NCBI GenBank assembly: GCA_030524715.1
Contig: JAUNGB010000041.1
Span: 1 to 45,775 of the forward strand
Source: Eubacteriales bacterium
Lineage (GTDB): Bacteria > Bacillota > Clostridia > Lachnospirales > Lachnospiraceae
Reading direction: 5' to 3'
Length of the DNA: 45,775 nt
Shown here: positions 1 to 45,775 of the stretch, one piece after another
Numbering within the stretch: position 1 is the stretch's first letter
How the letters are laid out: every line of letters begins with the position of its first letter
Made by a program: the position numbers and the translations under genes
Notes under the pieces: model-generated
What the model saw: the letters and a program-made list of their open reading frames with translations, nothing else
Told to the model about the DNA's origin: nothing
The model's database searches: none

Positions 1-86
1 CAATTTGTACAAAGACGATCGTCACTTATGATAGAGGACTCCGTATCCGATGTTCACCCCTCCCGTGAATAGTAACCAAACCTCTT

Positions 87-575
87 TTACAAAAATTCAT
101 TTGCCTGTTTCAACACAATCCTCTCTAATTCTGCGCTGATATAAAATCCTCTCTGTTTCATCTCCTTAATTACCGGAGACACATTTTCAATAATACCTGC
201 CTCCTTTGCCCTAAGTAAAACACCTATTGTCCCAGTCACTGTAAGTCCAAGATATTTCGCAGTTTTTTTTGCCGCATTATCATCAATAACTACCAGGTCT
301 GCTTTTGGCATTCCCTGCGCAAGTATCATCACTTCAACTTCACCATCATGTAATTTTGCCCTGTACATTTTTTTATCCGACTGGTCGGTTATCTGTTCAA
401 CATGTATCCATTCTTTTTCACGAATCTGTCTGCACACTGAATCTTTCTTCGCTGTTACCTCTGAAAAAACTGCCTGTGGAATAATAATTTCTCCATATAA
501 ATTTTTCAATATATCCAGTCTTCCAATTTTACACAGCACAATCAAAGGCGTCGAATTTACTATCACTCTACGCAT
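87..575 (-). CDS. PIN-like toxin of a type II toxin-antitoxin pair (DUF3368 family)
   Basis: A 162-residue protein that starts MRRVIVNSTPLIVLCKIG, the usual opening of DUF3368 PIN-like proteins: a beta strand leading to an acidic or polar residue and a hydrophobic helix. Acidic residues in 'LHDGEVEVMILA' and 'ADLVVIDDNAAKKTAKYLGL' match the other conserved PIN positions. PIN proteins are Mg-dependent ribonucleases, so it is probably the toxin. An upstream in-frame ATG would add 12 residues, but they lack family character. The chosen ATG overlaps the antitoxin stop codon by 8 bases, implying translational coupling. The canonical first PIN aspartate is Asn/Ser here, as is common in DUF3368, so activity is uncertain. 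Confidence 0.82.
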   Translation of the reverse strand: MRRVIVNSTPLIVLCKIGRLDILKNLYGEIIIPQAVFSEVTAKKDSVCRQIREKEWIHVEQITDQSDKKMYRAKLHDGEVEVMILAQGMPKADLVVIDDNAAKKTAKYLGLTVTGTIGVLLRAKEAGIIENVSPVIKEMKQRGFYISAELERIVLKQANEFL

Positions 576-822
576 TATCCAACTCCTCGAAAAATTCCGC
601 CTCATCATCAAAGTGGAATATGGAAACGTTATTTTCCCCTAAATACTGTATAAAATCCTCTTCTGTCATTCCGGCAATCTGGGCACAGTATCCGATCGAA
701 ACACCACTCTGTGAATAATATCCCAAAGCAACGGCACGTCTTGCAAACCGATTCGCGTCTTCAGGTGTCATATGAGTATCGTATAAAACCGCTTCCGGTA
801 TATTTATTGCTATCTGACACAT
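568..822 (-). CDS. UPF0175 family antitoxin
   Basis: An 84-residue protein of the UPF0175 family, the usual partner of DUF3368 PIN-like toxins. 'TPEDANRFARRAVALGYYSQSG' followed by 'SIGYCAQIAGMTEEDFIQYL' matches the family's small helical DNA-binding fold. The acidic C-terminus ('FHFDDEAEFFEELDNA') probably contacts the toxin. The start has a strong ribosome site (AAGGAGTGATTTT before ATG). The gene is first in the pair and overlaps the toxin by 8 bases. Such antitoxins usually repress their own promoter; a good sigma-A promoter lies upstream at 906-934. Confidence 0.85.
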   Translation of the reverse strand: MCQIAINIPEAVLYDTHMTPEDANRFARRAVALGYYSQSGVSIGYCAQIAGMTEEDFIQYLGENNVSIFHFDDEAEFFEELDNA

Positions 823-905
823 AAAATCACTCCTTACTGCACTGACTATAATCCTGTTAACTTTTGTCCTTTAGCGTCTCTTCCCACTTACTCTTTCCTG
901 ATTAT

Positions 906-934
906 ATTCTATACTGATATCCATTTTTTTTCAA
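906..934 (-). promoter_or_regulatory. Sigma-A promoter for the toxin-antitoxin pair
   Basis: On the minus strand, TTGAAA (929-934) and TAGAAT (906-911) are separated by exactly 17 bases, about 85 bases before the antitoxin start. Two copies of the 13-mer GTCCTTTAGCGTC (866-878 and 950-962) flank this promoter; they could be operators or traces of insertion. Confidence 0.6.
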
Positions 935-972
935 CAAAATTTGGAACAAGTCCTTTAGCGTCACTTTATCGG

Positions 973-2205
973 TTAATTTCTTCTCAGCGCTTCGATTGGG
1001 CTGAGCTTTGCGGCTTTTCTCGCAGGATAAATACCGAAGAATACTCCTACCGCACAGGAAAACAGCGTTGCTACCATAATTGTGGATATGCTGATTCCCG
1101 GCTGGATCGTCATTCCCATTCCGGAACTGATGACGGTACAGATTCCATAAGCGCCTGCAATTCCCAGAAGGATCCCGATCACGCCTCCGATGGCAGTCAA
1201 AATGGCTGCCTCCGCCAAGAACTGAAGCATGATGGATGAAGTCTTTGCCCCAAGGGACTTACGGATACCGATCTCTCTGGTACGCTCCGTTACCGATACA
1301 AGCATGATGTTCATCACGCCGATGCCGCCTACCAGAAGGGAAATTCCTGCTACAAACGAAATAAACGCCGTCACCATTCCAAGCATTTCATTCATGGTTT
1401 TCATAACATCCTGAAAGCTTTCAACCTGGTAGTAATCCTCTCCCGCGCTTTTGTGGCGTTTTTCCAGAACCCGGATGATCTCGTCCGCAACCTTCTGGGA
1501 ATCCAGACTTTTATCCGCCTGCACGGTCATGGCATAAAAATAATCCATATTTCCGGTAAAATCATCCATCGCCGTATAGGGAACGTTGACAGTTACCGGC
1601 ATTCCCTCGTAGGTATAGCTGACAAAGGTTCCGTTTTCCTTCTGAGTGGTCACTCCGCAGATACGGAAACTCTTGGTCAGATCATAGCAGGTAATGTCCA
1701 GACTCATTCCCACCACGTCATCTGTGCCGAACAGCCTCTTTGCGTCGGTGTCCGAGATCACGCAGACATTCTTGGCCTCTTCCACTTCCATTTCGCCGAA
1801 ATAGCTTCCATGCTTCATAACGGCATTATTGATCAGCCTGGCGTCCTGCCCTTCCGCCGTTACCATCAGGTCAAAATTCCCTTTCCCGGTTACGGTTTCT
1901 CCTGAATAGCTTTCTGAAATACTGACGCCTACCACGCTGTCCAGTTCCCGGACCGCTTCGATATCATCCGGAAGAATCCATTCGTCGTCCGCTTGTGCGT
2001 CGCTGCTGCAGGAAATATAAATCTGGCCGCCTCCCGCATCGTTGATCTCGCTGTTCATCTGATTCTTCGTGCCTTCGCCGATAGATACGATGGCAATGAC
2101 GGAGGCAATCCCGATAATGATACCAAGCATTGTGAGAAAAGAGCGGCCTTTATTTGCCCGTATATTCTGAATTGCCATCTTCACATATTCGTATATGCTA
2201 CTCAT
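973..2205 (-). CDS. MacB-like ABC transporter permease (FtsX/MacB_PCD fold)
   Basis: A 410-residue permease. One membrane helix sits near residues 24-45 ('SFLTMLGIIIGIASVIAIVSI'), followed by a large extracellular MacB_PCD domain (about 50-280). Three C-terminal helices include the hallmark 'GGIGVMNIMLVSVTERTREIGIRKSLGA' region, split here by its variable positions. The MacB family exports peptides, antibiotics or lipoproteins by mechanotransmission rather than passing substrate through the membrane. The start MSSIYEYVKMAIQNIRANKG was chosen because its ATG overlaps the adaptor stop by 8 bases; the longer reading adds a non-conserved 22-residue extension. Last gene of a three-gene operon. The substrate is not predictable. 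Confidence 0.93.
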   Translation of the reverse strand: MSSIYEYVKMAIQNIRANKGRSFLTMLGIIIGIASVIAIVSIGEGTKNQMNSEINDAGGGQIYISCSSDAQADDEWILPDDIEAVRELDSVVGVSISESYSGETVTGKGNFDLMVTAEGQDARLINNAVMKHGSYFGEMEVEEAKNVCVISDTDAKRLFGTDDVVGMSLDITCYDLTKSFRICGVTTQKENGTFVSYTYEGMPVTVNVPYTAMDDFTGNMDYFYAMTVQADKSLDSQKVADEIIRVLEKRHKSAGEDYYQVESFQDVMKTMNEMLGMVTAFISFVAGISLLVGGIGVMNIMLVSVTERTREIGIRKSLGAKTSSIMLQFLAEAAILTAIGGVIGILLGIAGAYGICTVISSGMGMTIQPGISISTIMVATLFSCAVGVFFGIYPARKAAKLSPIEALRRN

Positions 2206-4006
2206 CGGCGCTCTCCCCTGTCTCTGAGGCTGTCTGGACAGGCATTCCCTCCGACAGTTCTCCAATATCAAGGATTACCTGATCGCCTGCTTCAAGCCCT
2301 TCTGTCACTTCCACCATATCATCTGAGCTGATTCCGGTTTCGATATCCTTTCTTGTTATGACGCCGTCCTCCACCGTATAGCAGAAGGAACCGTTCTTTC
2401 CGATATTTACCACCTCTATGGGCAGTACAACTACATTCCTCGCCTCGGCAGCCTGAATCTTCACTTTGGCATCAACCCCAAGGAAAATATTTTCATCCGG
2501 GTCGTCGATACTTACTGTCGCGGAGATCAGCGGTGTTCCCTTTTCATTTGGAACCGCAATATGGCTTACCTTCGTAACCGTACCTTCATAACTTTTGTCC
2601 GCCATGGTGATTTCCGCCTTCTGGCCTTCTTTGACTTTATCATAGTCATACTTGGAAATACTGATATCCACGCTGACGTCATCTGTATTCTGCAGGGTAA
2701 ACAGTTCCATTCCCTGGGAAACCGTAGCTCCTTCCTGCACGGATGCCTTGGAGATCACTCCGTTAAAATCCGCATGGATTCCTTTCTTTCCTTCTTCCAC
2801 CAGCTCTTCCGCAGTTTTTGCTTCCAGCTCGGTAAGATTGTTGGTGATATCCATCTTTTCTTTCTGCTCTTCTGACAGGGACGCCGCGTCTGCTTCAGCC
2901 ACTGCTTTTTCGGATGCCAATTCAGACTGAAGCTCGGCGAGATCGCTGCTTGCCTGCTCCAGTGCGGATTCAAGCCCCGAAGTATCCGGTGCCGTATAGG
3001 AGGAACCTCCTGTCTGCGCAACCTCTGCGGCCGCCTGATCCGTAACCTCCGGCACTGTTCCGTCTGTTACAAAATCCCCTGCGTCTGCCTGATCCATAAA
3101 ATCAGACATTACCGGCATAGCCGGCTGCTGCAGCTTCATTGCCTCATAATTTCCTTTTGCCTCCTGATAAGCGATCTGCGCCTGGCTTCTGGCCTGATCC
3201 GCTGCCTCAAGGGCCTGAGTGTTTTCCTCGGAGGCGTCTGCCGTCCACACTGAAAAAGCCATCTGATAGGCAGTCTCCGCCTGATTATACTCGCTCAACG
3301 CCTGATTGGAACGGGCGCTGGCTTCCCCCAGTTCTCTCTGATAAGCGGGAAGTGTTTCATTCCTGTATGTAGTAAGGGCTGCGGAATACTGCCTTTGAAT
3401 CTCCTGATTTCTGGCCTCTTCTGCCTGTCTCTGTGCTTCCGCCTGGGCTGCAGCCTGTGCTGCCTGTGCCTGGGCCTCTGCCTGAGCCGCCGCCTGGGCA
3501 TCGCGCTGTGACTGGGCGGTCACCGCAGAGAGCTGCGACTTAAGGGACGCCACATAGGCTTTCTTTTCCTCCACCTTTTTTTCAAGGGAAGCCACATTAC
3601 TTTTGGCGTCCTTCTGTTTCTTTTCTGCCTGATCGGATTTCTTTATGGCGTCTTCATAGTCTGCTTCCCCGGATCTTACATTCAACTGAGCCTTCTGATT
3701 ATCCCTCTCAAGATTTTCCAGATTAAAGGTAAGCAGTTCTTCTCCTTTTTTCACACTGTCTCCCTGCTCAAAGTTCATTTCCTGAATCTGAGCGTTTACC
3801 GGTGAAAAAAATGTCTTCTCTTCCTCGCTTACTACAGTGCCCGTTGCGTCTACTGTCTGCTGCACGTCCCCAAGGACTGCTTCCGTCATTTCTACCTGCG
3901 GCAGTACCTGCTCCTGCTGCCCCGCCTTACCGGCTACGGCAGCGCCTCCCAAAGCTACGGCAAGCACGCCTGCGCCGATAAAGATTCTCTTTTTTGCTTT
4001 TTTCAT
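2198..4006 (-). CDS. HlyD/MacA-type membrane fusion protein (efflux adaptor)
   Basis: A 602-residue adaptor with an N-terminal membrane anchor (residues 7-28, 'IFIGAGVLAVALGGAAVAG'), a first lipoyl half, a very long coiled coil (roughly 85-390) and the second lipoyl half with beta-barrel ('GIHADFNGVISKASVQEGATV', then 'VSIDDPDENIFLGVDAKVKI'). The coiled coil includes an Ala/Gln-rich stretch near 165-205 and is longer than in typical MacA proteins of about 370-400 residues. Gram-positive MacA homologues bridge a MacB transporter and the cell wall. The start has AGGAGGAGAACCT before ATG. The gene follows the ATPase by 22 bases and overlaps the permease. Confidence 0.92.
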   Translation of the reverse strand: MKKAKKRIFIGAGVLAVALGGAAVAGKAGQQEQVLPQVEMTEAVLGDVQQTVDATGTVVSEEEKTFFSPVNAQIQEMNFEQGDSVKKGEELLTFNLENLERDNQKAQLNVRSGEADYEDAIKKSDQAEKKQKDAKSNVASLEKKVEEKKAYVASLKSQLSAVTAQSQRDAQAAAQAEAQAQAAQAAAQAEAQRQAEEARNQEIQRQYSAALTTYRNETLPAYQRELGEASARSNQALSEYNQAETAYQMAFSVWTADASEENTQALEAADQARSQAQIAYQEAKGNYEAMKLQQPAMPVMSDFMDQADAGDFVTDGTVPEVTDQAAAEVAQTGGSSYTAPDTSGLESALEQASSDLAELQSELASEKAVAEADAASLSEEQKEKMDITNNLTELEAKTAEELVEEGKKGIHADFNGVISKASVQEGATVSQGMELFTLQNTDDVSVDISISKYDYDKVKEGQKAEITMADKSYEGTVTKVSHIAVPNEKGTPLISATVSIDDPDENIFLGVDAKVKIQAAEARNVVVLPIEVVNIGKNGSFCYTVEDGVITRKDIETGISSDDMVEVTEGLEAGDQVILDIGELSEGMPVQTASETGESADE

Positions 4007-4028
4007 AGGTTCTCCTCCTGTGTTGCCG

Positions 4029-4733
4029 TCACGATTCTTCCGGGCAATCTTTTATTGTATCGGATTCTATCCTTCCGTCCATAATGCGCACCACACGCTT
4101 TGCCTGTGCCGCAATTCCGTCGTCATGGGTGATCAAAACAATGGTTTTTCCGTTTTTGTGCATTTCCTTCAAAATCTCCATGATCTCCCTGCTGGACGCC
4201 GAGTCCAGATTTCCTGTCGGTTCATCTGCGAGAATTACCGGGGGCTTTGCCGCGATCGCCCTTGCTATGGCCACCCTCTGCTGCTGTCCGCCGGACATTT
4301 CATTGGGCTTATGGTGCATTCGTTTTTCCAGCCCTACCATTTTCAGGGATTCCGTTGCCAGCCTGTGCCGGGTCTTCCTGTCGATTCCCCGGTAAATCAG
4401 GGGCAGCTCCACATTTTCGATGGCATTGAGATTGGCGATCAGGTTAAAGCCCTGAAAAATAAAGCCGATTTCTTTATTGCGCACCACAGAAAGCTGGTTA
4501 TCCTTCATTGTGGAGACATCGACGCCGTTCAGATAATATTCGCCGGAGGTAGGTACATCCAGACAGCCCAGCATATTCATAAATGTGGATTTGCCGGAAC
4601 CGGACTGGCCGATGATCGCCACAAATTCTCCTTTTTTAATTTCAAGATTTATGTGGTCCAAAGCCCGGACTTCGTTTTCGCCCGGGTTATATACCTTACA
4701 TAAATCCTTTACCTGTATCAGAGTTTCTTCCAT
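4029..4733 (-). CDS. MacB/LolD-type ABC transporter ATPase
   Basis: A 234-residue ATPase with Walker A 'GQSGSGKST', Q-loop 'FIFQGFNLIANL', signature 'MSGGQQQRVAIARA', Walker B 'VILADEPTGNLD' and H-switch 'LITHD'. The 'DEPTGNLDS' wording is characteristic of the MacB/LolD/FtsE group. The start MEETLIQVKDLCKVY fits the family; the upstream GGAGGG is a little distant (14 bases), so the start is less certain than the function. First gene of the operon with the adaptor and permease, so it powers that export complex. Confidence 0.93.
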   Translation of the reverse strand: MEETLIQVKDLCKVYNPGENEVRALDHINLEIKKGEFVAIIGQSGSGKSTFMNMLGCLDVPTSGEYYLNGVDVSTMKDNQLSVVRNKEIGFIFQGFNLIANLNAIENVELPLIYRGIDRKTRHRLATESLKMVGLEKRMHHKPNEMSGGQQQRVAIARAIAAKPPVILADEPTGNLDSASSREIMEILKEMHKNGKTIVLITHDDGIAAQAKRVVRIMDGRIESDTIKDCPEES

Positions 4734-4802
4734 ATTACTTTCATATTCCCTCCATGTCTGTAAAGCAGTAAAGCGGAGATTCATCTCACATCTATTCAAA
4801 AC

Positions 4803-4990
4803 TCGCTTACGAGTCTTGGTGCGGGATTCGGGTCAGCTATGCTGACATAATTCCAAACCGAATCCCTGCACATCCTCGCGGAGCGTATATCAGATGGGGG
4901 ATTGACTCCCGCCACTGATACGAGTTTGTCACTCAGCGCCTATAGAGGCGGGAGTCATCTCACATCTGATATAACGATATATACGGAAAA
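4803..4990. repeat. Structured non-coding repeat region with nested inverted repeats
   Basis: No gene is evident in the roughly 280 bases before the M18 terminator. Three inverted repeats are seen. GGGATTCGG (4823-4831) pairs with CCGAATCCC (4858-4866), enclosing GTCAGC (4832-4837) / GCTGAC (4841-4846). A longer interrupted dyad joins 4884-4896 plus 4904-4913 with 4947-4956 plus 4963-4976 (GACTCCCGCC against GGCGGGAGTC, CATCTGATAT against ATATCAGATG). A segment similar to 4841-4878 recurs near 29665-29700. This suggests a dispersed palindromic repeat or a structured RNA; no function can be assigned. Confidence 0.5.
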
Positions 4991-5011
4991 ATGGATTCAA
5001 AAATTACATAG

Positions 5012-5053
5012 AAAAAACTGGCAGCTTCCTGCATCATAGCAAAAAACTGCCAG
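5012..5053 (-). terminator. Intrinsic terminator of the M18 aminopeptidase transcript
   Basis: On the minus strand CTGGCAG (5047-5053) and CTGCCAG (5018-5024) form a 7-bp stem followed by TTTTTT, 27 bases after the aminopeptidase stop. Confidence 0.75.
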
Positions 5054-5079
5054 CCGCCTGTTGTTCCACTTATATTCCC

Positions 5080-6471
5080 TTATGCATCCAGCAAAAATGC
5101 TTTGTAAGCCTTTTTCGCCTCATAAATATCCGCCTTGCTGGTCACTTCCCATGGGGCGTGCATACTGAGCACAGCCACGCCGCTGTCAATAACCTCCATG
5201 CCATAGAGCGCCGCAATATAGGCGATGGTTCCGCCGCCGCCCACGTCCACCTTGCCAAGCTCTGCTGTCTGGAACGCGATCTCATGGTCGTCAAAAATCT
5301 TTCTCACCGCTGCCACATATTCCGCATTGGCGTCATTGGAACCTGATTTTCCTCTTGAGCCGGTAAATTTGTTCAATACGATTCCTCTGCCCAGAAAAGC
5401 CGCATTCTTTTTCTCAAAAGCATCCGCATATGCCGGGTCGAAGCCGGCGCTGACATCAGAAGAAAGCATCCTTGAATTACGCAGTGTCCGGCGCAAAGCC
5501 AGTTCAGAATAAGCGCACATTCCCTCAAGAAGCTCTGCCACGCTGTTCTCAAAGAAATTAGACTGCATTCCCGTTGCGCCCACGCTTCCGATCTCTTCCT
5601 TATCTGTCAAAAGGCAGCAGCTTGTACGCTTCGGTGCTTCCATTTCCAGCATTGCAAGGAAGGAGGTATACGCGCAAACTCGGTCGTCCTGTCCATAAGC
5701 GGCGATCATGCTTCTGTCAAGTCCGCATTCTCTTGCCCTGCCTGCCGGAACAATCTCCAGCTCTGCGGAAAGGAAATCCTCTTCCTCCATACCGTATTTG
5801 TCATTCAGGATCTTAAGAATATTCTCTTTTACAGCCTCTTTCTTTTTCTCGTCCGCAACCTCCTTAAGGGGTCTGCTGCCTACAAGAATATCCATATTTT
5901 CTCCTTCGATCACCTCCGCAGCCTTCTTCTGAAGCTGCTTTCCGGAAAGATGAATGAGCAGGTCTGTAATATATAATACCGGATCCTCTTCAGCCTCCCC
6001 GATATTGACCTCCACTACGGCGCCGTCCTTCTTTACTACTACTCCGTGTAAAGCCAGAGGCAGCGCAACCCATTGGTATTTTTTCACACCGCCGTAATAA
6101 TGCGTATCCAGATAGGCCAGGTCAGAATCCTCGTATAACGGATTCTGTTTAATATCCAGCCGCGGGGAATCGATATGGGCTCCCAGAATGTTCATTCCTT
6201 TTTCCAGCGGTTCCTCGCCGATATGGAAAAGGGAAAGGATTTTCTTCATGCCTACCGTATATATTTTATCCCCGGCTTTGATCTTCTCACCGCTGGAAAG
6301 CTTTTCTTCCAGGGACACATATCCTGCATCCTCAGCCTCCTTCACGATCCGGCTCACACACTCCCGTTCTGTTTTCCCTTCGTCCAGGAAATGACGGTAG
6401 GAAAGCGCTACTGCTTCCATTTCCTTCTCTTCTGCTTCTGTATAAGAAAGCCAGGCATTTTTTCGTTCCAT
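5080..6471 (-). CDS. M18 family aminopeptidase (aspartyl aminopeptidase-like)
   Basis: A 463-residue cytosolic metallopeptidase that removes N-terminal residues from peptides using two metal ions. Visible family landmarks are 'GAHIDSPRLD' (metal-binding His and nearby Asp), 'TDKEEIGSVGATGM' (catalytic and metal Glu pair), 'SSDVSAGFDPAY' (metal Asp) and 'GVAVLSMHAPWEV' (C-terminal metal His). Length is normal for M18. The start MERKNAWLSYTEAEEKE has AAGGTGGAGTAAC just upstream; the longer frame adds 18 residues without a ribosome site. It lies downstream of a PfkB kinase on the same strand, about 100 bases away, and may share its transcript. Confidence 0.93.
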   Translation of the reverse strand: MERKNAWLSYTEAEEKEMEAVALSYRHFLDEGKTERECVSRIVKEAEDAGYVSLEEKLSSGEKIKAGDKIYTVGMKKILSLFHIGEEPLEKGMNILGAHIDSPRLDIKQNPLYEDSDLAYLDTHYYGGVKKYQWVALPLALHGVVVKKDGAVVEVNIGEAEEDPVLYITDLLIHLSGKQLQKKAAEVIEGENMDILVGSRPLKEVADEKKKEAVKENILKILNDKYGMEEEDFLSAELEIVPAGRARECGLDRSMIAAYGQDDRVCAYTSFLAMLEMEAPKRTSCCLLTDKEEIGSVGATGMQSNFFENSVAELLEGMCAYSELALRRTLRNSRMLSSDVSAGFDPAYADAFEKKNAAFLGRGIVLNKFTGSRGKSGSNDANAEYVAAVRKIFDDHEIAFQTAELGKVDVGGGGTIAYIAALYGMEVIDSGVAVLSMHAPWEVTSKADIYEAKKAYKAFLLDA

Positions 6472-6572
6472 GTTACTCCACCTTTCTTGATTTTGTCTCC
6501 GAAAGGCAATGCCTTCCGGAGGCATTTATTTTAAATAGTATTTACAGTCCGATACATATTATAAGACAGATT

Positions 6573-7571
6573 TCATTTTATTTCCATCGTTTTCTGCGGC
6601 ACAAGCTTCCGGTATTCCTCTAACCGTTCCAGAACCTGCGCGCGGTTATTTATTCCCTCGCATGCCCCGACCGCCTCCGTTGCCAGGGAACCGCAGGTAT
6701 TTGCCCAGCAGATACATTCCTCCAATGCTTTTCCCTGAGAGAGCGCATATAAAAATCCCGCCGCAAAGGAATCTCCCGCGCCTGTGGTGTCCCGGCAGAG
6801 TGTCCCGGGAAAGGCGGGAAACTGCCGGGAAAGCTCCCGGTTTTTCACATAACAGCCCCTGCCTCCGCATTTAATAACCGCATTCTTTACTCCGCATTCC
6901 CAAAAAGCATCCGCCATGTCTTCCAGGCTTTCCTTCCCGGTCACCATACGGGCTTCTTCTTCATTGGCAAATAAGTAATCCAGATATGATAATGCCTCAC
7001 GGATATCCTCCGTTGTCTCCTGATTTTTGCACTTTGTCATATCTGCGCAGACACACATCCCCTGCCGCTTTGCCCTCCGGAAAATTTCCCCAAGCTCTCC
7101 GTTTCTCAGCAGGGGTGACACGAAGATACTGGCAAGACAGAGAAAACCCGCGTCCTCCGGGAAACGCTCCGGTATGTGTGTAAGGGACAGCTTCCGCAAG
7201 GAGCTTTCCGGGTTTGTAAAAAAACTGCGGCTTCCGTCTTTTTGGACCATTACAACATTCACTCCCGTTTCCATTGCCGCGTCGTGTGCTGTCAGTTCCG
7301 TAGAAATGCTTTCTTTTTGGCAGTGTGCCAGAATCGTCTGCCCCGCCTGATCTTTTCCCAAAACCGTAAGCAGGTATACCGGAGGTTCTCCGTCCTCCTT
7401 AAGTCTCGACAATATGGTTGCTTCATTCAGGGCGTCACCTCCTGTGGAAATGCGTATCGTTTCAACAGGTACGGAACCCTTCTGAAAAATCTGCTCGTCC
7501 ACCGGACAGACAAGCACGTCCAGAACGGCCGCTCCGGCAATTATAATTTTGTTTTTCATTTTCTTTGTCAT
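6573..7571 (-). CDS. PfkB/ribokinase family sugar kinase
   Basis: A 332-residue kinase with the two PfkB signatures: 'RISTGGDALNEATILSRL' near residue 40 (substrate binding) and 'DTTGAGDSFAAGFLYALSQG' near 265-285, where the GAGD aspartate is the catalytic base and anion hole. The family phosphorylates sugars, nucleosides or related alcohols with ATP; the exact substrate cannot be read here. The ATG at 7571 follows a weak AGGG/AAGAAG site; a second ATG four codons in is possible. A small open frame ends 24 bases upstream (7595-7771). Confidence 0.88.
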   Translation of the reverse strand: MTKKMKNKIIIAGAAVLDVLVCPVDEQIFQKGSVPVETIRISTGGDALNEATILSRLKEDGEPPVYLLTVLGKDQAGQTILAHCQKESISTELTAHDAAMETGVNVVMVQKDGSRSFFTNPESSLRKLSLTHIPERFPEDAGFLCLASIFVSPLLRNGELGEIFRRAKRQGMCVCADMTKCKNQETTEDIREALSYLDYLFANEEEARMVTGKESLEDMADAFWECGVKNAVIKCGGRGCYVKNRELSRQFPAFPGTLCRDTTGAGDSFAAGFLYALSQGKALEECICWANTCGSLATEAVGACEGINNRAQVLERLEEYRKLVPQKTMEIK

Positions 7572-7594
7572 CTTCTTTTTTCCCTTGATATTAC

Positions 7595-7771
7595 TTAACG
7601 GGCTGCAAGCTCAAAATCCAAACAAGCTCTGCCGTTATTATCAGTATAGAAGGTTCTATTGTGTATGGCAATATATAAATTAAACGCTTCCTCTTTCGAG
7701 ATTTCGTTCATGGCGGCGCCAAGCATGCGGGTTATATCATGGCGGTACCAAGCATGCGGGTTAGTTGACAA
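7595..7771 (-). other. Possible small or remnant ORF overlapping a 29-bp tandem repeat
   Basis: A short frame not recognised from any family. Starting at TTG 7771 it would give 58 residues; from ATG 7711, 38 residues (MNEISKEEAFNLYIAIHNR onward, ending CLDFELAAR). Its composition looks protein-like, and it ends 24 bases before the PfkB start in the same direction. No clear ribosome site precedes either start. Its N-terminal part is made by the tandem repeat at 7708-7764, and the TTG lies within the divergent promoter of the ATPase gene. A decayed gene end is as likely as a living small protein. Confidence 0.3.
7708..7764. repeat. Two tandem copies of a 29-bp repeat
   Basis: Copies at 7708-7736 and 7737-7764 share TCATGGCGG and CCAAGCATGCGGGTTA. 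They differ mainly in a central palindrome, GGCGCC in one and GGTACC in the other, which stays palindromic. The second copy directly abuts the -35 box at 7765. Confidence 0.75.
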
Positions 7772-7793
7772 CTTAACCCAAATTGGCTATAGT
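7765..7793 (+). promoter_or_regulatory. Consensus sigma-A promoter for the ABC-class ATPase gene
   Basis: TTGACA (7765-7770), a 17-base spacer and TATAGT (7788-7793) give a near-perfect promoter. The leader of about 70 bases has a small GCGGGCAAAGTCCGC hairpin before the ribosome site. Confidence 0.8.
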
Positions 7794-7868
7794 TAAAGGC
7801 AGCGGGCAAAGTCCGCATATTCTTTATGAAAAAAAGTTAAGCGAATAAATATGGAGGTACTACAAACC

Positions 7869-9656
7869 ATGCAGCAAGCATCTGATTTACAGAATCTGCT
7901 TCGTTCCATTCACCGAAAAAGCTATCCGGCCTATAAATCCCTTAAGGGAGTTTATCAGTTTGACCGATACCTGTTATCTATCGATCACGTACAGGGCGAT
8001 CCCTTTGCCTCCCCGTCCCATATCAGTGTGAAAATTTCACACAGGGACGCCGGATTTCCAACGGAATACTATAAAGATAAGATCACAAAGGTTACCCTCT
8101 GCGATTATCTGACCCGTCAGTTTGAACAACAGGTCAACCGTTACACCTTCCGGGCAAAGGGCTCCGGCAAAAGCGGCCTGATCTCCGTTACCCGCTGCGG
8201 ACAGGAGGTTCTGGAACGCACCGCCTGTGAAATTACGGACAAAGGGATTACCGCCCGGTTTTTCATTGGCTTTCCTGCCAACGGCCGCACCATCAACGCG
8301 CCTGAACTGGAAAAAATTCTTTTTGAATTTCTTCCGGTATGCGTACAGAAAGCGTTTTTCTACCGGAACCTTAACGCGCGGGGACTGGAACAGTCCATCC
8401 ACCTTGCAGAGGATCAGGAATCTATCCGCAGACAGCTTCCCGGGCTCTCTCTGGCTGCATTTGTTGCGGACGGCTCCATTCTTCCCAGAGAAAGCGGAAT
8501 TTCCTCCCGCCCTATGAAGGCTTCCGTTCCTTTTGTTTCTCCGGAAAGCCTGCGCGTCACTTTAAATCTGCCGCACAAGGGCAGCATTACCGGCATGGGG
8601 ATCCGGCAGGGTATTACACTGATCGTAGGAGGCGGTTATCACGGCAAATCCACACTTTTAAATGCTTTGGAGCTGGGTGTTTATAACCACATCCCCGGGG
8701 ATGGCCGTGAATACGTTATTACCGATGAAACAGCTCTGAAGCTTCGCTCAGAAGACGGCCGCTTTATACGTGATGTAGATATTTCCCTCTTCATCAATGA
8801 TCTTCCCAATAAAAAAGATACCCGCAGCTTCTCTACTGAGGACGCCAGCGGAAGCACCTCCCAGGCTGCCGGGATCGTCGAAGGCATCGAATCCGGAAGT
8901 AAGGTATTCCTTCTCGACGAAGACACCTCCGCCACGAATTTTATGGTGCGCGACTCCTTTATGCAGAAGGTCATCCTCCGTGAAAAAGAGCCGATCACGC
9001 CGTTTCTGGAGCGCGCCCGTGATCTATACGAAAAAGCCGGGATATCCACCATTTTAGTTGCGGGAAGCTCCGGAGCCTTTTTCCATATCGCGGATACGAT
9101 CATCCAGATGGACAGCTACCGCCCGGTGGATATTACAGAAGCAACGAAAAAGCTCTGCAGTGAATATCCGCTCTCCCCTTCCGCAGTCCCTGCGTTCCAT
9201 ATGCCCCATAGCCGCCGGATCATGACCGCACATACTTCATCTGAGTCCCGCCGCCGGCCAGATACCCACGACGGAAAAGGCTCCCGGCAGGAACGCGAAA
9301 TGCAGACCGCAGGACAATCATACCGGGCAGGCGCCCATGGCCAGACGGAACGCCTGAAGATCAAGGTACACGGAAAAGACGGTTTTTCTCTGGGCAAACA
9401 GGAGATCGACCTGCGCTACATTGAACAGCTCATTGACAGTGAGCAGACAGCCGCTCTGGGCTTACTGCTGAAATACGCAGTCGAGCACCTGATCGATAAC
9501 CGCCGAACTGTAGAGGAAATCGTCCGTTTCCTGGCGCAGCAGCTCGAAGCCAAAGGACTGTCCTTCCTGGCGGACGGATCCTATATCCCCTGCGGCTATG
9601 CGCTTCCCCGTATCCAGGAGATCTTTTCCTGCTTTAACCGTTACCGCAGAGTATAG
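7869..9656 (+). CDS. Predicted ATPase of the ABC class (ABC_ATPase family, COG3044)
   Basis: A 595-residue soluble P-loop protein of the family described only as 'predicted ATPase of the ABC class'. The P-loop 'VGGGYHGKSTLLNALELGVY' and the following 'IPGDGREYVI' are family hallmarks, as are 'DVSLFI'-like and 'FLLDEDTSATNFMVRD' (Walker B with a second acid). There are no membrane helices, so it is not a transporter subunit. The cellular role is unknown. The ATG at 7869 was chosen because GGAGG at 7853-7857 lies 11 bases upstream; the earlier ATG at 7851 overlaps that site. Monocistronic: own promoter and own terminator. Confidence 0.88.
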   Translation: MQQASDLQNLLRSIHRKSYPAYKSLKGVYQFDRYLLSIDHVQGDPFASPSHISVKISHRDAGFPTEYYKDKITKVTLCDYLTRQFEQQVNRYTFRAKGSGKSGLISVTRCGQEVLERTACEITDKGITARFFIGFPANGRTINAPELEKILFEFLPVCVQKAFFYRNLNARGLEQSIHLAEDQESIRRQLPGLSLAAFVADGSILPRESGISSRPMKASVPFVSPESLRVTLNLPHKGSITGMGIRQGITLIVGGGYHGKSTLLNALELGVYNHIPGDGREYVITDETALKLRSEDGRFIRDVDISLFINDLPNKKDTRSFSTEDASGSTSQAAGIVEGIESGSKVFLLDEDTSATNFMVRDSFMQKVILREKEPITPFLERARDLYEKAGISTILVAGSSGAFFHIADTIIQMDSYRPVDITEATKKLCSEYPLSPSAVPAFHMPHSRRIMTAHTSSESRRRPDTHDGKGSRQEREMQTAGQSYRAGAHGQTERLKIKVHGKDGFSLGKQEIDLRYIEQLIDSEQTAALGLLLKYAVEHLIDNRRTVEEIVRFLAQQLEAKGLSFLADGSYIPCGYALPRIQEIFSCFNRYRRV

Positions 9657-9715
9657 AATGTTGCCTGTCACAAGGGAATGCCTGTCTGCGGCAGCGCACT
9701 CTCCGGGCAAAATCA

Positions 9716-9778
9716 AAACCGCCGCCTTTACTGGCGATCTTGTCAGAAAAGCGGCGGTTTATTTCTCTTTTTATTTTT
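9716..9778 (+). terminator. Intrinsic terminator after the ABC-class ATPase gene
   Basis: AAACCGCCGC (9716-9725) and GCGGCGGTTT (9751-9760) form a perfect 10-bp stem, followed by a T-rich run ending at 9778. Confidence 0.85.
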
Positions 9779-9779
9779 A

Positions 9780-10353
9780 GGGAAAGGAAAGAGATCTGGT
9801 AACTATCCCGGCAATGAATAGCTACGAGAAATCTTAAAAACAATCTTTATTTTTAAGATGTATTTATCATACTACATAAATATGAGGAAAATTTGTCTAA
9901 TTTCTAATAATTCTATAAAAATTATTAAAAGTAGTTTATAATTCTTTATTTTTCGATATTTCCACACTGCCAAACGTGCTTTTACCCCATTTTTTTACCC
10001 CACTCCGCTTCTTTTATCAACAAAAGGGGCAGCCGTCATAAGACCGCCACCCCAACGAACCTTTTATAGACACATGTATTGTTTTATGATATACTTTTTC
10101 TGTAGGGTGGAGAGGGAGATTCTTTATTCCTTAACCCCAATCCAAAGAAAGAGGGTACAACCATGTCCGAAGAAAAGATTTGTGATTCGGGCAATTAATG
10201 AAACTATGGAACGTGATTCATCCAAATAACACCTTGCGTCCTACCACCAGATATACTATAGTTAAAATAACACTATCATAATCCCGTCTACTTAGCTACT
10301 CAATAAAGAATGCAGCACTCACATACAAGCATTGCTGAAAGGGGGCTTTTACT
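9780..10353. other. AT-rich intergenic region, mostly featureless
   Basis: About 570 bases without a convincing gene. It holds a 10-bp palindrome, ATCTTAAAAA (9831-9840) with TTTTTAAGAT (9850-9859). A very short frame with a ribosome site starts at ATG 10163 and stops after 11 codons; a second frame continues to 10229, which may be the decayed start of a small gene. A candidate promoter, TTGCGT (10234-10239), 17 bases, TATAGT (10257-10262), could serve the Uma2 gene. Confidence 0.5.
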
Positions 10354-10905
10354 ATGGCAATGGCTCAACCAAAACTTTATACAGAAGATGATTATTATAG
10401 TTTACCGGAAGATATCAGAGCAGAATTAATCGACGGACAAATTTATTACCAGGCGGCTCCAAGCAGAGCCCATCAGGAAATACTGTCTTTCCTACATGTC
10501 GAAATCGCAAATTATATACGGGCAAAATCCGGTTCCTGCAGGATTTATCCGGCCCCATTCGCTGTTAAACTATATAAGGACAGCGAAACAACCATAGTTG
10601 AACCGGATATAAGCGTTATATGCGATCACACTAAGCTTACGGACCGCGGCTGTACCGGCGCGCCAGACTGGATCGTTGAAATTATTTCTCCAAGCACTTC
10701 CAGTCATGACTATATTCGTAAACTGAACTTATACGCTGATTCCGGCGTCCGGGAATACTGGATCGTAGATCCCATAAAAGAAACCATATTCGTATATCAT
10801 CTGGAAGCGACAAAGTTTGGAGTGAACACATACACTTTTCAGGATAAAATAAAAGCCAATATCTATGACGATTTATGGATTGACTTCTCTCAACTGAATC
10901 TTTAA
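10354..10905 (+). CDS. Uma2 family protein (DUF820, putative restriction endonuclease fold)
   Basis: A 183-residue protein with the DUF820/Uma2 layout: 'YTEDDYYSLPEDIRAELIDGQIYY' at the N-terminus, 'VEPDISVIC' (PD of a PD-(D/E)XK nuclease core), 'DWIVEIISPSTSSHDYIRK' (acidic and lysine catalytic pair) and 'YADSGVREYWIVDP'. The fold is nuclease-like, but the role of these proteins is unsettled; they are common as orphan copies in cyanobacteria and Firmicutes. The start is preceded by AAGGGGGC 8 bases away. Stands alone with its own terminator. Confidence 0.85.
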   Translation: MAMAQPKLYTEDDYYSLPEDIRAELIDGQIYYQAAPSRAHQEILSFLHVEIANYIRAKSGSCRIYPAPFAVKLYKDSETTIVEPDISVICDHTKLTDRGCTGAPDWIVEIISPSTSSHDYIRKLNLYADSGVREYWIVDPIKETIFVYHLEATKFGVNTYTFQDKIKANIYDDLWIDFSQLNL

Positions 10906-10911
10906 TCTGTT

Positions 10912-10949
10912 GCCACCCCGTTCTTCCTGGACTGCGGGGTGGCTTTTTA
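10912..10949 (+). terminator. Intrinsic terminator after the Uma2-family gene
   Basis: GCCACCCCG (10912-10920) pairs with CGGGGTGGC (10935-10943), followed by TTTTT. It lies between the Uma2 gene and the convergent metI. Confidence 0.85.
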
Positions 10950-10971
10950 TTGCGTACAGTTAAAACTGTTT

Positions 10972-11631
10972 TTATTTTCTTCTGTCAAACCGTTTGGACA
11001 GCATCATTCCGATTCCCTGTAAAATCTGTACCAGTACCACCAGGATTATGATCGTAATTACCATAATATCTGTCTGATAGCGATGATAGCCATACCGGAT
11101 TGCAATATCTCCAAGCCCTCCCCCTCCAACTGTGCCTGCCATGGCTGAATATCCCAGAATTGTTCCTACTGCAATCGTAACCCCTACCAGAAGAGAGGTC
11201 CGGGCTTCCGCAAGCAGAACCTTCCGGATAATCGTGCCGGGACCGGCTCCCATGCTGAGCGCGGCTTCGACTACGCCGGGATCTACTTCTTTAAGGGAGG
11301 ACTCCACCATCCGGGCGATAAACGGAGCCGCCGCAATCACGAGAGGGACAATTGTCGCACTGGAACCATAGCTTCTCCCTACAATCAGCCTGGTCAGCGG
11401 AATTACCAGAATCAGAAGAATAAGAAACGGAATACTTCTGAGGATATTTACAATAAAATCCAGTATTTTGTATATTAGTGCATTTGGACGGATTCCTTCT
11501 TTGTCCGTTACTGCAAGGGTAATTCCTACGGGAAGTCCCAGAACGTAACCGAACAATGTGGAAACCAGTGTCATATACAGGGTATCCACGGTTCCTTCCA
11601 GCAGCATTATGGCAATTTTGCTATCCAACAT
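10972..11631 (-). CDS. metI: Methionine ABC importer permease MetI
   Basis: A 219-residue integral membrane permease with five predicted helices and the EAA loop around 'AALSMGAGPGTIIRKVLLAEAR', which docks onto MetN. Length and sequence match MetI of the methionine uptake transporter (MUT) family; 'TVGGGGLGDIAIRYGYHRYQ' is typical. It forms the D/L-methionine channel with MetN. The start overlaps metN by 11 bases and uses the GGAGG inside the metN tail. It is the last gene of the operon that starts at the cysteine-rich leader. Confidence 0.95.
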   Translation of the reverse strand: MLDSKIAIMLLEGTVDTLYMTLVSTLFGYVLGLPVGITLAVTDKEGIRPNALIYKILDFIVNILRSIPFLILLILVIPLTRLIVGRSYGSSATIVPLVIAAAPFIARMVESSLKEVDPGVVEAALSMGAGPGTIIRKVLLAEARTSLLVGVTIAVGTILGYSAMAGTVGGGGLGDIAIRYGYHRYQTDIMVITIIILVVLVQILQGIGMMLSKRFDRRK

Positions 11632-12631
11632 AATCCTTAAGTTCCTCCACCCCTAATTTTCTGTCCCGAATATACCGGATCATTTTATCTGCGATCTCCC
11701 GGTTTTTGGGAAGCTGTAAAATCATTTCTCCGAATGCAAGTCCATTAATCGTTTTCGTGTCGGCATATAGAATATTCAAAGGCGTATTATAAGCCAACGC
11801 CAGATTTCCGATCACCGGCTCAAATGCGGAATGATTATCAAAGGTCACACGGATTACCCGTTTTCCCTCCATCTCTTTGATCTGTCGTCTGCCGCTGAAC
11901 ACCAGCCTTCTGGCTGCCTCCGTTTCCGGGGAACGGAAAAGCTCGGTCACGGTCTTGGACTCCACAAGCCTTCCCTTTTCCAAAACAGCCGCTCTGTGGC
12001 AGATTTCCTGCACCACCGCCATCTCATGGGTAATCACCACAATCGTGATGCCGTACATCCGGTTGATTTCCTTCAGCAATTCCAGAATCGCCTTGGTTGT
12101 CTGAGGATCCAGCGCGCTGGTGGCCTCGTCGCAAAGTAAAATTTCAGGATTGTTTGCCAGCACTCTGGCAATGGCAACTCTCTGTTTCTGCCCTCCGGAC
12201 AGTTGGGAAGGGTACGCCTTTGACTTATCTTCCAGACCTACCGTTTTCAGCAGCTCCAGTGCCCGCTGCTTTGCCGCCCTTCGCGAAATCCCTGCGATTT
12301 CCATTGGAAAGCAGATATTATCAATCACATTTCTCTGCATCAGAAGATTAAAATGCTGAAAGATCATTCCAATATTCTGTCTTTCCATACGCAGCTCCCG
12401 ATCGGATAATTCCATAAGGTTTCTGCCATTGATCCGAACGGTTCCTTCCGTAGGCTTTTCCAACAAATTCAGGCAGCGCACCAAGGTACTTTTTCCTGCT
12501 CCGGAAAGACCGATAATTCCAAAAATTTCTCCTTTTTGAATGGTAAAATTAATATCCTGTATGGCGTCTACACGTCCGTCCCTGATGCTGAAAGTTTTGC
12601 TTAGATGTTCTGCCTGAATAATCGGTATCAA
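11621..12631 (-). CDS. metN: Methionine ABC importer ATPase MetN with NIL domain
   Basis: A 336-residue ATPase: Walker A 'GLSGAGKST', signature 'LSGGQKQRVAIARVL', Walker B 'ILLCDEATSALDP', H-switch 'VITHEM', then a C-terminal NIL ferredoxin-like domain (about 255-336, starting 'GKRVIRVTFDNHSAFEP'). The NIL domain binds methionine and inhibits transport when the cell is replete. The start codon is TTG, with AGGAGG 9 bases upstream. It sits between the fused binding protein and metI. Confidence 0.95.
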   Translation of the reverse strand: MIPIIQAEHLSKTFSIRDGRVDAIQDINFTIQKGEIFGIIGLSGAGKSTLVRCLNLLEKPTEGTVRINGRNLMELSDRELRMERQNIGMIFQHFNLLMQRNVIDNICFPMEIAGISRRAAKQRALELLKTVGLEDKSKAYPSQLSGGQKQRVAIARVLANNPEILLCDEATSALDPQTTKAILELLKEINRMYGITIVVITHEMAVVQEICHRAAVLEKGRLVESKTVTELFRSPETEAARRLVFSGRRQIKEMEGKRVIRVTFDNHSAFEPVIGNLALAYNTPLNILYADTKTINGLAFGEMILQLPKNREIADKMIRYIRDRKLGVEELKDYVG

Positions 12632-12696
12632 CTATGCTGTCCTCCTGTTATTTCTTGTTTCCTTATTTCCTGTTTTCTTTATTCTTCAGTTTTTCC

Positions 12697-14436
12697 TTAT
12701 TCTTCAAAAGGAATTACCGCACCGTCATAGGTGTCGTTGATATACTGTTTGATCTCATCGGATTTCAGTGTTTCAACCAGCGCCTGAATCCCTTCGCTGT
12801 CTTCATTTCCTTCTTCTACCGCAATGACGTTTACATAGGTCTTAGCCGCCTCAGAATCAGAGGTTTCATAAGCGATTGCGTCGGTTGCTACGGAGAAACC
12901 TGCTTCCAGAGCATAATTGCCATTTAAGACTACGAACGCTACTTCATCCTTTACACGGGAAACCTGTGCAGCCTCCAGCTCCTGAATTTCTACTCCCTTT
13001 GTGTTTTCTTCAATATCCTGTACAGTTGCTTCCAGCCCTGCTCCTTCTGCCAGCTTAATCACTCCGTTTGCCTCCAGAAGCAGAAGCGCTCTTGCTTCAT
13101 TTGTAGTATCGTTTGGTACTGCAATGACATCACCCTCTTCCAGATCTTCAAGATCTGATTTGGTTCCCGGATAGATTCCAAACGGCTCATAGTGGATGCC
13201 GCCGGCATTTACAAGATGGGTGCCCTGCTCTTTATTAAAGTTCTCAAGATATGGAATATGCTGGAAATAGTTTGCGTCAAAATCCCCGCTGTCAACAACC
13301 AGATTCGGCTGTATATAATCGTCGAAAACAGTCACTTCCAGATCCCATCCCTGAGCTTCCAGAATCGGAGCCGCTTCTTCCAGGATTTCTGCATGCGGTG
13401 TTGCGGATGCGGCTACTGTAATGGTTCCTTTTTCTTCTGCTTCCTCTGCCGGAGCTTCAGCCGTTTCTTCGCTCTCTGTCTCTTCGGCTATAGCTTCGTT
13501 CTCTGCCCCTGCCTCATCAGATGCTGCTTCCGCATCCTCAGATGCTGCTTCATCCTCCACTTCTGCCTCATCAGATGCTTCTGTGTCTACCACGCCGCCT
13601 TCTACTACCAGACTGTCGATATCTACTTCTGTGCCGTATACCGGCGCCAGAGTTGCTTCATAGTCTGCATGGAAAAATTCTTCCTCACCCAGCGCTTTTA
13701 TCTCGTCATTGAGCCAGTTTAACAGCGTCTCATTCCCCTTGGAAACCGCCGGGGCAATGGTATCGATATCCCCCAGTGATTCCATTCCTACGGTAAATCC
13801 TTCGTTTTGGATCGCCCATGCCAACACTTCCGTATTGTCCGTGGAAAATGCATCCCCGCGCCCGTCTAACAATGCGTTATAAGCTTCCGTATACTGGTCA
13901 TACTTCTGAAGCTTTACATCCGGATAATTTTCAGTGAAATAGGTTTCTGCCGTAGTGCCCTTTGCGACAATCAGTGTCTTGCCCTCCAGCTCATCAACAG
14001 AAGTAATCAACGCATCATCCGGAGATACTACGCCCAGTGCAACTTTCATGTAAGGAAGTGCGAAGTCCACAGATTCCGCTCTCTCTTCTGTTACGGTAAA
14101 GTTTGCAAGAATGATATCAACCTTACCTGTTTCCAGATATTCCACACGGCTTGCCGCTTCTGTGGATACATATTCTACTTCAACGCCCAGATCCTCTGCC
14201 AGACGCTCTGCAAAATAAACGTCATACCCCTGGTATTCACCGTTTTCATCCACATAGCCAAATGGATTTTTGTCGCTGAATACGCCAATCACGATCTTCC
14301 CGCTTTCCTTAATTTCATCCAGGGTGCGGTAGATTGCGTCGGATTCTGCCGCGCTGGTGATTACAGCGGAGCCAAATAATGTGGAAACTGCTACAGATGC
14401 GGTTAATACGCCTGCAAGAATTTTTCTTATCTTCAT
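12697..14436 (-). CDS. Two-headed substrate-binding protein: family-3 amino-acid domain fused to a MetQ/NlpA domain
   Basis: A 579-residue fusion. Residues 1-30 are a signal peptide ending 'VITSAA' without a lipobox; no Cys occurs in the protein. Residues about 35-270 are an SBP_bac_3 domain of the cystine/glutamine/histidine type ('GEYQGYDVYFAERLAEDLG', 'ILANFTVTEERAESVDFALPY'). Residues about 276-336 are an acidic Glu/Ala-rich linker. Residues about 337-579 are a MetQ/NlpA domain ('ITVAASATPHAEILE', 'DANYFQHIPYLENFN', 'GIYPGTKSDLEDLEEG'). The two domains are normally separate proteins serving different ABC families. The gene lies exactly between genes for a polar-amino-acid importer and metNI, so it probably feeds both. 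No internal start with a ribosome site was noticed at the linker. Confidence 0.9.
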   Translation of the reverse strand: MKIRKILAGVLTASVAVSTLFGSAVITSAAESDAIYRTLDEIKESGKIVIGVFSDKNPFGYVDENGEYQGYDVYFAERLAEDLGVEVEYVSTEAASRVEYLETGKVDIILANFTVTEERAESVDFALPYMKVALGVVSPDDALITSVDELEGKTLIVAKGTTAETYFTENYPDVKLQKYDQYTEAYNALLDGRGDAFSTDNTEVLAWAIQNEGFTVGMESLGDIDTIAPAVSKGNETLLNWLNDEIKALGEEEFFHADYEATLAPVYGTEVDIDSLVVEGGVVDTEASDEAEVEDEAASEDAEAASDEAGAENEAIAEETESEETAEAPAEEAEEKGTITVAASATPHAEILEEAAPILEAQGWDLEVTVFDDYIQPNLVVDSGDFDANYFQHIPYLENFNKEQGTHLVNAGGIHYEPFGIYPGTKSDLEDLEEGDVIAVPNDTTNEARALLLLEANGVIKLAEGAGLEATVQDIEENTKGVEIQELEAAQVSRVKDEVAFVVLNGNYALEAGFSVATDAIAYETSDSEAAKTYVNVIAVEEGNEDSEGIQALVETLKSDEIKQYINDTYDGAVIPFEE

Positions 14437-14476
14437 AATTTTCTTTCCTCTCTTTTCTTTTTCTTCTTATCTTTTT

Positions 14477-15220
14477 CTAAAACTTAAATGTATTCAAAAA
14501 CCTCTGCGCCCTCTCGGTCTTCGGCATTGTAAAGAAATTTTCCGGCGAATCCATTTCTACAATTTCACCGCCGTCCAGGAATACAATTCTGTCTGCAACT
14601 GCCCTGGCAAATTGCATTTCGTGTGTGACGATCATCATGGTAGAACCGTTTTTTGCAAGCTCCAGCATAACATCCAGAACCTCACGGACCATTTCCGGAT
14701 CCAGAGCCGCTGTCACTTCGTCAAAAAGCATGATCTCCGGTTTCATAATCAAAGCCCTGACGATCGCTGCCCTCTGCTTCTGTCCGCCGGACAACTGTCT
14801 CGGATAAGCATCCTTTCTGTCAAAAAGCCCTACCCGCTCCAGCATCTGGCCGGCTTCCTTTTCCGCTTCTTTCCGGTCCCTTTTCTGAACCTTTAAGGGA
14901 CCCAGCAGAATATTATCCATTACTGTCATATGGGGAAACAAATCATAGCTCTGAAAAACCATCCCGATTTTCTGACGTACCTCTGTCCATCTGGTTTTTC
15001 CTCCGGTGATAACCTGGCCATCCAATAAGATTTCCCCGGACTGGATCGACTCCAGTCCGTTAAGACATCGGAGAAAGGTGCTTTTTCCGCACCCGGAAGG
15101 GCCGATGATCACGACCACCTCTCCTTTATGGACATCCAGGGAAACATCCTTCAGAACCGGTCCATTGCCGTAATCCTTTCGGAGATGACGAATCTCCAGG
15201 AGTTTTTCTGTCTTTTCCAC
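14477..15220 (-). CDS. Polar amino acid (cystine/glutamine-type) ABC importer ATPase
   Basis: A 247-residue GlnQ/TcyN-type ATPase: Walker A 'GPSGCGKST', Q-loop 'MVFQSYDLFPHMTVMDN', signature 'LSGGQKQRAAIVRAL', Walker B 'IMLFDEVTAALDPEMV' and H-switch 'IVTHEM'. 'FDEVTSALDPE' type wording marks the polar amino acid family (PAAT). It follows the second permease by 14 bases and precedes the fused binding protein by 40. Substrate is inferred to be cystine or another sulfur amino acid from the leader peptide and metNI. Confidence 0.93.
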   Translation of the reverse strand: MEKTEKLLEIRHLRKDYGNGPVLKDVSLDVHKGEVVVIIGPSGCGKSTFLRCLNGLESIQSGEILLDGQVITGGKTRWTEVRQKIGMVFQSYDLFPHMTVMDNILLGPLKVQKRDRKEAEKEAGQMLERVGLFDRKDAYPRQLSGGQKQRAAIVRALIMKPEIMLFDEVTAALDPEMVREVLDVMLELAKNGSTMMIVTHEMQFARAVADRIVFLDGGEIVEMDSPENFFTMPKTERAQRFLNTFKF

Positions 15221-15234
15221 TTTCCATTAACCTC

Positions 15235-15912
15235 TCAATTCTTCCATCTTTTTTCCAGTGCCTTTGCCGCCATGGAAATGGGCCAGCACACCAGAAAATA
15301 TAAGAAAAAAATGGTTACATAAATCCAGAGTGCAGCCGTAGGCGCCGTATAACGGTTTGCCTCTATGATCTGCTGCGCAATTTTCATCACTTCCACAACA
15401 CCGATCAGAACGATCAGGGATGTGGTCTTTATCATTCTTGTGGTCAGGTTGATTGCAAGGGGAATCAGCCTGCGAAGTGTCTGCGGTATGATGATATACC
15501 GGTATATCTGTATTTTTTCCAGCCCAATCGCCTCTCCGCTCTCATACTGGTGTCTGGGAATCGAGATCAATGCGCCTCTTACCAGATCTCCCATTTCCGC
15601 CGTTCCCCATAATGTAAAAACAATCACTGAGGAAACCTCTCCGGAAAGATTGATGCCGAATGCCTTTGTCAATCCGAAATAAACCAGAAACAAAAGCACA
15701 AGCTGAGGCATTATCCGGACAAATTCCAGATAAAGCCTGGTGAGAAATCTTGCCGCCGGATTTTTCCAGACCATGACCATTCCCAGTAAGATGCCGAAGG
15801 CTATGGACAGTAAGATCGATATGAGGGAAATTCTCACTGTAATCCATAAGCCGCCCAGAAGTCTTACAAAATTGCTGCCCATAAACAGGACTCTAATTCC
15901 CAAATCCTGCAT
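15235..15912 (-). CDS. Polar amino acid ABC importer permease (second)
   Basis: A 225-residue HisM/GlnP-type permease with about five helices and the EAA-like loop 'SGEAIGLEKIQIYRYIIIPQTLRRLIP'-type region (broken by variable positions). Other marks are 'MVWKNPAARFLTRLYLEFVR' and 'MIKTTSLIVLIGVVEVM', typical of family-3 importers. The start MQDLGIRVLFMG has GGAGG 7 bases upstream and overlaps the first permease. The two permeases probably form a heterodimer over the ATPase encoded next. Confidence 0.92.
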   Translation of the reverse strand: MQDLGIRVLFMGSNFVRLLGGLWITVRISLISILLSIAFGILLGMVMVWKNPAARFLTRLYLEFVRIMPQLVLLFLVYFGLTKAFGINLSGEVSSVIVFTLWGTAEMGDLVRGALISIPRHQYESGEAIGLEKIQIYRYIIIPQTLRRLIPLAINLTTRMIKTTSLIVLIGVVEVMKIAQQIIEANRYTAPTAALWIYVTIFFLYFLVCWPISMAAKALEKRWKN

Positions 15913-16552
15913 ATCTAAGCCTCCTTTCCAGCCATGAAGCAAATATGGAGATCGGAAGAAGCAGGATCAGATATGCAATCACAAGCATCAGAAGCGCTTC
16001 ATCTGTTTTATAATACAGACCGATCAGATCCTTTGCCACATACATCAGATCCGCCAGAGCAACTGCGCTGAACATGGACGTCTCCTTAATCAGAAAGATC
16101 ACGTTTGCACAAAGCGCCGGAACAGAAATGGATAATGCCTGCGGATAAATGACGTACCTCATTACCTGTATACGGCTTAGTCCAATACTGAGTGCAGACT
16201 CCATCTGGATTTTTTCTACTGCTTCCAGTCCGCTTCGAAACGCCTCTGTCATATAGCTGCCGCCCAGAAAACTAAGACCGATAATGGCGCATGCTTCAGA
16301 GCTTAATACCACTCCGATTTTCGGAAACCCGAAATAAAGAAGGTATAACTGTACCAGCAGCGGCGTGTTTCTTGAAAGCTCTATATAAACACTCACAATC
16401 TGCTTCAAAACAGGAATTCTGTAGTATTCTGCCAGTGAACCAAATATTCCTATGAAAAAGGAAATCAGTATCCCTATACTCCCGATCTTTATCGTAAGTC
16501 CGGCGGCCTCCACATACATGGGAGCAAATTCTGCAATAAAACGCGTATCCAT
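15893..16552 (-). CDS. Polar amino acid ABC importer permease (first)
   Basis: A 219-residue permease of the same HisM/GlnP family. It has 'YIELSRNTPLLVQLYLLYFG' (the conserved RNTPLLVQ motif) and 'ESALSIGLSRIQVMRYVIYP' (EAA loop). The start MDTRFIAEFAPMYVEAAG is preceded by AAAGGAGCAGCTTT, and this start follows the attenuator terminator by about 20 bases. It is the first structural gene of the operon, so its expression depends directly on readthrough of that terminator. Confidence 0.92.
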   Translation of the reverse strand: MDTRFIAEFAPMYVEAAGLTIKIGSIGILISFFIGIFGSLAEYYRIPVLKQIVSVYIELSRNTPLLVQLYLLYFGFPKIGVVLSSEACAIIGLSFLGGSYMTEAFRSGLEAVEKIQMESALSIGLSRIQVMRYVIYPQALSISVPALCANVIFLIKETSMFSAVALADLMYVAKDLIGLYYKTDEALLMLVIAYLILLLPISIFASWLERRLRYAGFGN

Positions 16553-16571
16553 AAAGCTGCTCCTTTGAGAT

Positions 16572-16601
16572 AAAAAAAACAGGAAGCCTCTCACTTCCTG
16601 T
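16572..16601 (-). terminator. Attenuator terminator between leader peptide and transporter operon
   Basis: On the minus strand ACAGGAAG (16594-16601), loop TGAGAGG and CTTCCTGT (16579-16586) form a perfect 8-bp stem, followed by eight T. It lies between the leader stop and the first permease. Its 3' arm (GCTTCCTGTT) recurs exactly inside the leader at 16691-16700, so the 5' arm can pair alternatively there. Confidence 0.85.
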
Positions 16602-16642
16602 AAATACAAATCTTATTTGTCTGATTGAACAGTTCTCAGAGA

Positions 16643-16810
16643 TCAGGACAAATATACGGACGACAGCAATAATACCCGCTGTCTCCTTTCAACAGGAAGC
16701 ATTCGATCCAAAACAGCGCAGCAACACATGGACATGCCGCAACAGCACATCTCTTTCTGACTATGATTCATACAACAACTCATGCTATACTCTGCGAATC
16801 CTGATTTCAT
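16643..16810 (-). CDS. Cysteine- and methionine-rich leader peptide (putative attenuator uORF)
   Basis: A 55-codon frame from ATG 16810 with an excellent ribosome site (AAAGGAG, 8 bases before ATG), just downstream of a consensus promoter. It encodes Cys at positions 12-13, 22-24 and 29-31, and Met at 1, 10, 14, 21, 26, 28 and 37. It has no export signal or known domain. After the last Cys run, codons 38-40 (CTTCCTGTT) can pair with the 5' arm of the terminator at 16572-16601. CGCTGT just after Cys31 can pair with ACAGCG at codons 43-45, a possible competing hairpin. This is the architecture of a trp-type ribosome-stalling attenuator that reads cysteine (perhaps also methionine) supply. A longer upstream start adds 14 residues but lacks a ribosome site. 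Confidence 0.75.
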   Translation of the reverse strand: MKSGFAEYSMSCCMNHSQKEMCCCGMSMCCCAVLDRMLPVERRQRVLLLSSVYLS

Positions 16811-16896
16811 AACCCATTCTCCTTTTCCTGAAAATTCTGCCGTCTTATACATTAACTAAGAACGAAGGTAATTTCCTTCATATTTTCTTATATAGT

Positions 16897-16911
16897 CTAT
16901 CGGCTTAGTAG
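16897..16911. promoter_or_regulatory. Dyad at the transcription start, candidate repressor operator
   Basis: The minus strand reads CTACTAAGCCGATAG, with CTA/TAG ends and purine-pyrimidine symmetry inside, beginning three bases after the -10 box. Its position suits a repressor. An Rrf2-type sulfur regulator such as CymR would be a natural candidate, but this is only inferred from context. Confidence 0.35.
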
Positions 16912-16913
16912 GT

Positions 16914-16942
16914 ATATTAGCACCCAGGCTTCTATTTGTCAA
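16914..16942 (-). promoter_or_regulatory. Consensus sigma-A promoter of the sulfur amino acid import operon
   Basis: On the minus strand TTGACA (16937-16942), exactly 17 bases, then TAATAT (16914-16919). The transcript would start near 16907, about 95 bases before the leader peptide. Confidence 0.85.
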
Positions 16943-17011
16943 TAGTTTTTTTAATAAATCGGACATTCGTTTTTCGCTCTGGTTACATGCTCATCTGTGT
17001 TCAAAAAACGG

Positions 17012-17060
17012 AAAAGTGCAAAAAGCCGCATATCCCTTGCAGCTTTTTGCACTTTTTTAT
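17012..17060 (-). terminator. Strong bidirectional terminator after the GH120 gene
   Basis: AAAAGTGCAAAAAGC (17012-17026) and its exact complement (17042-17056) form a 15-bp stem with T runs on both sides. It separates the xylosidase gene from the sulfur operon promoter. Confidence 0.9.
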
Positions 17061-17121
17061 TTTTCCGTCTGTGAAAACTTGATCAGTAATGAGCAAAAGG
17101 GAACCCCTCTTTATCTCCACC

Positions 17122-19149
17122 TTATTCTTCAATCCTGCAGGCGGAAAACAGATTTTTCTGCGCGGATTCTCTGCTCTCAAAAGGCCCCGCCAGAGGATTG
17201 ATTCCTCTGTGTTCTCCATTATAATCGCAGTCAAAGAAAATCGGGGTTCCGTCTGGATTTTCAAATTTTTGCTCCGGCTCGAAGGCTTCTCCCAGAATCT
17301 CGGTGGAGATAAACGGTGTTGCAAACTCCGGCATAAAATCATAAAGATTGGTTTCCAGCAGGATCCTGCCATCCTCTTCCTTCAGCTTCCAGGAAACCGG
17401 ATGCTCTGTATCAAGCTTATAGTTTTCTTCCGTATCACAGGGCTGCGCGCCATTAAAATAAACATTTCCTCCCGTATAAACCGGCATATGGTCATAGTAA
17501 AAATCTTTATGTCCGTGATCCACGATCGACCGGGCTGTAAACTGCGCACGGTAGGCTGCCTCTGTAGGATAGCCGTCATAGGGCTTTGTTCCGCAGACAA
17601 AAGTAAACTGTTTCTCCATATCTTCCTTCTGCGTATATGCAAGCAGATCTTCCCTGACAGGCTGCTGAACAAAAATGTTATTATAAAAACGGGCGTCTCC
17701 GTGGAGAATCGTCATAAATCCCGCAACCTCTGTCCTGTGGGGCACATGATACGGCGTATAGCGGTTGGAAGGAAGATGTTCCGCGCCGTTATCCGTTCCA
17801 TCTCCTACCCAGGTAAAGGAACCTGCAATGAGATTATGTACAAATGCAATTCCCTGGGTGCTGACGCGGCAGGCACAGTTAGACAGCAGCAGGTTATTGT
17901 CTATCAGTGTCGGGCCATGAGATACTTCAATAAAGATATCCTCTGCCAGAGACAGGGAATTTGTAATTCTGGTTCCTTTGGGCGGAACATTATCATGGAA
18001 CAGATTCTGCGTCACACGGGTTCCCTGCGCCTGCCAGTCAAGCCAAAGTCCCCTGGTACAGTGGTGGATATGGTTTCTTCTGTATATTACATCGATAGCG
18101 GCGTGCATCTTGATGCCGCCGATCTCAGCCCCCGCCAGATCCTGCTTATTATTAATGTGATGAATATGGTTATCCTCAATAACAGAGAATACGCCTCCCA
18201 GATGTCCTACGATACCAGTCTGGCCGCAGTCATGGATATTGCAGCGCCGTACAATATGATGACCGATATTTTCTTTTGTCCAGCCTTCAAGCTGTGCCTG
18301 GCAAATGGCGTCTCTCTCTGTCTGCGTCCCGTCTTTATAGTATTTTGTCGTCCATTTATTTTCATTATTCGGCTGAAGATATTTGCCAAGAGAAATACCG
18401 GAGCATCTGGAATCTGAAATTTCACAGTCCTCGATCACCCAGCCTCTGGACCAGTGAGGGCCCACCATACCTTCCTGATAAGCAGTAGGCGGAGCCCACT
18501 GGGTTGCAGCCTGTTTTACCACAAATCCGGAAAGAGTAATGTAATTAACTCCTGTTTTGTCAGGATAAAAGCAGTTTCTGCGCACATTGATCTCCACCAG
18601 TTCCTTTGTGGGGTCTGCTCCCTGAAAATTCGCATAAATGACTGTTTCGTTTCCATCCTGTTCCGTATACCAGGTATATACGGTACCTTCCGGATCCCAG
18701 GATGAATTATCTGTCTCCGGATCTAATACCTTCTTTAACTCTGTCGCTTCATACATGGCCTTTCCATTCAGATAGACCTCGCCGGTATGTACCGGTTTAA
18801 TCGTCTCGTCATACCAGTCGCCCTTTACCAGGACAGTATAGGGGTTATACGTACCGAAAATTCCGTTGGGAATCCTTGCCTTCCAGACATTACCCTGGTA
18901 TTTTTCCCAGTTCTTTACTTCCTCCGCACCTGTGATCACGGCTTTCCCCATAACCTCGGAACGATATACAACAGGGGCGTCCTTTGTCCCTGCATTTATG
19001 GGATTTACATATTCACGGTATATTCCCGGCGCTACAATTACTTCATCCCCTGCCGCCGCGATTTTGGCTGCCTGTGTGATCGTCTGAAAAGGTTTTTCTT
19101 TAGAGCCGTCGCCATTTCTTGCGGCTTTTGCTGAAACATAATATTTCAT
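17122..19149 (-). CDS. GH120 family beta-xylosidase (right-handed beta-helix)
   Basis: A 675-residue intracellular enzyme that removes xylose from the non-reducing end of xylo-oligosaccharides. The N-terminus ('MKYYVSAKAARNGDGSKEKP') is a DUF1565-like beta-helix cap. The match to the GH120 enzyme of Thermoanaerobacterium is clear from memory in 'IYANFQGADPTKELVEINVR', 'AATQWAPPTAYQEGMVGPHW' and 'LGGVFSVIEDNHIHHI'. 'GLWLDWQAQGTRV' holds the presumed nucleophile Asp and 'DIFIEVSHGP' the acid/base Glu. No signal peptide. The ribosome site is GGAGGAGACACACAA before ATG. Divergent from an AraC regulator, which probably controls it in response to xylose or xylobiose. Confidence 0.9.
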   Translation of the reverse strand: MKYYVSAKAARNGDGSKEKPFQTITQAAKIAAAGDEVIVAPGIYREYVNPINAGTKDAPVVYRSEVMGKAVITGAEEVKNWEKYQGNVWKARIPNGIFGTYNPYTVLVKGDWYDETIKPVHTGEVYLNGKAMYEATELKKVLDPETDNSSWDPEGTVYTWYTEQDGNETVIYANFQGADPTKELVEINVRRNCFYPDKTGVNYITLSGFVVKQAATQWAPPTAYQEGMVGPHWSRGWVIEDCEISDSRCSGISLGKYLQPNNENKWTTKYYKDGTQTERDAICQAQLEGWTKENIGHHIVRRCNIHDCGQTGIVGHLGGVFSVIEDNHIHHINNKQDLAGAEIGGIKMHAAIDVIYRRNHIHHCTRGLWLDWQAQGTRVTQNLFHDNVPPKGTRITNSLSLAEDIFIEVSHGPTLIDNNLLLSNCACRVSTQGIAFVHNLIAGSFTWVGDGTDNGAEHLPSNRYTPYHVPHRTEVAGFMTILHGDARFYNNIFVQQPVREDLLAYTQKEDMEKQFTFVCGTKPYDGYPTEAAYRAQFTARSIVDHGHKDFYYDHMPVYTGGNVYFNGAQPCDTEENYKLDTEHPVSWKLKEEDGRILLETNLYDFMPEFATPFISTEILGEAFEPEQKFENPDGTPIFFDCDYNGEHRGINPLAGPFESRESAQKNLFSACRIEE

Positions 19150-19346
19150 TTGTGTGTCTCCTCCATTCTTTTCTTCAATTTTATTCTCTTTTCTTCGCTT
19201 TTTCCTGTATCTCCCACATAAAATACCTGTATCCGCTGCGGTCGATACTGAGTATTACTGGTTAATGTTCACTCCCAAACCTGCATTGGCTGCAAGGCTA
19301 TGGGCTAATCATTTCAAGAGGTGATACCTGTATTGAAATAAGATAC

Positions 19347-19375
19347 TTGCATCTTAACACGCAGGTGTATATAAT
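19347..19375 (+). promoter_or_regulatory. Sigma-A promoter of the AraC regulator next to the xylosidase
   Basis: TTGCAT (19347-19352), 17 bases, TATAAT (19370-19375). It lies in the 293-base divergent gap between the GH120 gene and the regulator. The gap also holds a near repeat of GATACYTG (about 19323 and 19343) that could be an AraC half-site. Confidence 0.65.
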
Positions 19376-19442
19376 GATAGTCAAAACGGCAATACTTTCA
19401 GCCAGATATTGCTGTCCTGAAGGGAGGAAATAAAAGGACACT

Positions 19443-20261
19443 ATGAATCCGTTTTATGAACAGCAAAACGGCAGCTTCCGCATTACAATGTGCCAAAATC
19501 TGTCTTTTCCGGAGCATCTGCACACTCATACGGAATTTTTGTATATTCCGGAAGGACAGACACAGCTTTCCGTTGAGGAAACTGTCTATCCCATGAAGCA
19601 GGGGGATTGTGCGGTCATTTTTCCCGGTCAGGTACACAGCTATCTTTCTTCTTCTGACTGCCGGATGTGGATCTTAATTTTCGATGCCGGCTTGACTGCC
19701 TCCTTTCAGTATCTGCTTAGGAAATTCCGTCCGGTATGCCCTTATCTGGATTCTTCCAGAGTCCATCCGGACATTTTTCTGGCCATGGACCGCCTGAATT
19801 GTATTAATATTGAAGAAACTCCTGCCCTGGGTTCCGCATGGATACAGATCATACTGGGTCACACCCTTCCGCTTCTGGAGCTTACTGAAAAAAAGCAGCC
19901 GGAAAGCGAAAGCCTCACTTATCAGCTTATCCGTTATCTTGCAGAGCATTTTCAGGAACCGCTGACTTTGGAAAGTCTGGCAAAAGCGCTCCATGTGAAT
20001 AAATATTATCTGTCCCATATATTTTCCGAAAAGCTACACATCAGCTTTCCCCGGTATCTCAATCACCTTCGGGTGGATTATGCCTGTAATACTATGCAGC
20101 TTTCGGAAAAATCCCTGACGGATATCTGGGCGGAGGCGGGTTTTTCCAGCCAGCGCAGCTTTAACCGTTCTTTCCGCGAGATCAAGGGTATGAGTCCGCT
20201 GGCCTACCGAAAAAATATGCCGAATCCCCGGCGGTCCCATATGCTCGGCCCACAGCCATAA
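19443..20261 (+). CDS. AraC family transcriptional regulator of the xylosidase gene
   Basis: A 272-residue regulator. The N-terminal cupin (about 15-130) contains 'FPEHLHTHTEFLYIPEGQTQ' and 'MKQGDCAVIFPGQVHSY', the usual sugar-sensing barrel with His ligands. The C-terminal pair of HTH motifs (about 170-265) includes 'LTLESLAKALHVNKYYLSHI' and 'LTDIWAEAGFSSQRSFNRSF' then 'GMSPLAYRK'. AGGGAGG precedes the ATG by about 16 bases, with AAAGGAC closer. Divergent arrangement with GH120 suggests it is the activator of xylo-oligosaccharide use. Confidence 0.92.
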   Translation: MNPFYEQQNGSFRITMCQNLSFPEHLHTHTEFLYIPEGQTQLSVEETVYPMKQGDCAVIFPGQVHSYLSSSDCRMWILIFDAGLTASFQYLLRKFRPVCPYLDSSRVHPDIFLAMDRLNCINIEETPALGSAWIQIILGHTLPLLELTEKKQPESESLTYQLIRYLAEHFQEPLTLESLAKALHVNKYYLSHIFSEKLHISFPRYLNHLRVDYACNTMQLSEKSLTDIWAEAGFSSQRSFNRSFREIKGMSPLAYRKNMPNPRRSHMLGPQP

Positions 20262-20366
20262 AGCGGACAGTCGCATTCCCTTTTGCTGCATGGCTATGAA
20301 CGGGCAGATGTTCTGATAGATTTTTTATGGAAAATACGGTATAGTATAGGAGTAATTATCGTGAAG

Positions 20367-20378
20367 GAACATTTGTTC
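20367..20378. promoter_or_regulatory. LexA/DinR-like box upstream of the restriction-modification promoter
   Basis: GAACATTTGTTC fits the Bacillus-type SOS box GAAC-N4-GTTC and lies 10 bases before the -35 element. The outer bases preferred by LexA (C...G) are not present, and one such match is expected by chance in about 65 kb, so this is tentative. Confidence 0.35.
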
Positions 20379-20388
20379 TAAAAATATG

Positions 20389-20417
20389 TTGAAAATAGAG
20401 CAAATATAGAGTATAAT
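20389..20417 (+). promoter_or_regulatory. Sigma-A promoter of the restriction-modification operon
   Basis: TTGAAA (20389-20394), 17 bases, TATAAT (20412-20417). Transcription from about 20424 leaves almost no leader for the ATG at 20430, supporting the later ATG at 20451. Confidence 0.75.
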
Positions 20418-20450
20418 TGGTACACATAAATGGATATGGGGCGAGATAAA

Positions 20451-21938
20451 ATGCTGAAAAAAATTTTTGAACTCACGAATTTATATATAGATAGTATGCC
20501 AAAAAAAGAGAGAAAAAAATATGGGCAGTTTTTTACAAGTATGGAAACTGCCAGGTTTATGGCAAACATGTATGACGTTCCGATTAATAAGCAGCGTGTA
20601 ACGGTTTTGGATGCCGGGGCAGGTTCCGGCATATTGTCATGTGCTTTTATCGAACGGTTAGAGCAGTTTGACACAGTAAAAGAAATAGAATTGACTTGTT
20701 ACGAGAATGACGATAATGTTTTGGGGCTTTTAAAAGATAATTTAGAGTATTGCAAAACTCATTCAAGTAAAATAATCAGGTACCATATTCAGACAGAGAA
20801 TTATATTACAAGTCAATATTTAGACTTTAACTGTCTGATAGGCGGGAATCCTAATCCGGTAAAATATGATTATGTAATTGGCAATCCTCCCTATATGAAA
20901 ATACCGAAAGATGCGCCGGAAGCAGCAGCTATGCCGGAAATTTGTTATGGTGCACCGAATATGTACTTTATTTTTGCGGCTATGGGCCTTTTTAATTTAA
21001 AAGATGATGGGGAAATGGTTTATATTATTCCCCGCTCATGGACATCAGGAGCATATTTTAAACGATTTCGGCAGTATTTTCTGACAGAAGGGAAATTGGA
21101 ACATATCCACTTATTTGTAAGCCGGAATAAAGTTTTTGACAAAGAAGATGTATTGCAGGAAACCATTATTATAAAGGTTCGGAAAACCCATATAAATCCT
21201 GCACATGTAAAAATTACGTCATCCAAATCAAACAAAGATTTTGGTGAATTAACTGTTTTGACCGCAGCATATGATCTTGTTGTTTCCGGCGATGATTACT
21301 ATGTGTATTTAGTAACGGATGATAAGGAAGTTGCGGTATTAAAACGGCTGCATAAGTTTAACCAGACGCTGCCTGAAATTGGCGTGAAAATGAAAACAGG
21401 ATTAACTGTAGATTTCAGAAATCGGGATATTCTTCGTGATGAGGAAGAAAACGGTGCAATCCCTTTATTTTATTCACAGCACATAAAACAAGGCAAGGTG
21501 CAGTTTCCCATTCAGAAAGAGCATGAGTATATAGTAACAGATCAACGTGGGCTTATGCAGGATAATAAAAACTATTTGTTTGTAAAAAGATTTACGGCAA
21601 AGGAAGAACCGCGAAGATTGCAATGTGGAATTTATTTGGCGAAAAATTATCCACAGTATACAAAAATCAGTACGCAAAATAAAATCAATTTTATTGACGG
21701 ACTTTTGGGAGAGATGTCGGAGTGCCTGGTATATGGTCTGTATGTTCTTTTTAACTCTACATTATATGATGAGTATTACCGGATTTTAAATGGCTCAACA
21801 CAGGTAAACTCTACAGAAGTAAATTCTATGCCTGTGCCGGATATGGAGAGTATACAGGAAATGGGGAAAAAGTTAATGAAATCAAAAGATTTGTCGGAAA
21901 AAAACTGCAATTTGATCTTGGAGGGATACTGTGGATAG
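20451..21938 (+). CDS. Type II adenine-N6 DNA methyltransferase (PstI/BsuBI-type partner)
   Basis: A 495-residue modification enzyme that methylates adenine using S-adenosylmethionine. 'KKYGQFFTSMETARFMA' is the usual entry, 'VLDAGAGSGILSCAF' is motif I (SAM binding) and 'DYVIGNPPYMKIP' is motif IV (catalytic NPPY). The later part is a target-recognition region. An upstream ATG (20430) adds 7 residues but sits nearly on the predicted transcription start. The stop overlaps the endonuclease start by 8 bases. Base composition is visibly more AT-rich than the flanking genes, a sign of horizontal transfer. Confidence 0.9.
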   Translation: MLKKIFELTNLYIDSMPKKERKKYGQFFTSMETARFMANMYDVPINKQRVTVLDAGAGSGILSCAFIERLEQFDTVKEIELTCYENDDNVLGLLKDNLEYCKTHSSKIIRYHIQTENYITSQYLDFNCLIGGNPNPVKYDYVIGNPPYMKIPKDAPEAAAMPEICYGAPNMYFIFAAMGLFNLKDDGEMVYIIPRSWTSGAYFKRFRQYFLTEGKLEHIHLFVSRNKVFDKEDVLQETIIIKVRKTHINPAHVKITSSKSNKDFGELTVLTAAYDLVVSGDDYYVYLVTDDKEVAVLKRLHKFNQTLPEIGVKMKTGLTVDFRNRDILRDEEENGAIPLFYSQHIKQGKVQFPIQKEHEYIVTDQRGLMQDNKNYLFVKRFTAKEEPRRLQCGIYLAKNYPQYTKISTQNKINFIDGLLGEMSECLVYGLYVLFNSTLYDEYYRILNGSTQVNSTEVNSMPVPDMESIQEMGKKLMKSKDLSEKNCNLILEGYCG

Positions 21939-22848
21939 AATTGAAGAGGCACGGGAATTTTTAAAAATGGTGGGGATGCCTGGAGCACAGCAGACGGATA
22001 TTTGTTGCTATTCACTGTTAGCAATGGCAGATATGAAACCGGATATGCCATGGAAGGAAGCAAGTAATGGATGGATTCGTATCCATGACATTATTCAGTT
22101 TTCTAATACTTTTTATGGAACTACGTATGCAGAAAACAGCCGGGAGGCATTTCGTAAGCAGGCGCTGCATAGATTCCGTACCGCTGCTTTAATCGAGGAT
22201 AACGGAAAGGCAACGAATAGCTCCAACTATAGATACCGTCTTACGGAAGAAACACTGAAAATGCTAAAAACATTTCAATCTGTAGAATGGCAGAAATCAT
22301 TGAATCGTTTCCTTATGTACCATGATAAGCTGATTGATATTTACGCTTCTAAAAAGAAAATGACAATGATGCCAGTGAAAATTAATGGGACTGATTTTAA
22401 TTTTTCAGCAGGGAAACACAATGAACTGCAGAAAGCAATTATCGAAGAATTTGCACCGAGATTCGCACCAAATTCAGAATGTCTGTATGTGGGCGATACG
22501 ACAGAAAAAGATTTGGTAAAGAACATTAATAAGCTAACTGAGTTAGGCTTTGAAATTACTTTACATGACAAGATGCCGGATGTTATTCTATATAGAGAGG
22601 ACAAGAACTGGATTTATTTTGTGGAATCGGTCACTTCTGTAGGTCCGATGGATCCGAAACGGATTCTTGAGATTAAAGAAATAACCAAGAATGTTACTGC
22701 AGGTAAAATATTTGTTACGGCTTTTCCGGATTTCAAGACATATAAGAAATTTTCAGAAGCGTTGGCATGGGAAACAGAAGTATGGATTGCTGAAATGCCG
22801 GAGCATATGATACATTTGGATGGAGATAAGTTTTTAGAGCCGAGATAA
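21931..22848 (+). CDS. Type II restriction endonuclease, BsuBI/PstI family
   Basis: A 305-residue nuclease starting at GTG, with GGAGGG 5 bases upstream. The N-terminal half is a winged-helix-like DNA-contact domain. The C-terminal BsuBI/PstI domain shows 'LYVGDTTEKDLVKN', 'PDVILYREDKNWIYFVESVT' (PD-(D/E)XK-like core) and 'TAFPDFKTYKKFSEALAWET'. Family members cut CTGCAG, so that is the likely target. Many CTGCAG sites occur in this window and would have to be methylated by the upstream enzyme. The 8-base overlap couples its translation to the methyltransferase. Confidence 0.92.
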   Translation: MDRIEEAREFLKMVGMPGAQQTDICCYSLLAMADMKPDMPWKEASNGWIRIHDIIQFSNTFYGTTYAENSREAFRKQALHRFRTAALIEDNGKATNSSNYRYRLTEETLKMLKTFQSVEWQKSLNRFLMYHDKLIDIYASKKKMTMMPVKINGTDFNFSAGKHNELQKAIIEEFAPRFAPNSECLYVGDTTEKDLVKNINKLTELGFEITLHDKMPDVILYREDKNWIYFVESVTSVGPMDPKRILEIKEITKNVTAGKIFVTAFPDFKTYKKFSEALAWETEVWIAEMPEHMIHLDGDKFLEPR

Positions 22849-22921
22849 ATGGGGGAATAATCGGATAGGTACTGTTATGGAAGATAATCGGAAAACTTGC
22901 GTTGTTTTTTATTTTGCATAT

Positions 22922-22945
22922 TCAAGACCCGCCCACGAGTCTTGA
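22922..22945 (+). promoter_or_regulatory. Hairpin just before the cysteine desulfurase ribosome site
   Basis: TCAAGAC (22922-22928) and GTCTTGA (22939-22945) form a 7-bp stem directly before GGAGG. It could be a weak terminator for the upstream island or modulate translation. Confidence 0.4.
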
Positions 22946-22961
22946 GACGGAGGTAATTATG

Positions 22962-24098
22962 ATGATATATGCCGATAACGCCGCTACTACCAAAATCTCG
23001 CCTGCCGCAAAGCAGGCGATGCTGGACTGTATGGAGGAATACTGGGGGAATCCTTCCAGCTTATATACATTGGGACAGAAGGCGTCCTCCTGCCTTCTTA
23101 ACGCCCGTGAAACCATTGCCACCTGTCTGGGCGCCGCTCCCGGAGAAATTTACTTCACCTCAGGCGGAAGCGAGTCTGACAATCAGGCGATCTTAAGCGC
23201 CGCGCACAGCGGCGCAGCCAAAGGCAAAAAGCATCTTATTTCCACCGGCATTGAACATCATGCAGTTCTGCGCACACTGGAGCATCTCGGGACAAAGGGC
23301 TTTGATATTACCCTTCTACCCGTAGGAACGGACGGTATTCTGGATGCCCGTGACGTCGCCGCCGCCATCCGCCCTGACACAGCCCTCGTGACAGTCATGT
23401 CGTCCAATAATGAAATCGGAACCCTTCAGCCCATTGAGGAAATCAGCCGGATATGCCGTGAAAAAGGCGTGATTTTTCATACGGATGCGGTCCAGAGCGC
23501 CGGGCATCTCCCTGTCGACGTACGAAAATCCGGTATGGACATGCTTTCTCTCTCCGCCCATAAGTTTCACGGCCCACGGGGCGTCGGAGTCTTGTATGTA
23601 CGCAAAGGCATCCCGTTGGAGCCTCTGATCTACGGCGGCTCCCAGGAGAGGGGGAAACGCGCGGGGACGGAGAATCTGCCGGCTATTGCCGGAATGGCTG
23701 CCGCGTTAAAGGAGGCCACCGAAAGGCTCGACAGCACTATACCCTATGTCACCGGCTTACGGAACCAATTGATCGAGGGGCTTTCGGAGATTCCCGGAAG
23801 CCGCCTGAACGGCTGCGTGCAAAGCCGTCTGCCCGGCAATGTAAGCTTTTGTTTTGATAATATTGAAGGAGAAATGCTCCTGCTTCTGTTAAACCAGCGA
23901 GGGATCGCCGCCTCTTCAGGTTCCGCCTGCGCCTCCGGCTCCCTGGAGCCAAGTCACGTACTCCGGGCTCTGGGATATTCCCCCGAACTTGCCAAAAGCG
24001 CTTTAAGACTGACTCTCTCGGAATCAAACACAAAGGAAGAAATTGCTGAAATCATCAAAAATGTACGGGAAATTGTAGAATATCTCAGAAATATATAG
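22962..24098 (+). CDS. Cysteine desulfurase (NifS/IscS class)
   Basis: A 378-residue PLP enzyme that takes sulfur from cysteine as an enzyme-bound persulfide. 'MIYADNAATTKISPAA' is the N-terminal mark, 'GIEHHAVLRTLEHLG' holds the PLP-stacking His, 'LSLSAHKFHGPRGVGVLYVR' the PLP lysine, and 'SSGSACASGSLEPSHVLRAL' the catalytic Cys loop. Two ATGs lie in tandem; the second gives the usual MIYADNAATT start with GGAGGT 8 bases upstream. It is followed by mnmA at 29 bases, so its main job here is probably to donate sulfur for tRNA thiolation. No IscU gene is adjacent. Confidence 0.95.
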   Translation: MIYADNAATTKISPAAKQAMLDCMEEYWGNPSSLYTLGQKASSCLLNARETIATCLGAAPGEIYFTSGGSESDNQAILSAAHSGAAKGKKHLISTGIEHHAVLRTLEHLGTKGFDITLLPVGTDGILDARDVAAAIRPDTALVTVMSSNNEIGTLQPIEEISRICREKGVIFHTDAVQSAGHLPVDVRKSGMDMLSLSAHKFHGPRGVGVLYVRKGIPLEPLIYGGSQERGKRAGTENLPAIAGMAAALKEATERLDSTIPYVTGLRNQLIEGLSEIPGSRLNGCVQSRLPGNVSFCFDNIEGEMLLLLLNQRGIAASSGSACASGSLEPSHVLRALGYSPELAKSALRLTLSESNTKEEIAEIIKNVREIVEYLRNI

Positions 24099-24127
24099 AT
24101 TACCAAAGTAAGGAAGGAATAATCTCT

Positions 24128-25204
24128 ATGTCAAAAAAAGCAATGATCGCCATGAGCGGCGGAGTGGATTCCAGCGTCGCCGCATATTTAATGAAACAGC
24201 AGGGCTATGACTGTGTGGGCGTTACCATGAAGCTGTACAGTCTTCCCGAGGATACGGATCCCGGTAAAAGAACCTGCTGCGCTCTCTCGGATACTGAGGA
24301 TGCCAGAAGCGTGGCCTCCAGACTGGATATGCCTTACTATGTTTTTAATATGCAGGAACAGTTTGAAAAGGACGTCATCCGCAAATTTGTAGATACCTAC
24401 CTCTGCGGAGCCACGCCGAATCCCTGTATTGACTGCAACCGCTATATGAAATTTGACGCCCTTTTGAAACGGGCAAAGCTTCTTGGTATGGACTATATCG
24501 TGAGCGGACATTATGCCCGCATTGAGCAGGATTCCTCTACGGGAAGGTTCCTTCTGAAAAAAGGGCTGGATTCTTCCAAAGACCAGAGTTATGTCTTATA
24601 CTCCATGACCCAGGAACAGCTTTCGCACACGCTTTTCCCTCTTGGGGGCTACACCAAGGCGGAAATCCGTAAGATTGCCGCAAAACAAGGCTTTTTGAAT
24701 GCATCCAAACCGGACAGCCAGGACATCTGCTTTGTGCCGGACGGAGATTATGCTTCCTTTATAGAAAATTATACGGGCCGTACTTTCCCCGGCGGCAATT
24801 TTGTCTTAAAGGACGGAACCGTTGTGGGAACTCATAAGGGGATGCTGCGCTATACCTTCGGACAGCGCAGAGGACTTGGCGTCGCCTGGTCTGAGCCTCT
24901 TTATGTATGCGCCAAATCCCAGTCTGACAACACGGTGATCCTTGGGCGAAACGACGATCTTTTTTCTAAGAGCTTTGAGATGGAGGATCTGAACCTGATC
25001 GCCTTTGACAGGCTCACCGCCCCTATACGCTGCAAGGCCAAAACCAGATACCGCCAGCAGGAACAGTGGGCGACTGTGGAACCCTGCGGCGAGGACCGTC
25101 TCCGCGTTACCTTCGATACACCTCAAAGAGCGATCACTCCCGGACAGGCTGCCGTGCTGTATGATGAAGATGTGGTGCTCGGCGGCGGCACTATTGCAAA
25201 TTAA
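24128..25204 (+). CDS. mnmA: tRNA-specific 2-thiouridylase MnmA
   Basis: A 358-residue enzyme that makes 2-thiouridine at the wobble position of Lys, Glu and Gln tRNAs. 'AMSGGVDSSVAAYLM' is the PP-loop for ATP. 'NPCIDCNRYMKFDALL' and 'SQDICFVPDGDYASF' carry the two catalytic cysteines. The C-terminal barrel ('GTHKGMLRYTFGQRRGLGV') binds tRNA. It is encoded just after a cysteine desulfurase, the sulfur donor. Typical length and start with AGGAATAATCTCT before ATG. Confidence 0.96.
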   Translation: MSKKAMIAMSGGVDSSVAAYLMKQQGYDCVGVTMKLYSLPEDTDPGKRTCCALSDTEDARSVASRLDMPYYVFNMQEQFEKDVIRKFVDTYLCGATPNPCIDCNRYMKFDALLKRAKLLGMDYIVSGHYARIEQDSSTGRFLLKKGLDSSKDQSYVLYSMTQEQLSHTLFPLGGYTKAEIRKIAAKQGFLNASKPDSQDICFVPDGDYASFIENYTGRTFPGGNFVLKDGTVVGTHKGMLRYTFGQRRGLGVAWSEPLYVCAKSQSDNTVILGRNDDLFSKSFEMEDLNLIAFDRLTAPIRCKAKTRYRQQEQWATVEPCGEDRLRVTFDTPQRAITPGQAAVLYDEDVVLGGGTIAN

Positions 25205-25311
25205 AGCAGTTACAGGTTACTGTCCACAAGCCCGGGCGGCCAATGCAGGGCTTTTGAGTGAACAGCAGCATAATTAACATTATTAATATAAAATCCAGAG
25301 AGGTGAGTGAA

Positions 25312-26679
25312 ATGCTTTATGACTCCCAACAGGAAACAGACGGCTTAGAGTATCCTATCGTCAGTATCATTGTTCCTTTATATAACGCGGAAAGTGTTAT
25401 AAACCGCTGTGTTGACAGTATTCTGAAACAAAATTTCCGTGATTTTGAATTGCTTCTGGTAGATGACGGAAGTCAGGACTTCTCCGGACGCATTTGTGAT
25501 GAATATGCCGCAAAGGACGCCAGAGTCCATGTGATCCACAAGGAAAATACCGGGGTTTCCGACAGTAGAAATATTGCGATCCGAAAGGCCCGGGGAACCT
25601 ATCTCCAGTTTGTGGACAGTGATGACTGGCTTACTCCGGAGGCAACCGGCTTATTACTTTCCTGTGCCCAAACATATCCCTGCGATCTTGTCGTATCCGA
25701 TTTCTACCGTGTGGTCGATAACAGAATTGCCCATAAAGGCAGTATTCAGGAAAACGGTCTTTTAACCAGGGAAAAATTTGCATCTTACATGATGGAAAAA
25801 CCCGCGGATTTTTACTATGGCGTCCTTTGGAACAAATTATATAAAAAAGCGCTGATTGAACAGTTTCATCTTGAAATGGATACTGAAATCAGTTGGTGCG
25901 AAGATTTCATGTTTAATCTGGAATATATCAGCCATACCCAAAACATCTATGTTCTTCGTGTTCCGATCTACTACTATGTAAAAACCAAACATTCTCTGTC
26001 TGCTCAGGGAATCAGCCTGACAAAGACGATTAAAATGAAAACTATGGTATTTGAATACTATAAAAAGTTTTACAAAGAAGTTTTTGATGAAAAAGACTAT
26101 GAAAAAAGTCGGCTGCAGGTATACAGTTTTTTCCTGGATGCCGCAAATGACGGTATTGTGCCGCCTGTCCAGCTTCCCGGAGCTGCCAGGCTGGGGGAAG
26201 AACGAGTACAGATCAATCCCAAAGTTCTGGAAAACGATACGACTTTGCTGGATGTGTATCTGAAGCGGAAGTGCCTGGAATTATGCCTGAATCCAATCAC
26301 TTTCCGCTATGATCTGCAGTCAGAGGAAGTATATCTGCTGCTGTTTTTAAGCCAGAATCACAATATGCACACCCGAAAAGAGCTGGCTGATTTCATCGGA
26401 CAGCCCCAAAGGAAACTCAACGGCGCTTTACAGAGATTAAAAGCTCATGGATATCTTACCTGGACAGAACATACGTCGAGGGATAAAGCTTCAAAATCAA
26501 CCGCTCGGCTGCTGGATATTCAGCTTCTTCCCATTACAGAACCAATTCTGCACGAGCTGAATGAAGCCCAGGAAAACTATCGTCATATCATTTTCTCAGG
26601 ATTTTCAGAAACAGAGCTTAATGAATATGAAGAACTGTCAAAAAGATTAAAAGAAAATATCATCAAGATTCTATTGTGA
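25312..26679 (+). CDS. Family 2 glycosyltransferase fused to a MarR-like winged helix
   Basis: A 455-residue protein with an unusual two-part structure. Residues about 15-235 are a GT2 GT-A domain: 'VSIIVPLYNAESVINRCVDS', 'LLLVDDGSQDFSGRICDEY', 'FVDSDDWLTPEA' (DxD-type sugar-nucleotide and metal site) and 'ISWCEDFMFNLEYI'. Residues about 339-455 read as a MarR-type winged helix: 'VYLLLFLSQNHNMHTRKELA', then 'QPQRKLNGALQRLKAHGYLT', a variable wing, and a long C-terminal dimer helix. No membrane segment. The ATG at 25312 has AGAGGTG 6 bases before it. Sugar donor and target unknown. The MarR part is inferred from pattern alone. Confidence 0.8.
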   Translation: MLYDSQQETDGLEYPIVSIIVPLYNAESVINRCVDSILKQNFRDFELLLVDDGSQDFSGRICDEYAAKDARVHVIHKENTGVSDSRNIAIRKARGTYLQFVDSDDWLTPEATGLLLSCAQTYPCDLVVSDFYRVVDNRIAHKGSIQENGLLTREKFASYMMEKPADFYYGVLWNKLYKKALIEQFHLEMDTEISWCEDFMFNLEYISHTQNIYVLRVPIYYYVKTKHSLSAQGISLTKTIKMKTMVFEYYKKFYKEVFDEKDYEKSRLQVYSFFLDAANDGIVPPVQLPGAARLGEERVQINPKVLENDTTLLDVYLKRKCLELCLNPITFRYDLQSEEVYLLLFLSQNHNMHTRKELADFIGQPQRKLNGALQRLKAHGYLTWTEHTSRDKASKSTARLLDIQLLPITEPILHELNEAQENYRHIIFSGFSETELNEYEELSKRLKENIIKILL

Positions 26680-26712
26680 TGATCTTTCATTTTGTTGCTC
26701 CACTGTCACGCT

Positions 26713-27444
26713 CTAGCTTACTAATGGAAGTATATAGGTTGTCCACAGCCAGCTAAACGGCATTACCAGTATCATTGACGGTATCATATCTGCTGTCGGA
26801 AACATTTTTACGTTAATCATGCGGAAGCCTGTGGCCAGCATGATAAATCCGCCGCACGCCTTAAAATCATTGATCATCGACGGCGTCGTAAGCGGGAAGA
26901 TCAGCCCTGCTCCCAGGAAAAGAATCAGGAAAATAATAAACTGCGGAATTGCGATGGCAGATACTACCGCTCCCAGAGTGCAGGCAAAGATTAACGCCGT
27001 AAACAAGTCCAGAATGGACTTGGCGATCAGAATACTGTGATCCCCGCTCATACCGGAAACAATGGAACCGTAAATTCCTGTGCCGCTGGCGCAGAACAGT
27101 ACGATAACCGTGACAAGCGTCGCCATAAATTCCTCTTCCGATACGGTACTGTTGTTGTTCTTTATAAATTTTCCGATTATCCGCTGCATTCCCCTTCCGG
27201 CCGCATGGATCCTGTCCCCCAGACGGATGGCCAGGCCCAGCACAGTACCAAGGATCACAGCAAAAATGACCGCCGGCATGTTTTCCATGAGAGCGATCGC
27301 GCTAATTCCCATTCCCATGGAGCATGCGCCAAAAATCATGTTGATCTTTTCCTTAAAGTCGGAACTTATTTTTTTTCCAACTGCCGCACCGATCAACCCT
27401 CCTATAAAAATAGAAAGTGCGTTAATAATAATTCCTGTAGGCAT
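26713..27444 (-). CDS. DUF554 family membrane protein
   Basis: A 243-residue protein of the DUF554 (YdfK/YqgA) family with about six to seven membrane helices. Family marks are 'GIIINALSIFIGGLIGAAVG' at the start and 'GACSMGMGISAIALMENMP'. The function is unproven, although a role in small-molecule transport has been suggested. Monocistronic, convergent with the glycosyltransferase gene. Confidence 0.88.
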   Translation of the reverse strand: MPTGIIINALSIFIGGLIGAAVGKKISSDFKEKINMIFGACSMGMGISAIALMENMPAVIFAVILGTVLGLAIRLGDRIHAAGRGMQRIIGKFIKNNNSTVSEEEFMATLVTVIVLFCASGTGIYGSIVSGMSGDHSILIAKSILDLFTALIFACTLGAVVSAIAIPQFIIFLILFLGAGLIFPLTTPSMINDFKACGGFIMLATGFRMINVKMFPTADMIPSMILVMPFSWLWTTYILPLVS

Positions 27445-27538
27445 TCTACAATCCCCTCCTTCAGGTTAAAATGATAACATATTTACGGAGGAATTGCAAA
27501 ATTTAATAAATGCTGTCGGCTGCTGCATATTCTTTTCC

Positions 27539-27765
27539 GTTACTGTTTACAGGTTATCATTTTGCCTGCCTTTCTTTATATACTACATAGCAATACAAAT
27601 ATCAGCGCAGGAATCAGAAAAAGTCCCATACGGATAATGTTTCTGCTCGAAAGATCCAGAAAATTATCCTGTACTTCAGCAGATACTTTTAAAGCCTGCG
27701 TACATATTGGGATAATGTGCAGGTATATAGAAAGGCAGGCAGAACGAAAACCGGCAAACAGTAAC
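27539..27765. mobile_element. MITE-like 227-bp fold-back element (inverted repeat, no ORF)
   Basis: The two halves are imperfect inverted copies. GTTACTGTTT (27539-27548) matches AAACAGTAAC (27756-27765). GCCTGCCTTTCT plus ATATAC (27564-27583) matches GTATATAGAAAGGCAGGC (27723-27740). Further in, AATAT-N3-CGCAGG and GGATAAT-type segments align at equal offsets, so the pairing continues toward the centre. It has no credible protein and lies between two transcription units. This is what a MITE looks like; I could not see a clear target-site duplication. Confidence 0.5.
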
Positions 27766-27895
27766 AGGCTTGTTTCCTGCTACGGTAAACAAATTATCGG
27801 ATAAATAATAGAAAAAACGGGGCTTATATGATAAAATAAGACCAACGGTAAAAGATCTGTATGACATTATAAATGAATAACTATAAGGGGATAAC

Positions 27896-28735
27896 ATGGA
27901 AAATAACGAGTTGTTTCAGATAGGCGAGGTGTCCAGGCTGTTTCATATCAGCGTCAGTATCTTGCGGCACTATGATAAAATCGGTCTTGTTAAACCGGAA
28001 TATACGGATCCTGACACAGGATACCGCTATTACAGTGCCAGACAGTTTGAATGCCTGAATACCATCCGGTATCTTCGGGCACTGGATATGCCTTTGGAGC
28101 AGATTTCCAGATTTCTGCAGAACCGGGATATTGATACCATCCATGAGATGCTCCTGCGTCAGAAGGATGAGGTCAAACGCAGACAACAGGAACTGGCGCT
28201 GATCGAACATAAGATTGATAACCGTCTGGGCCAGATCAGGGATGCACTGGCTTCCGAACTGAATACGGTCACAATAGTACATAAGCCTCCCCGGAGACTT
28301 GCGTCGCTCCGGAAAAAAGTAACTCCCAAAACTTATCTGGATCTGGAATATTCCATCCGGCAGTTAGAGAGTTCAGAGGATACCGCTGTTACCTTTCTCG
28401 GGAAGGTGGGCATCGGAATCTCCAGAGAGAACCTTATAAAAAAGCAATTTCAGCCCTATGATATTGTATTTATCATTTTGGATAAAGAAGATCATTTTAA
28501 GGGAACCACCATACTTTTACCGGAGGAAACCTGTGTCTGCATCCGTTTTCAGGGCGGACATGAAAAAGCAGCCCATTACTACGAGCTGCTTATGGACTAC
28601 ATCAAAAAAAAGGGCGGTGCCGTCAGCGGTTTTTCCAAAGAGATCACTATGATCGACTACGGCCTGACAAACGATACATCCAAATTTGTAACTGAAATAC
28701 AGATACCTGTGGAATTTGCGGAACCTTCAGCCTGA
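27896..28735 (+). CDS. MerR family regulator with GyrI-like effector domain
   Basis: A 279-residue BmrR-type regulator. Residues about 6-75 are the MerR winged helix ('LFQIGEVSRLFHISVSILRH', 'DPDTGYRYYSARQFECLNTI'). Residues 76-115 form the dimer coiled coil ('MLLRQKDEVKRRQQELALIE'). Residues about 120-275 are a GyrI/AraC-like ligand domain for hydrophobic or cationic drugs. GGGG lies about 8 bases before the ATG. It is followed by an AraC gene at 38 bases, probably in one transcript. No efflux gene is adjacent, so its target is unclear. Confidence 0.9.
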   Translation: MENNELFQIGEVSRLFHISVSILRHYDKIGLVKPEYTDPDTGYRYYSARQFECLNTIRYLRALDMPLEQISRFLQNRDIDTIHEMLLRQKDEVKRRQQELALIEHKIDNRLGQIRDALASELNTVTIVHKPPRRLASLRKKVTPKTYLDLEYSIRQLESSEDTAVTFLGKVGIGISRENLIKKQFQPYDIVFIILDKEDHFKGTTILLPEETCVCIRFQGGHEKAAHYYELLMDYIKKKGGAVSGFSKEITMIDYGLTNDTSKFVTEIQIPVEFAEPSA

Positions 28736-28773
28736 CGGCAGGGTTATTTCATGAAACAAGGTAGAGGTACATA

Positions 28774-29649
28774 ATGAAAAAAAATCTTCAGTCCGCCTTT
28801 AATACGCGGCAATACATGGTATCGCAGGATTTTGAGCTTTATTACTATAATGACCATGATCTTCCCAAGGTGGCCCTTCATTCCCATAATTATTATGAAT
28901 TTTATTTTTTTCTGGAAGGGGATATCAGCATCCAGATCGGCAAAGAAATCTTCCCGGTTAAGCACGGGGATCTTCTTTTAGTTCCGCCAAAGCTCCCCCA
29001 CCGTCCGGTCTTTCACAGCCAGGATTCGCCGTACCGGCGTTTTGTTTTCTGGATCAGCCAGGAGTACTACTGCCATCTTCAGCAGCTATCCCCTGATTAT
29101 GTCTATCTGATGGACTATGTACGGACAAACAAAAAGTATATTTTTCACAATGATCTGATTGTATTTAATACGATCCAGTCCAAAATCGTACGCCTTCTTG
29201 AAGAGATGCATTCTCAGCGCTTTGGACGGGACACGCAGATCTCTCTTTGTGTGAATGATCTGATCCTTTATCTGAACCGACTGGTCTACGAGCAGAATGC
29301 GCCTGTCAGCCAAAGTAAACGGCTTGATCTGTATCAGCAGCTTATAGGCTATATCGAAGAACACCTGAACGAAAATTTATCTCTGGAAGCAATCGCCCGG
29401 GAATTTTATGTAAGCAAATATCATATCGCCCATATCTTCAAGGATCGGCTGGGCATGTCAGTTCATCAGTATATTATGAAAAAGCGTCTGGAACTCTGCC
29501 GTGAAGCAATTTTAGGCAAGGACAGCATAACAGAAATCTATCAGAGTCTGGGCTTCTGCGATTATTCCAGCTTTTACCGGGCGTTCAAAAAAGAATTCGG
29601 CGTTTCCCCCAAAGAGTATCGGGATATGCAGACGATCAAATACGACTGA
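28774..29649 (+). CDS. AraC family transcriptional regulator
   Basis: A 291-residue regulator. The cupin has 'KVALHSHNYYEFYFFLEGDI' and 'VKHGDLLLVPPKLPHRPVF'. The two C-terminal HTH motifs include 'LSLEAIAREFYVSKYHIAHI' and 'ITEIYQSLGFCDYSSFYRAF', ending 'GVSPKEYRDMQ'. It lies 38 bases after the MerR gene and converges on lacZ across a shared terminator. It may respond to a sugar, but its target is not shown by the sequence. Confidence 0.9.
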   Translation: MKKNLQSAFNTRQYMVSQDFELYYYNDHDLPKVALHSHNYYEFYFFLEGDISIQIGKEIFPVKHGDLLLVPPKLPHRPVFHSQDSPYRRFVFWISQEYYCHLQQLSPDYVYLMDYVRTNKKYIFHNDLIVFNTIQSKIVRLLEEMHSQRFGRDTQISLCVNDLILYLNRLVYEQNAPVSQSKRLDLYQQLIGYIEEHLNENLSLEAIAREFYVSKYHIAHIFKDRLGMSVHQYIMKKRLELCREAILGKDSITEIYQSLGFCDYSSFYRAFKKEFGVSPKEYRDMQTIKYD

Positions 29650-29698
29650 ATGAAACTGAGTTACACTGACATATCCCCAACCGAATCCCAGCACTCTT

Positions 29699-29739
29699 CG
29701 TTCTGCTTCAGTCGGCCCAAAGCCGACCGAAACAGAACG
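29699..29739. terminator. Long hairpin between the convergent AraC and beta-galactosidase genes
   Basis: 18-base arms 29699-29716 and 29722-29739 (CGTTCTG...GTCGGC with GCCGAC...CAGAACG) pair with two G-T type wobbles around a 5-base loop. No strong T run follows, but position and stability suit a bidirectional terminator. The upstream 29665-29700 resembles part of the repeat at 4841-4878. Confidence 0.6.
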
Positions 29740-29766
29740 TATAAATATTTCTAAATACTTATGCTT

Positions 29767-32700
29767 TTACAGCCCTTTAAAGCTGAAGGTAAACTCCATC
29801 CGCCCGTCCGCATTCAGCAGATACTCAGGATGTGTAACTGCTCCCCAGCTATCGTCGCCGGCGATACCCATCTGGCCCATGGCCGCGCGGACTACCGTAT
29901 AGTGGATCTCCGGCAGTTCGTAGGGATGCATGGCATTTTCGATCTCATGGGGCGTCCATGGCAGGGCGGAGAACATCATCGGCCCGCTTGCCTTATCCAT
30001 CTCGAAAAGCATTCCTCTGCCTTTACGGTCTGTAATCTTCGCCCAGCGTACTTCTTCCTTTGCCCCGCATTCCTGCGGCACCAGATAATCCGCCATATTA
30101 TCGGCAACCATATTGTGGTAAATGCCAAGCTTCGCGCCCTTCTTCCTGTCTGCGTAGGTGTCCTCCGGTCCCAGACCGTACCAGGTCACATGGTCATAGT
30201 CTGCGTTAAACTTAAAGATCACGCCAAACTCCGGCATATCGCCAAGTTCCTTTACAGGGTCGTAAGACAGGGTGGTCTTTACCCTTCCGTCTCCTGTCAC
30301 CTCATAGGAAAGCGTACACTCGCTGGCCGGGGCTGTGGGCATCACATAATTAAAGGTTACTTTCACAGAATTGTCCTTCTCTTCCGTCACAGGCGCGTTT
30401 CCTGATCCGTATGTCATGCTCTGGCGGAAATCCTTGTGGCTTACATACATACTTGCGATCTTCCACTGTCCGTAGCGCATAGGCATCAGGTTTCCGCAGT
30501 CATTGTCCGTAGGAGCACGCCAGAAATTGGGCTTTGGAATTGCCTCGATCATCTCTCTGCCTGCATACCGGTAGGATACCAGTCCGCCGTTCAGAACGGA
30601 GAACATCACCTCAAAATGCGCGCCTCTTACGCCGATATTATGAGCGCTGCGGATCACCTCTATCTTCTCCGTGCATGCCTTTTCTTCCGCTTCCACCTGG
30701 TACACATACTGTCCGAACGCAACCTCGTAGCCTGCGTCCGCCCATACCTTCGCCTCCTTCAGATGGAAGGAAACAGTAACTGCATATTCCCCTGCCGCCG
30801 TCTCCTTTTCAAAAGGAAGGGCATAAGTTTTCTCACTTAAAGGAGCAACCGACGCTGCCAGAGTCCCGGTGCGGATCACTCTGCCGTCCTTTGCCACGCT
30901 CACCCGGCATTCAAAGGCATCGGTATTCACAAACAGATTCTTATTGATGATCTTCACAGAATCCGCGCTTACCTCTGCTGTAATGTTCTGATAGTTGAAT
31001 TTTACCTCCTGCATCTTGGGGGTAGCTTCTCTCTCTCCGCCAGAGACGATGCCGTTTCCGCTGAAATTATAGTCGGTGGGACGCTCGCCGAAATCCCCGC
31101 CGTATGCCTGGAATTCCTTTCCGTAGCGGTCCTTTTTATAGATCGACTGGTCTATGTAATCCCAGATAAAGCCGCCCTGATACTTCGGCTCCGTATCTGT
31201 CAGATCCGTGTACTTATGCATAGCGCCGCAGGAATTTCCCATCGCATGAGTATACTCACAGCAGATAAACGGCTTGCTGTCATCTTTTTTAAGGAACGCC
31301 TTGATCGCTTCTACAGACGGATACATCTGGCTTTCCATATCGCTGGTATCGTTGTATCTTCTGTCATGGCACACGCCCTCATAGTGAACCAGACGGGTGG
31401 GATCCTCTCTGCGGAAAAACTGTGACATTTCATAGATATCCTTTCCTCCGAAGGACTCGTTTCCGCAGGACCAGATCAGGATCGCCGGGTGGTTCTTGTC
31501 CCTCTGGTACATGGAATTAACACGATCCAGCAGCAGATCCAGCCATTCAGGCTTGTCGTGAGGAACCACATATGTATAATCCCCAGTCTGCTCTGCAAGA
31601 TCCCAGGAGCCGTGGGACTCCAGATTGTTCTCAGCGATCATGTAGATCCCGTATTCGTCGCACAGCTTGTAAATACCGGAAGCATCCGGGTAATGACAGG
31701 TACGGATGGCATTGATATTATTCCGCTTCATCGTTATCAGATCCTTGCGGAGCTCTTCCTCTGATACGCAGCGTCCTGTCACAGAACTGAACTCATGACG
31801 GTTGACTCCCTTAAACACGATCCTCTTTCCGTTAAGGGTCATGATACCGTCTTTCATCTCAAACCTTCGGAAGCCCACCTTCTGGGGAATGATCTCCTGA
31901 AGGGTTCCCTCCCGGTCATAAACCTCAAGCTTCAGGTCATACAAATTGGGTTCCTCCGCGCTCCAGAGTTCAGGCTCTTCCACGTTCCAGGTAAACGCCT
32001 CTTCCTTAGCACCGTCTTCACCCTGTATACTTTTCTCATCCTGAAGAACCACGCTGCCGCCCTTTGACAATTCAAGCTTCAGTGTTCCGCTGCCCCATGC
32101 CTTAACGCCAACCTCAAGAACCGCTGCTTTAAGGCTTTCATCCGGGATTGCCCGTACCTTCAGGTCATAGATATGAACCTCCGGCACCGTATACAGATAC
32201 ACATCACGGTAAATTCCGGAAAAACGGTAAAAGTCCTGATCCTCGCACCAGCTTCCAGCCGTCCATTTAAATACCTGCGCCGCCAGCTTGTTTTCTCCGT
32301 CCTTAACATAATCGGTCAGTTCAAACTCTGACGGGGTAAAAGAATCCTCGCTGTAGCCCACAAACTGCCCGTTCAGCCATAATGCCAGGCCGCTCTCCGC
32401 ACCCTGGAAGGAAATAAAAAGGCGCTTTCCCTTCATGGTCTCCGGAACGGTAAAATATTTCACATAGCTTGCCACAGGATTAAAATGCTCCGGAATCTCT
32501 CCGGGAACGATCTGGTCATGGCCCTCCCAGGGATACTGTACGTTCGCATACTGGGGGGCGTCATATCCCTCCATCTGGATATGGGCGGGAACATAAATGT
32601 CGTCCCAGTCACGGCAGCAGTATTCTTCTTTTTCAAAGCCGGGAACAGCGCTTCCATAGTTCCGCGCATAATGGAATTTCCAGATTCCGTTCAGGCTGCA

Positions 32701-32829
32701 TCGAAAGCTGCTTCCACCATCCCTTGCTTCCTCTTCCGAGCCGTAATATACATGATCCGAGTGGGCCGCCATCCGGCCGTCGCAAAAATACAAGGGATCC
32801 TTCACCTTATTATAATCAAAAGTTTTCAC
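29767..32829 (-). CDS. lacZ: Beta-galactosidase LacZ (GH2)
   Basis: A 1020-residue cytosolic enzyme that hydrolyses lactose and other beta-galactosides. Domain order is GH2 jelly-roll sugar-binding (about 40-220), Ig-like domain, TIM barrel (about 320-620) and beta-galactosidase small chain (about 740-1015). 'ILIWSCGNESFGG' holds the acid/base Glu, 'FICCEYTHAMGNSCG' the nucleophile Glu, and 'GGFIWDYIDQS' is also typical. The start is GTG with AGGAGG 7 bases upstream. Length matches E. coli LacZ (1024). Divergent from an AraC regulator; a sugar ABC importer lies beyond it. Confidence 0.97.
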   Translation of the reverse strand: MKTFDYNKVKDPLYFCDGRMAAHSDHVYYGSEEEARDGGSSFRCSLNGIWKFHYARNYGSAVPGFEKEEYCCRDWDDIYVPAHIQMEGYDAPQYANVQYPWEGHDQIVPGEIPEHFNPVASYVKYFTVPETMKGKRLFISFQGAESGLALWLNGQFVGYSEDSFTPSEFELTDYVKDGENKLAAQVFKWTAGSWCEDQDFYRFSGIYRDVYLYTVPEVHIYDLKVRAIPDESLKAAVLEVGVKAWGSGTLKLELSKGGSVVLQDEKSIQGEDGAKEEAFTWNVEEPELWSAEEPNLYDLKLEVYDREGTLQEIIPQKVGFRRFEMKDGIMTLNGKRIVFKGVNRHEFSSVTGRCVSEEELRKDLITMKRNNINAIRTCHYPDASGIYKLCDEYGIYMIAENNLESHGSWDLAEQTGDYTYVVPHDKPEWLDLLLDRVNSMYQRDKNHPAILIWSCGNESFGGKDIYEMSQFFRREDPTRLVHYEGVCHDRRYNDTSDMESQMYPSVEAIKAFLKKDDSKPFICCEYTHAMGNSCGAMHKYTDLTDTEPKYQGGFIWDYIDQSIYKKDRYGKEFQAYGGDFGERPTDYNFSGNGIVSGGEREATPKMQEVKFNYQNITAEVSADSVKIINKNLFVNTDAFECRVSVAKDGRVIRTGTLAASVAPLSEKTYALPFEKETAAGEYAVTVSFHLKEAKVWADAGYEVAFGQYVYQVEAEEKACTEKIEVIRSAHNIGVRGAHFEVMFSVLNGGLVSYRYAGREMIEAIPKPNFWRAPTDNDCGNLMPMRYGQWKIASMYVSHKDFRQSMTYGSGNAPVTEEKDNSVKVTFNYVMPTAPASECTLSYEVTGDGRVKTTLSYDPVKELGDMPEFGVIFKFNADYDHVTWYGLGPEDTYADRKKGAKLGIYHNMVADNMADYLVPQECGAKEEVRWAKITDRKGRGMLFEMDKASGPMMFSALPWTPHEIENAMHPYELPEIHYTVVRAAMGQMGIAGDDSWGAVTHPEYLLNADGRMEFTFSFKGL

Positions 32830-33011
32830 TGCGATTCCTCCTTTTTCTTATTTCTTGTTTCTTGAACCGCGCATCTAAAACTGCGCGGATTTCTTCTGTT
32901 CTTTAAAAGCTGCATCTTTCTTAAAAGCTACATTCATTATAGTATAAAAAGCCAGACTGTGGTATAATAAGATAATCCAAAAAATATCATATTTTGAAAC
33001 AGGTGACGCCT

Positions 33012-33818
33012 ATGCCAATCTACTTTCGAAATGCCCCTGTCGCCGTGCCCTTTATGTATGATTCCGTGGGAAACCACTGGACTCAAGCCCGCACGGAACG
33101 ACAAAACGGCTACCCGTATTATCACTATCTGCAGACCGAAGAGGGCGCCGGGCGGATTGAGATCCGCGGTTCCCTTTATACCCTTTCGGAGGGTGAGGGC
33201 ATCCTGATCGCCCCGTCCCTGCCCCACTCCTATACCAAAATATCCGACTCCTGGATCACTATGTTCGCCACCTTTACCGGCACACTGGCCTCCGGTATTC
33301 CTTCTCTTGTCCAGAACCGCCCTGTCATCCTCATTGACCGGGAGCGGGGCAGGCAGATTCAGGAGATCATCTTTTCTGCCGTGTCTATGCATGAGCAGCC
33401 TCTGCCGGATATACAGGCGCTCTCCCTGTCCTGCTACAGCCTGCTGCTGAAGCTTGGCGATCCGGCGTCTGCGGGAAAGCTTTTGGAAAACCCTCTGTAT
33501 CTGCAGTACATCGCTCCGGTGGTAAAAGAAATCGAAACACATTACTACAGCGAACTCACCGCGGACTCCCTGAGTCGTATGGTATATGTATCTCCACAGT
33601 ATCTCTCCCGGCTTTTCCGGCGTTTTCTGGGCTGCTCCGTGTATGAATATCTGACCATGTACCGGATAAACAGGGCCAAGGAACTTCTGGTATCCGACCC
33701 GGACAGAAAAATCCAGGATATCGCCCAGGCGGTTGGCTTTACTCATTCCAGCCATTTTATTTCCATGTTCCGCAAGGCTACCGGCATCACCCCGCTGGAT
33801 TTCCGGAAAATGTATTAA
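33012..33818 (+). CDS. AraC family regulator divergent from lacZ
   Basis: A 268-residue regulator with an N-terminal AraC ligand-binding cupin ('YYHYLQTEEGAGRIEIRGSL', 'LSEGEGILIAPSLPHSY') and C-terminal HTH pair ('LTADSLSRMVYVSPQYLSRL', 'IQDIAQAVGFTHSSHFISMF', 'GITPLDFRKMY'). The ATG at 33012 has AGGTG 6 bases upstream; the frame also opens at a TTG 18 bases earlier without a ribosome site. Probably the activator of lacZ and perhaps of the importer genes. Confidence 0.92.
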   Translation: MPIYFRNAPVAVPFMYDSVGNHWTQARTERQNGYPYYHYLQTEEGAGRIEIRGSLYTLSEGEGILIAPSLPHSYTKISDSWITMFATFTGTLASGIPSLVQNRPVILIDRERGRQIQEIIFSAVSMHEQPLPDIQALSLSCYSLLLKLGDPASAGKLLENPLYLQYIAPVVKEIETHYYSELTADSLSRMVYVSPQYLSRLFRRFLGCSVYEYLTMYRINRAKELLVSDPDRKIQDIAQAVGFTHSSHFISMFRKATGITPLDFRKMY

Positions 33819-33870
33819 ACCGTTACGGTTCATACCCAAGCCTTACACCGTAGATGCGAACAGTAATATT

Positions 33871-33905
33871 AAAAATGCTCTCCGTATGTCATGGAGAGCA
33901 TTTTT
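33871..33905. terminator. Bidirectional terminator between AraC and sugar permease genes
   Basis: AAAAATGCTCTCC (33871-33883) and GGAGAGCATTTTT (33893-33905) form a 13-bp stem with A and T runs on both sides, ending both convergent transcripts. Confidence 0.9.
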
Positions 33906-33917
33906 ATTGTCATACCG

Positions 33918-34757
33918 TTACTTGACAGCTCCGGTAATACCTTCCGCAAACTGCTTCTGTAATACGAAGAACACGATCATGGTAGGAATGGAGCAGAAAA
34001 GTACGCCGCACATAAGCATACCGTAGTCTGTTACATAACCGGTGATCAGGTTTCCGATCAGCATCGGCATGGTGATGGCATCATTATCGGTCATGATTAC
34101 CTTCGGCCACAGGTACGCATTCCATGCGTTCATAAAGGTAATAACCGCCGCTGCCGCATAGGTGGATCTCATGGTCGGAATAAACATCTGGAAAAAGATC
34201 TTTACCTCGCTCAGGCCGTCGATACGGGCCGCTTCAATGATGTCGATCGGGAACGCCCTCGCGTTCTGCCGGAACATCATGATCATAAACGGCGTGGAAA
34301 TAATGGGCAGGATAAAACCGATGGACGTGTTCAGAAGCTTCGCCTTGGAAAACATCTGGAACAGAGGGATCATCGTCGCTACCTGCGGAACCATCATTGC
34401 AAGAAGCAAAATGGAGAACAGTCTGTCCTTTGCCTTGTCATGGTAAACCTCGAAGCCGTAGCCTGCAATGGAGCAGATCAAAAGGCAGAGTACCGTAGTC
34501 AGCGCAGCGTAAAAGAGGGAGTTCCACATAGATCTCCACAGAGGCTGCTGGGAAACCAGATTGTTGAAGTTTTCCATAAAATGCCCGCCCGGAAGCAGCC
34601 TGCCTCTTGATACATCCGTAGAGGTATTCGTTGCGGCAGAAATCATCCAGTATAGCGGAAATACCGAAATAAAGGACACGATACACAGAAAAATATAGGT
34701 AGGGATCAATCTTCTCTGGATTGCTGATTTATTCTTTTTCTCAGTCACGTGTATCAC
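33918..34757 (-). CDS. Sugar ABC importer permease, MalG/LacG type
   Basis: A 279-residue permease of the CUT1 family with six helices. The EAA loop 'EAARIDGLSEVKIFFQMFIP' docks the ATPase. 'FPLYWMISAATNTSTDVSRG' near the N-terminus and 'NAWNAYLWPKVIM' are typical of the second CUT1 permease. It overlaps the first permease by 17 bases at its start. No ATPase gene is present; CUT1 importers in these bacteria commonly share a MsmK-type ATPase encoded elsewhere. Likely imports lactose or other beta-galactosides, given lacZ. Confidence 0.92.
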   Translation of the reverse strand: MIHVTEKKNKSAIQRRLIPTYIFLCIVSFISVFPLYWMISAATNTSTDVSRGRLLPGGHFMENFNNLVSQQPLWRSMWNSLFYAALTTVLCLLICSIAGYGFEVYHDKAKDRLFSILLLAMMVPQVATMIPLFQMFSKAKLLNTSIGFILPIISTPFMIMMFRQNARAFPIDIIEAARIDGLSEVKIFFQMFIPTMRSTYAAAAVITFMNAWNAYLWPKVIMTDNDAITMPMLIGNLITGYVTDYGMLMCGVLFCSIPTMIVFFVLQKQFAEGITGAVK

Positions 34758-35640
34758 CTACTTTCAAGTTGATAAATGCCAGGATCGCCACCATGATAAA
34801 GATCAGGAACGCCATCGCGGAGCCATACCCAAAGTTCGGCACATTAATAAAACAGGTGTTGTAAACGTAATGGGACATGGTTATGGTGGAGTTTGCCGGG
34901 CCGCCCTTGGTCAGGTTGACAGACTCGTCGAACAACTGCAGCGTACCGTTGATAGACATAATAAACGTCATAATAATCGTGGGCTTCAAAAGCGGCACGG
35001 TAATCTTCCAGAAGGTCTTCCAGCCGTTGGCGCCGTCGATCTTAGCCGCCTCATATACGGAATATTCAATATTCTGCAGGCCCGCAAGATAAAATACCAT
35101 ATTGTAGCCTGTCCATCTCCAGATCAGGGCCAGGATAATAACCACCTTGGCGCTGGCGGAATTTCCCAGGAAATTATAGCCTGTTTCCAGGATACCAAGC
35201 TTGATCAGGACGCTGTTGATCAGGCCGTCCGTAGCAAACATGGAACGGAAGATCAGGGAATAAGATACAAGGGACGTCGCACATGGAAGGAATACACAGG
35301 TACGGAAAAATCCCTTGAATTTCAGGTCTTTGTTGTTCAGAAGCTGTGCCAGCAAAATAGCCAGGACCAGCATGATCGGCACCTGCACGATCAGGTACAG
35401 GAAGGTATTCACGATAGACTGCTGGAACACCTTATCCGCTAAAATTCTCTTATAATTGCTGAAGATCGGATCCGCAAACCTCATATTGACTCCGGCGCCG
35501 GTCTGCAGGGAAATAATGAACGCGCGGATCATGGGATAAAAGCTCATGATCGCGATCATCAGTGTAGCCGGGGCAAGGAAAATCCATCCGGCCGCCCTCT
35601 GCTTTGCCACCAGAGTCATGCCTTTTTTCTTGGAATTCAC
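34741..35640 (-). CDS. Sugar ABC importer permease, MalF/LacF type
   Basis: A 299-residue CUT1 permease with six helices and the EAA loop 'YEAAKIDGANGWKTFWKITV'. 'RAAGWIFLAPATLMIAIMSF' is the usual first helix. The GTG at 35640 was chosen: AAAGGGGGAG lies 5 bases upstream, and the longer frame would place its ATG on the ribosome site. It partners the MalG-type permease encoded next. Confidence 0.92.
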   Translation of the reverse strand: MNSKKKGMTLVAKQRAAGWIFLAPATLMIAIMSFYPMIRAFIISLQTGAGVNMRFADPIFSNYKRILADKVFQQSIVNTFLYLIVQVPIMLVLAILLAQLLNNKDLKFKGFFRTCVFLPCATSLVSYSLIFRSMFATDGLINSVLIKLGILETGYNFLGNSASAKVVIILALIWRWTGYNMVFYLAGLQNIEYSVYEAAKIDGANGWKTFWKITVPLLKPTIIMTFIMSINGTLQLFDESVNLTKGGPANSTITMSHYVYNTCFINVPNFGYGSAMAFLIFIMVAILAFINLKVGDTRD

Positions 35641-35676
35641 AGGAACTCCCCCTTTCATCAAAAGCAGGAAAGTAAA

Positions 35677-35700
35677 CGGGGGACTGCAAGCAGTCCCCCG
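35677..35700 (-). promoter_or_regulatory. Very stable hairpin between binding protein and permease genes
   Basis: CGGGGGACTG (35677-35686) and CAGTCCCCCG (35691-35700) form a perfect 10-bp GC-rich stem with a 4-base loop. Such hairpins often protect the binding-protein mRNA or partly stop transcription so that the binding protein is made in excess. Only a broken T run (TTTACTTT) follows. Confidence 0.7.
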
Positions 35701-35758
35701 CCTAACCTACGCTCTCATCATCAATACATTTTATCCTGATAAGGCATGTACGCCAGAA

Positions 35759-37045
35759 CTACTCTGTCATTCTGAACGCCAGTGTATCCTGTGCTTCCTG
35801 AAGTGCGGACTCTTTGTCTGTGCCGTTTACGATATTAACGACTGCTGTATTCACGCACTCTCTTGCCTCATAGTGATATGGAGTCTTTGTGAACTCAGGA
35901 ATGTTGGAGGAGTATTCAACGATCGTGGAGAAGATCGGCTGGTCATTGAAGAACTCGCTCGGCTCATTATAAACTTCGGATTCTCCTGCCGGCAGGTAGC
36001 ATGCGATCGCGCCTGTTTCCGGAAGGATCGCGTCATAGAAATCTGTGCTGGAACCGAAGGTGCTTGCAAGGAAATCCTCAGCCAGTTCTACGTTCTGGCA
36101 GTTGGAGGTAATATACCAGGAGGATCCGCCGTTGTTTGCGTAATTGGTAGCGGTATCTACATCGTCAACCTTCGGCATGTTGGTGATCGACCACAGTCCC
36201 TTCTGATCCTCTACGGACATCAGAGTAGCTGTGATCCAGTTGCCGTTTACAACGCCTGCAGCCTCGCCGCCTGTGATTGTGGATACATATTCATCCCAGT
36301 TATTAACAAGCTTAATAACATCGTTCTGAACCATTTCTACATAAATGTCGATACATTTCTCAGCGATCTCGTTGCCTACGATATAAGCCTCGCCGTCCTC
36401 GTTTACGAAGTTTGCTCCGCAGGACTGGATCATCATCATCAGAGTATCGCCGCCTGCCGCCTCGCTTGTCAGCAGATATTTGCCTGTCTTTTCATGGACG
36501 TCCTTGCCGATCTCCATAAAACGGGTCCAGGTGATATCTGTCAGATCGTCGATGGTATATCCTGCTTCCTCAAGAATATCTGTACGATATGCTCCGATAA
36601 CTGCGCCGTTGTCGAAAGGCACGCCGTAATGTGTATCGTCAACCATAGAATAGGACTGCTTAAGGGCAGCAAAATCATCCCAGTTGATGTCCATATCCTT
36701 CAGATCTGTAAAAGCATCCGGATAAGTCTTCAGATATTTCTGGTAGCTGTTGTCCTGCATCAGTACAATATCCGGAAGGATGCTGTAGTCGCCGGAGTTA
36801 GCTGCTGTCGTCAGCTTAGTCTGGCAGTCGTCAGAAGAAGTCTCGATCACTTCCAGCTCAAATCCTTCATGATCCTGTGCATACTGCTCTGCCGCAATAT
36901 TCATGGATTTGATATTGAAGTTCTGATCCCATGCCCACACAGTAAGCTTGTTATCCTCCGCTGCAGATACATTCACAGCCATTGCTCCTGTCATGGAAGC
37001 GGTCATCGCGCCGGCCAACAAAACGGTAAGTAATTTTTTCTTCAT
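35759..37045 (-). CDS. Sugar ABC importer substrate-binding protein (family 1)
   Basis: A 428-residue extracellular solute-binding protein. Residues 1-29 form a signal peptide ('LLTVLLAGAMTASMTGAMAV' core, ending VSAAED) without a lipobox cysteine. 'KLTVWAWDQNFNIKSMNIAA' is the typical SBP_bac_1 opening, and 'AAGVVNGNWITATLM' the ligand-domain hinge. Many acidic residues. First gene of the importer operon, with the two permeases after it. Lack of a lipid anchor raises the question of how it stays at the cell surface. Confidence 0.92.
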   Translation of the reverse strand: MKKKLLTVLLAGAMTASMTGAMAVNVSAAEDNKLTVWAWDQNFNIKSMNIAAEQYAQDHEGFELEVIETSSDDCQTKLTTAANSGDYSILPDIVLMQDNSYQKYLKTYPDAFTDLKDMDINWDDFAALKQSYSMVDDTHYGVPFDNGAVIGAYRTDILEEAGYTIDDLTDITWTRFMEIGKDVHEKTGKYLLTSEAAGGDTLMMMIQSCGANFVNEDGEAYIVGNEIAEKCIDIYVEMVQNDVIKLVNNWDEYVSTITGGEAAGVVNGNWITATLMSVEDQKGLWSITNMPKVDDVDTATNYANNGGSSWYITSNCQNVELAEDFLASTFGSSTDFYDAILPETGAIACYLPAGESEVYNEPSEFFNDQPIFSTIVEYSSNIPEFTKTPYHYEARECVNTAVVNIVNGTDKESALQEAQDTLAFRMTE

Positions 37046-37299
37046 AAATATGTATCCTCCTTTTCTTTAAAGCAGATCAACCGTCTGCCTTTTATCAACC
37101 TTATGGCATTTATTTTACCACGTTGGAGGCCGTTATAGTTTGCATATCCGTTCATATAATGTGCATTTTCGATCATTTTATCTACTTTGACAATGTTTCA
37201 CAATTTTCCAACTGTTTTTTATGCCTTTTTACCATATCATGTTCCTTTTTCTCAAGCTTTCCATTCCTTTTTTCGTTAATTTCTCTATATTTTTTCTGT

Positions 37300-37349
37300 A
37301 AAAAAAGACAATCGGCCGAAACTGATTTTCTCAGTTCCCGCCGATTTTT
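37300..37349. terminator. Bidirectional terminator after the small membrane protein gene
   Basis: AATCGGC (37310-37316) with GCCGATT (37340-37346), and inside it ACTGA with TCAGT, form a long hairpin. T-rich runs follow on both strands. It separates the AraC/membrane protein pair from the importer operon. The rest of 37046-37376 is AT-rich, and no consensus promoter stands out. Confidence 0.75.
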
Positions 37350-37376
37350 CCACATATTCAAACTTCCTTCACTTTT

Positions 37377-37889
37377 TTATGCAAAAAAGACCTTCGTCGG
37401 ATACACGGTTTTCATCTGTTGGAGCATGTTCTGGGTCAGATCCAGCAAAAGCTTGATCTTTTTGCCGTCTTCCTTGATGATCATGGTGTAATAAGGGGTA
37501 TCGTCATTATAGGAGGTATAGTCGTACTTTTTCAGCTTTTCCGTACCGCCCTTTTTCTTGTATTTCGCCACGGAAGGATGCCAGTTAGGGGCAGTCACCT
37601 CCATATCCAGAAGATTCAGGATATGGGCGCATTTCCGATACCTCTTTCCATAGATCACATCGATGGTCAGCGTATTTCCGTCCAGAGTATACTCATAATC
37701 CTTCTGACTTAAAATGTCGTAAATAAAATACAGCGCAGTCAGCAGAAAACCGATGAGCATAAACCCCTGAGAGATCGTAATTCCCAACACCACAAAAAAT
37801 ACCGCAAGGACAACGATCGTCCTTCTCAGCAGTCCGGACATCCTTTTCTTCTTTCTGGAAACCTGCTCTACAATTTTGTAATCAACCAT
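37377..37889 (-). CDS. Hypothetical two-helix membrane protein
   Basis: A 170-residue protein I do not recognise. A short basic N-terminus ('EQVSRKKKRMSGLLRR') leads to two membrane helices (about residues 22-60: 'TIVVLAVFFVVLGITISQGF', then 'LIGFLLTALYFIYDIL'). A soluble C-terminal domain follows that looks beta-rich, PH-like ('YEYTLDGNTLTIDVIYGKRY', 'PYYTMIIKEDGKKIKLLLDL'). It begins 2 bases after the AraC stop, so the two are translated together. The ATG at 37889 is 9 bases from GGAAGG; an ATG three codons earlier is possible. Confidence 0.75.
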   Translation of the reverse strand: MVDYKIVEQVSRKKKRMSGLLRRTIVVLAVFFVVLGITISQGFMLIGFLLTALYFIYDILSQKDYEYTLDGNTLTIDVIYGKRYRKCAHILNLLDMEVTAPNWHPSVAKYKKKGGTEKLKKYDYTSYNDDTPYYTMIIKEDGKKIKLLLDLTQNMLQQMKTVYPTKVFFA

Positions 37890-37891
37890 AT

Positions 37892-38833
37892 TTACCATCC
37901 TTCCTCTGTGCGAATATCGTAGTCGAGAAGCTTCCGCTCATAGTTCTCCGGCCGCTTCCTCCATGCCACCGGCGTCACGCCCATGATCCGGCGGAAATTG
38001 CGGTTAAATGTGGAATTGGTACTGAACCCGCACTTATGGGCGATATCCGCCACAGAATACTCTGAAGTGCGCAGATAATCGCAGGCCGCCTGAATACGGA
38101 CCATGTTGATATATTCCAGCGGCCCCATATGCATATATGCGGTAAAGACTCTCCTGAAATGCGCCTCGCTGATGTTGAGGCAGGAGGCCATGTCCCTGAT
38201 CCGGATGTTTTCCATATAATGCTGGGAAATATAATCCAGCGAACGGGATACCATATTGATGAGCCTGCCGCTCTCTTCCTCCAGCTTTTCCTCATCCGGC
38301 GTCCTGCTCATCCTGGCCAGCACAGCAAAAAAGGAATACAGCGCTCCCGCTGCCTCTTCCTGATAAAACTCATCCGCTTTCCTCATAATATCCAGTATTT
38401 CCCGGATCTTCCCCGCAAGGTCCGGATATTCCTCTTCCTTCATAAACCAGGCCCGGGAGTGGATCCTGCGCAGCATCCGGTCGGCCCTCATGGAATTGTT
38501 TCCTCCCATTCTCCGCAGGAAATCCTCTGTATTAATAAAAAGATATTCCCACCGGCTGACGGTTCCCCGGTCGCTGTCCGTAGTATGAGGAAAATTTCTT
38601 GGAATGACCGTAAACACGCCTTTTCCGAACCGGAACCTCTCATCCCCAAGCATCATGGAGCCCTCTCCGAAATAGCAGTATCCGATCTCCATATAATTAT
38701 GGAAATGCAGATAATCCACAGCTTCGCCGTACTGCTGTACCCACTTGTCGCCGAGAAGAGCCATGATCTGGCTGCCCTCCGGCATCTGATAATACCGGAA
38801 TTCCATTCTCGGCCTCTTTTTCTTTTTGCCCAT
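37892..38833 (-). CDS. AraC family transcriptional regulator
   Basis: A 313-residue regulator. The N-terminal cupin contains 'YLHFHNYMEIGYCYFGEGSM' and 'FGKGVFTVIPRNFPHTTDS'. The C-terminal HTH pair reads 'IRIRDMASCLNISEAHFRRV' and 'VADIAHKCGFSTNSTFNRNF', ending 'GVTPVAWRKRPENY'. It is transcribed toward the sugar importer and coupled to the small membrane protein. It may control the importer, whose promoter lies just beyond the terminator at 37300-37349. Confidence 0.92.
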   Translation of the reverse strand: MGKKKKRPRMEFRYYQMPEGSQIMALLGDKWVQQYGEAVDYLHFHNYMEIGYCYFGEGSMMLGDERFRFGKGVFTVIPRNFPHTTDSDRGTVSRWEYLFINTEDFLRRMGGNNSMRADRMLRRIHSRAWFMKEEEYPDLAGKIREILDIMRKADEFYQEEAAGALYSFFAVLARMSRTPDEEKLEEESGRLINMVSRSLDYISQHYMENIRIRDMASCLNISEAHFRRVFTAYMHMGPLEYINMVRIQAACDYLRTSEYSVADIAHKCGFSTNSTFNRNFRRIMGVTPVAWRKRPENYERKLLDYDIRTEEGW

Positions 38834-38977
38834 TCAGCCCTCCCCATTCCTGTTTCTTCTTTGTACATTATAAAAATTGTCTGGCGAAATTACAAGTTGT
38901 ATTTCCATAAAAAAATGCCTGTGTATTTTTTATTTCTTTCAGAATCAATACGATAGAAAAACATTTGCTTTTTATGC

Positions 38978-39003
38978 TATAATCATTCGCAAGAACGAAT
39001 GAT
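38978..39003 (+). promoter_or_regulatory. -10 box with overlapping inverted repeat before the HTH-AraC gene
   Basis: TATAAT (38978-38983) overlaps ATCATTCG (38982-38989), which is an exact inverted copy of CGAATGAT (38996-39003) with a 6-base gap. No good -35 is seen. This suits autoregulation by the gene that starts at 39024. Confidence 0.5.
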
Positions 39004-39023
39004 CATGGGGAGTATACTGTAAG

Positions 39024-40217
39024 ATGGAAAATTATGTGACAATTCAGGAGATCGCAGGCAAATGGAATCTCTCACCGCGCCGGGTACAGTATCTTTGCAA
39101 AACAGACCGGATTCCGGGAGCGCAAAAAACCGGCGATATCTGGCTTATTCCGGCTGACGCCTCAAAGCCTGCGGATATGCGGATAAAGAAGGCTGTTAAG
39201 GAGCCTGCGTTTCCTACTGACGACCTGGATATAGAAACCTTATACGGGCCGGATACCCGGCAGATCCAGGAGCGCCATGTATGCAGCATTTATCAGACCA
39301 GACATGGAAATGGAACAGGTATCATAACAAAGTACGACGTGTTTCCGGGCATACAGCTTTTTTATCAGGACTTCCATCTGGATAGCCTGGACTACAGCCG
39401 GACAGACCAGGATTTCTCCAAAAACGTCATCACTATCAACCATTGCCGTTTGGGACGGTTTGAGGCCGAATTCGCCAATGGAGAATTTATTTATCTCGGC
39501 GAAGGGGATCTGGCAATGAACCTTCCCGAAAAGGCGCCTGTCCGCAACGCTTTTCCTTTATCTCATTTTCATGGCGTCACGATCACCATTTCCATTGAAG
39601 AAGCGGCAAAGGGTATGAAGGAGTTAGAAACTGTTTTTGGAGAAATACCTGTCCATTTTGAGGCCCTACGGGATCGGCTGCTAAAAGGAAACGAGTTTAT
39701 TATTTTCCGTTCCAGTCCGGCATTGGAACATATTTTAGGTGAGATGTATGAGGAACAAAAGCGTACCCGCCTGTTTTATCTGAAATTGAAGGTTTTAGAG
39801 CTTTTCTTTTATCTGCTTTCTTCCAACCAAGAAGCGGCAGACGACCGTCCGTACTTTAATAAAAATCATGTTTTGGCAGTAAAGGCCATGACAGATTACA
39901 TGGTAAAAAATATTAACCGCCATTTTACTTCAGAGGAACTATCCTTAAAATTCGGAATCCCGCTGACCTCTATGAAAAAATGCTTTAAGGGTATCTATGG
40001 GATGCCGGTACATACCTATATGCGGGAATACCGTGTTCATGTGGCCGCTGATCTTCTCCGGCAGACAAATCTTTCAATTGCGGAAATCGCTGAACAGGTC
40101 GGCTATTCCAACCAAAGTAAATTTACGGAAACATTCAGACGGATCCTGAATGTCTCTCCTGTGGAGTACCGCAATAATCGTTGTCCTGACGGGCGAAAAA
40201 AGGACTTTTCAGATTAA
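39024..40217 (+). CDS. AraC family regulator with an additional N-terminal excisionase-like HTH
   Basis: A 397-residue regulator with two DNA-binding parts. Residues 1-50 ('YVTIQEIAGKWNLSPRRVQY', 'RIPGAQKTGDIWLIPADASK') look like a MerR/excisionase-type HTH. Residues about 85-270 are a ligand domain of the PchR/YbtA type. Residues about 285-390 are the AraC HTH pair ('FTSEELSLKFGIPLTSMKKC', 'IAEIAEQVGYSNQSKFTETF', 'VSPVEYRNNR'). PchR/YbtA regulators sense siderophores. It is directly upstream of, and parallel to, an ECF transporter plus exporter-fold ABC genes, which it probably controls. Confidence 0.9.
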   Translation: MENYVTIQEIAGKWNLSPRRVQYLCKTDRIPGAQKTGDIWLIPADASKPADMRIKKAVKEPAFPTDDLDIETLYGPDTRQIQERHVCSIYQTRHGNGTGIITKYDVFPGIQLFYQDFHLDSLDYSRTDQDFSKNVITINHCRLGRFEAEFANGEFIYLGEGDLAMNLPEKAPVRNAFPLSHFHGVTITISIEEAAKGMKELETVFGEIPVHFEALRDRLLKGNEFIIFRSSPALEHILGEMYEEQKRTRLFYLKLKVLELFFYLLSSNQEAADDRPYFNKNHVLAVKAMTDYMVKNINRHFTSEELSLKFGIPLTSMKKCFKGIYGMPVHTYMREYRVHVAADLLRQTNLSIAEIAEQVGYSNQSKFTETFRRILNVSPVEYRNNRCPDGRKKDFSD

Positions 40218-40258
40218 CGCCCCTTGCCGGAGTTATGCTAAATTATATAGTCGTAAGG

Positions 40259-40286
40259 AAATCGCTCCTTCATGGGGCGATTTTTT
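40259..40286 (+). terminator. Terminator after the HTH-AraC gene
   Basis: AATCGCTCC and GGGGCGATT (40259-40282) form a stem with a short TTCAT loop, followed by a T run. A second perfect 10-bp hairpin (CCATAGGAAA 40290-40299 with TTTCCTATGG 40303-40312) follows directly. Confidence 0.75.
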
Positions 40287-40329
40287 GTTCCATAGGAAAT
40301 GCTTTCCTATGGATAAAAATATGAGCACA

Positions 40330-40347
40330 GGTTAGTATGTTCTAACC
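40330..40347. promoter_or_regulatory. Inverted repeat GGTTAG-N6-CTAACC before the ecfT gene
   Basis: GGTTAG (40330-40335) and CTAACC (40342-40347) lie 4 bases before the AAAGGAG ribosome site of the transporter operon. The half-sites resemble those of DtxR/IdeR metal regulators, but the spacing (6, not 1) differs. Operator or translation-control hairpin. Confidence 0.45.
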
Positions 40348-40366
40348 AGAAAGGAGAGAAAACCAC

Positions 40367-41065
40367 ATGACCAGAATGTTAGACCCACGGGTTAAAGTGG
40401 CAGTTCTGCTTTTTGTAAATCTGCTGATGTACAGTTCCATTGCATACCGGACGGAGGCCCTTTGTGTCCTGGCGATCATATTCGGCCTGCTTTATCAGAA
40501 GCAGTACAGGGATGCCGCAATTTCTCTGACCGGCTACACTGTTATTGCAGCGCTTACTTTTCTCATGGTGATCATTGGCGGAAAAGTGTCAACAGCCATG
40601 GGCGCGTTTTTACTGCTGTTCCGAAAAATGTTCCCTGTTTTTATGGCGACAAAGCTGCTGATCCGCTCCCCATCCGGGCAACTGATCTGCGCCCTGCAAA
40701 AATGGCATTGTCCAAAGGTGCTGATCGTAAGTATTACGGTCATTCTCCGCTTCTTCCCAACCATCGCGGAGGAATTTGGAAGCATCAAAAGCGCAATGCT
40801 GGTTCGGGGAATCCCGCTGAATGTAAAAAACAGCATTCTGCATCCTGCGGCTACAACAGAATTTATTTTAGTTCCGCTGATTTCAAGGCTTTCGATCGTT
40901 TCAGACGAATTATCGGCCGCGGCATTGACCCGCGGAATTGAGGCCCCGCAAAAAAGAACCTCTTATTACGAACTAAAGCCAGGCGTCCCCGATGGTATCA
41001 TCTTTTTCTTTCTGCTTGCATTGCTGTTGTCAGCCTTTCTTCCGAAATTGGGGGTGATATTTTGA
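40367..41065 (+). CDS. ecfT: Energy-coupling factor transmembrane protein EcfT
   Basis: A 232-residue T component with about five helices. 'MTRMLDPRVKVAVLLFVNLL' is the usual opening (DPR/K motif). The coupling-helix motifs read 'AMLVRGIPL' and 'AALTRGIEAPQKRTSYYELK' (A-R-G boxes that contact the ATPase). It joins the S component to the ATPase in an ECF importer. AAAGGAGAG precedes the ATG. The gene overlaps the ATPase start by 4 bases. Confidence 0.92.
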   Translation: MTRMLDPRVKVAVLLFVNLLMYSSIAYRTEALCVLAIIFGLLYQKQYRDAAISLTGYTVIAALTFLMVIIGGKVSTAMGAFLLLFRKMFPVFMATKLLIRSPSGQLICALQKWHCPKVLIVSITVILRFFPTIAEEFGSIKSAMLVRGIPLNVKNSILHPAATTEFILVPLISRLSIVSDELSAAALTRGIEAPQKRTSYYELKPGVPDGIIFFFLLALLLSAFLPKLGVIF

Positions 41066-42540
41066 TCGACATAAAAAACGTATCTTTCTCCTATGGCGGA
41101 AAAACAGAAAAAGCCCTGGATCAAGTCAGCCTGCATATCAGCGAGGGGGAATGCGTGCTGCTTACGGGAGTAAGCGGCTGCGGCAAAACAACGCTCACAA
41201 GACTGCTGAACGGACTGGTTCCCTCTTTCTATGAAGGGAAGCTATCCGGGGAGGTTCTGGTCGAGGGCAGGCCCGTTTCCGAATATAAAGACGGCTCCCT
41301 CGCCCAAAAGGTAGGCTCTGTTTTTCAAAATCCCCGAAGCCAGTTTTTCAATGGGGACACTACGGGAGAAATTGCTTTTGGATGCGAAAATATCAGCCTG
41401 TCCCATGAGCAGATTGCAGAGCGTGTTTCCAAAGCAAGCTGCGATCTGGAAATGGGCGGCTTAATGAACCGGGATATTTTCTCCTTATCCGGCGGAGAAA
41501 AGCAGTTAATAGCAATCGCCTCGGTATATGCCATGAACCCGGATATTTACGTGATGGACGAACCATCCGCAAATCTGGATATGGAGGTTACCAGACGGCT
41601 GCAAAAAATTCTCGCCCTTTTGAAGAGCCAGGGTAAGACCATCGTTATTGCGGAACACAGGATCGCCTATCTCCGCGACTTGGCTGATCGGGTAATCTAT
41701 ATGAAAAACGGCTCGGTCATTCATGAATATTCCGGAGAAGATTTTCTGCGTCTTAACGACAGCGAACGCAAAAAAATGGGACTTAGGGCTGTGTCTCCTG
41801 AACGGCTTTGTATCAAGGCTTCATGCCAGAGGCAGCCTGCAAAAACGCTGATCACACAAAATCTGGCTGTAAGCTGGAGCAAACGGGAGCCGCTGATCGC
41901 AAATGTTTCCACAACAGCCCATGCAGGGGAGGTCATTGGAATTATCGGGCGTAATGGCCAGGGGAAGTCCACCTTTGCAAAATGTGTGTGCGGCCTGCTG
42001 AAAGAAACAGCCGGAAAAATCGTCGTAAACGGAAATGTCCTGTCACAAAAGCAGCGGGCCGGAAAAATTTATCTGGTAATGCAGGAACCGGGCTACCAAT
42101 TATTTGCCGACAGTGTGGAAAAAGAATTAACGGTTTCCTTCGGCCGCAAAACATCTGAGGCTGACAGGAAGCGCGCCGAACAGCTTCTTGAACATTTGGC
42201 ATTGGCCGAAAAAAAAGAACGGCATCCTCTTTCCTTATCCGGCGGAGAAAAGCAGCGTCTTTCCGTGGCGGCGGCCCTTATGCAGGACGCGCGGATTTTG
42301 TTTTTAGACGAACCGACCAGCGGGCTCGACCTGGAAAACATGAACAGAGTAAGCGCATTGCTTGAGCGTCTGCGTTCAGAAGGAAAAACCGCCTTTGTCA
42401 TCACCCATGACTATGAATTCCTTCTGAATACCTGCGGCCGGGTATTATGGCTGGAGCATGGGACGGTTCGGCTGGATGCGCGTCTGACTGAGGAAATTCT
42501 GCCTGCGCTGCAGGAGTTTTTCAAAATAAATTCAAAGTAA
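41062..42540 (+). CDS. ECF-type ABC ATPase with two fused nucleotide-binding domains
   Basis: A 492-residue double ATPase. N half: 'GVSGCGKTT', 'LSGGEKQLIAIASVYAMNPD', 'IYVMDEPSANLDMEV'. C half: 'GRNGQGKST', 'LSGGEKQRLSVAAAL', 'ILFLDEPTSGLDLENM', 'VITHDYEFL'. It is equivalent to EcfA plus EcfA' in one chain and drives uptake with EcfT and the S component. The start codon is TTG overlapping the ecfT stop, with GGGGGTG 6 bases upstream. Confidence 0.93.
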   Translation: MIDIKNVSFSYGGKTEKALDQVSLHISEGECVLLTGVSGCGKTTLTRLLNGLVPSFYEGKLSGEVLVEGRPVSEYKDGSLAQKVGSVFQNPRSQFFNGDTTGEIAFGCENISLSHEQIAERVSKASCDLEMGGLMNRDIFSLSGGEKQLIAIASVYAMNPDIYVMDEPSANLDMEVTRRLQKILALLKSQGKTIVIAEHRIAYLRDLADRVIYMKNGSVIHEYSGEDFLRLNDSERKKMGLRAVSPERLCIKASCQRQPAKTLITQNLAVSWSKREPLIANVSTTAHAGEVIGIIGRNGQGKSTFAKCVCGLLKETAGKIVVNGNVLSQKQRAGKIYLVMQEPGYQLFADSVEKELTVSFGRKTSEADRKRAEQLLEHLALAEKKERHPLSLSGGEKQRLSVAAALMQDARILFLDEPTSGLDLENMNRVSALLERLRSEGKTAFVITHDYEFLLNTCGRVLWLEHGTVRLDARLTEEILPALQEFFKINSK

Positions 42541-42556
42541 AGGAGAAGTGCTTACA

Positions 42557-43141
42557 ATGTCTCAAAAAATGAAACTCAAAGATGTAATTTTTATCGCTGT
42601 TTTTTCGGTGCTGTTCTTCGCAGTCATGCTGGCAGCCGTGGCTCTGCTGGGCAGCACGCCGGTTACCTTCTTTTTCACCCATGGCGCCGGCGCTGTTCCC
42701 TGCGGCATCATATATATGTATGTCCGCGCAAAAGTTCCGCGTAAAGGGAGCATCCTTCTGATGTGTACGCTGGTGGCCCTCATCGCTTTTTGTCTTGGCA
42801 TCACATGGCCGTCTGCTCTTGGCCTGTTCATCGGCGGCGTCTTCGCTGAGCTTATCAGCGCGGTCGGTAAATATACCAGCAGGCTATGGAACCTGGCGGG
42901 CTATGTTGTGTTTATCTGCGGCTTCTGGCTTGGCCAGGCATTCTATATGATCTTCGGAACAGAAATGTTTATGAATTCCATGATCCGTCAGGGGACAGAC
43001 CTTGAATTTGCCAAATCTTTGGTTGATTTTGTGAGCGGTCCAATGTTTATCGTGTGCCTGCTGGCAACCATTGTATTAGCTGCCATCGGCGGAGCCTTGG
43101 GATATGTCCTTTTCAAAAAACATTTTTCAAAACTGGAATAG
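42557..43141 (+). CDS. ECF transporter S component, MptD/Trep_Strep family
   Basis: A 194-residue membrane protein with five to six helices. 'MKLKDVIFIAVFSVLFFAVM' opening, 'AGAVPCGIIYMYVRAKVPRK' and 'ITWPSALGLFIGGVFAELIS' match the Trep_Strep family. S components hold the substrate; that of this family is not firmly known. The ATG at 42557 is 11 bases from GGAG; a GTG at 42548 is too near the ribosome site. The next gene starts 11 bases later. Confidence 0.88.
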   Translation: MSQKMKLKDVIFIAVFSVLFFAVMLAAVALLGSTPVTFFFTHGAGAVPCGIIYMYVRAKVPRKGSILLMCTLVALIAFCLGITWPSALGLFIGGVFAELISAVGKYTSRLWNLAGYVVFICGFWLGQAFYMIFGTEMFMNSMIRQGTDLEFAKSLVDFVSGPMFIVCLLATIVLAAIGGALGYVLFKKHFSKLE

Positions 43142-43152
43142 CGAGGTGAACT

Positions 43153-45174
43153 ATGAACAAAAAATCCAAAAAAGAAGATCTGCTTGCATACGCAGGCAGC
43201 TATCGGCCGCTTTCCGTATTCGGATGTGTATTAGCAGGGATCAGCGCCGTTTTAGCGGTTATTCCATTTATCTGCATTTGGTTTGCGGTACGCGAGGTTT
43301 TTTCAAATATCTCTGACTTATCAAAAATCGAAGTCGGAAAGTGGGGCTGGTTAGCCGTCGCTTTTGCGGCCGCCAGCATGGCCGTATATTTTGCCGGATT
43401 GATGTGTACGCATATCGCCGCTTTCCGTACTGCAAAGAACCTGCGCAGCGCAGCGCTTCATCACCTGATGTCGCTGCCCCTGGGATATTTTACCTCCCAC
43501 AACAGCGGGCGCATACGCAGGGAGATTGACGATTGCGCCTCCCAGACAGAAAGCTATCTGGCGCACCAGCTTCCTGACCTGACAGCGGCAAAGGTAACGC
43601 CCGCCGCCGCGGCGATCCTTTTATTTGTATTTGACTGGAGGCTTGGGCTGATCAGCCTGATTCCCCTGTGTATCAGCTTGTTTTTTATGTTTTCTATGAT
43701 GGGGCCGTCCCTCATGGAGAATATGCAGAAATATCAGTCTGCTTTAGGAGATATGAACGCTCATGCCGTGGAGTATGTACGGGGCATCCCGATTGTAAAA
43801 ACCTTTCAGCAAAGCGTCTTTTCGTTTAAAAGGTTTCACGATTCCATCCAATCCTACAAAAAATGGGCCGTGGCCTATACGGTGCTGACAACAAAACCCA
43901 TGTGCGGCTACACAGTCTGCATTAATGCCGGTTTTGCGTTTTTAATTCCCGCCGGGATCCTTCTTATTGCCGGCGCCGCCGACCCTTCGGCTTTTATACT
44001 GGATTTCATTTTTTATGTACTGTTCACGCCTCTGTGCGCATCCGCATTTAACAAAATACTATGGTCCAGCGACCAGACTATGCGGGCCCAGGACGCCATG
44101 CGGCGTATAAAAGCGATCATCGAGGAAGAGCCGCTGAAGGAAGCGCAGGTTCCCCAAAAGCCGAAAAATAACACAATAACTTTTGAGGATGTGTCTTTTA
44201 CCTATCAGGGAGCCGGGAAACCAGCGGTCGATCATATTTCCTTTACCGTACCGGAAGGAAAAACGGTGGCTTTAGTGGGCCCGTCCGGCGGCGGAAAAAG
44301 TACGACTGCCAGCCTGATCCCCCGTTTTTGGGATGCCGGTCATGGAACGGTAAAAATTGGCGGCGCAGACGTAAGAAGCATCAGTTCTTCTCAACTGATG
44401 GAACGCGTTGGCTTTGTTTTTCAGGACAACCATCTTTTCAAGGCGACTTTACTGGAAAATATCAAAGCGGCAAATCCAAACGCTTCGGCCCAACAGGTGG
44501 ATGCCGCTGTCAAAGCGGCCATGTGTCAGGATATCATTGACAAAATGCCCAATGGCTTACAGACTGTCATTGGCACAAAAGGCGTGTACTTATCCGGCGG
44601 CGAACAACAGCGCATTGCATTGGCAAGAGCCTTCATAAAAGGCGCCCCTGTCATCATACTTGATGAGGCGACCGCATTCGCCGACCCGGAGAACGAATAT
44701 CAGATACAGAAGGGCTTTGAAACACTGGTGAAGGGAATCCCCTCCGGGGATACCTCTATGCCATCCGGCAGAAATAAAGAAATCCCCTCCGGAGATACGT
44801 CTGTGCCATCCGGCAGGAATAAAGTAAAAACGGTTATTATGATCGCACATCGTCTTTCTACTGTGAAAAATGCCGACAATATTATCGTACTTGAGGACGG
44901 AGAAATCAAAGAACAGGGCGCTCACGATGAACTGCTGGCAAGAAACGGCCTGTATACAAAAATGTGGACCGAGTATCAAAGTACTATAGATTGGAAGGTT
45001 GGAAATCCCGTAGAGGATACCACTATGGCCGTTTGGCCGAATCAGGGAAATCCTCCAAAGGATACCACTATGGCCATTCGGCCGAAGCAAGGAAATCCTC
45101 CAAAGGATACCACTATGGCCATTCGGCCGAAGCAAGGAAATCCTCCAAATCAAAGAAAGGAGACGGCAGTATGA
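43153..45174 (+). CDS. Exporter-fold ABC half-transporter with in-frame 45-bp repeats
   Basis: A 673-residue protein with a six-helix membrane domain (about 1-310) and a nucleotide-binding domain: 'GPSGGGKSTT', 'YLSGGEQQRIALARAF', 'VIILDEATAFADPENEYQ', 'MIAHRLSTV'. Between the D-loop helix and the H-switch strand are 30 extra residues (528-557), two copies of a 15-residue unit (GIPSGDTSMPSGRNK). The C-terminus (617-673) carries three more related units (GNPPKDTTMAIRPKQ) and a partial copy. Related proteins with an exporter fold (YbtP/YbtQ, IrtAB) import siderophores, and the ECF genes and PchR/YbtA-like regulator fit that, but export is also possible. The next gene overlaps its stop by 4 bases. 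Confidence 0.88.
   Translation: MNKKSKKEDLLAYAGSYRPLSVFGCVLAGISAVLAVIPFICIWFAVREVFSNISDLSKIEVGKWGWLAVAFAAASMAVYFAGLMCTHIAAFRTAKNLRSAALHHLMSLPLGYFTSHNSGRIRREIDDCASQTESYLAHQLPDLTAAKVTPAAAAILLFVFDWRLGLISLIPLCISLFFMFSMMGPSLMENMQKYQSALGDMNAHAVEYVRGIPIVKTFQQSVFSFKRFHDSIQSYKKWAVAYTVLTTKPMCGYTVCINAGFAFLIPAGILLIAGAADPSAFILDFIFYVLFTPLCASAFNKILWSSDQTMRAQDAMRRIKAIIEEEPLKEAQVPQKPKNNTITFEDVSFTYQGAGKPAVDHISFTVPEGKTVALVGPSGGGKSTTASLIPRFWDAGHGTVKIGGADVRSISSSQLMERVGFVFQDNHLFKATLLENIKAANPNASAQQVDAAVKAAMCQDIIDKMPNGLQTVIGTKGVYLSGGEQQRIALARAFIKGAPVIILDEATAFADPENEYQIQKGFETLVKGIPSGDTSMPSGRNKEIPSGDTSVPSGRNKVKTVIMIAHRLSTVKNADNIIVLEDGEIKEQGAHDELLARNGLYTKMWTEYQSTIDWKVGNPVEDTTMAVWPNQGNPPKDTTMAIRPKQGNPPKDTTMAIRPKQGNPPNQRKETAV
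44734..44823 (+). repeat. Two tandem 45-bp repeat units inside the ABC gene
   Basis: Copies 44734-44778 and 44779-44823 are in frame and differ at about five positions. Each contains two possible hairpins: ATCCCC-TCC-GGGGAT (imperfect in copy 2) and TGCC-ATCC-GGCA. They are related to the units at 45001-45135. Confidence 0.9.
45001..45150 (+). repeat. Three 45-bp repeat units plus a partial copy at the ABC gene's 3' end
   Basis: Units lie at 45001-45045, 45046-45090 and 45091-45135; the last two are identical. A partial copy continues to about 45150. Hairpins ATCCT-CCAA-AGGAT and GGCC-ATTC-GGCC take the places of ATCCCC/GGGGAT and TGCC/GGCA in the first repeat block. Confidence 0.9.
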
Positions 45175-45764
45175 CAAACTGGCCGAAAAACATTTTCCCA
45201 TTAAGCGATCAGGGGGCAAAAGACCTGAACAAAGCAATCTGGTGTTATACGCTCACAAATTTGAGCCTTCTCCTTCCCATGTGCCTGATCTATATGCTGC
45301 TGCGTCAATGGATTCTCCCTTTGACAGGTATTTCCGTACAAAGCATGGGCATTTTAGGCTATATCGGCCTCAGTATTGTTATCCTTGCGGTCATCTACGG
45401 GCTGGAATACCTGCAGTTGAATTCTTCGTTTTTGGCGTCCTATTCAGAAAGCGCCGCCCGAAGGATCAGCATAGCCGAAAAGCTGCGTAAGCTGCCGTTG
45501 TCATTTTTCGGAGAGCGTGATCTTTCCGATCTGACAACAACAATCCTTTCCGACTGCGCAGACATGGAACGCGCCTTCTCCCGGCATATTCCGGAATTGT
45601 TTGGGGCAGTGTTTTCCATCATTCCAACAGCGATCGCTCTGTTAATAATGGACTGGCGGATGGGTCTTGCTCTGTTATGGGTGGTTCCTGTTGCTTTCCT
45701 GCTTTGTATATCTACAAAAAAATTCTACCTGTGCGGTTGCAATAGCAGACGCAGAAGCGCTTAA
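45171..45764 (+). CDS. Second exporter-fold ABC half-transporter, truncated or frameshifted
   Basis: 197 residues of the membrane domain of a second half-transporter: a helix near 'LTNLSLLLPMCLIYMLLRQW', the intracellular 'SAARRISIAEKLRKLPLSFF' and 'LTTTILSDCADMERAFSRHI' segments, and 'FGAVFSIIPTAIALLIMDWR'. The ribosome site AAAGGAGACGGCAGT precedes the ATG. A full protein would be near 580 residues, but the frame stops at 45764 after an atypical basic tail (CGCNSRRRSA). Skipping one base in the A7 run near 45716-45722 leaves a frame open to the window end. The cause may be an indel, an assembly edge or a real break. Confidence 0.65.
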   Translation: MTNWPKNIFPLSDQGAKDLNKAIWCYTLTNLSLLLPMCLIYMLLRQWILPLTGISVQSMGILGYIGLSIVILAVIYGLEYLQLNSSFLASYSESAARRISIAEKLRKLPLSFFGERDLSDLTTTILSDCADMERAFSRHIPELFGAVFSIIPTAIALLIMDWRMGLALLWVVPVAFLLCISTKKFYLCGCNSRRRSA

Positions 45765-45775
45765 GCGCGAGTTTG

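Follow-up and report, generated by a model that had tools for sequence, protein, structure and literature searches.

The window, the whole 45,775-nucleotide stretch of DNA that was analysed, carries on its minus strand a putative cystine and methionine import operon, the cargo being judged from protein families. Its first gene encodes a BPD_transp_1 permease of a polar or sulfur amino-acid ABC importer (15893..16552, ATG at 16552), and ectoine, cystine, and other permease models match it below cut-off. A second BPD_transp_1 permease (15235..15942) and an ATPase (14477..15220) follow, the latter best matching the GlnQ, EhuA, and TcyN models, all below cut-off. The next gene encodes a fused binding protein (12697..14436) that joins, by domain match, a family-3 solute-binding domain to an NlpA/MetQ domain; the same fusion lies behind L081, one of the related leaders described below. 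A MetN-like ATPase with a NIL domain (11621..12631, by model match) and a MetI permease (10972..11631; 221.2 bits against a cut-off of 212) complete the operon.

Ahead of the first permease, positions 16942-16572 of the minus strand hold, in order, a promoter, a ribosome site, a cysteine-rich reading frame, and an intrinsic terminator. The promoter, TTGACA-17-TAATAT (16914..16942), agrees with the consensus at 10 of 12 positions and has a TG ahead of the -10 box. The ribosome-binding site AAAAGGAG (16819..16826) lies 8 nt ahead of the ATG at 16810, which opens a 55-codon frame, MKSGFAEYSMSCCMNHSQKEMCCCGMSMCCCAVLDRMLPVERRQRVLLLSSVYLS (16643..16810), closed by TGA at 16645-16643; a start at the in-frame ATG 16852 would lengthen it to 69 codons, from a ribosome site that looks weaker by eye. 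The sequence of this frame has eight Cys codons, four TGT and four TGC, in three runs: codons 12 and 13 (16772..16777), codons 22, 23, and 24 (16739..16747), and codons 29, 30, and 31 (16718..16726), the last being the final run ahead of the pairing arm. The probability of at least eight Cys in 55 codons is ~2e-6 to 1e-5 if a Cys frequency of 1.5-2% is assumed. Seven further codons encode Met (1, 10, 14, 21, 26, 28, and 37). The promoter, the strong ribosome site, the frame, its Cys runs, and its many Met codons all sit where a first-pass annotation had placed them. A glycoside-hydrolase-120-like gene (17122-19149) is followed, still upstream of the leader promoter, by a terminator-like hairpin of 19 pairs and its T run (17012-17056, minus strand).

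Three segments of the leader are predicted to pair in alternative ways. Region 1, the putative antiterminator 5' arm GCTTCCTGTT (16691..16700), lies within the leader frame, starting at the last base of codon 37 and running through codon 40, directly after CGAAT. Region 2 is the shared arm ACAGGAAG (16594..16601), whose partner is either region 1 or region 3, the terminator 3' arm CTTCCTGT with its T run (16572..16586, from a terminator scan). In the predicted antiterminator, the leader arm GCTTCCTGT pairs with region 2; the terminator spans 16601-16579, with T continuing to 16572 (eight T in all), and has 9 pairs by scan and 8 Watson-Crick pairs by eye. The annotated terminator with its eight T lies at 16601-16572, ahead of the permease ATG at 16552, and the annotated 10-base copy of its 3' arm is likewise found in the leader (16700-16691), a copy as long occurring in only 5/3000 dinucleotide shuffles of the 209-nt window leader. 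CGCTGT and ACAGCG, for which a competing hairpin had been proposed, can also both be read in the sequence; a counterpart of that hairpin was not seen in the consensus of the Clostridial leader family described below.

Attenuators of the trp, his, and ilv type in Proteobacteria combine a leader peptide, alternative hairpins, and an intrinsic terminator. The window follows this plan: its leader frame has a ribosome site, its regulatory codons come in clusters, and an intrinsic terminator separates the leader from the operon. It is likely that 16942-16572 is a ribosome-mediated attenuator that reads charged tRNA-Cys, possibly with Met as well, and controls the cystine/methionine import operon. 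When cysteine is short, a ribosome would wait at Cys codons 12-13, 22-24, or 29-31, with a footprint that stops ahead of GCTTCCTGTT and leaves the arm free. The free arm would pair with ACAGGAAG once the latter is transcribed, no terminator would form, and the importer would be made. When cysteine is ample, a ribosome on codons 34-46 would mask the arm during synthesis of region 2, and ACAGGAAG would pair with the terminator 3' arm, ending transcription before the first permease.

Folding with a ribosome in place matches this logic in the early state, before the terminator 3' arm exists. Regions 1 and 2 then pair with a probability of 0.89-0.97 when the ribosome is at Cys codons 12-31 and of <=0.02 when it is at codons 34-45, so that the arm is free at the regulatory codons and masked further on, as the first-pass annotation had anticipated. 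The masking is transient, however, as the antiterminator forms with P 0.96 when the ribosome is at the stop codon and with P 0.95 without a ribosome, the outcome being mixed at codons 47-55. Since the arm is freed again once the ribosome has passed it, the 'off' state of the window leader would depend on well-timed occupancy of codons 34-46 by a ribosome. At equilibrium, the full window transcript folds into the terminator at every ribosome position (P 0.94-0.98 for ribosomes placed on Cys codons), and no stalled state favouring readthrough was found for the full leader. The leader would therefore need co-transcriptional (kinetic) control. The idea that Cys-placed stalling frees the arm thus draws its support from the early state and from related leaders with Cys codons, sulfur genes, and a covarying antiterminator, but not from the equilibrium fold of the window. 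For the related family, a mutually exclusive antiterminator of this kind is predicted when 113 leaders are folded with the whole transcript.

These relatives were reached through the permease. A peptide search with the window leader gave no convincing relative in the 63 other genomes of the genus (best other E 0.0128), and a narrow pattern, NHSQ then MCC, matched only the window and one out-of-frame chance stretch in 299 family genomes. Reading upstream of permease homologues revealed a short frame, NHSQNSAMCCRMLYSRAYRMAG, in G057 (L041) ahead of the same permease as in the window. Used as a query, NHSQNSAMCCRMLYSRAYRMAG led to further frames with MCCRMLxSRxYxMAG before O-acetylhomoserine sulfhydrylase in the same genus. 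The DNA common to these leaders is TGTCGAATGCT-NNN-CTCCCGGGCA, with TGCCCGGGAGC downstream and then the terminator arm; by sequence comparison, the window has the 10 bases TCGAATGCTT (16697..16706) in common with their core (TGTCGAATGCTT...). The family plan consists of Cys (and Met) codons, CGAATG, and an arm, commonly CTCCCGGGCA, able to pair with the 5' half of the terminator.

An exact pattern scan of genome contigs from 84,980 species gave at least 119 stretches. Among the 80 loci listed, one is labelled Eggerthellaceae, and the rest bear names of Clostridia-type taxa, among them Lachnospiraceae, Ruminococcaceae, Saccharofermentans, Christensenella, and Blautia, or are labelled only Bacillota/Firmicutes. 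The other 39 loci entered only the gene and neighbouring-codon counts, and of the pattern loci only the 80 entered folding and covariation. A covariance model, R1, was built from 65 leaders, mostly picked by a pattern in which TGTCGAATGCT and CTCCCGG were fixed; the conservation of these bases is therefore a selection effect, as is part of the adjacent Cys enrichment. R1 finds the leader at 10 places in 9/64 genomes of the genus (E<1e-10), in 38/250 genomes of the family sampled at one per genus (E<=0.01), in 12/391 genomes of the class (E<=1e-6), eleven of them from four other families, and in 1/299 genomes of the phylum (E<=1e-6). Weak matches are lost in the large searches, whose filters were stricter. 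At one locus, L088, the leader core occurs twice (1049-1069 and 1176-1196, minus strand), 127 bases apart with an N run in between.

In these related Clostridial leaders, a ribosome waiting for cysteine probably keeps the downstream genes on, as comparative and folding evidence indicates. Unguided RNAalifold places a 10-pair helix between the leader arm and region 2. Across 51 model hits (alignment A4, 51 rows, fitted to the first helix and with L255 and L256 left out), 10 of 15 pairs vary on both sides, comprising 5/10 in the antiterminator helix and 5/5 in a second helix, ATGGC:GCCAT. None of 500 shuffles reaches any of the five covariation measures, and pairing cells make up 94.7% in the model hits versus 20-47% in slid controls. 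Compensating arms include CTCCCAGGCA with TGCCTGGGAG, GCACCGG with CCGGGTGC, and CTCTCGAGCAT with ATGCTCGGGAG. The pairing of each arm with its own region 2 beats permuted pairing both for 41 leaders (0/5000) and for 19 variants alone (0/5000), the window being included in each set; pairing is poor in a few leaders, with mismatches for example in L198 and L210.

Cysteine codons are concentrated beside the core. In the set used for codon counts and arm permutation (40/46 leaders with CGAATG near the hit start, 6 dropped), Cys occupies 96/240 codons directly ahead of the core versus 0/160 at codons -7 to -10. In each of the 40 leaders with exact CGAATG, a Cys lies within three codons of it (one codon away in 31, two in 6, and three in 3); a Cys immediately before the core was set by the scan pattern and is partly built in, while codons -2 and beyond were free.

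Predicted folds of the family leaders respond to ribosome position. Folding covered 113 of 127 leaders, with region 2 picked as the best complement to the leader arm; the remainder had a short flank (5), were duplicates or contained N (3), or lacked a T run (5) or an arm match (1). When the ribosome sits on the codon preceding CGA, the antiterminator is predicted to exceed the terminator in 99/113 leaders (mean P 0.83). Six codons further, with the ribosome on the arm, it is ahead in 0/113, and the terminator has a mean P of 0.78. The antiterminator is ahead in 54/113 with the ribosome at the stop codon and in 84/113 without a ribosome.

Genes downstream of family leaders belong mostly to sulfur amino-acid metabolism and uptake. 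The first downstream gene was readable at 124 loci, drawn without de-replication from the 80 listed pattern loci, 7 genus loci, and 46 model hits, with 9 geneless: 69 are O-acetylhomoserine sulfhydrylase-like, 35 encode MetQ or fused binding proteins, and 5 encode permeases. The gene at L056 encodes a permease. Family names were tested on single representatives, with the remaining members assigned by blastp. The other 39 pattern loci comprise 14 O-acetylhomoserine sulfhydrylase-like genes, 14 MetQ or fused binding proteins, 3 permeases, 4 other genes, and 4 geneless loci. Rarer sulfur-type first genes are two MetN-like-looking ABC ATPases and a cysK fragment, recognised by eye, that also matches glutamate-cysteine ligase. 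At L232, the leader precedes a (2S)-3-sulfopropanediol dehydratase-like frame (774 bits over 468 residues, against a full-length cut-off of 1000), a gene of the sulfonate-degrading type. Counter to a purely sulfur-related set are M20 peptidases (L092, L255), a cyclase (L245), a GDSL lipase (L210), a short-chain dehydrogenase (L254), two first genes without a Pfam match (L241, L115), and, among the other 39 loci, a gene start that by eye resembles alcohol dehydrogenase, present twice, and one further frame.

The window leader shows the family traits of Cys codons, a CGAATG core, an arm that pairs with the terminator 5' half, and sulfur-type genes downstream, yet its R1 score is 5.5 bits (E 0.93). 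At this score, it is not filed as a canonical member, and its own genome has no canonical copy at the R1 thresholds used. The conservation that the first-pass annotation asked about extends to the plan of Cys codons, arm, and terminator in related leaders, while the window itself is divergent and its arms differ from the family arms. L252 is intermediate: its Cys is followed by Met-Asp and the core, a spacing of two codons against four (A-V-L-D) in the window, and GATCGAATGCT is common to both.

Such divergence is compatible with a decayed or neutral remnant of the attenuator family, in which the terminator just lowers expression and a regulator bound at the promoter does the sensing. The low model score fits decay, as does a terminator favoured at equilibrium for all ribosome positions. 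The second helix, ATGGC:GCCAT, was not seen in the window leader by eye, and no such leader precedes the closest permease homologue (G039, 83% identical) within the 466 bases that could be read ahead of it. Decay should not, however, preserve a 10-base arm copy that is unlike the family arms and so rare in shuffles, and the 55-codon Cys-rich frame is still open behind a good ribosome site, which makes a remnant unlikely. The window leader is probably a working, divergent relative of the family, judging from sequence comparison and predicted folds; we infer for it kinship with the family, translation, Cys-dependent stalling, and a co-transcriptional antiterminator.

A parallel case occurs in G054 (L272), where a Met/Cys-rich, window-like leader, MLYGRNTDTNKMMCGTMDGMCMAPCFCMPNKRGFSVIRHHLDMRMCM, and a strong terminator precede O-acetylhomoserine sulfhydrylase. 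This leader has its own arms, differing from those of the window, with a duplex of -13.9 kcal/mol versus -13.7 in the window. About six codons separate the last Cys ahead of the arm from the arm, and one extra Cys codon lies beyond it. The end of the G054 leader also bears CGAATGTG.

Leaders seem to come and go quickly within the genus, to judge from the regions upstream of O-acetylhomoserine sulfhydrylase. This enzyme has 53 matches in 49/64 genomes, and 48 upstream regions were examined, some ending at contig ends. A canonical leader is present in 5, a second kind of short frame in 14, and the G054 type in 1; in the remaining regions, neither kind of leader was seen, and several, including that of the window's own genome, have cysK ahead. 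The second kind (L261, L268, L274, L276, L279-L282, L284, L285, L293, and L303-L305) has CGAATG immediately followed by Cys codons (RMC, RMCCCR), often close to the stop, and mostly shows no terminator evident by eye. The hexamer CGAATG thus recurs in canonical leaders and in this second kind of frame.

The peptide itself might also act as the sensor, with a ligand such as a metal, and not a shortage of tRNA-Cys, stalling the ribosome on a Cys/Met/His-rich chain. The Bordetella CruR leader is a precedent for stalling by the peptide itself, MNHSQKEMCCCGMSMCCC is rich in potential metal-binding residues, and Met is common before the family core (26/40 leaders at codon -4). Such a sensor is hard to reconcile with downstream genes that serve mostly sulfur uptake and sulfur amino-acid synthesis, or with Cys and Met residues that vary in number and order across the family yet stay beside the arm. 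We regard this explanation as very doubtful for the window, and prefer stalling for want of charged tRNA-Cys.

A slighter chance still attaches to a ligand- or tRNA-binding leader, a riboswitch or T-box, in which the open frame is incidental. CGAATG and the helix sequences are strongly conserved at the nucleotide level, partly by selection, which speaks for such an RNA. Against it, no Rfam family, T-boxes included, reaches the gathering score in the window, and eight loci (the window's included) searched at E 1 return only GA-cis in L057, outside the leader core. Moreover, family Cys residues are preserved with both TGT and TGC in use. Chance alone, with both the Cys-rich frame and the copied terminator arm being accidents, has a foothold in the divergence of the window from the family and the absence of the leader from the nearest homologue, but is hardly credible given the probability estimates for both elements (5/3000 shuffles; Cys P ~2e-6 to 1e-5), the operon type and genus shared with family members, and the parallel in G054.

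In Firmicutes, T-boxes and S-boxes need no translation and sense tRNA or SAM directly. The leaders described here resemble them in the probable antitermination of the same kinds of sulfur genes, would differ in depending on translation, and have no Rfam match here. With trp/his/ilv-type attenuators they share runs of the regulated amino acid, alternative hairpins, and an intrinsic terminator before the operon; they differ in a presumed response to cysteine (perhaps methionine), in occurring in Clostridia, in carrying the family arm inside the frame, ~14 nt past the codon before CGA, and in a ribosome-free family fold that favours antitermination (84/113). The Listeria ilv operon reportedly has a ribosome-mediated Ile attenuator, which is likewise a Firmicute leader-peptide control of an amino-acid operon, although for another amino acid and in another bacterial class. 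Polycysteine short ORFs of mycobacteria are said to have been described by Canestrari in 2020.

Reports or predictions of Cys-codon attenuation exist for mycobacteria, for other Actinobacteria, and for Rhodobacterales (PMC1262725, PMC8632094, PMC13236596). In Rhodobacterales, uORFC-8-2 lies before cysS and has two tandem Cys codons followed by a U run taken as an intrinsic terminator; Cys attenuation was proposed for it (PMC8632094). It is set apart from the present leaders in that it concerns Alphaproteobacteria and cysteinyl-tRNA synthetase only. Cys-rich leader peptides also precede cysteine genes in Mycobacterium, Propionibacterium, and Bifidobacterium, with no conserved terminators found (PMC1262725), and the mycobacterial Cys-responsive case is described as translation attenuation (PMC13236596). 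Unlike these actinobacterial leaders, the Clostridial ones have an intrinsic terminator and a covarying antiterminator. The first-pass annotation knew of no Cys attenuator described for Clostridia, and a terminator-based, covarying family of this kind was indeed not found in Rfam 15 or in the literature searched, in which few subscription journals were covered.

Control of sulfur genes in Firmicutes is usually attributed to T-boxes, S-boxes, and CymR. The chances appear about even that Clostridia run a large unrecognised sulfur regulon built on one Cys/Met-sensing leader plan, a CCTATTGACATAGTAGG repressor repeat, and re-invented arms, including those of the window. This regulon would comprise CGAATG, the two-helix antiterminator, and the terminator, ahead of O-acetylhomoserine sulfhydrylase, fused cystine/Met importers, and occasional other sulfur genes. 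A family of Cys-codon attenuators that spans Lachnospiraceae and no fewer than four further families of the class would add a translation-based layer over the uptake of cystine and methionine and over homocysteine synthesis in bacteria of the gut and rumen. Short terminated RNAs would be expected to yield to readthrough when cysteine is limiting, and the leaders whose arms are matched differently offer a natural set of compensatory changes.

The inverted repeat CCTATTGACATAGTAGG overlaps the -35 box upstream of related leaders, for example at L197, L215, and L219. Its half-site is present in 32/40 upstream stretches versus 6/40 in one shuffle each, which suggests a repressor, perhaps of the Rrf2/CymR kind. 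Around the window promoter, ACTATTGACAAATAG and ATACCTACTAAG resemble, by eye, a frayed version of this repeat. In G022, a GA-cis RNA (RF02987, 57.6 bits; L057:1605-1687, minus strand) lies upstream of the Cys leader core, placing two cis elements in tandem before O-acetylhomoserine sulfhydrylase.
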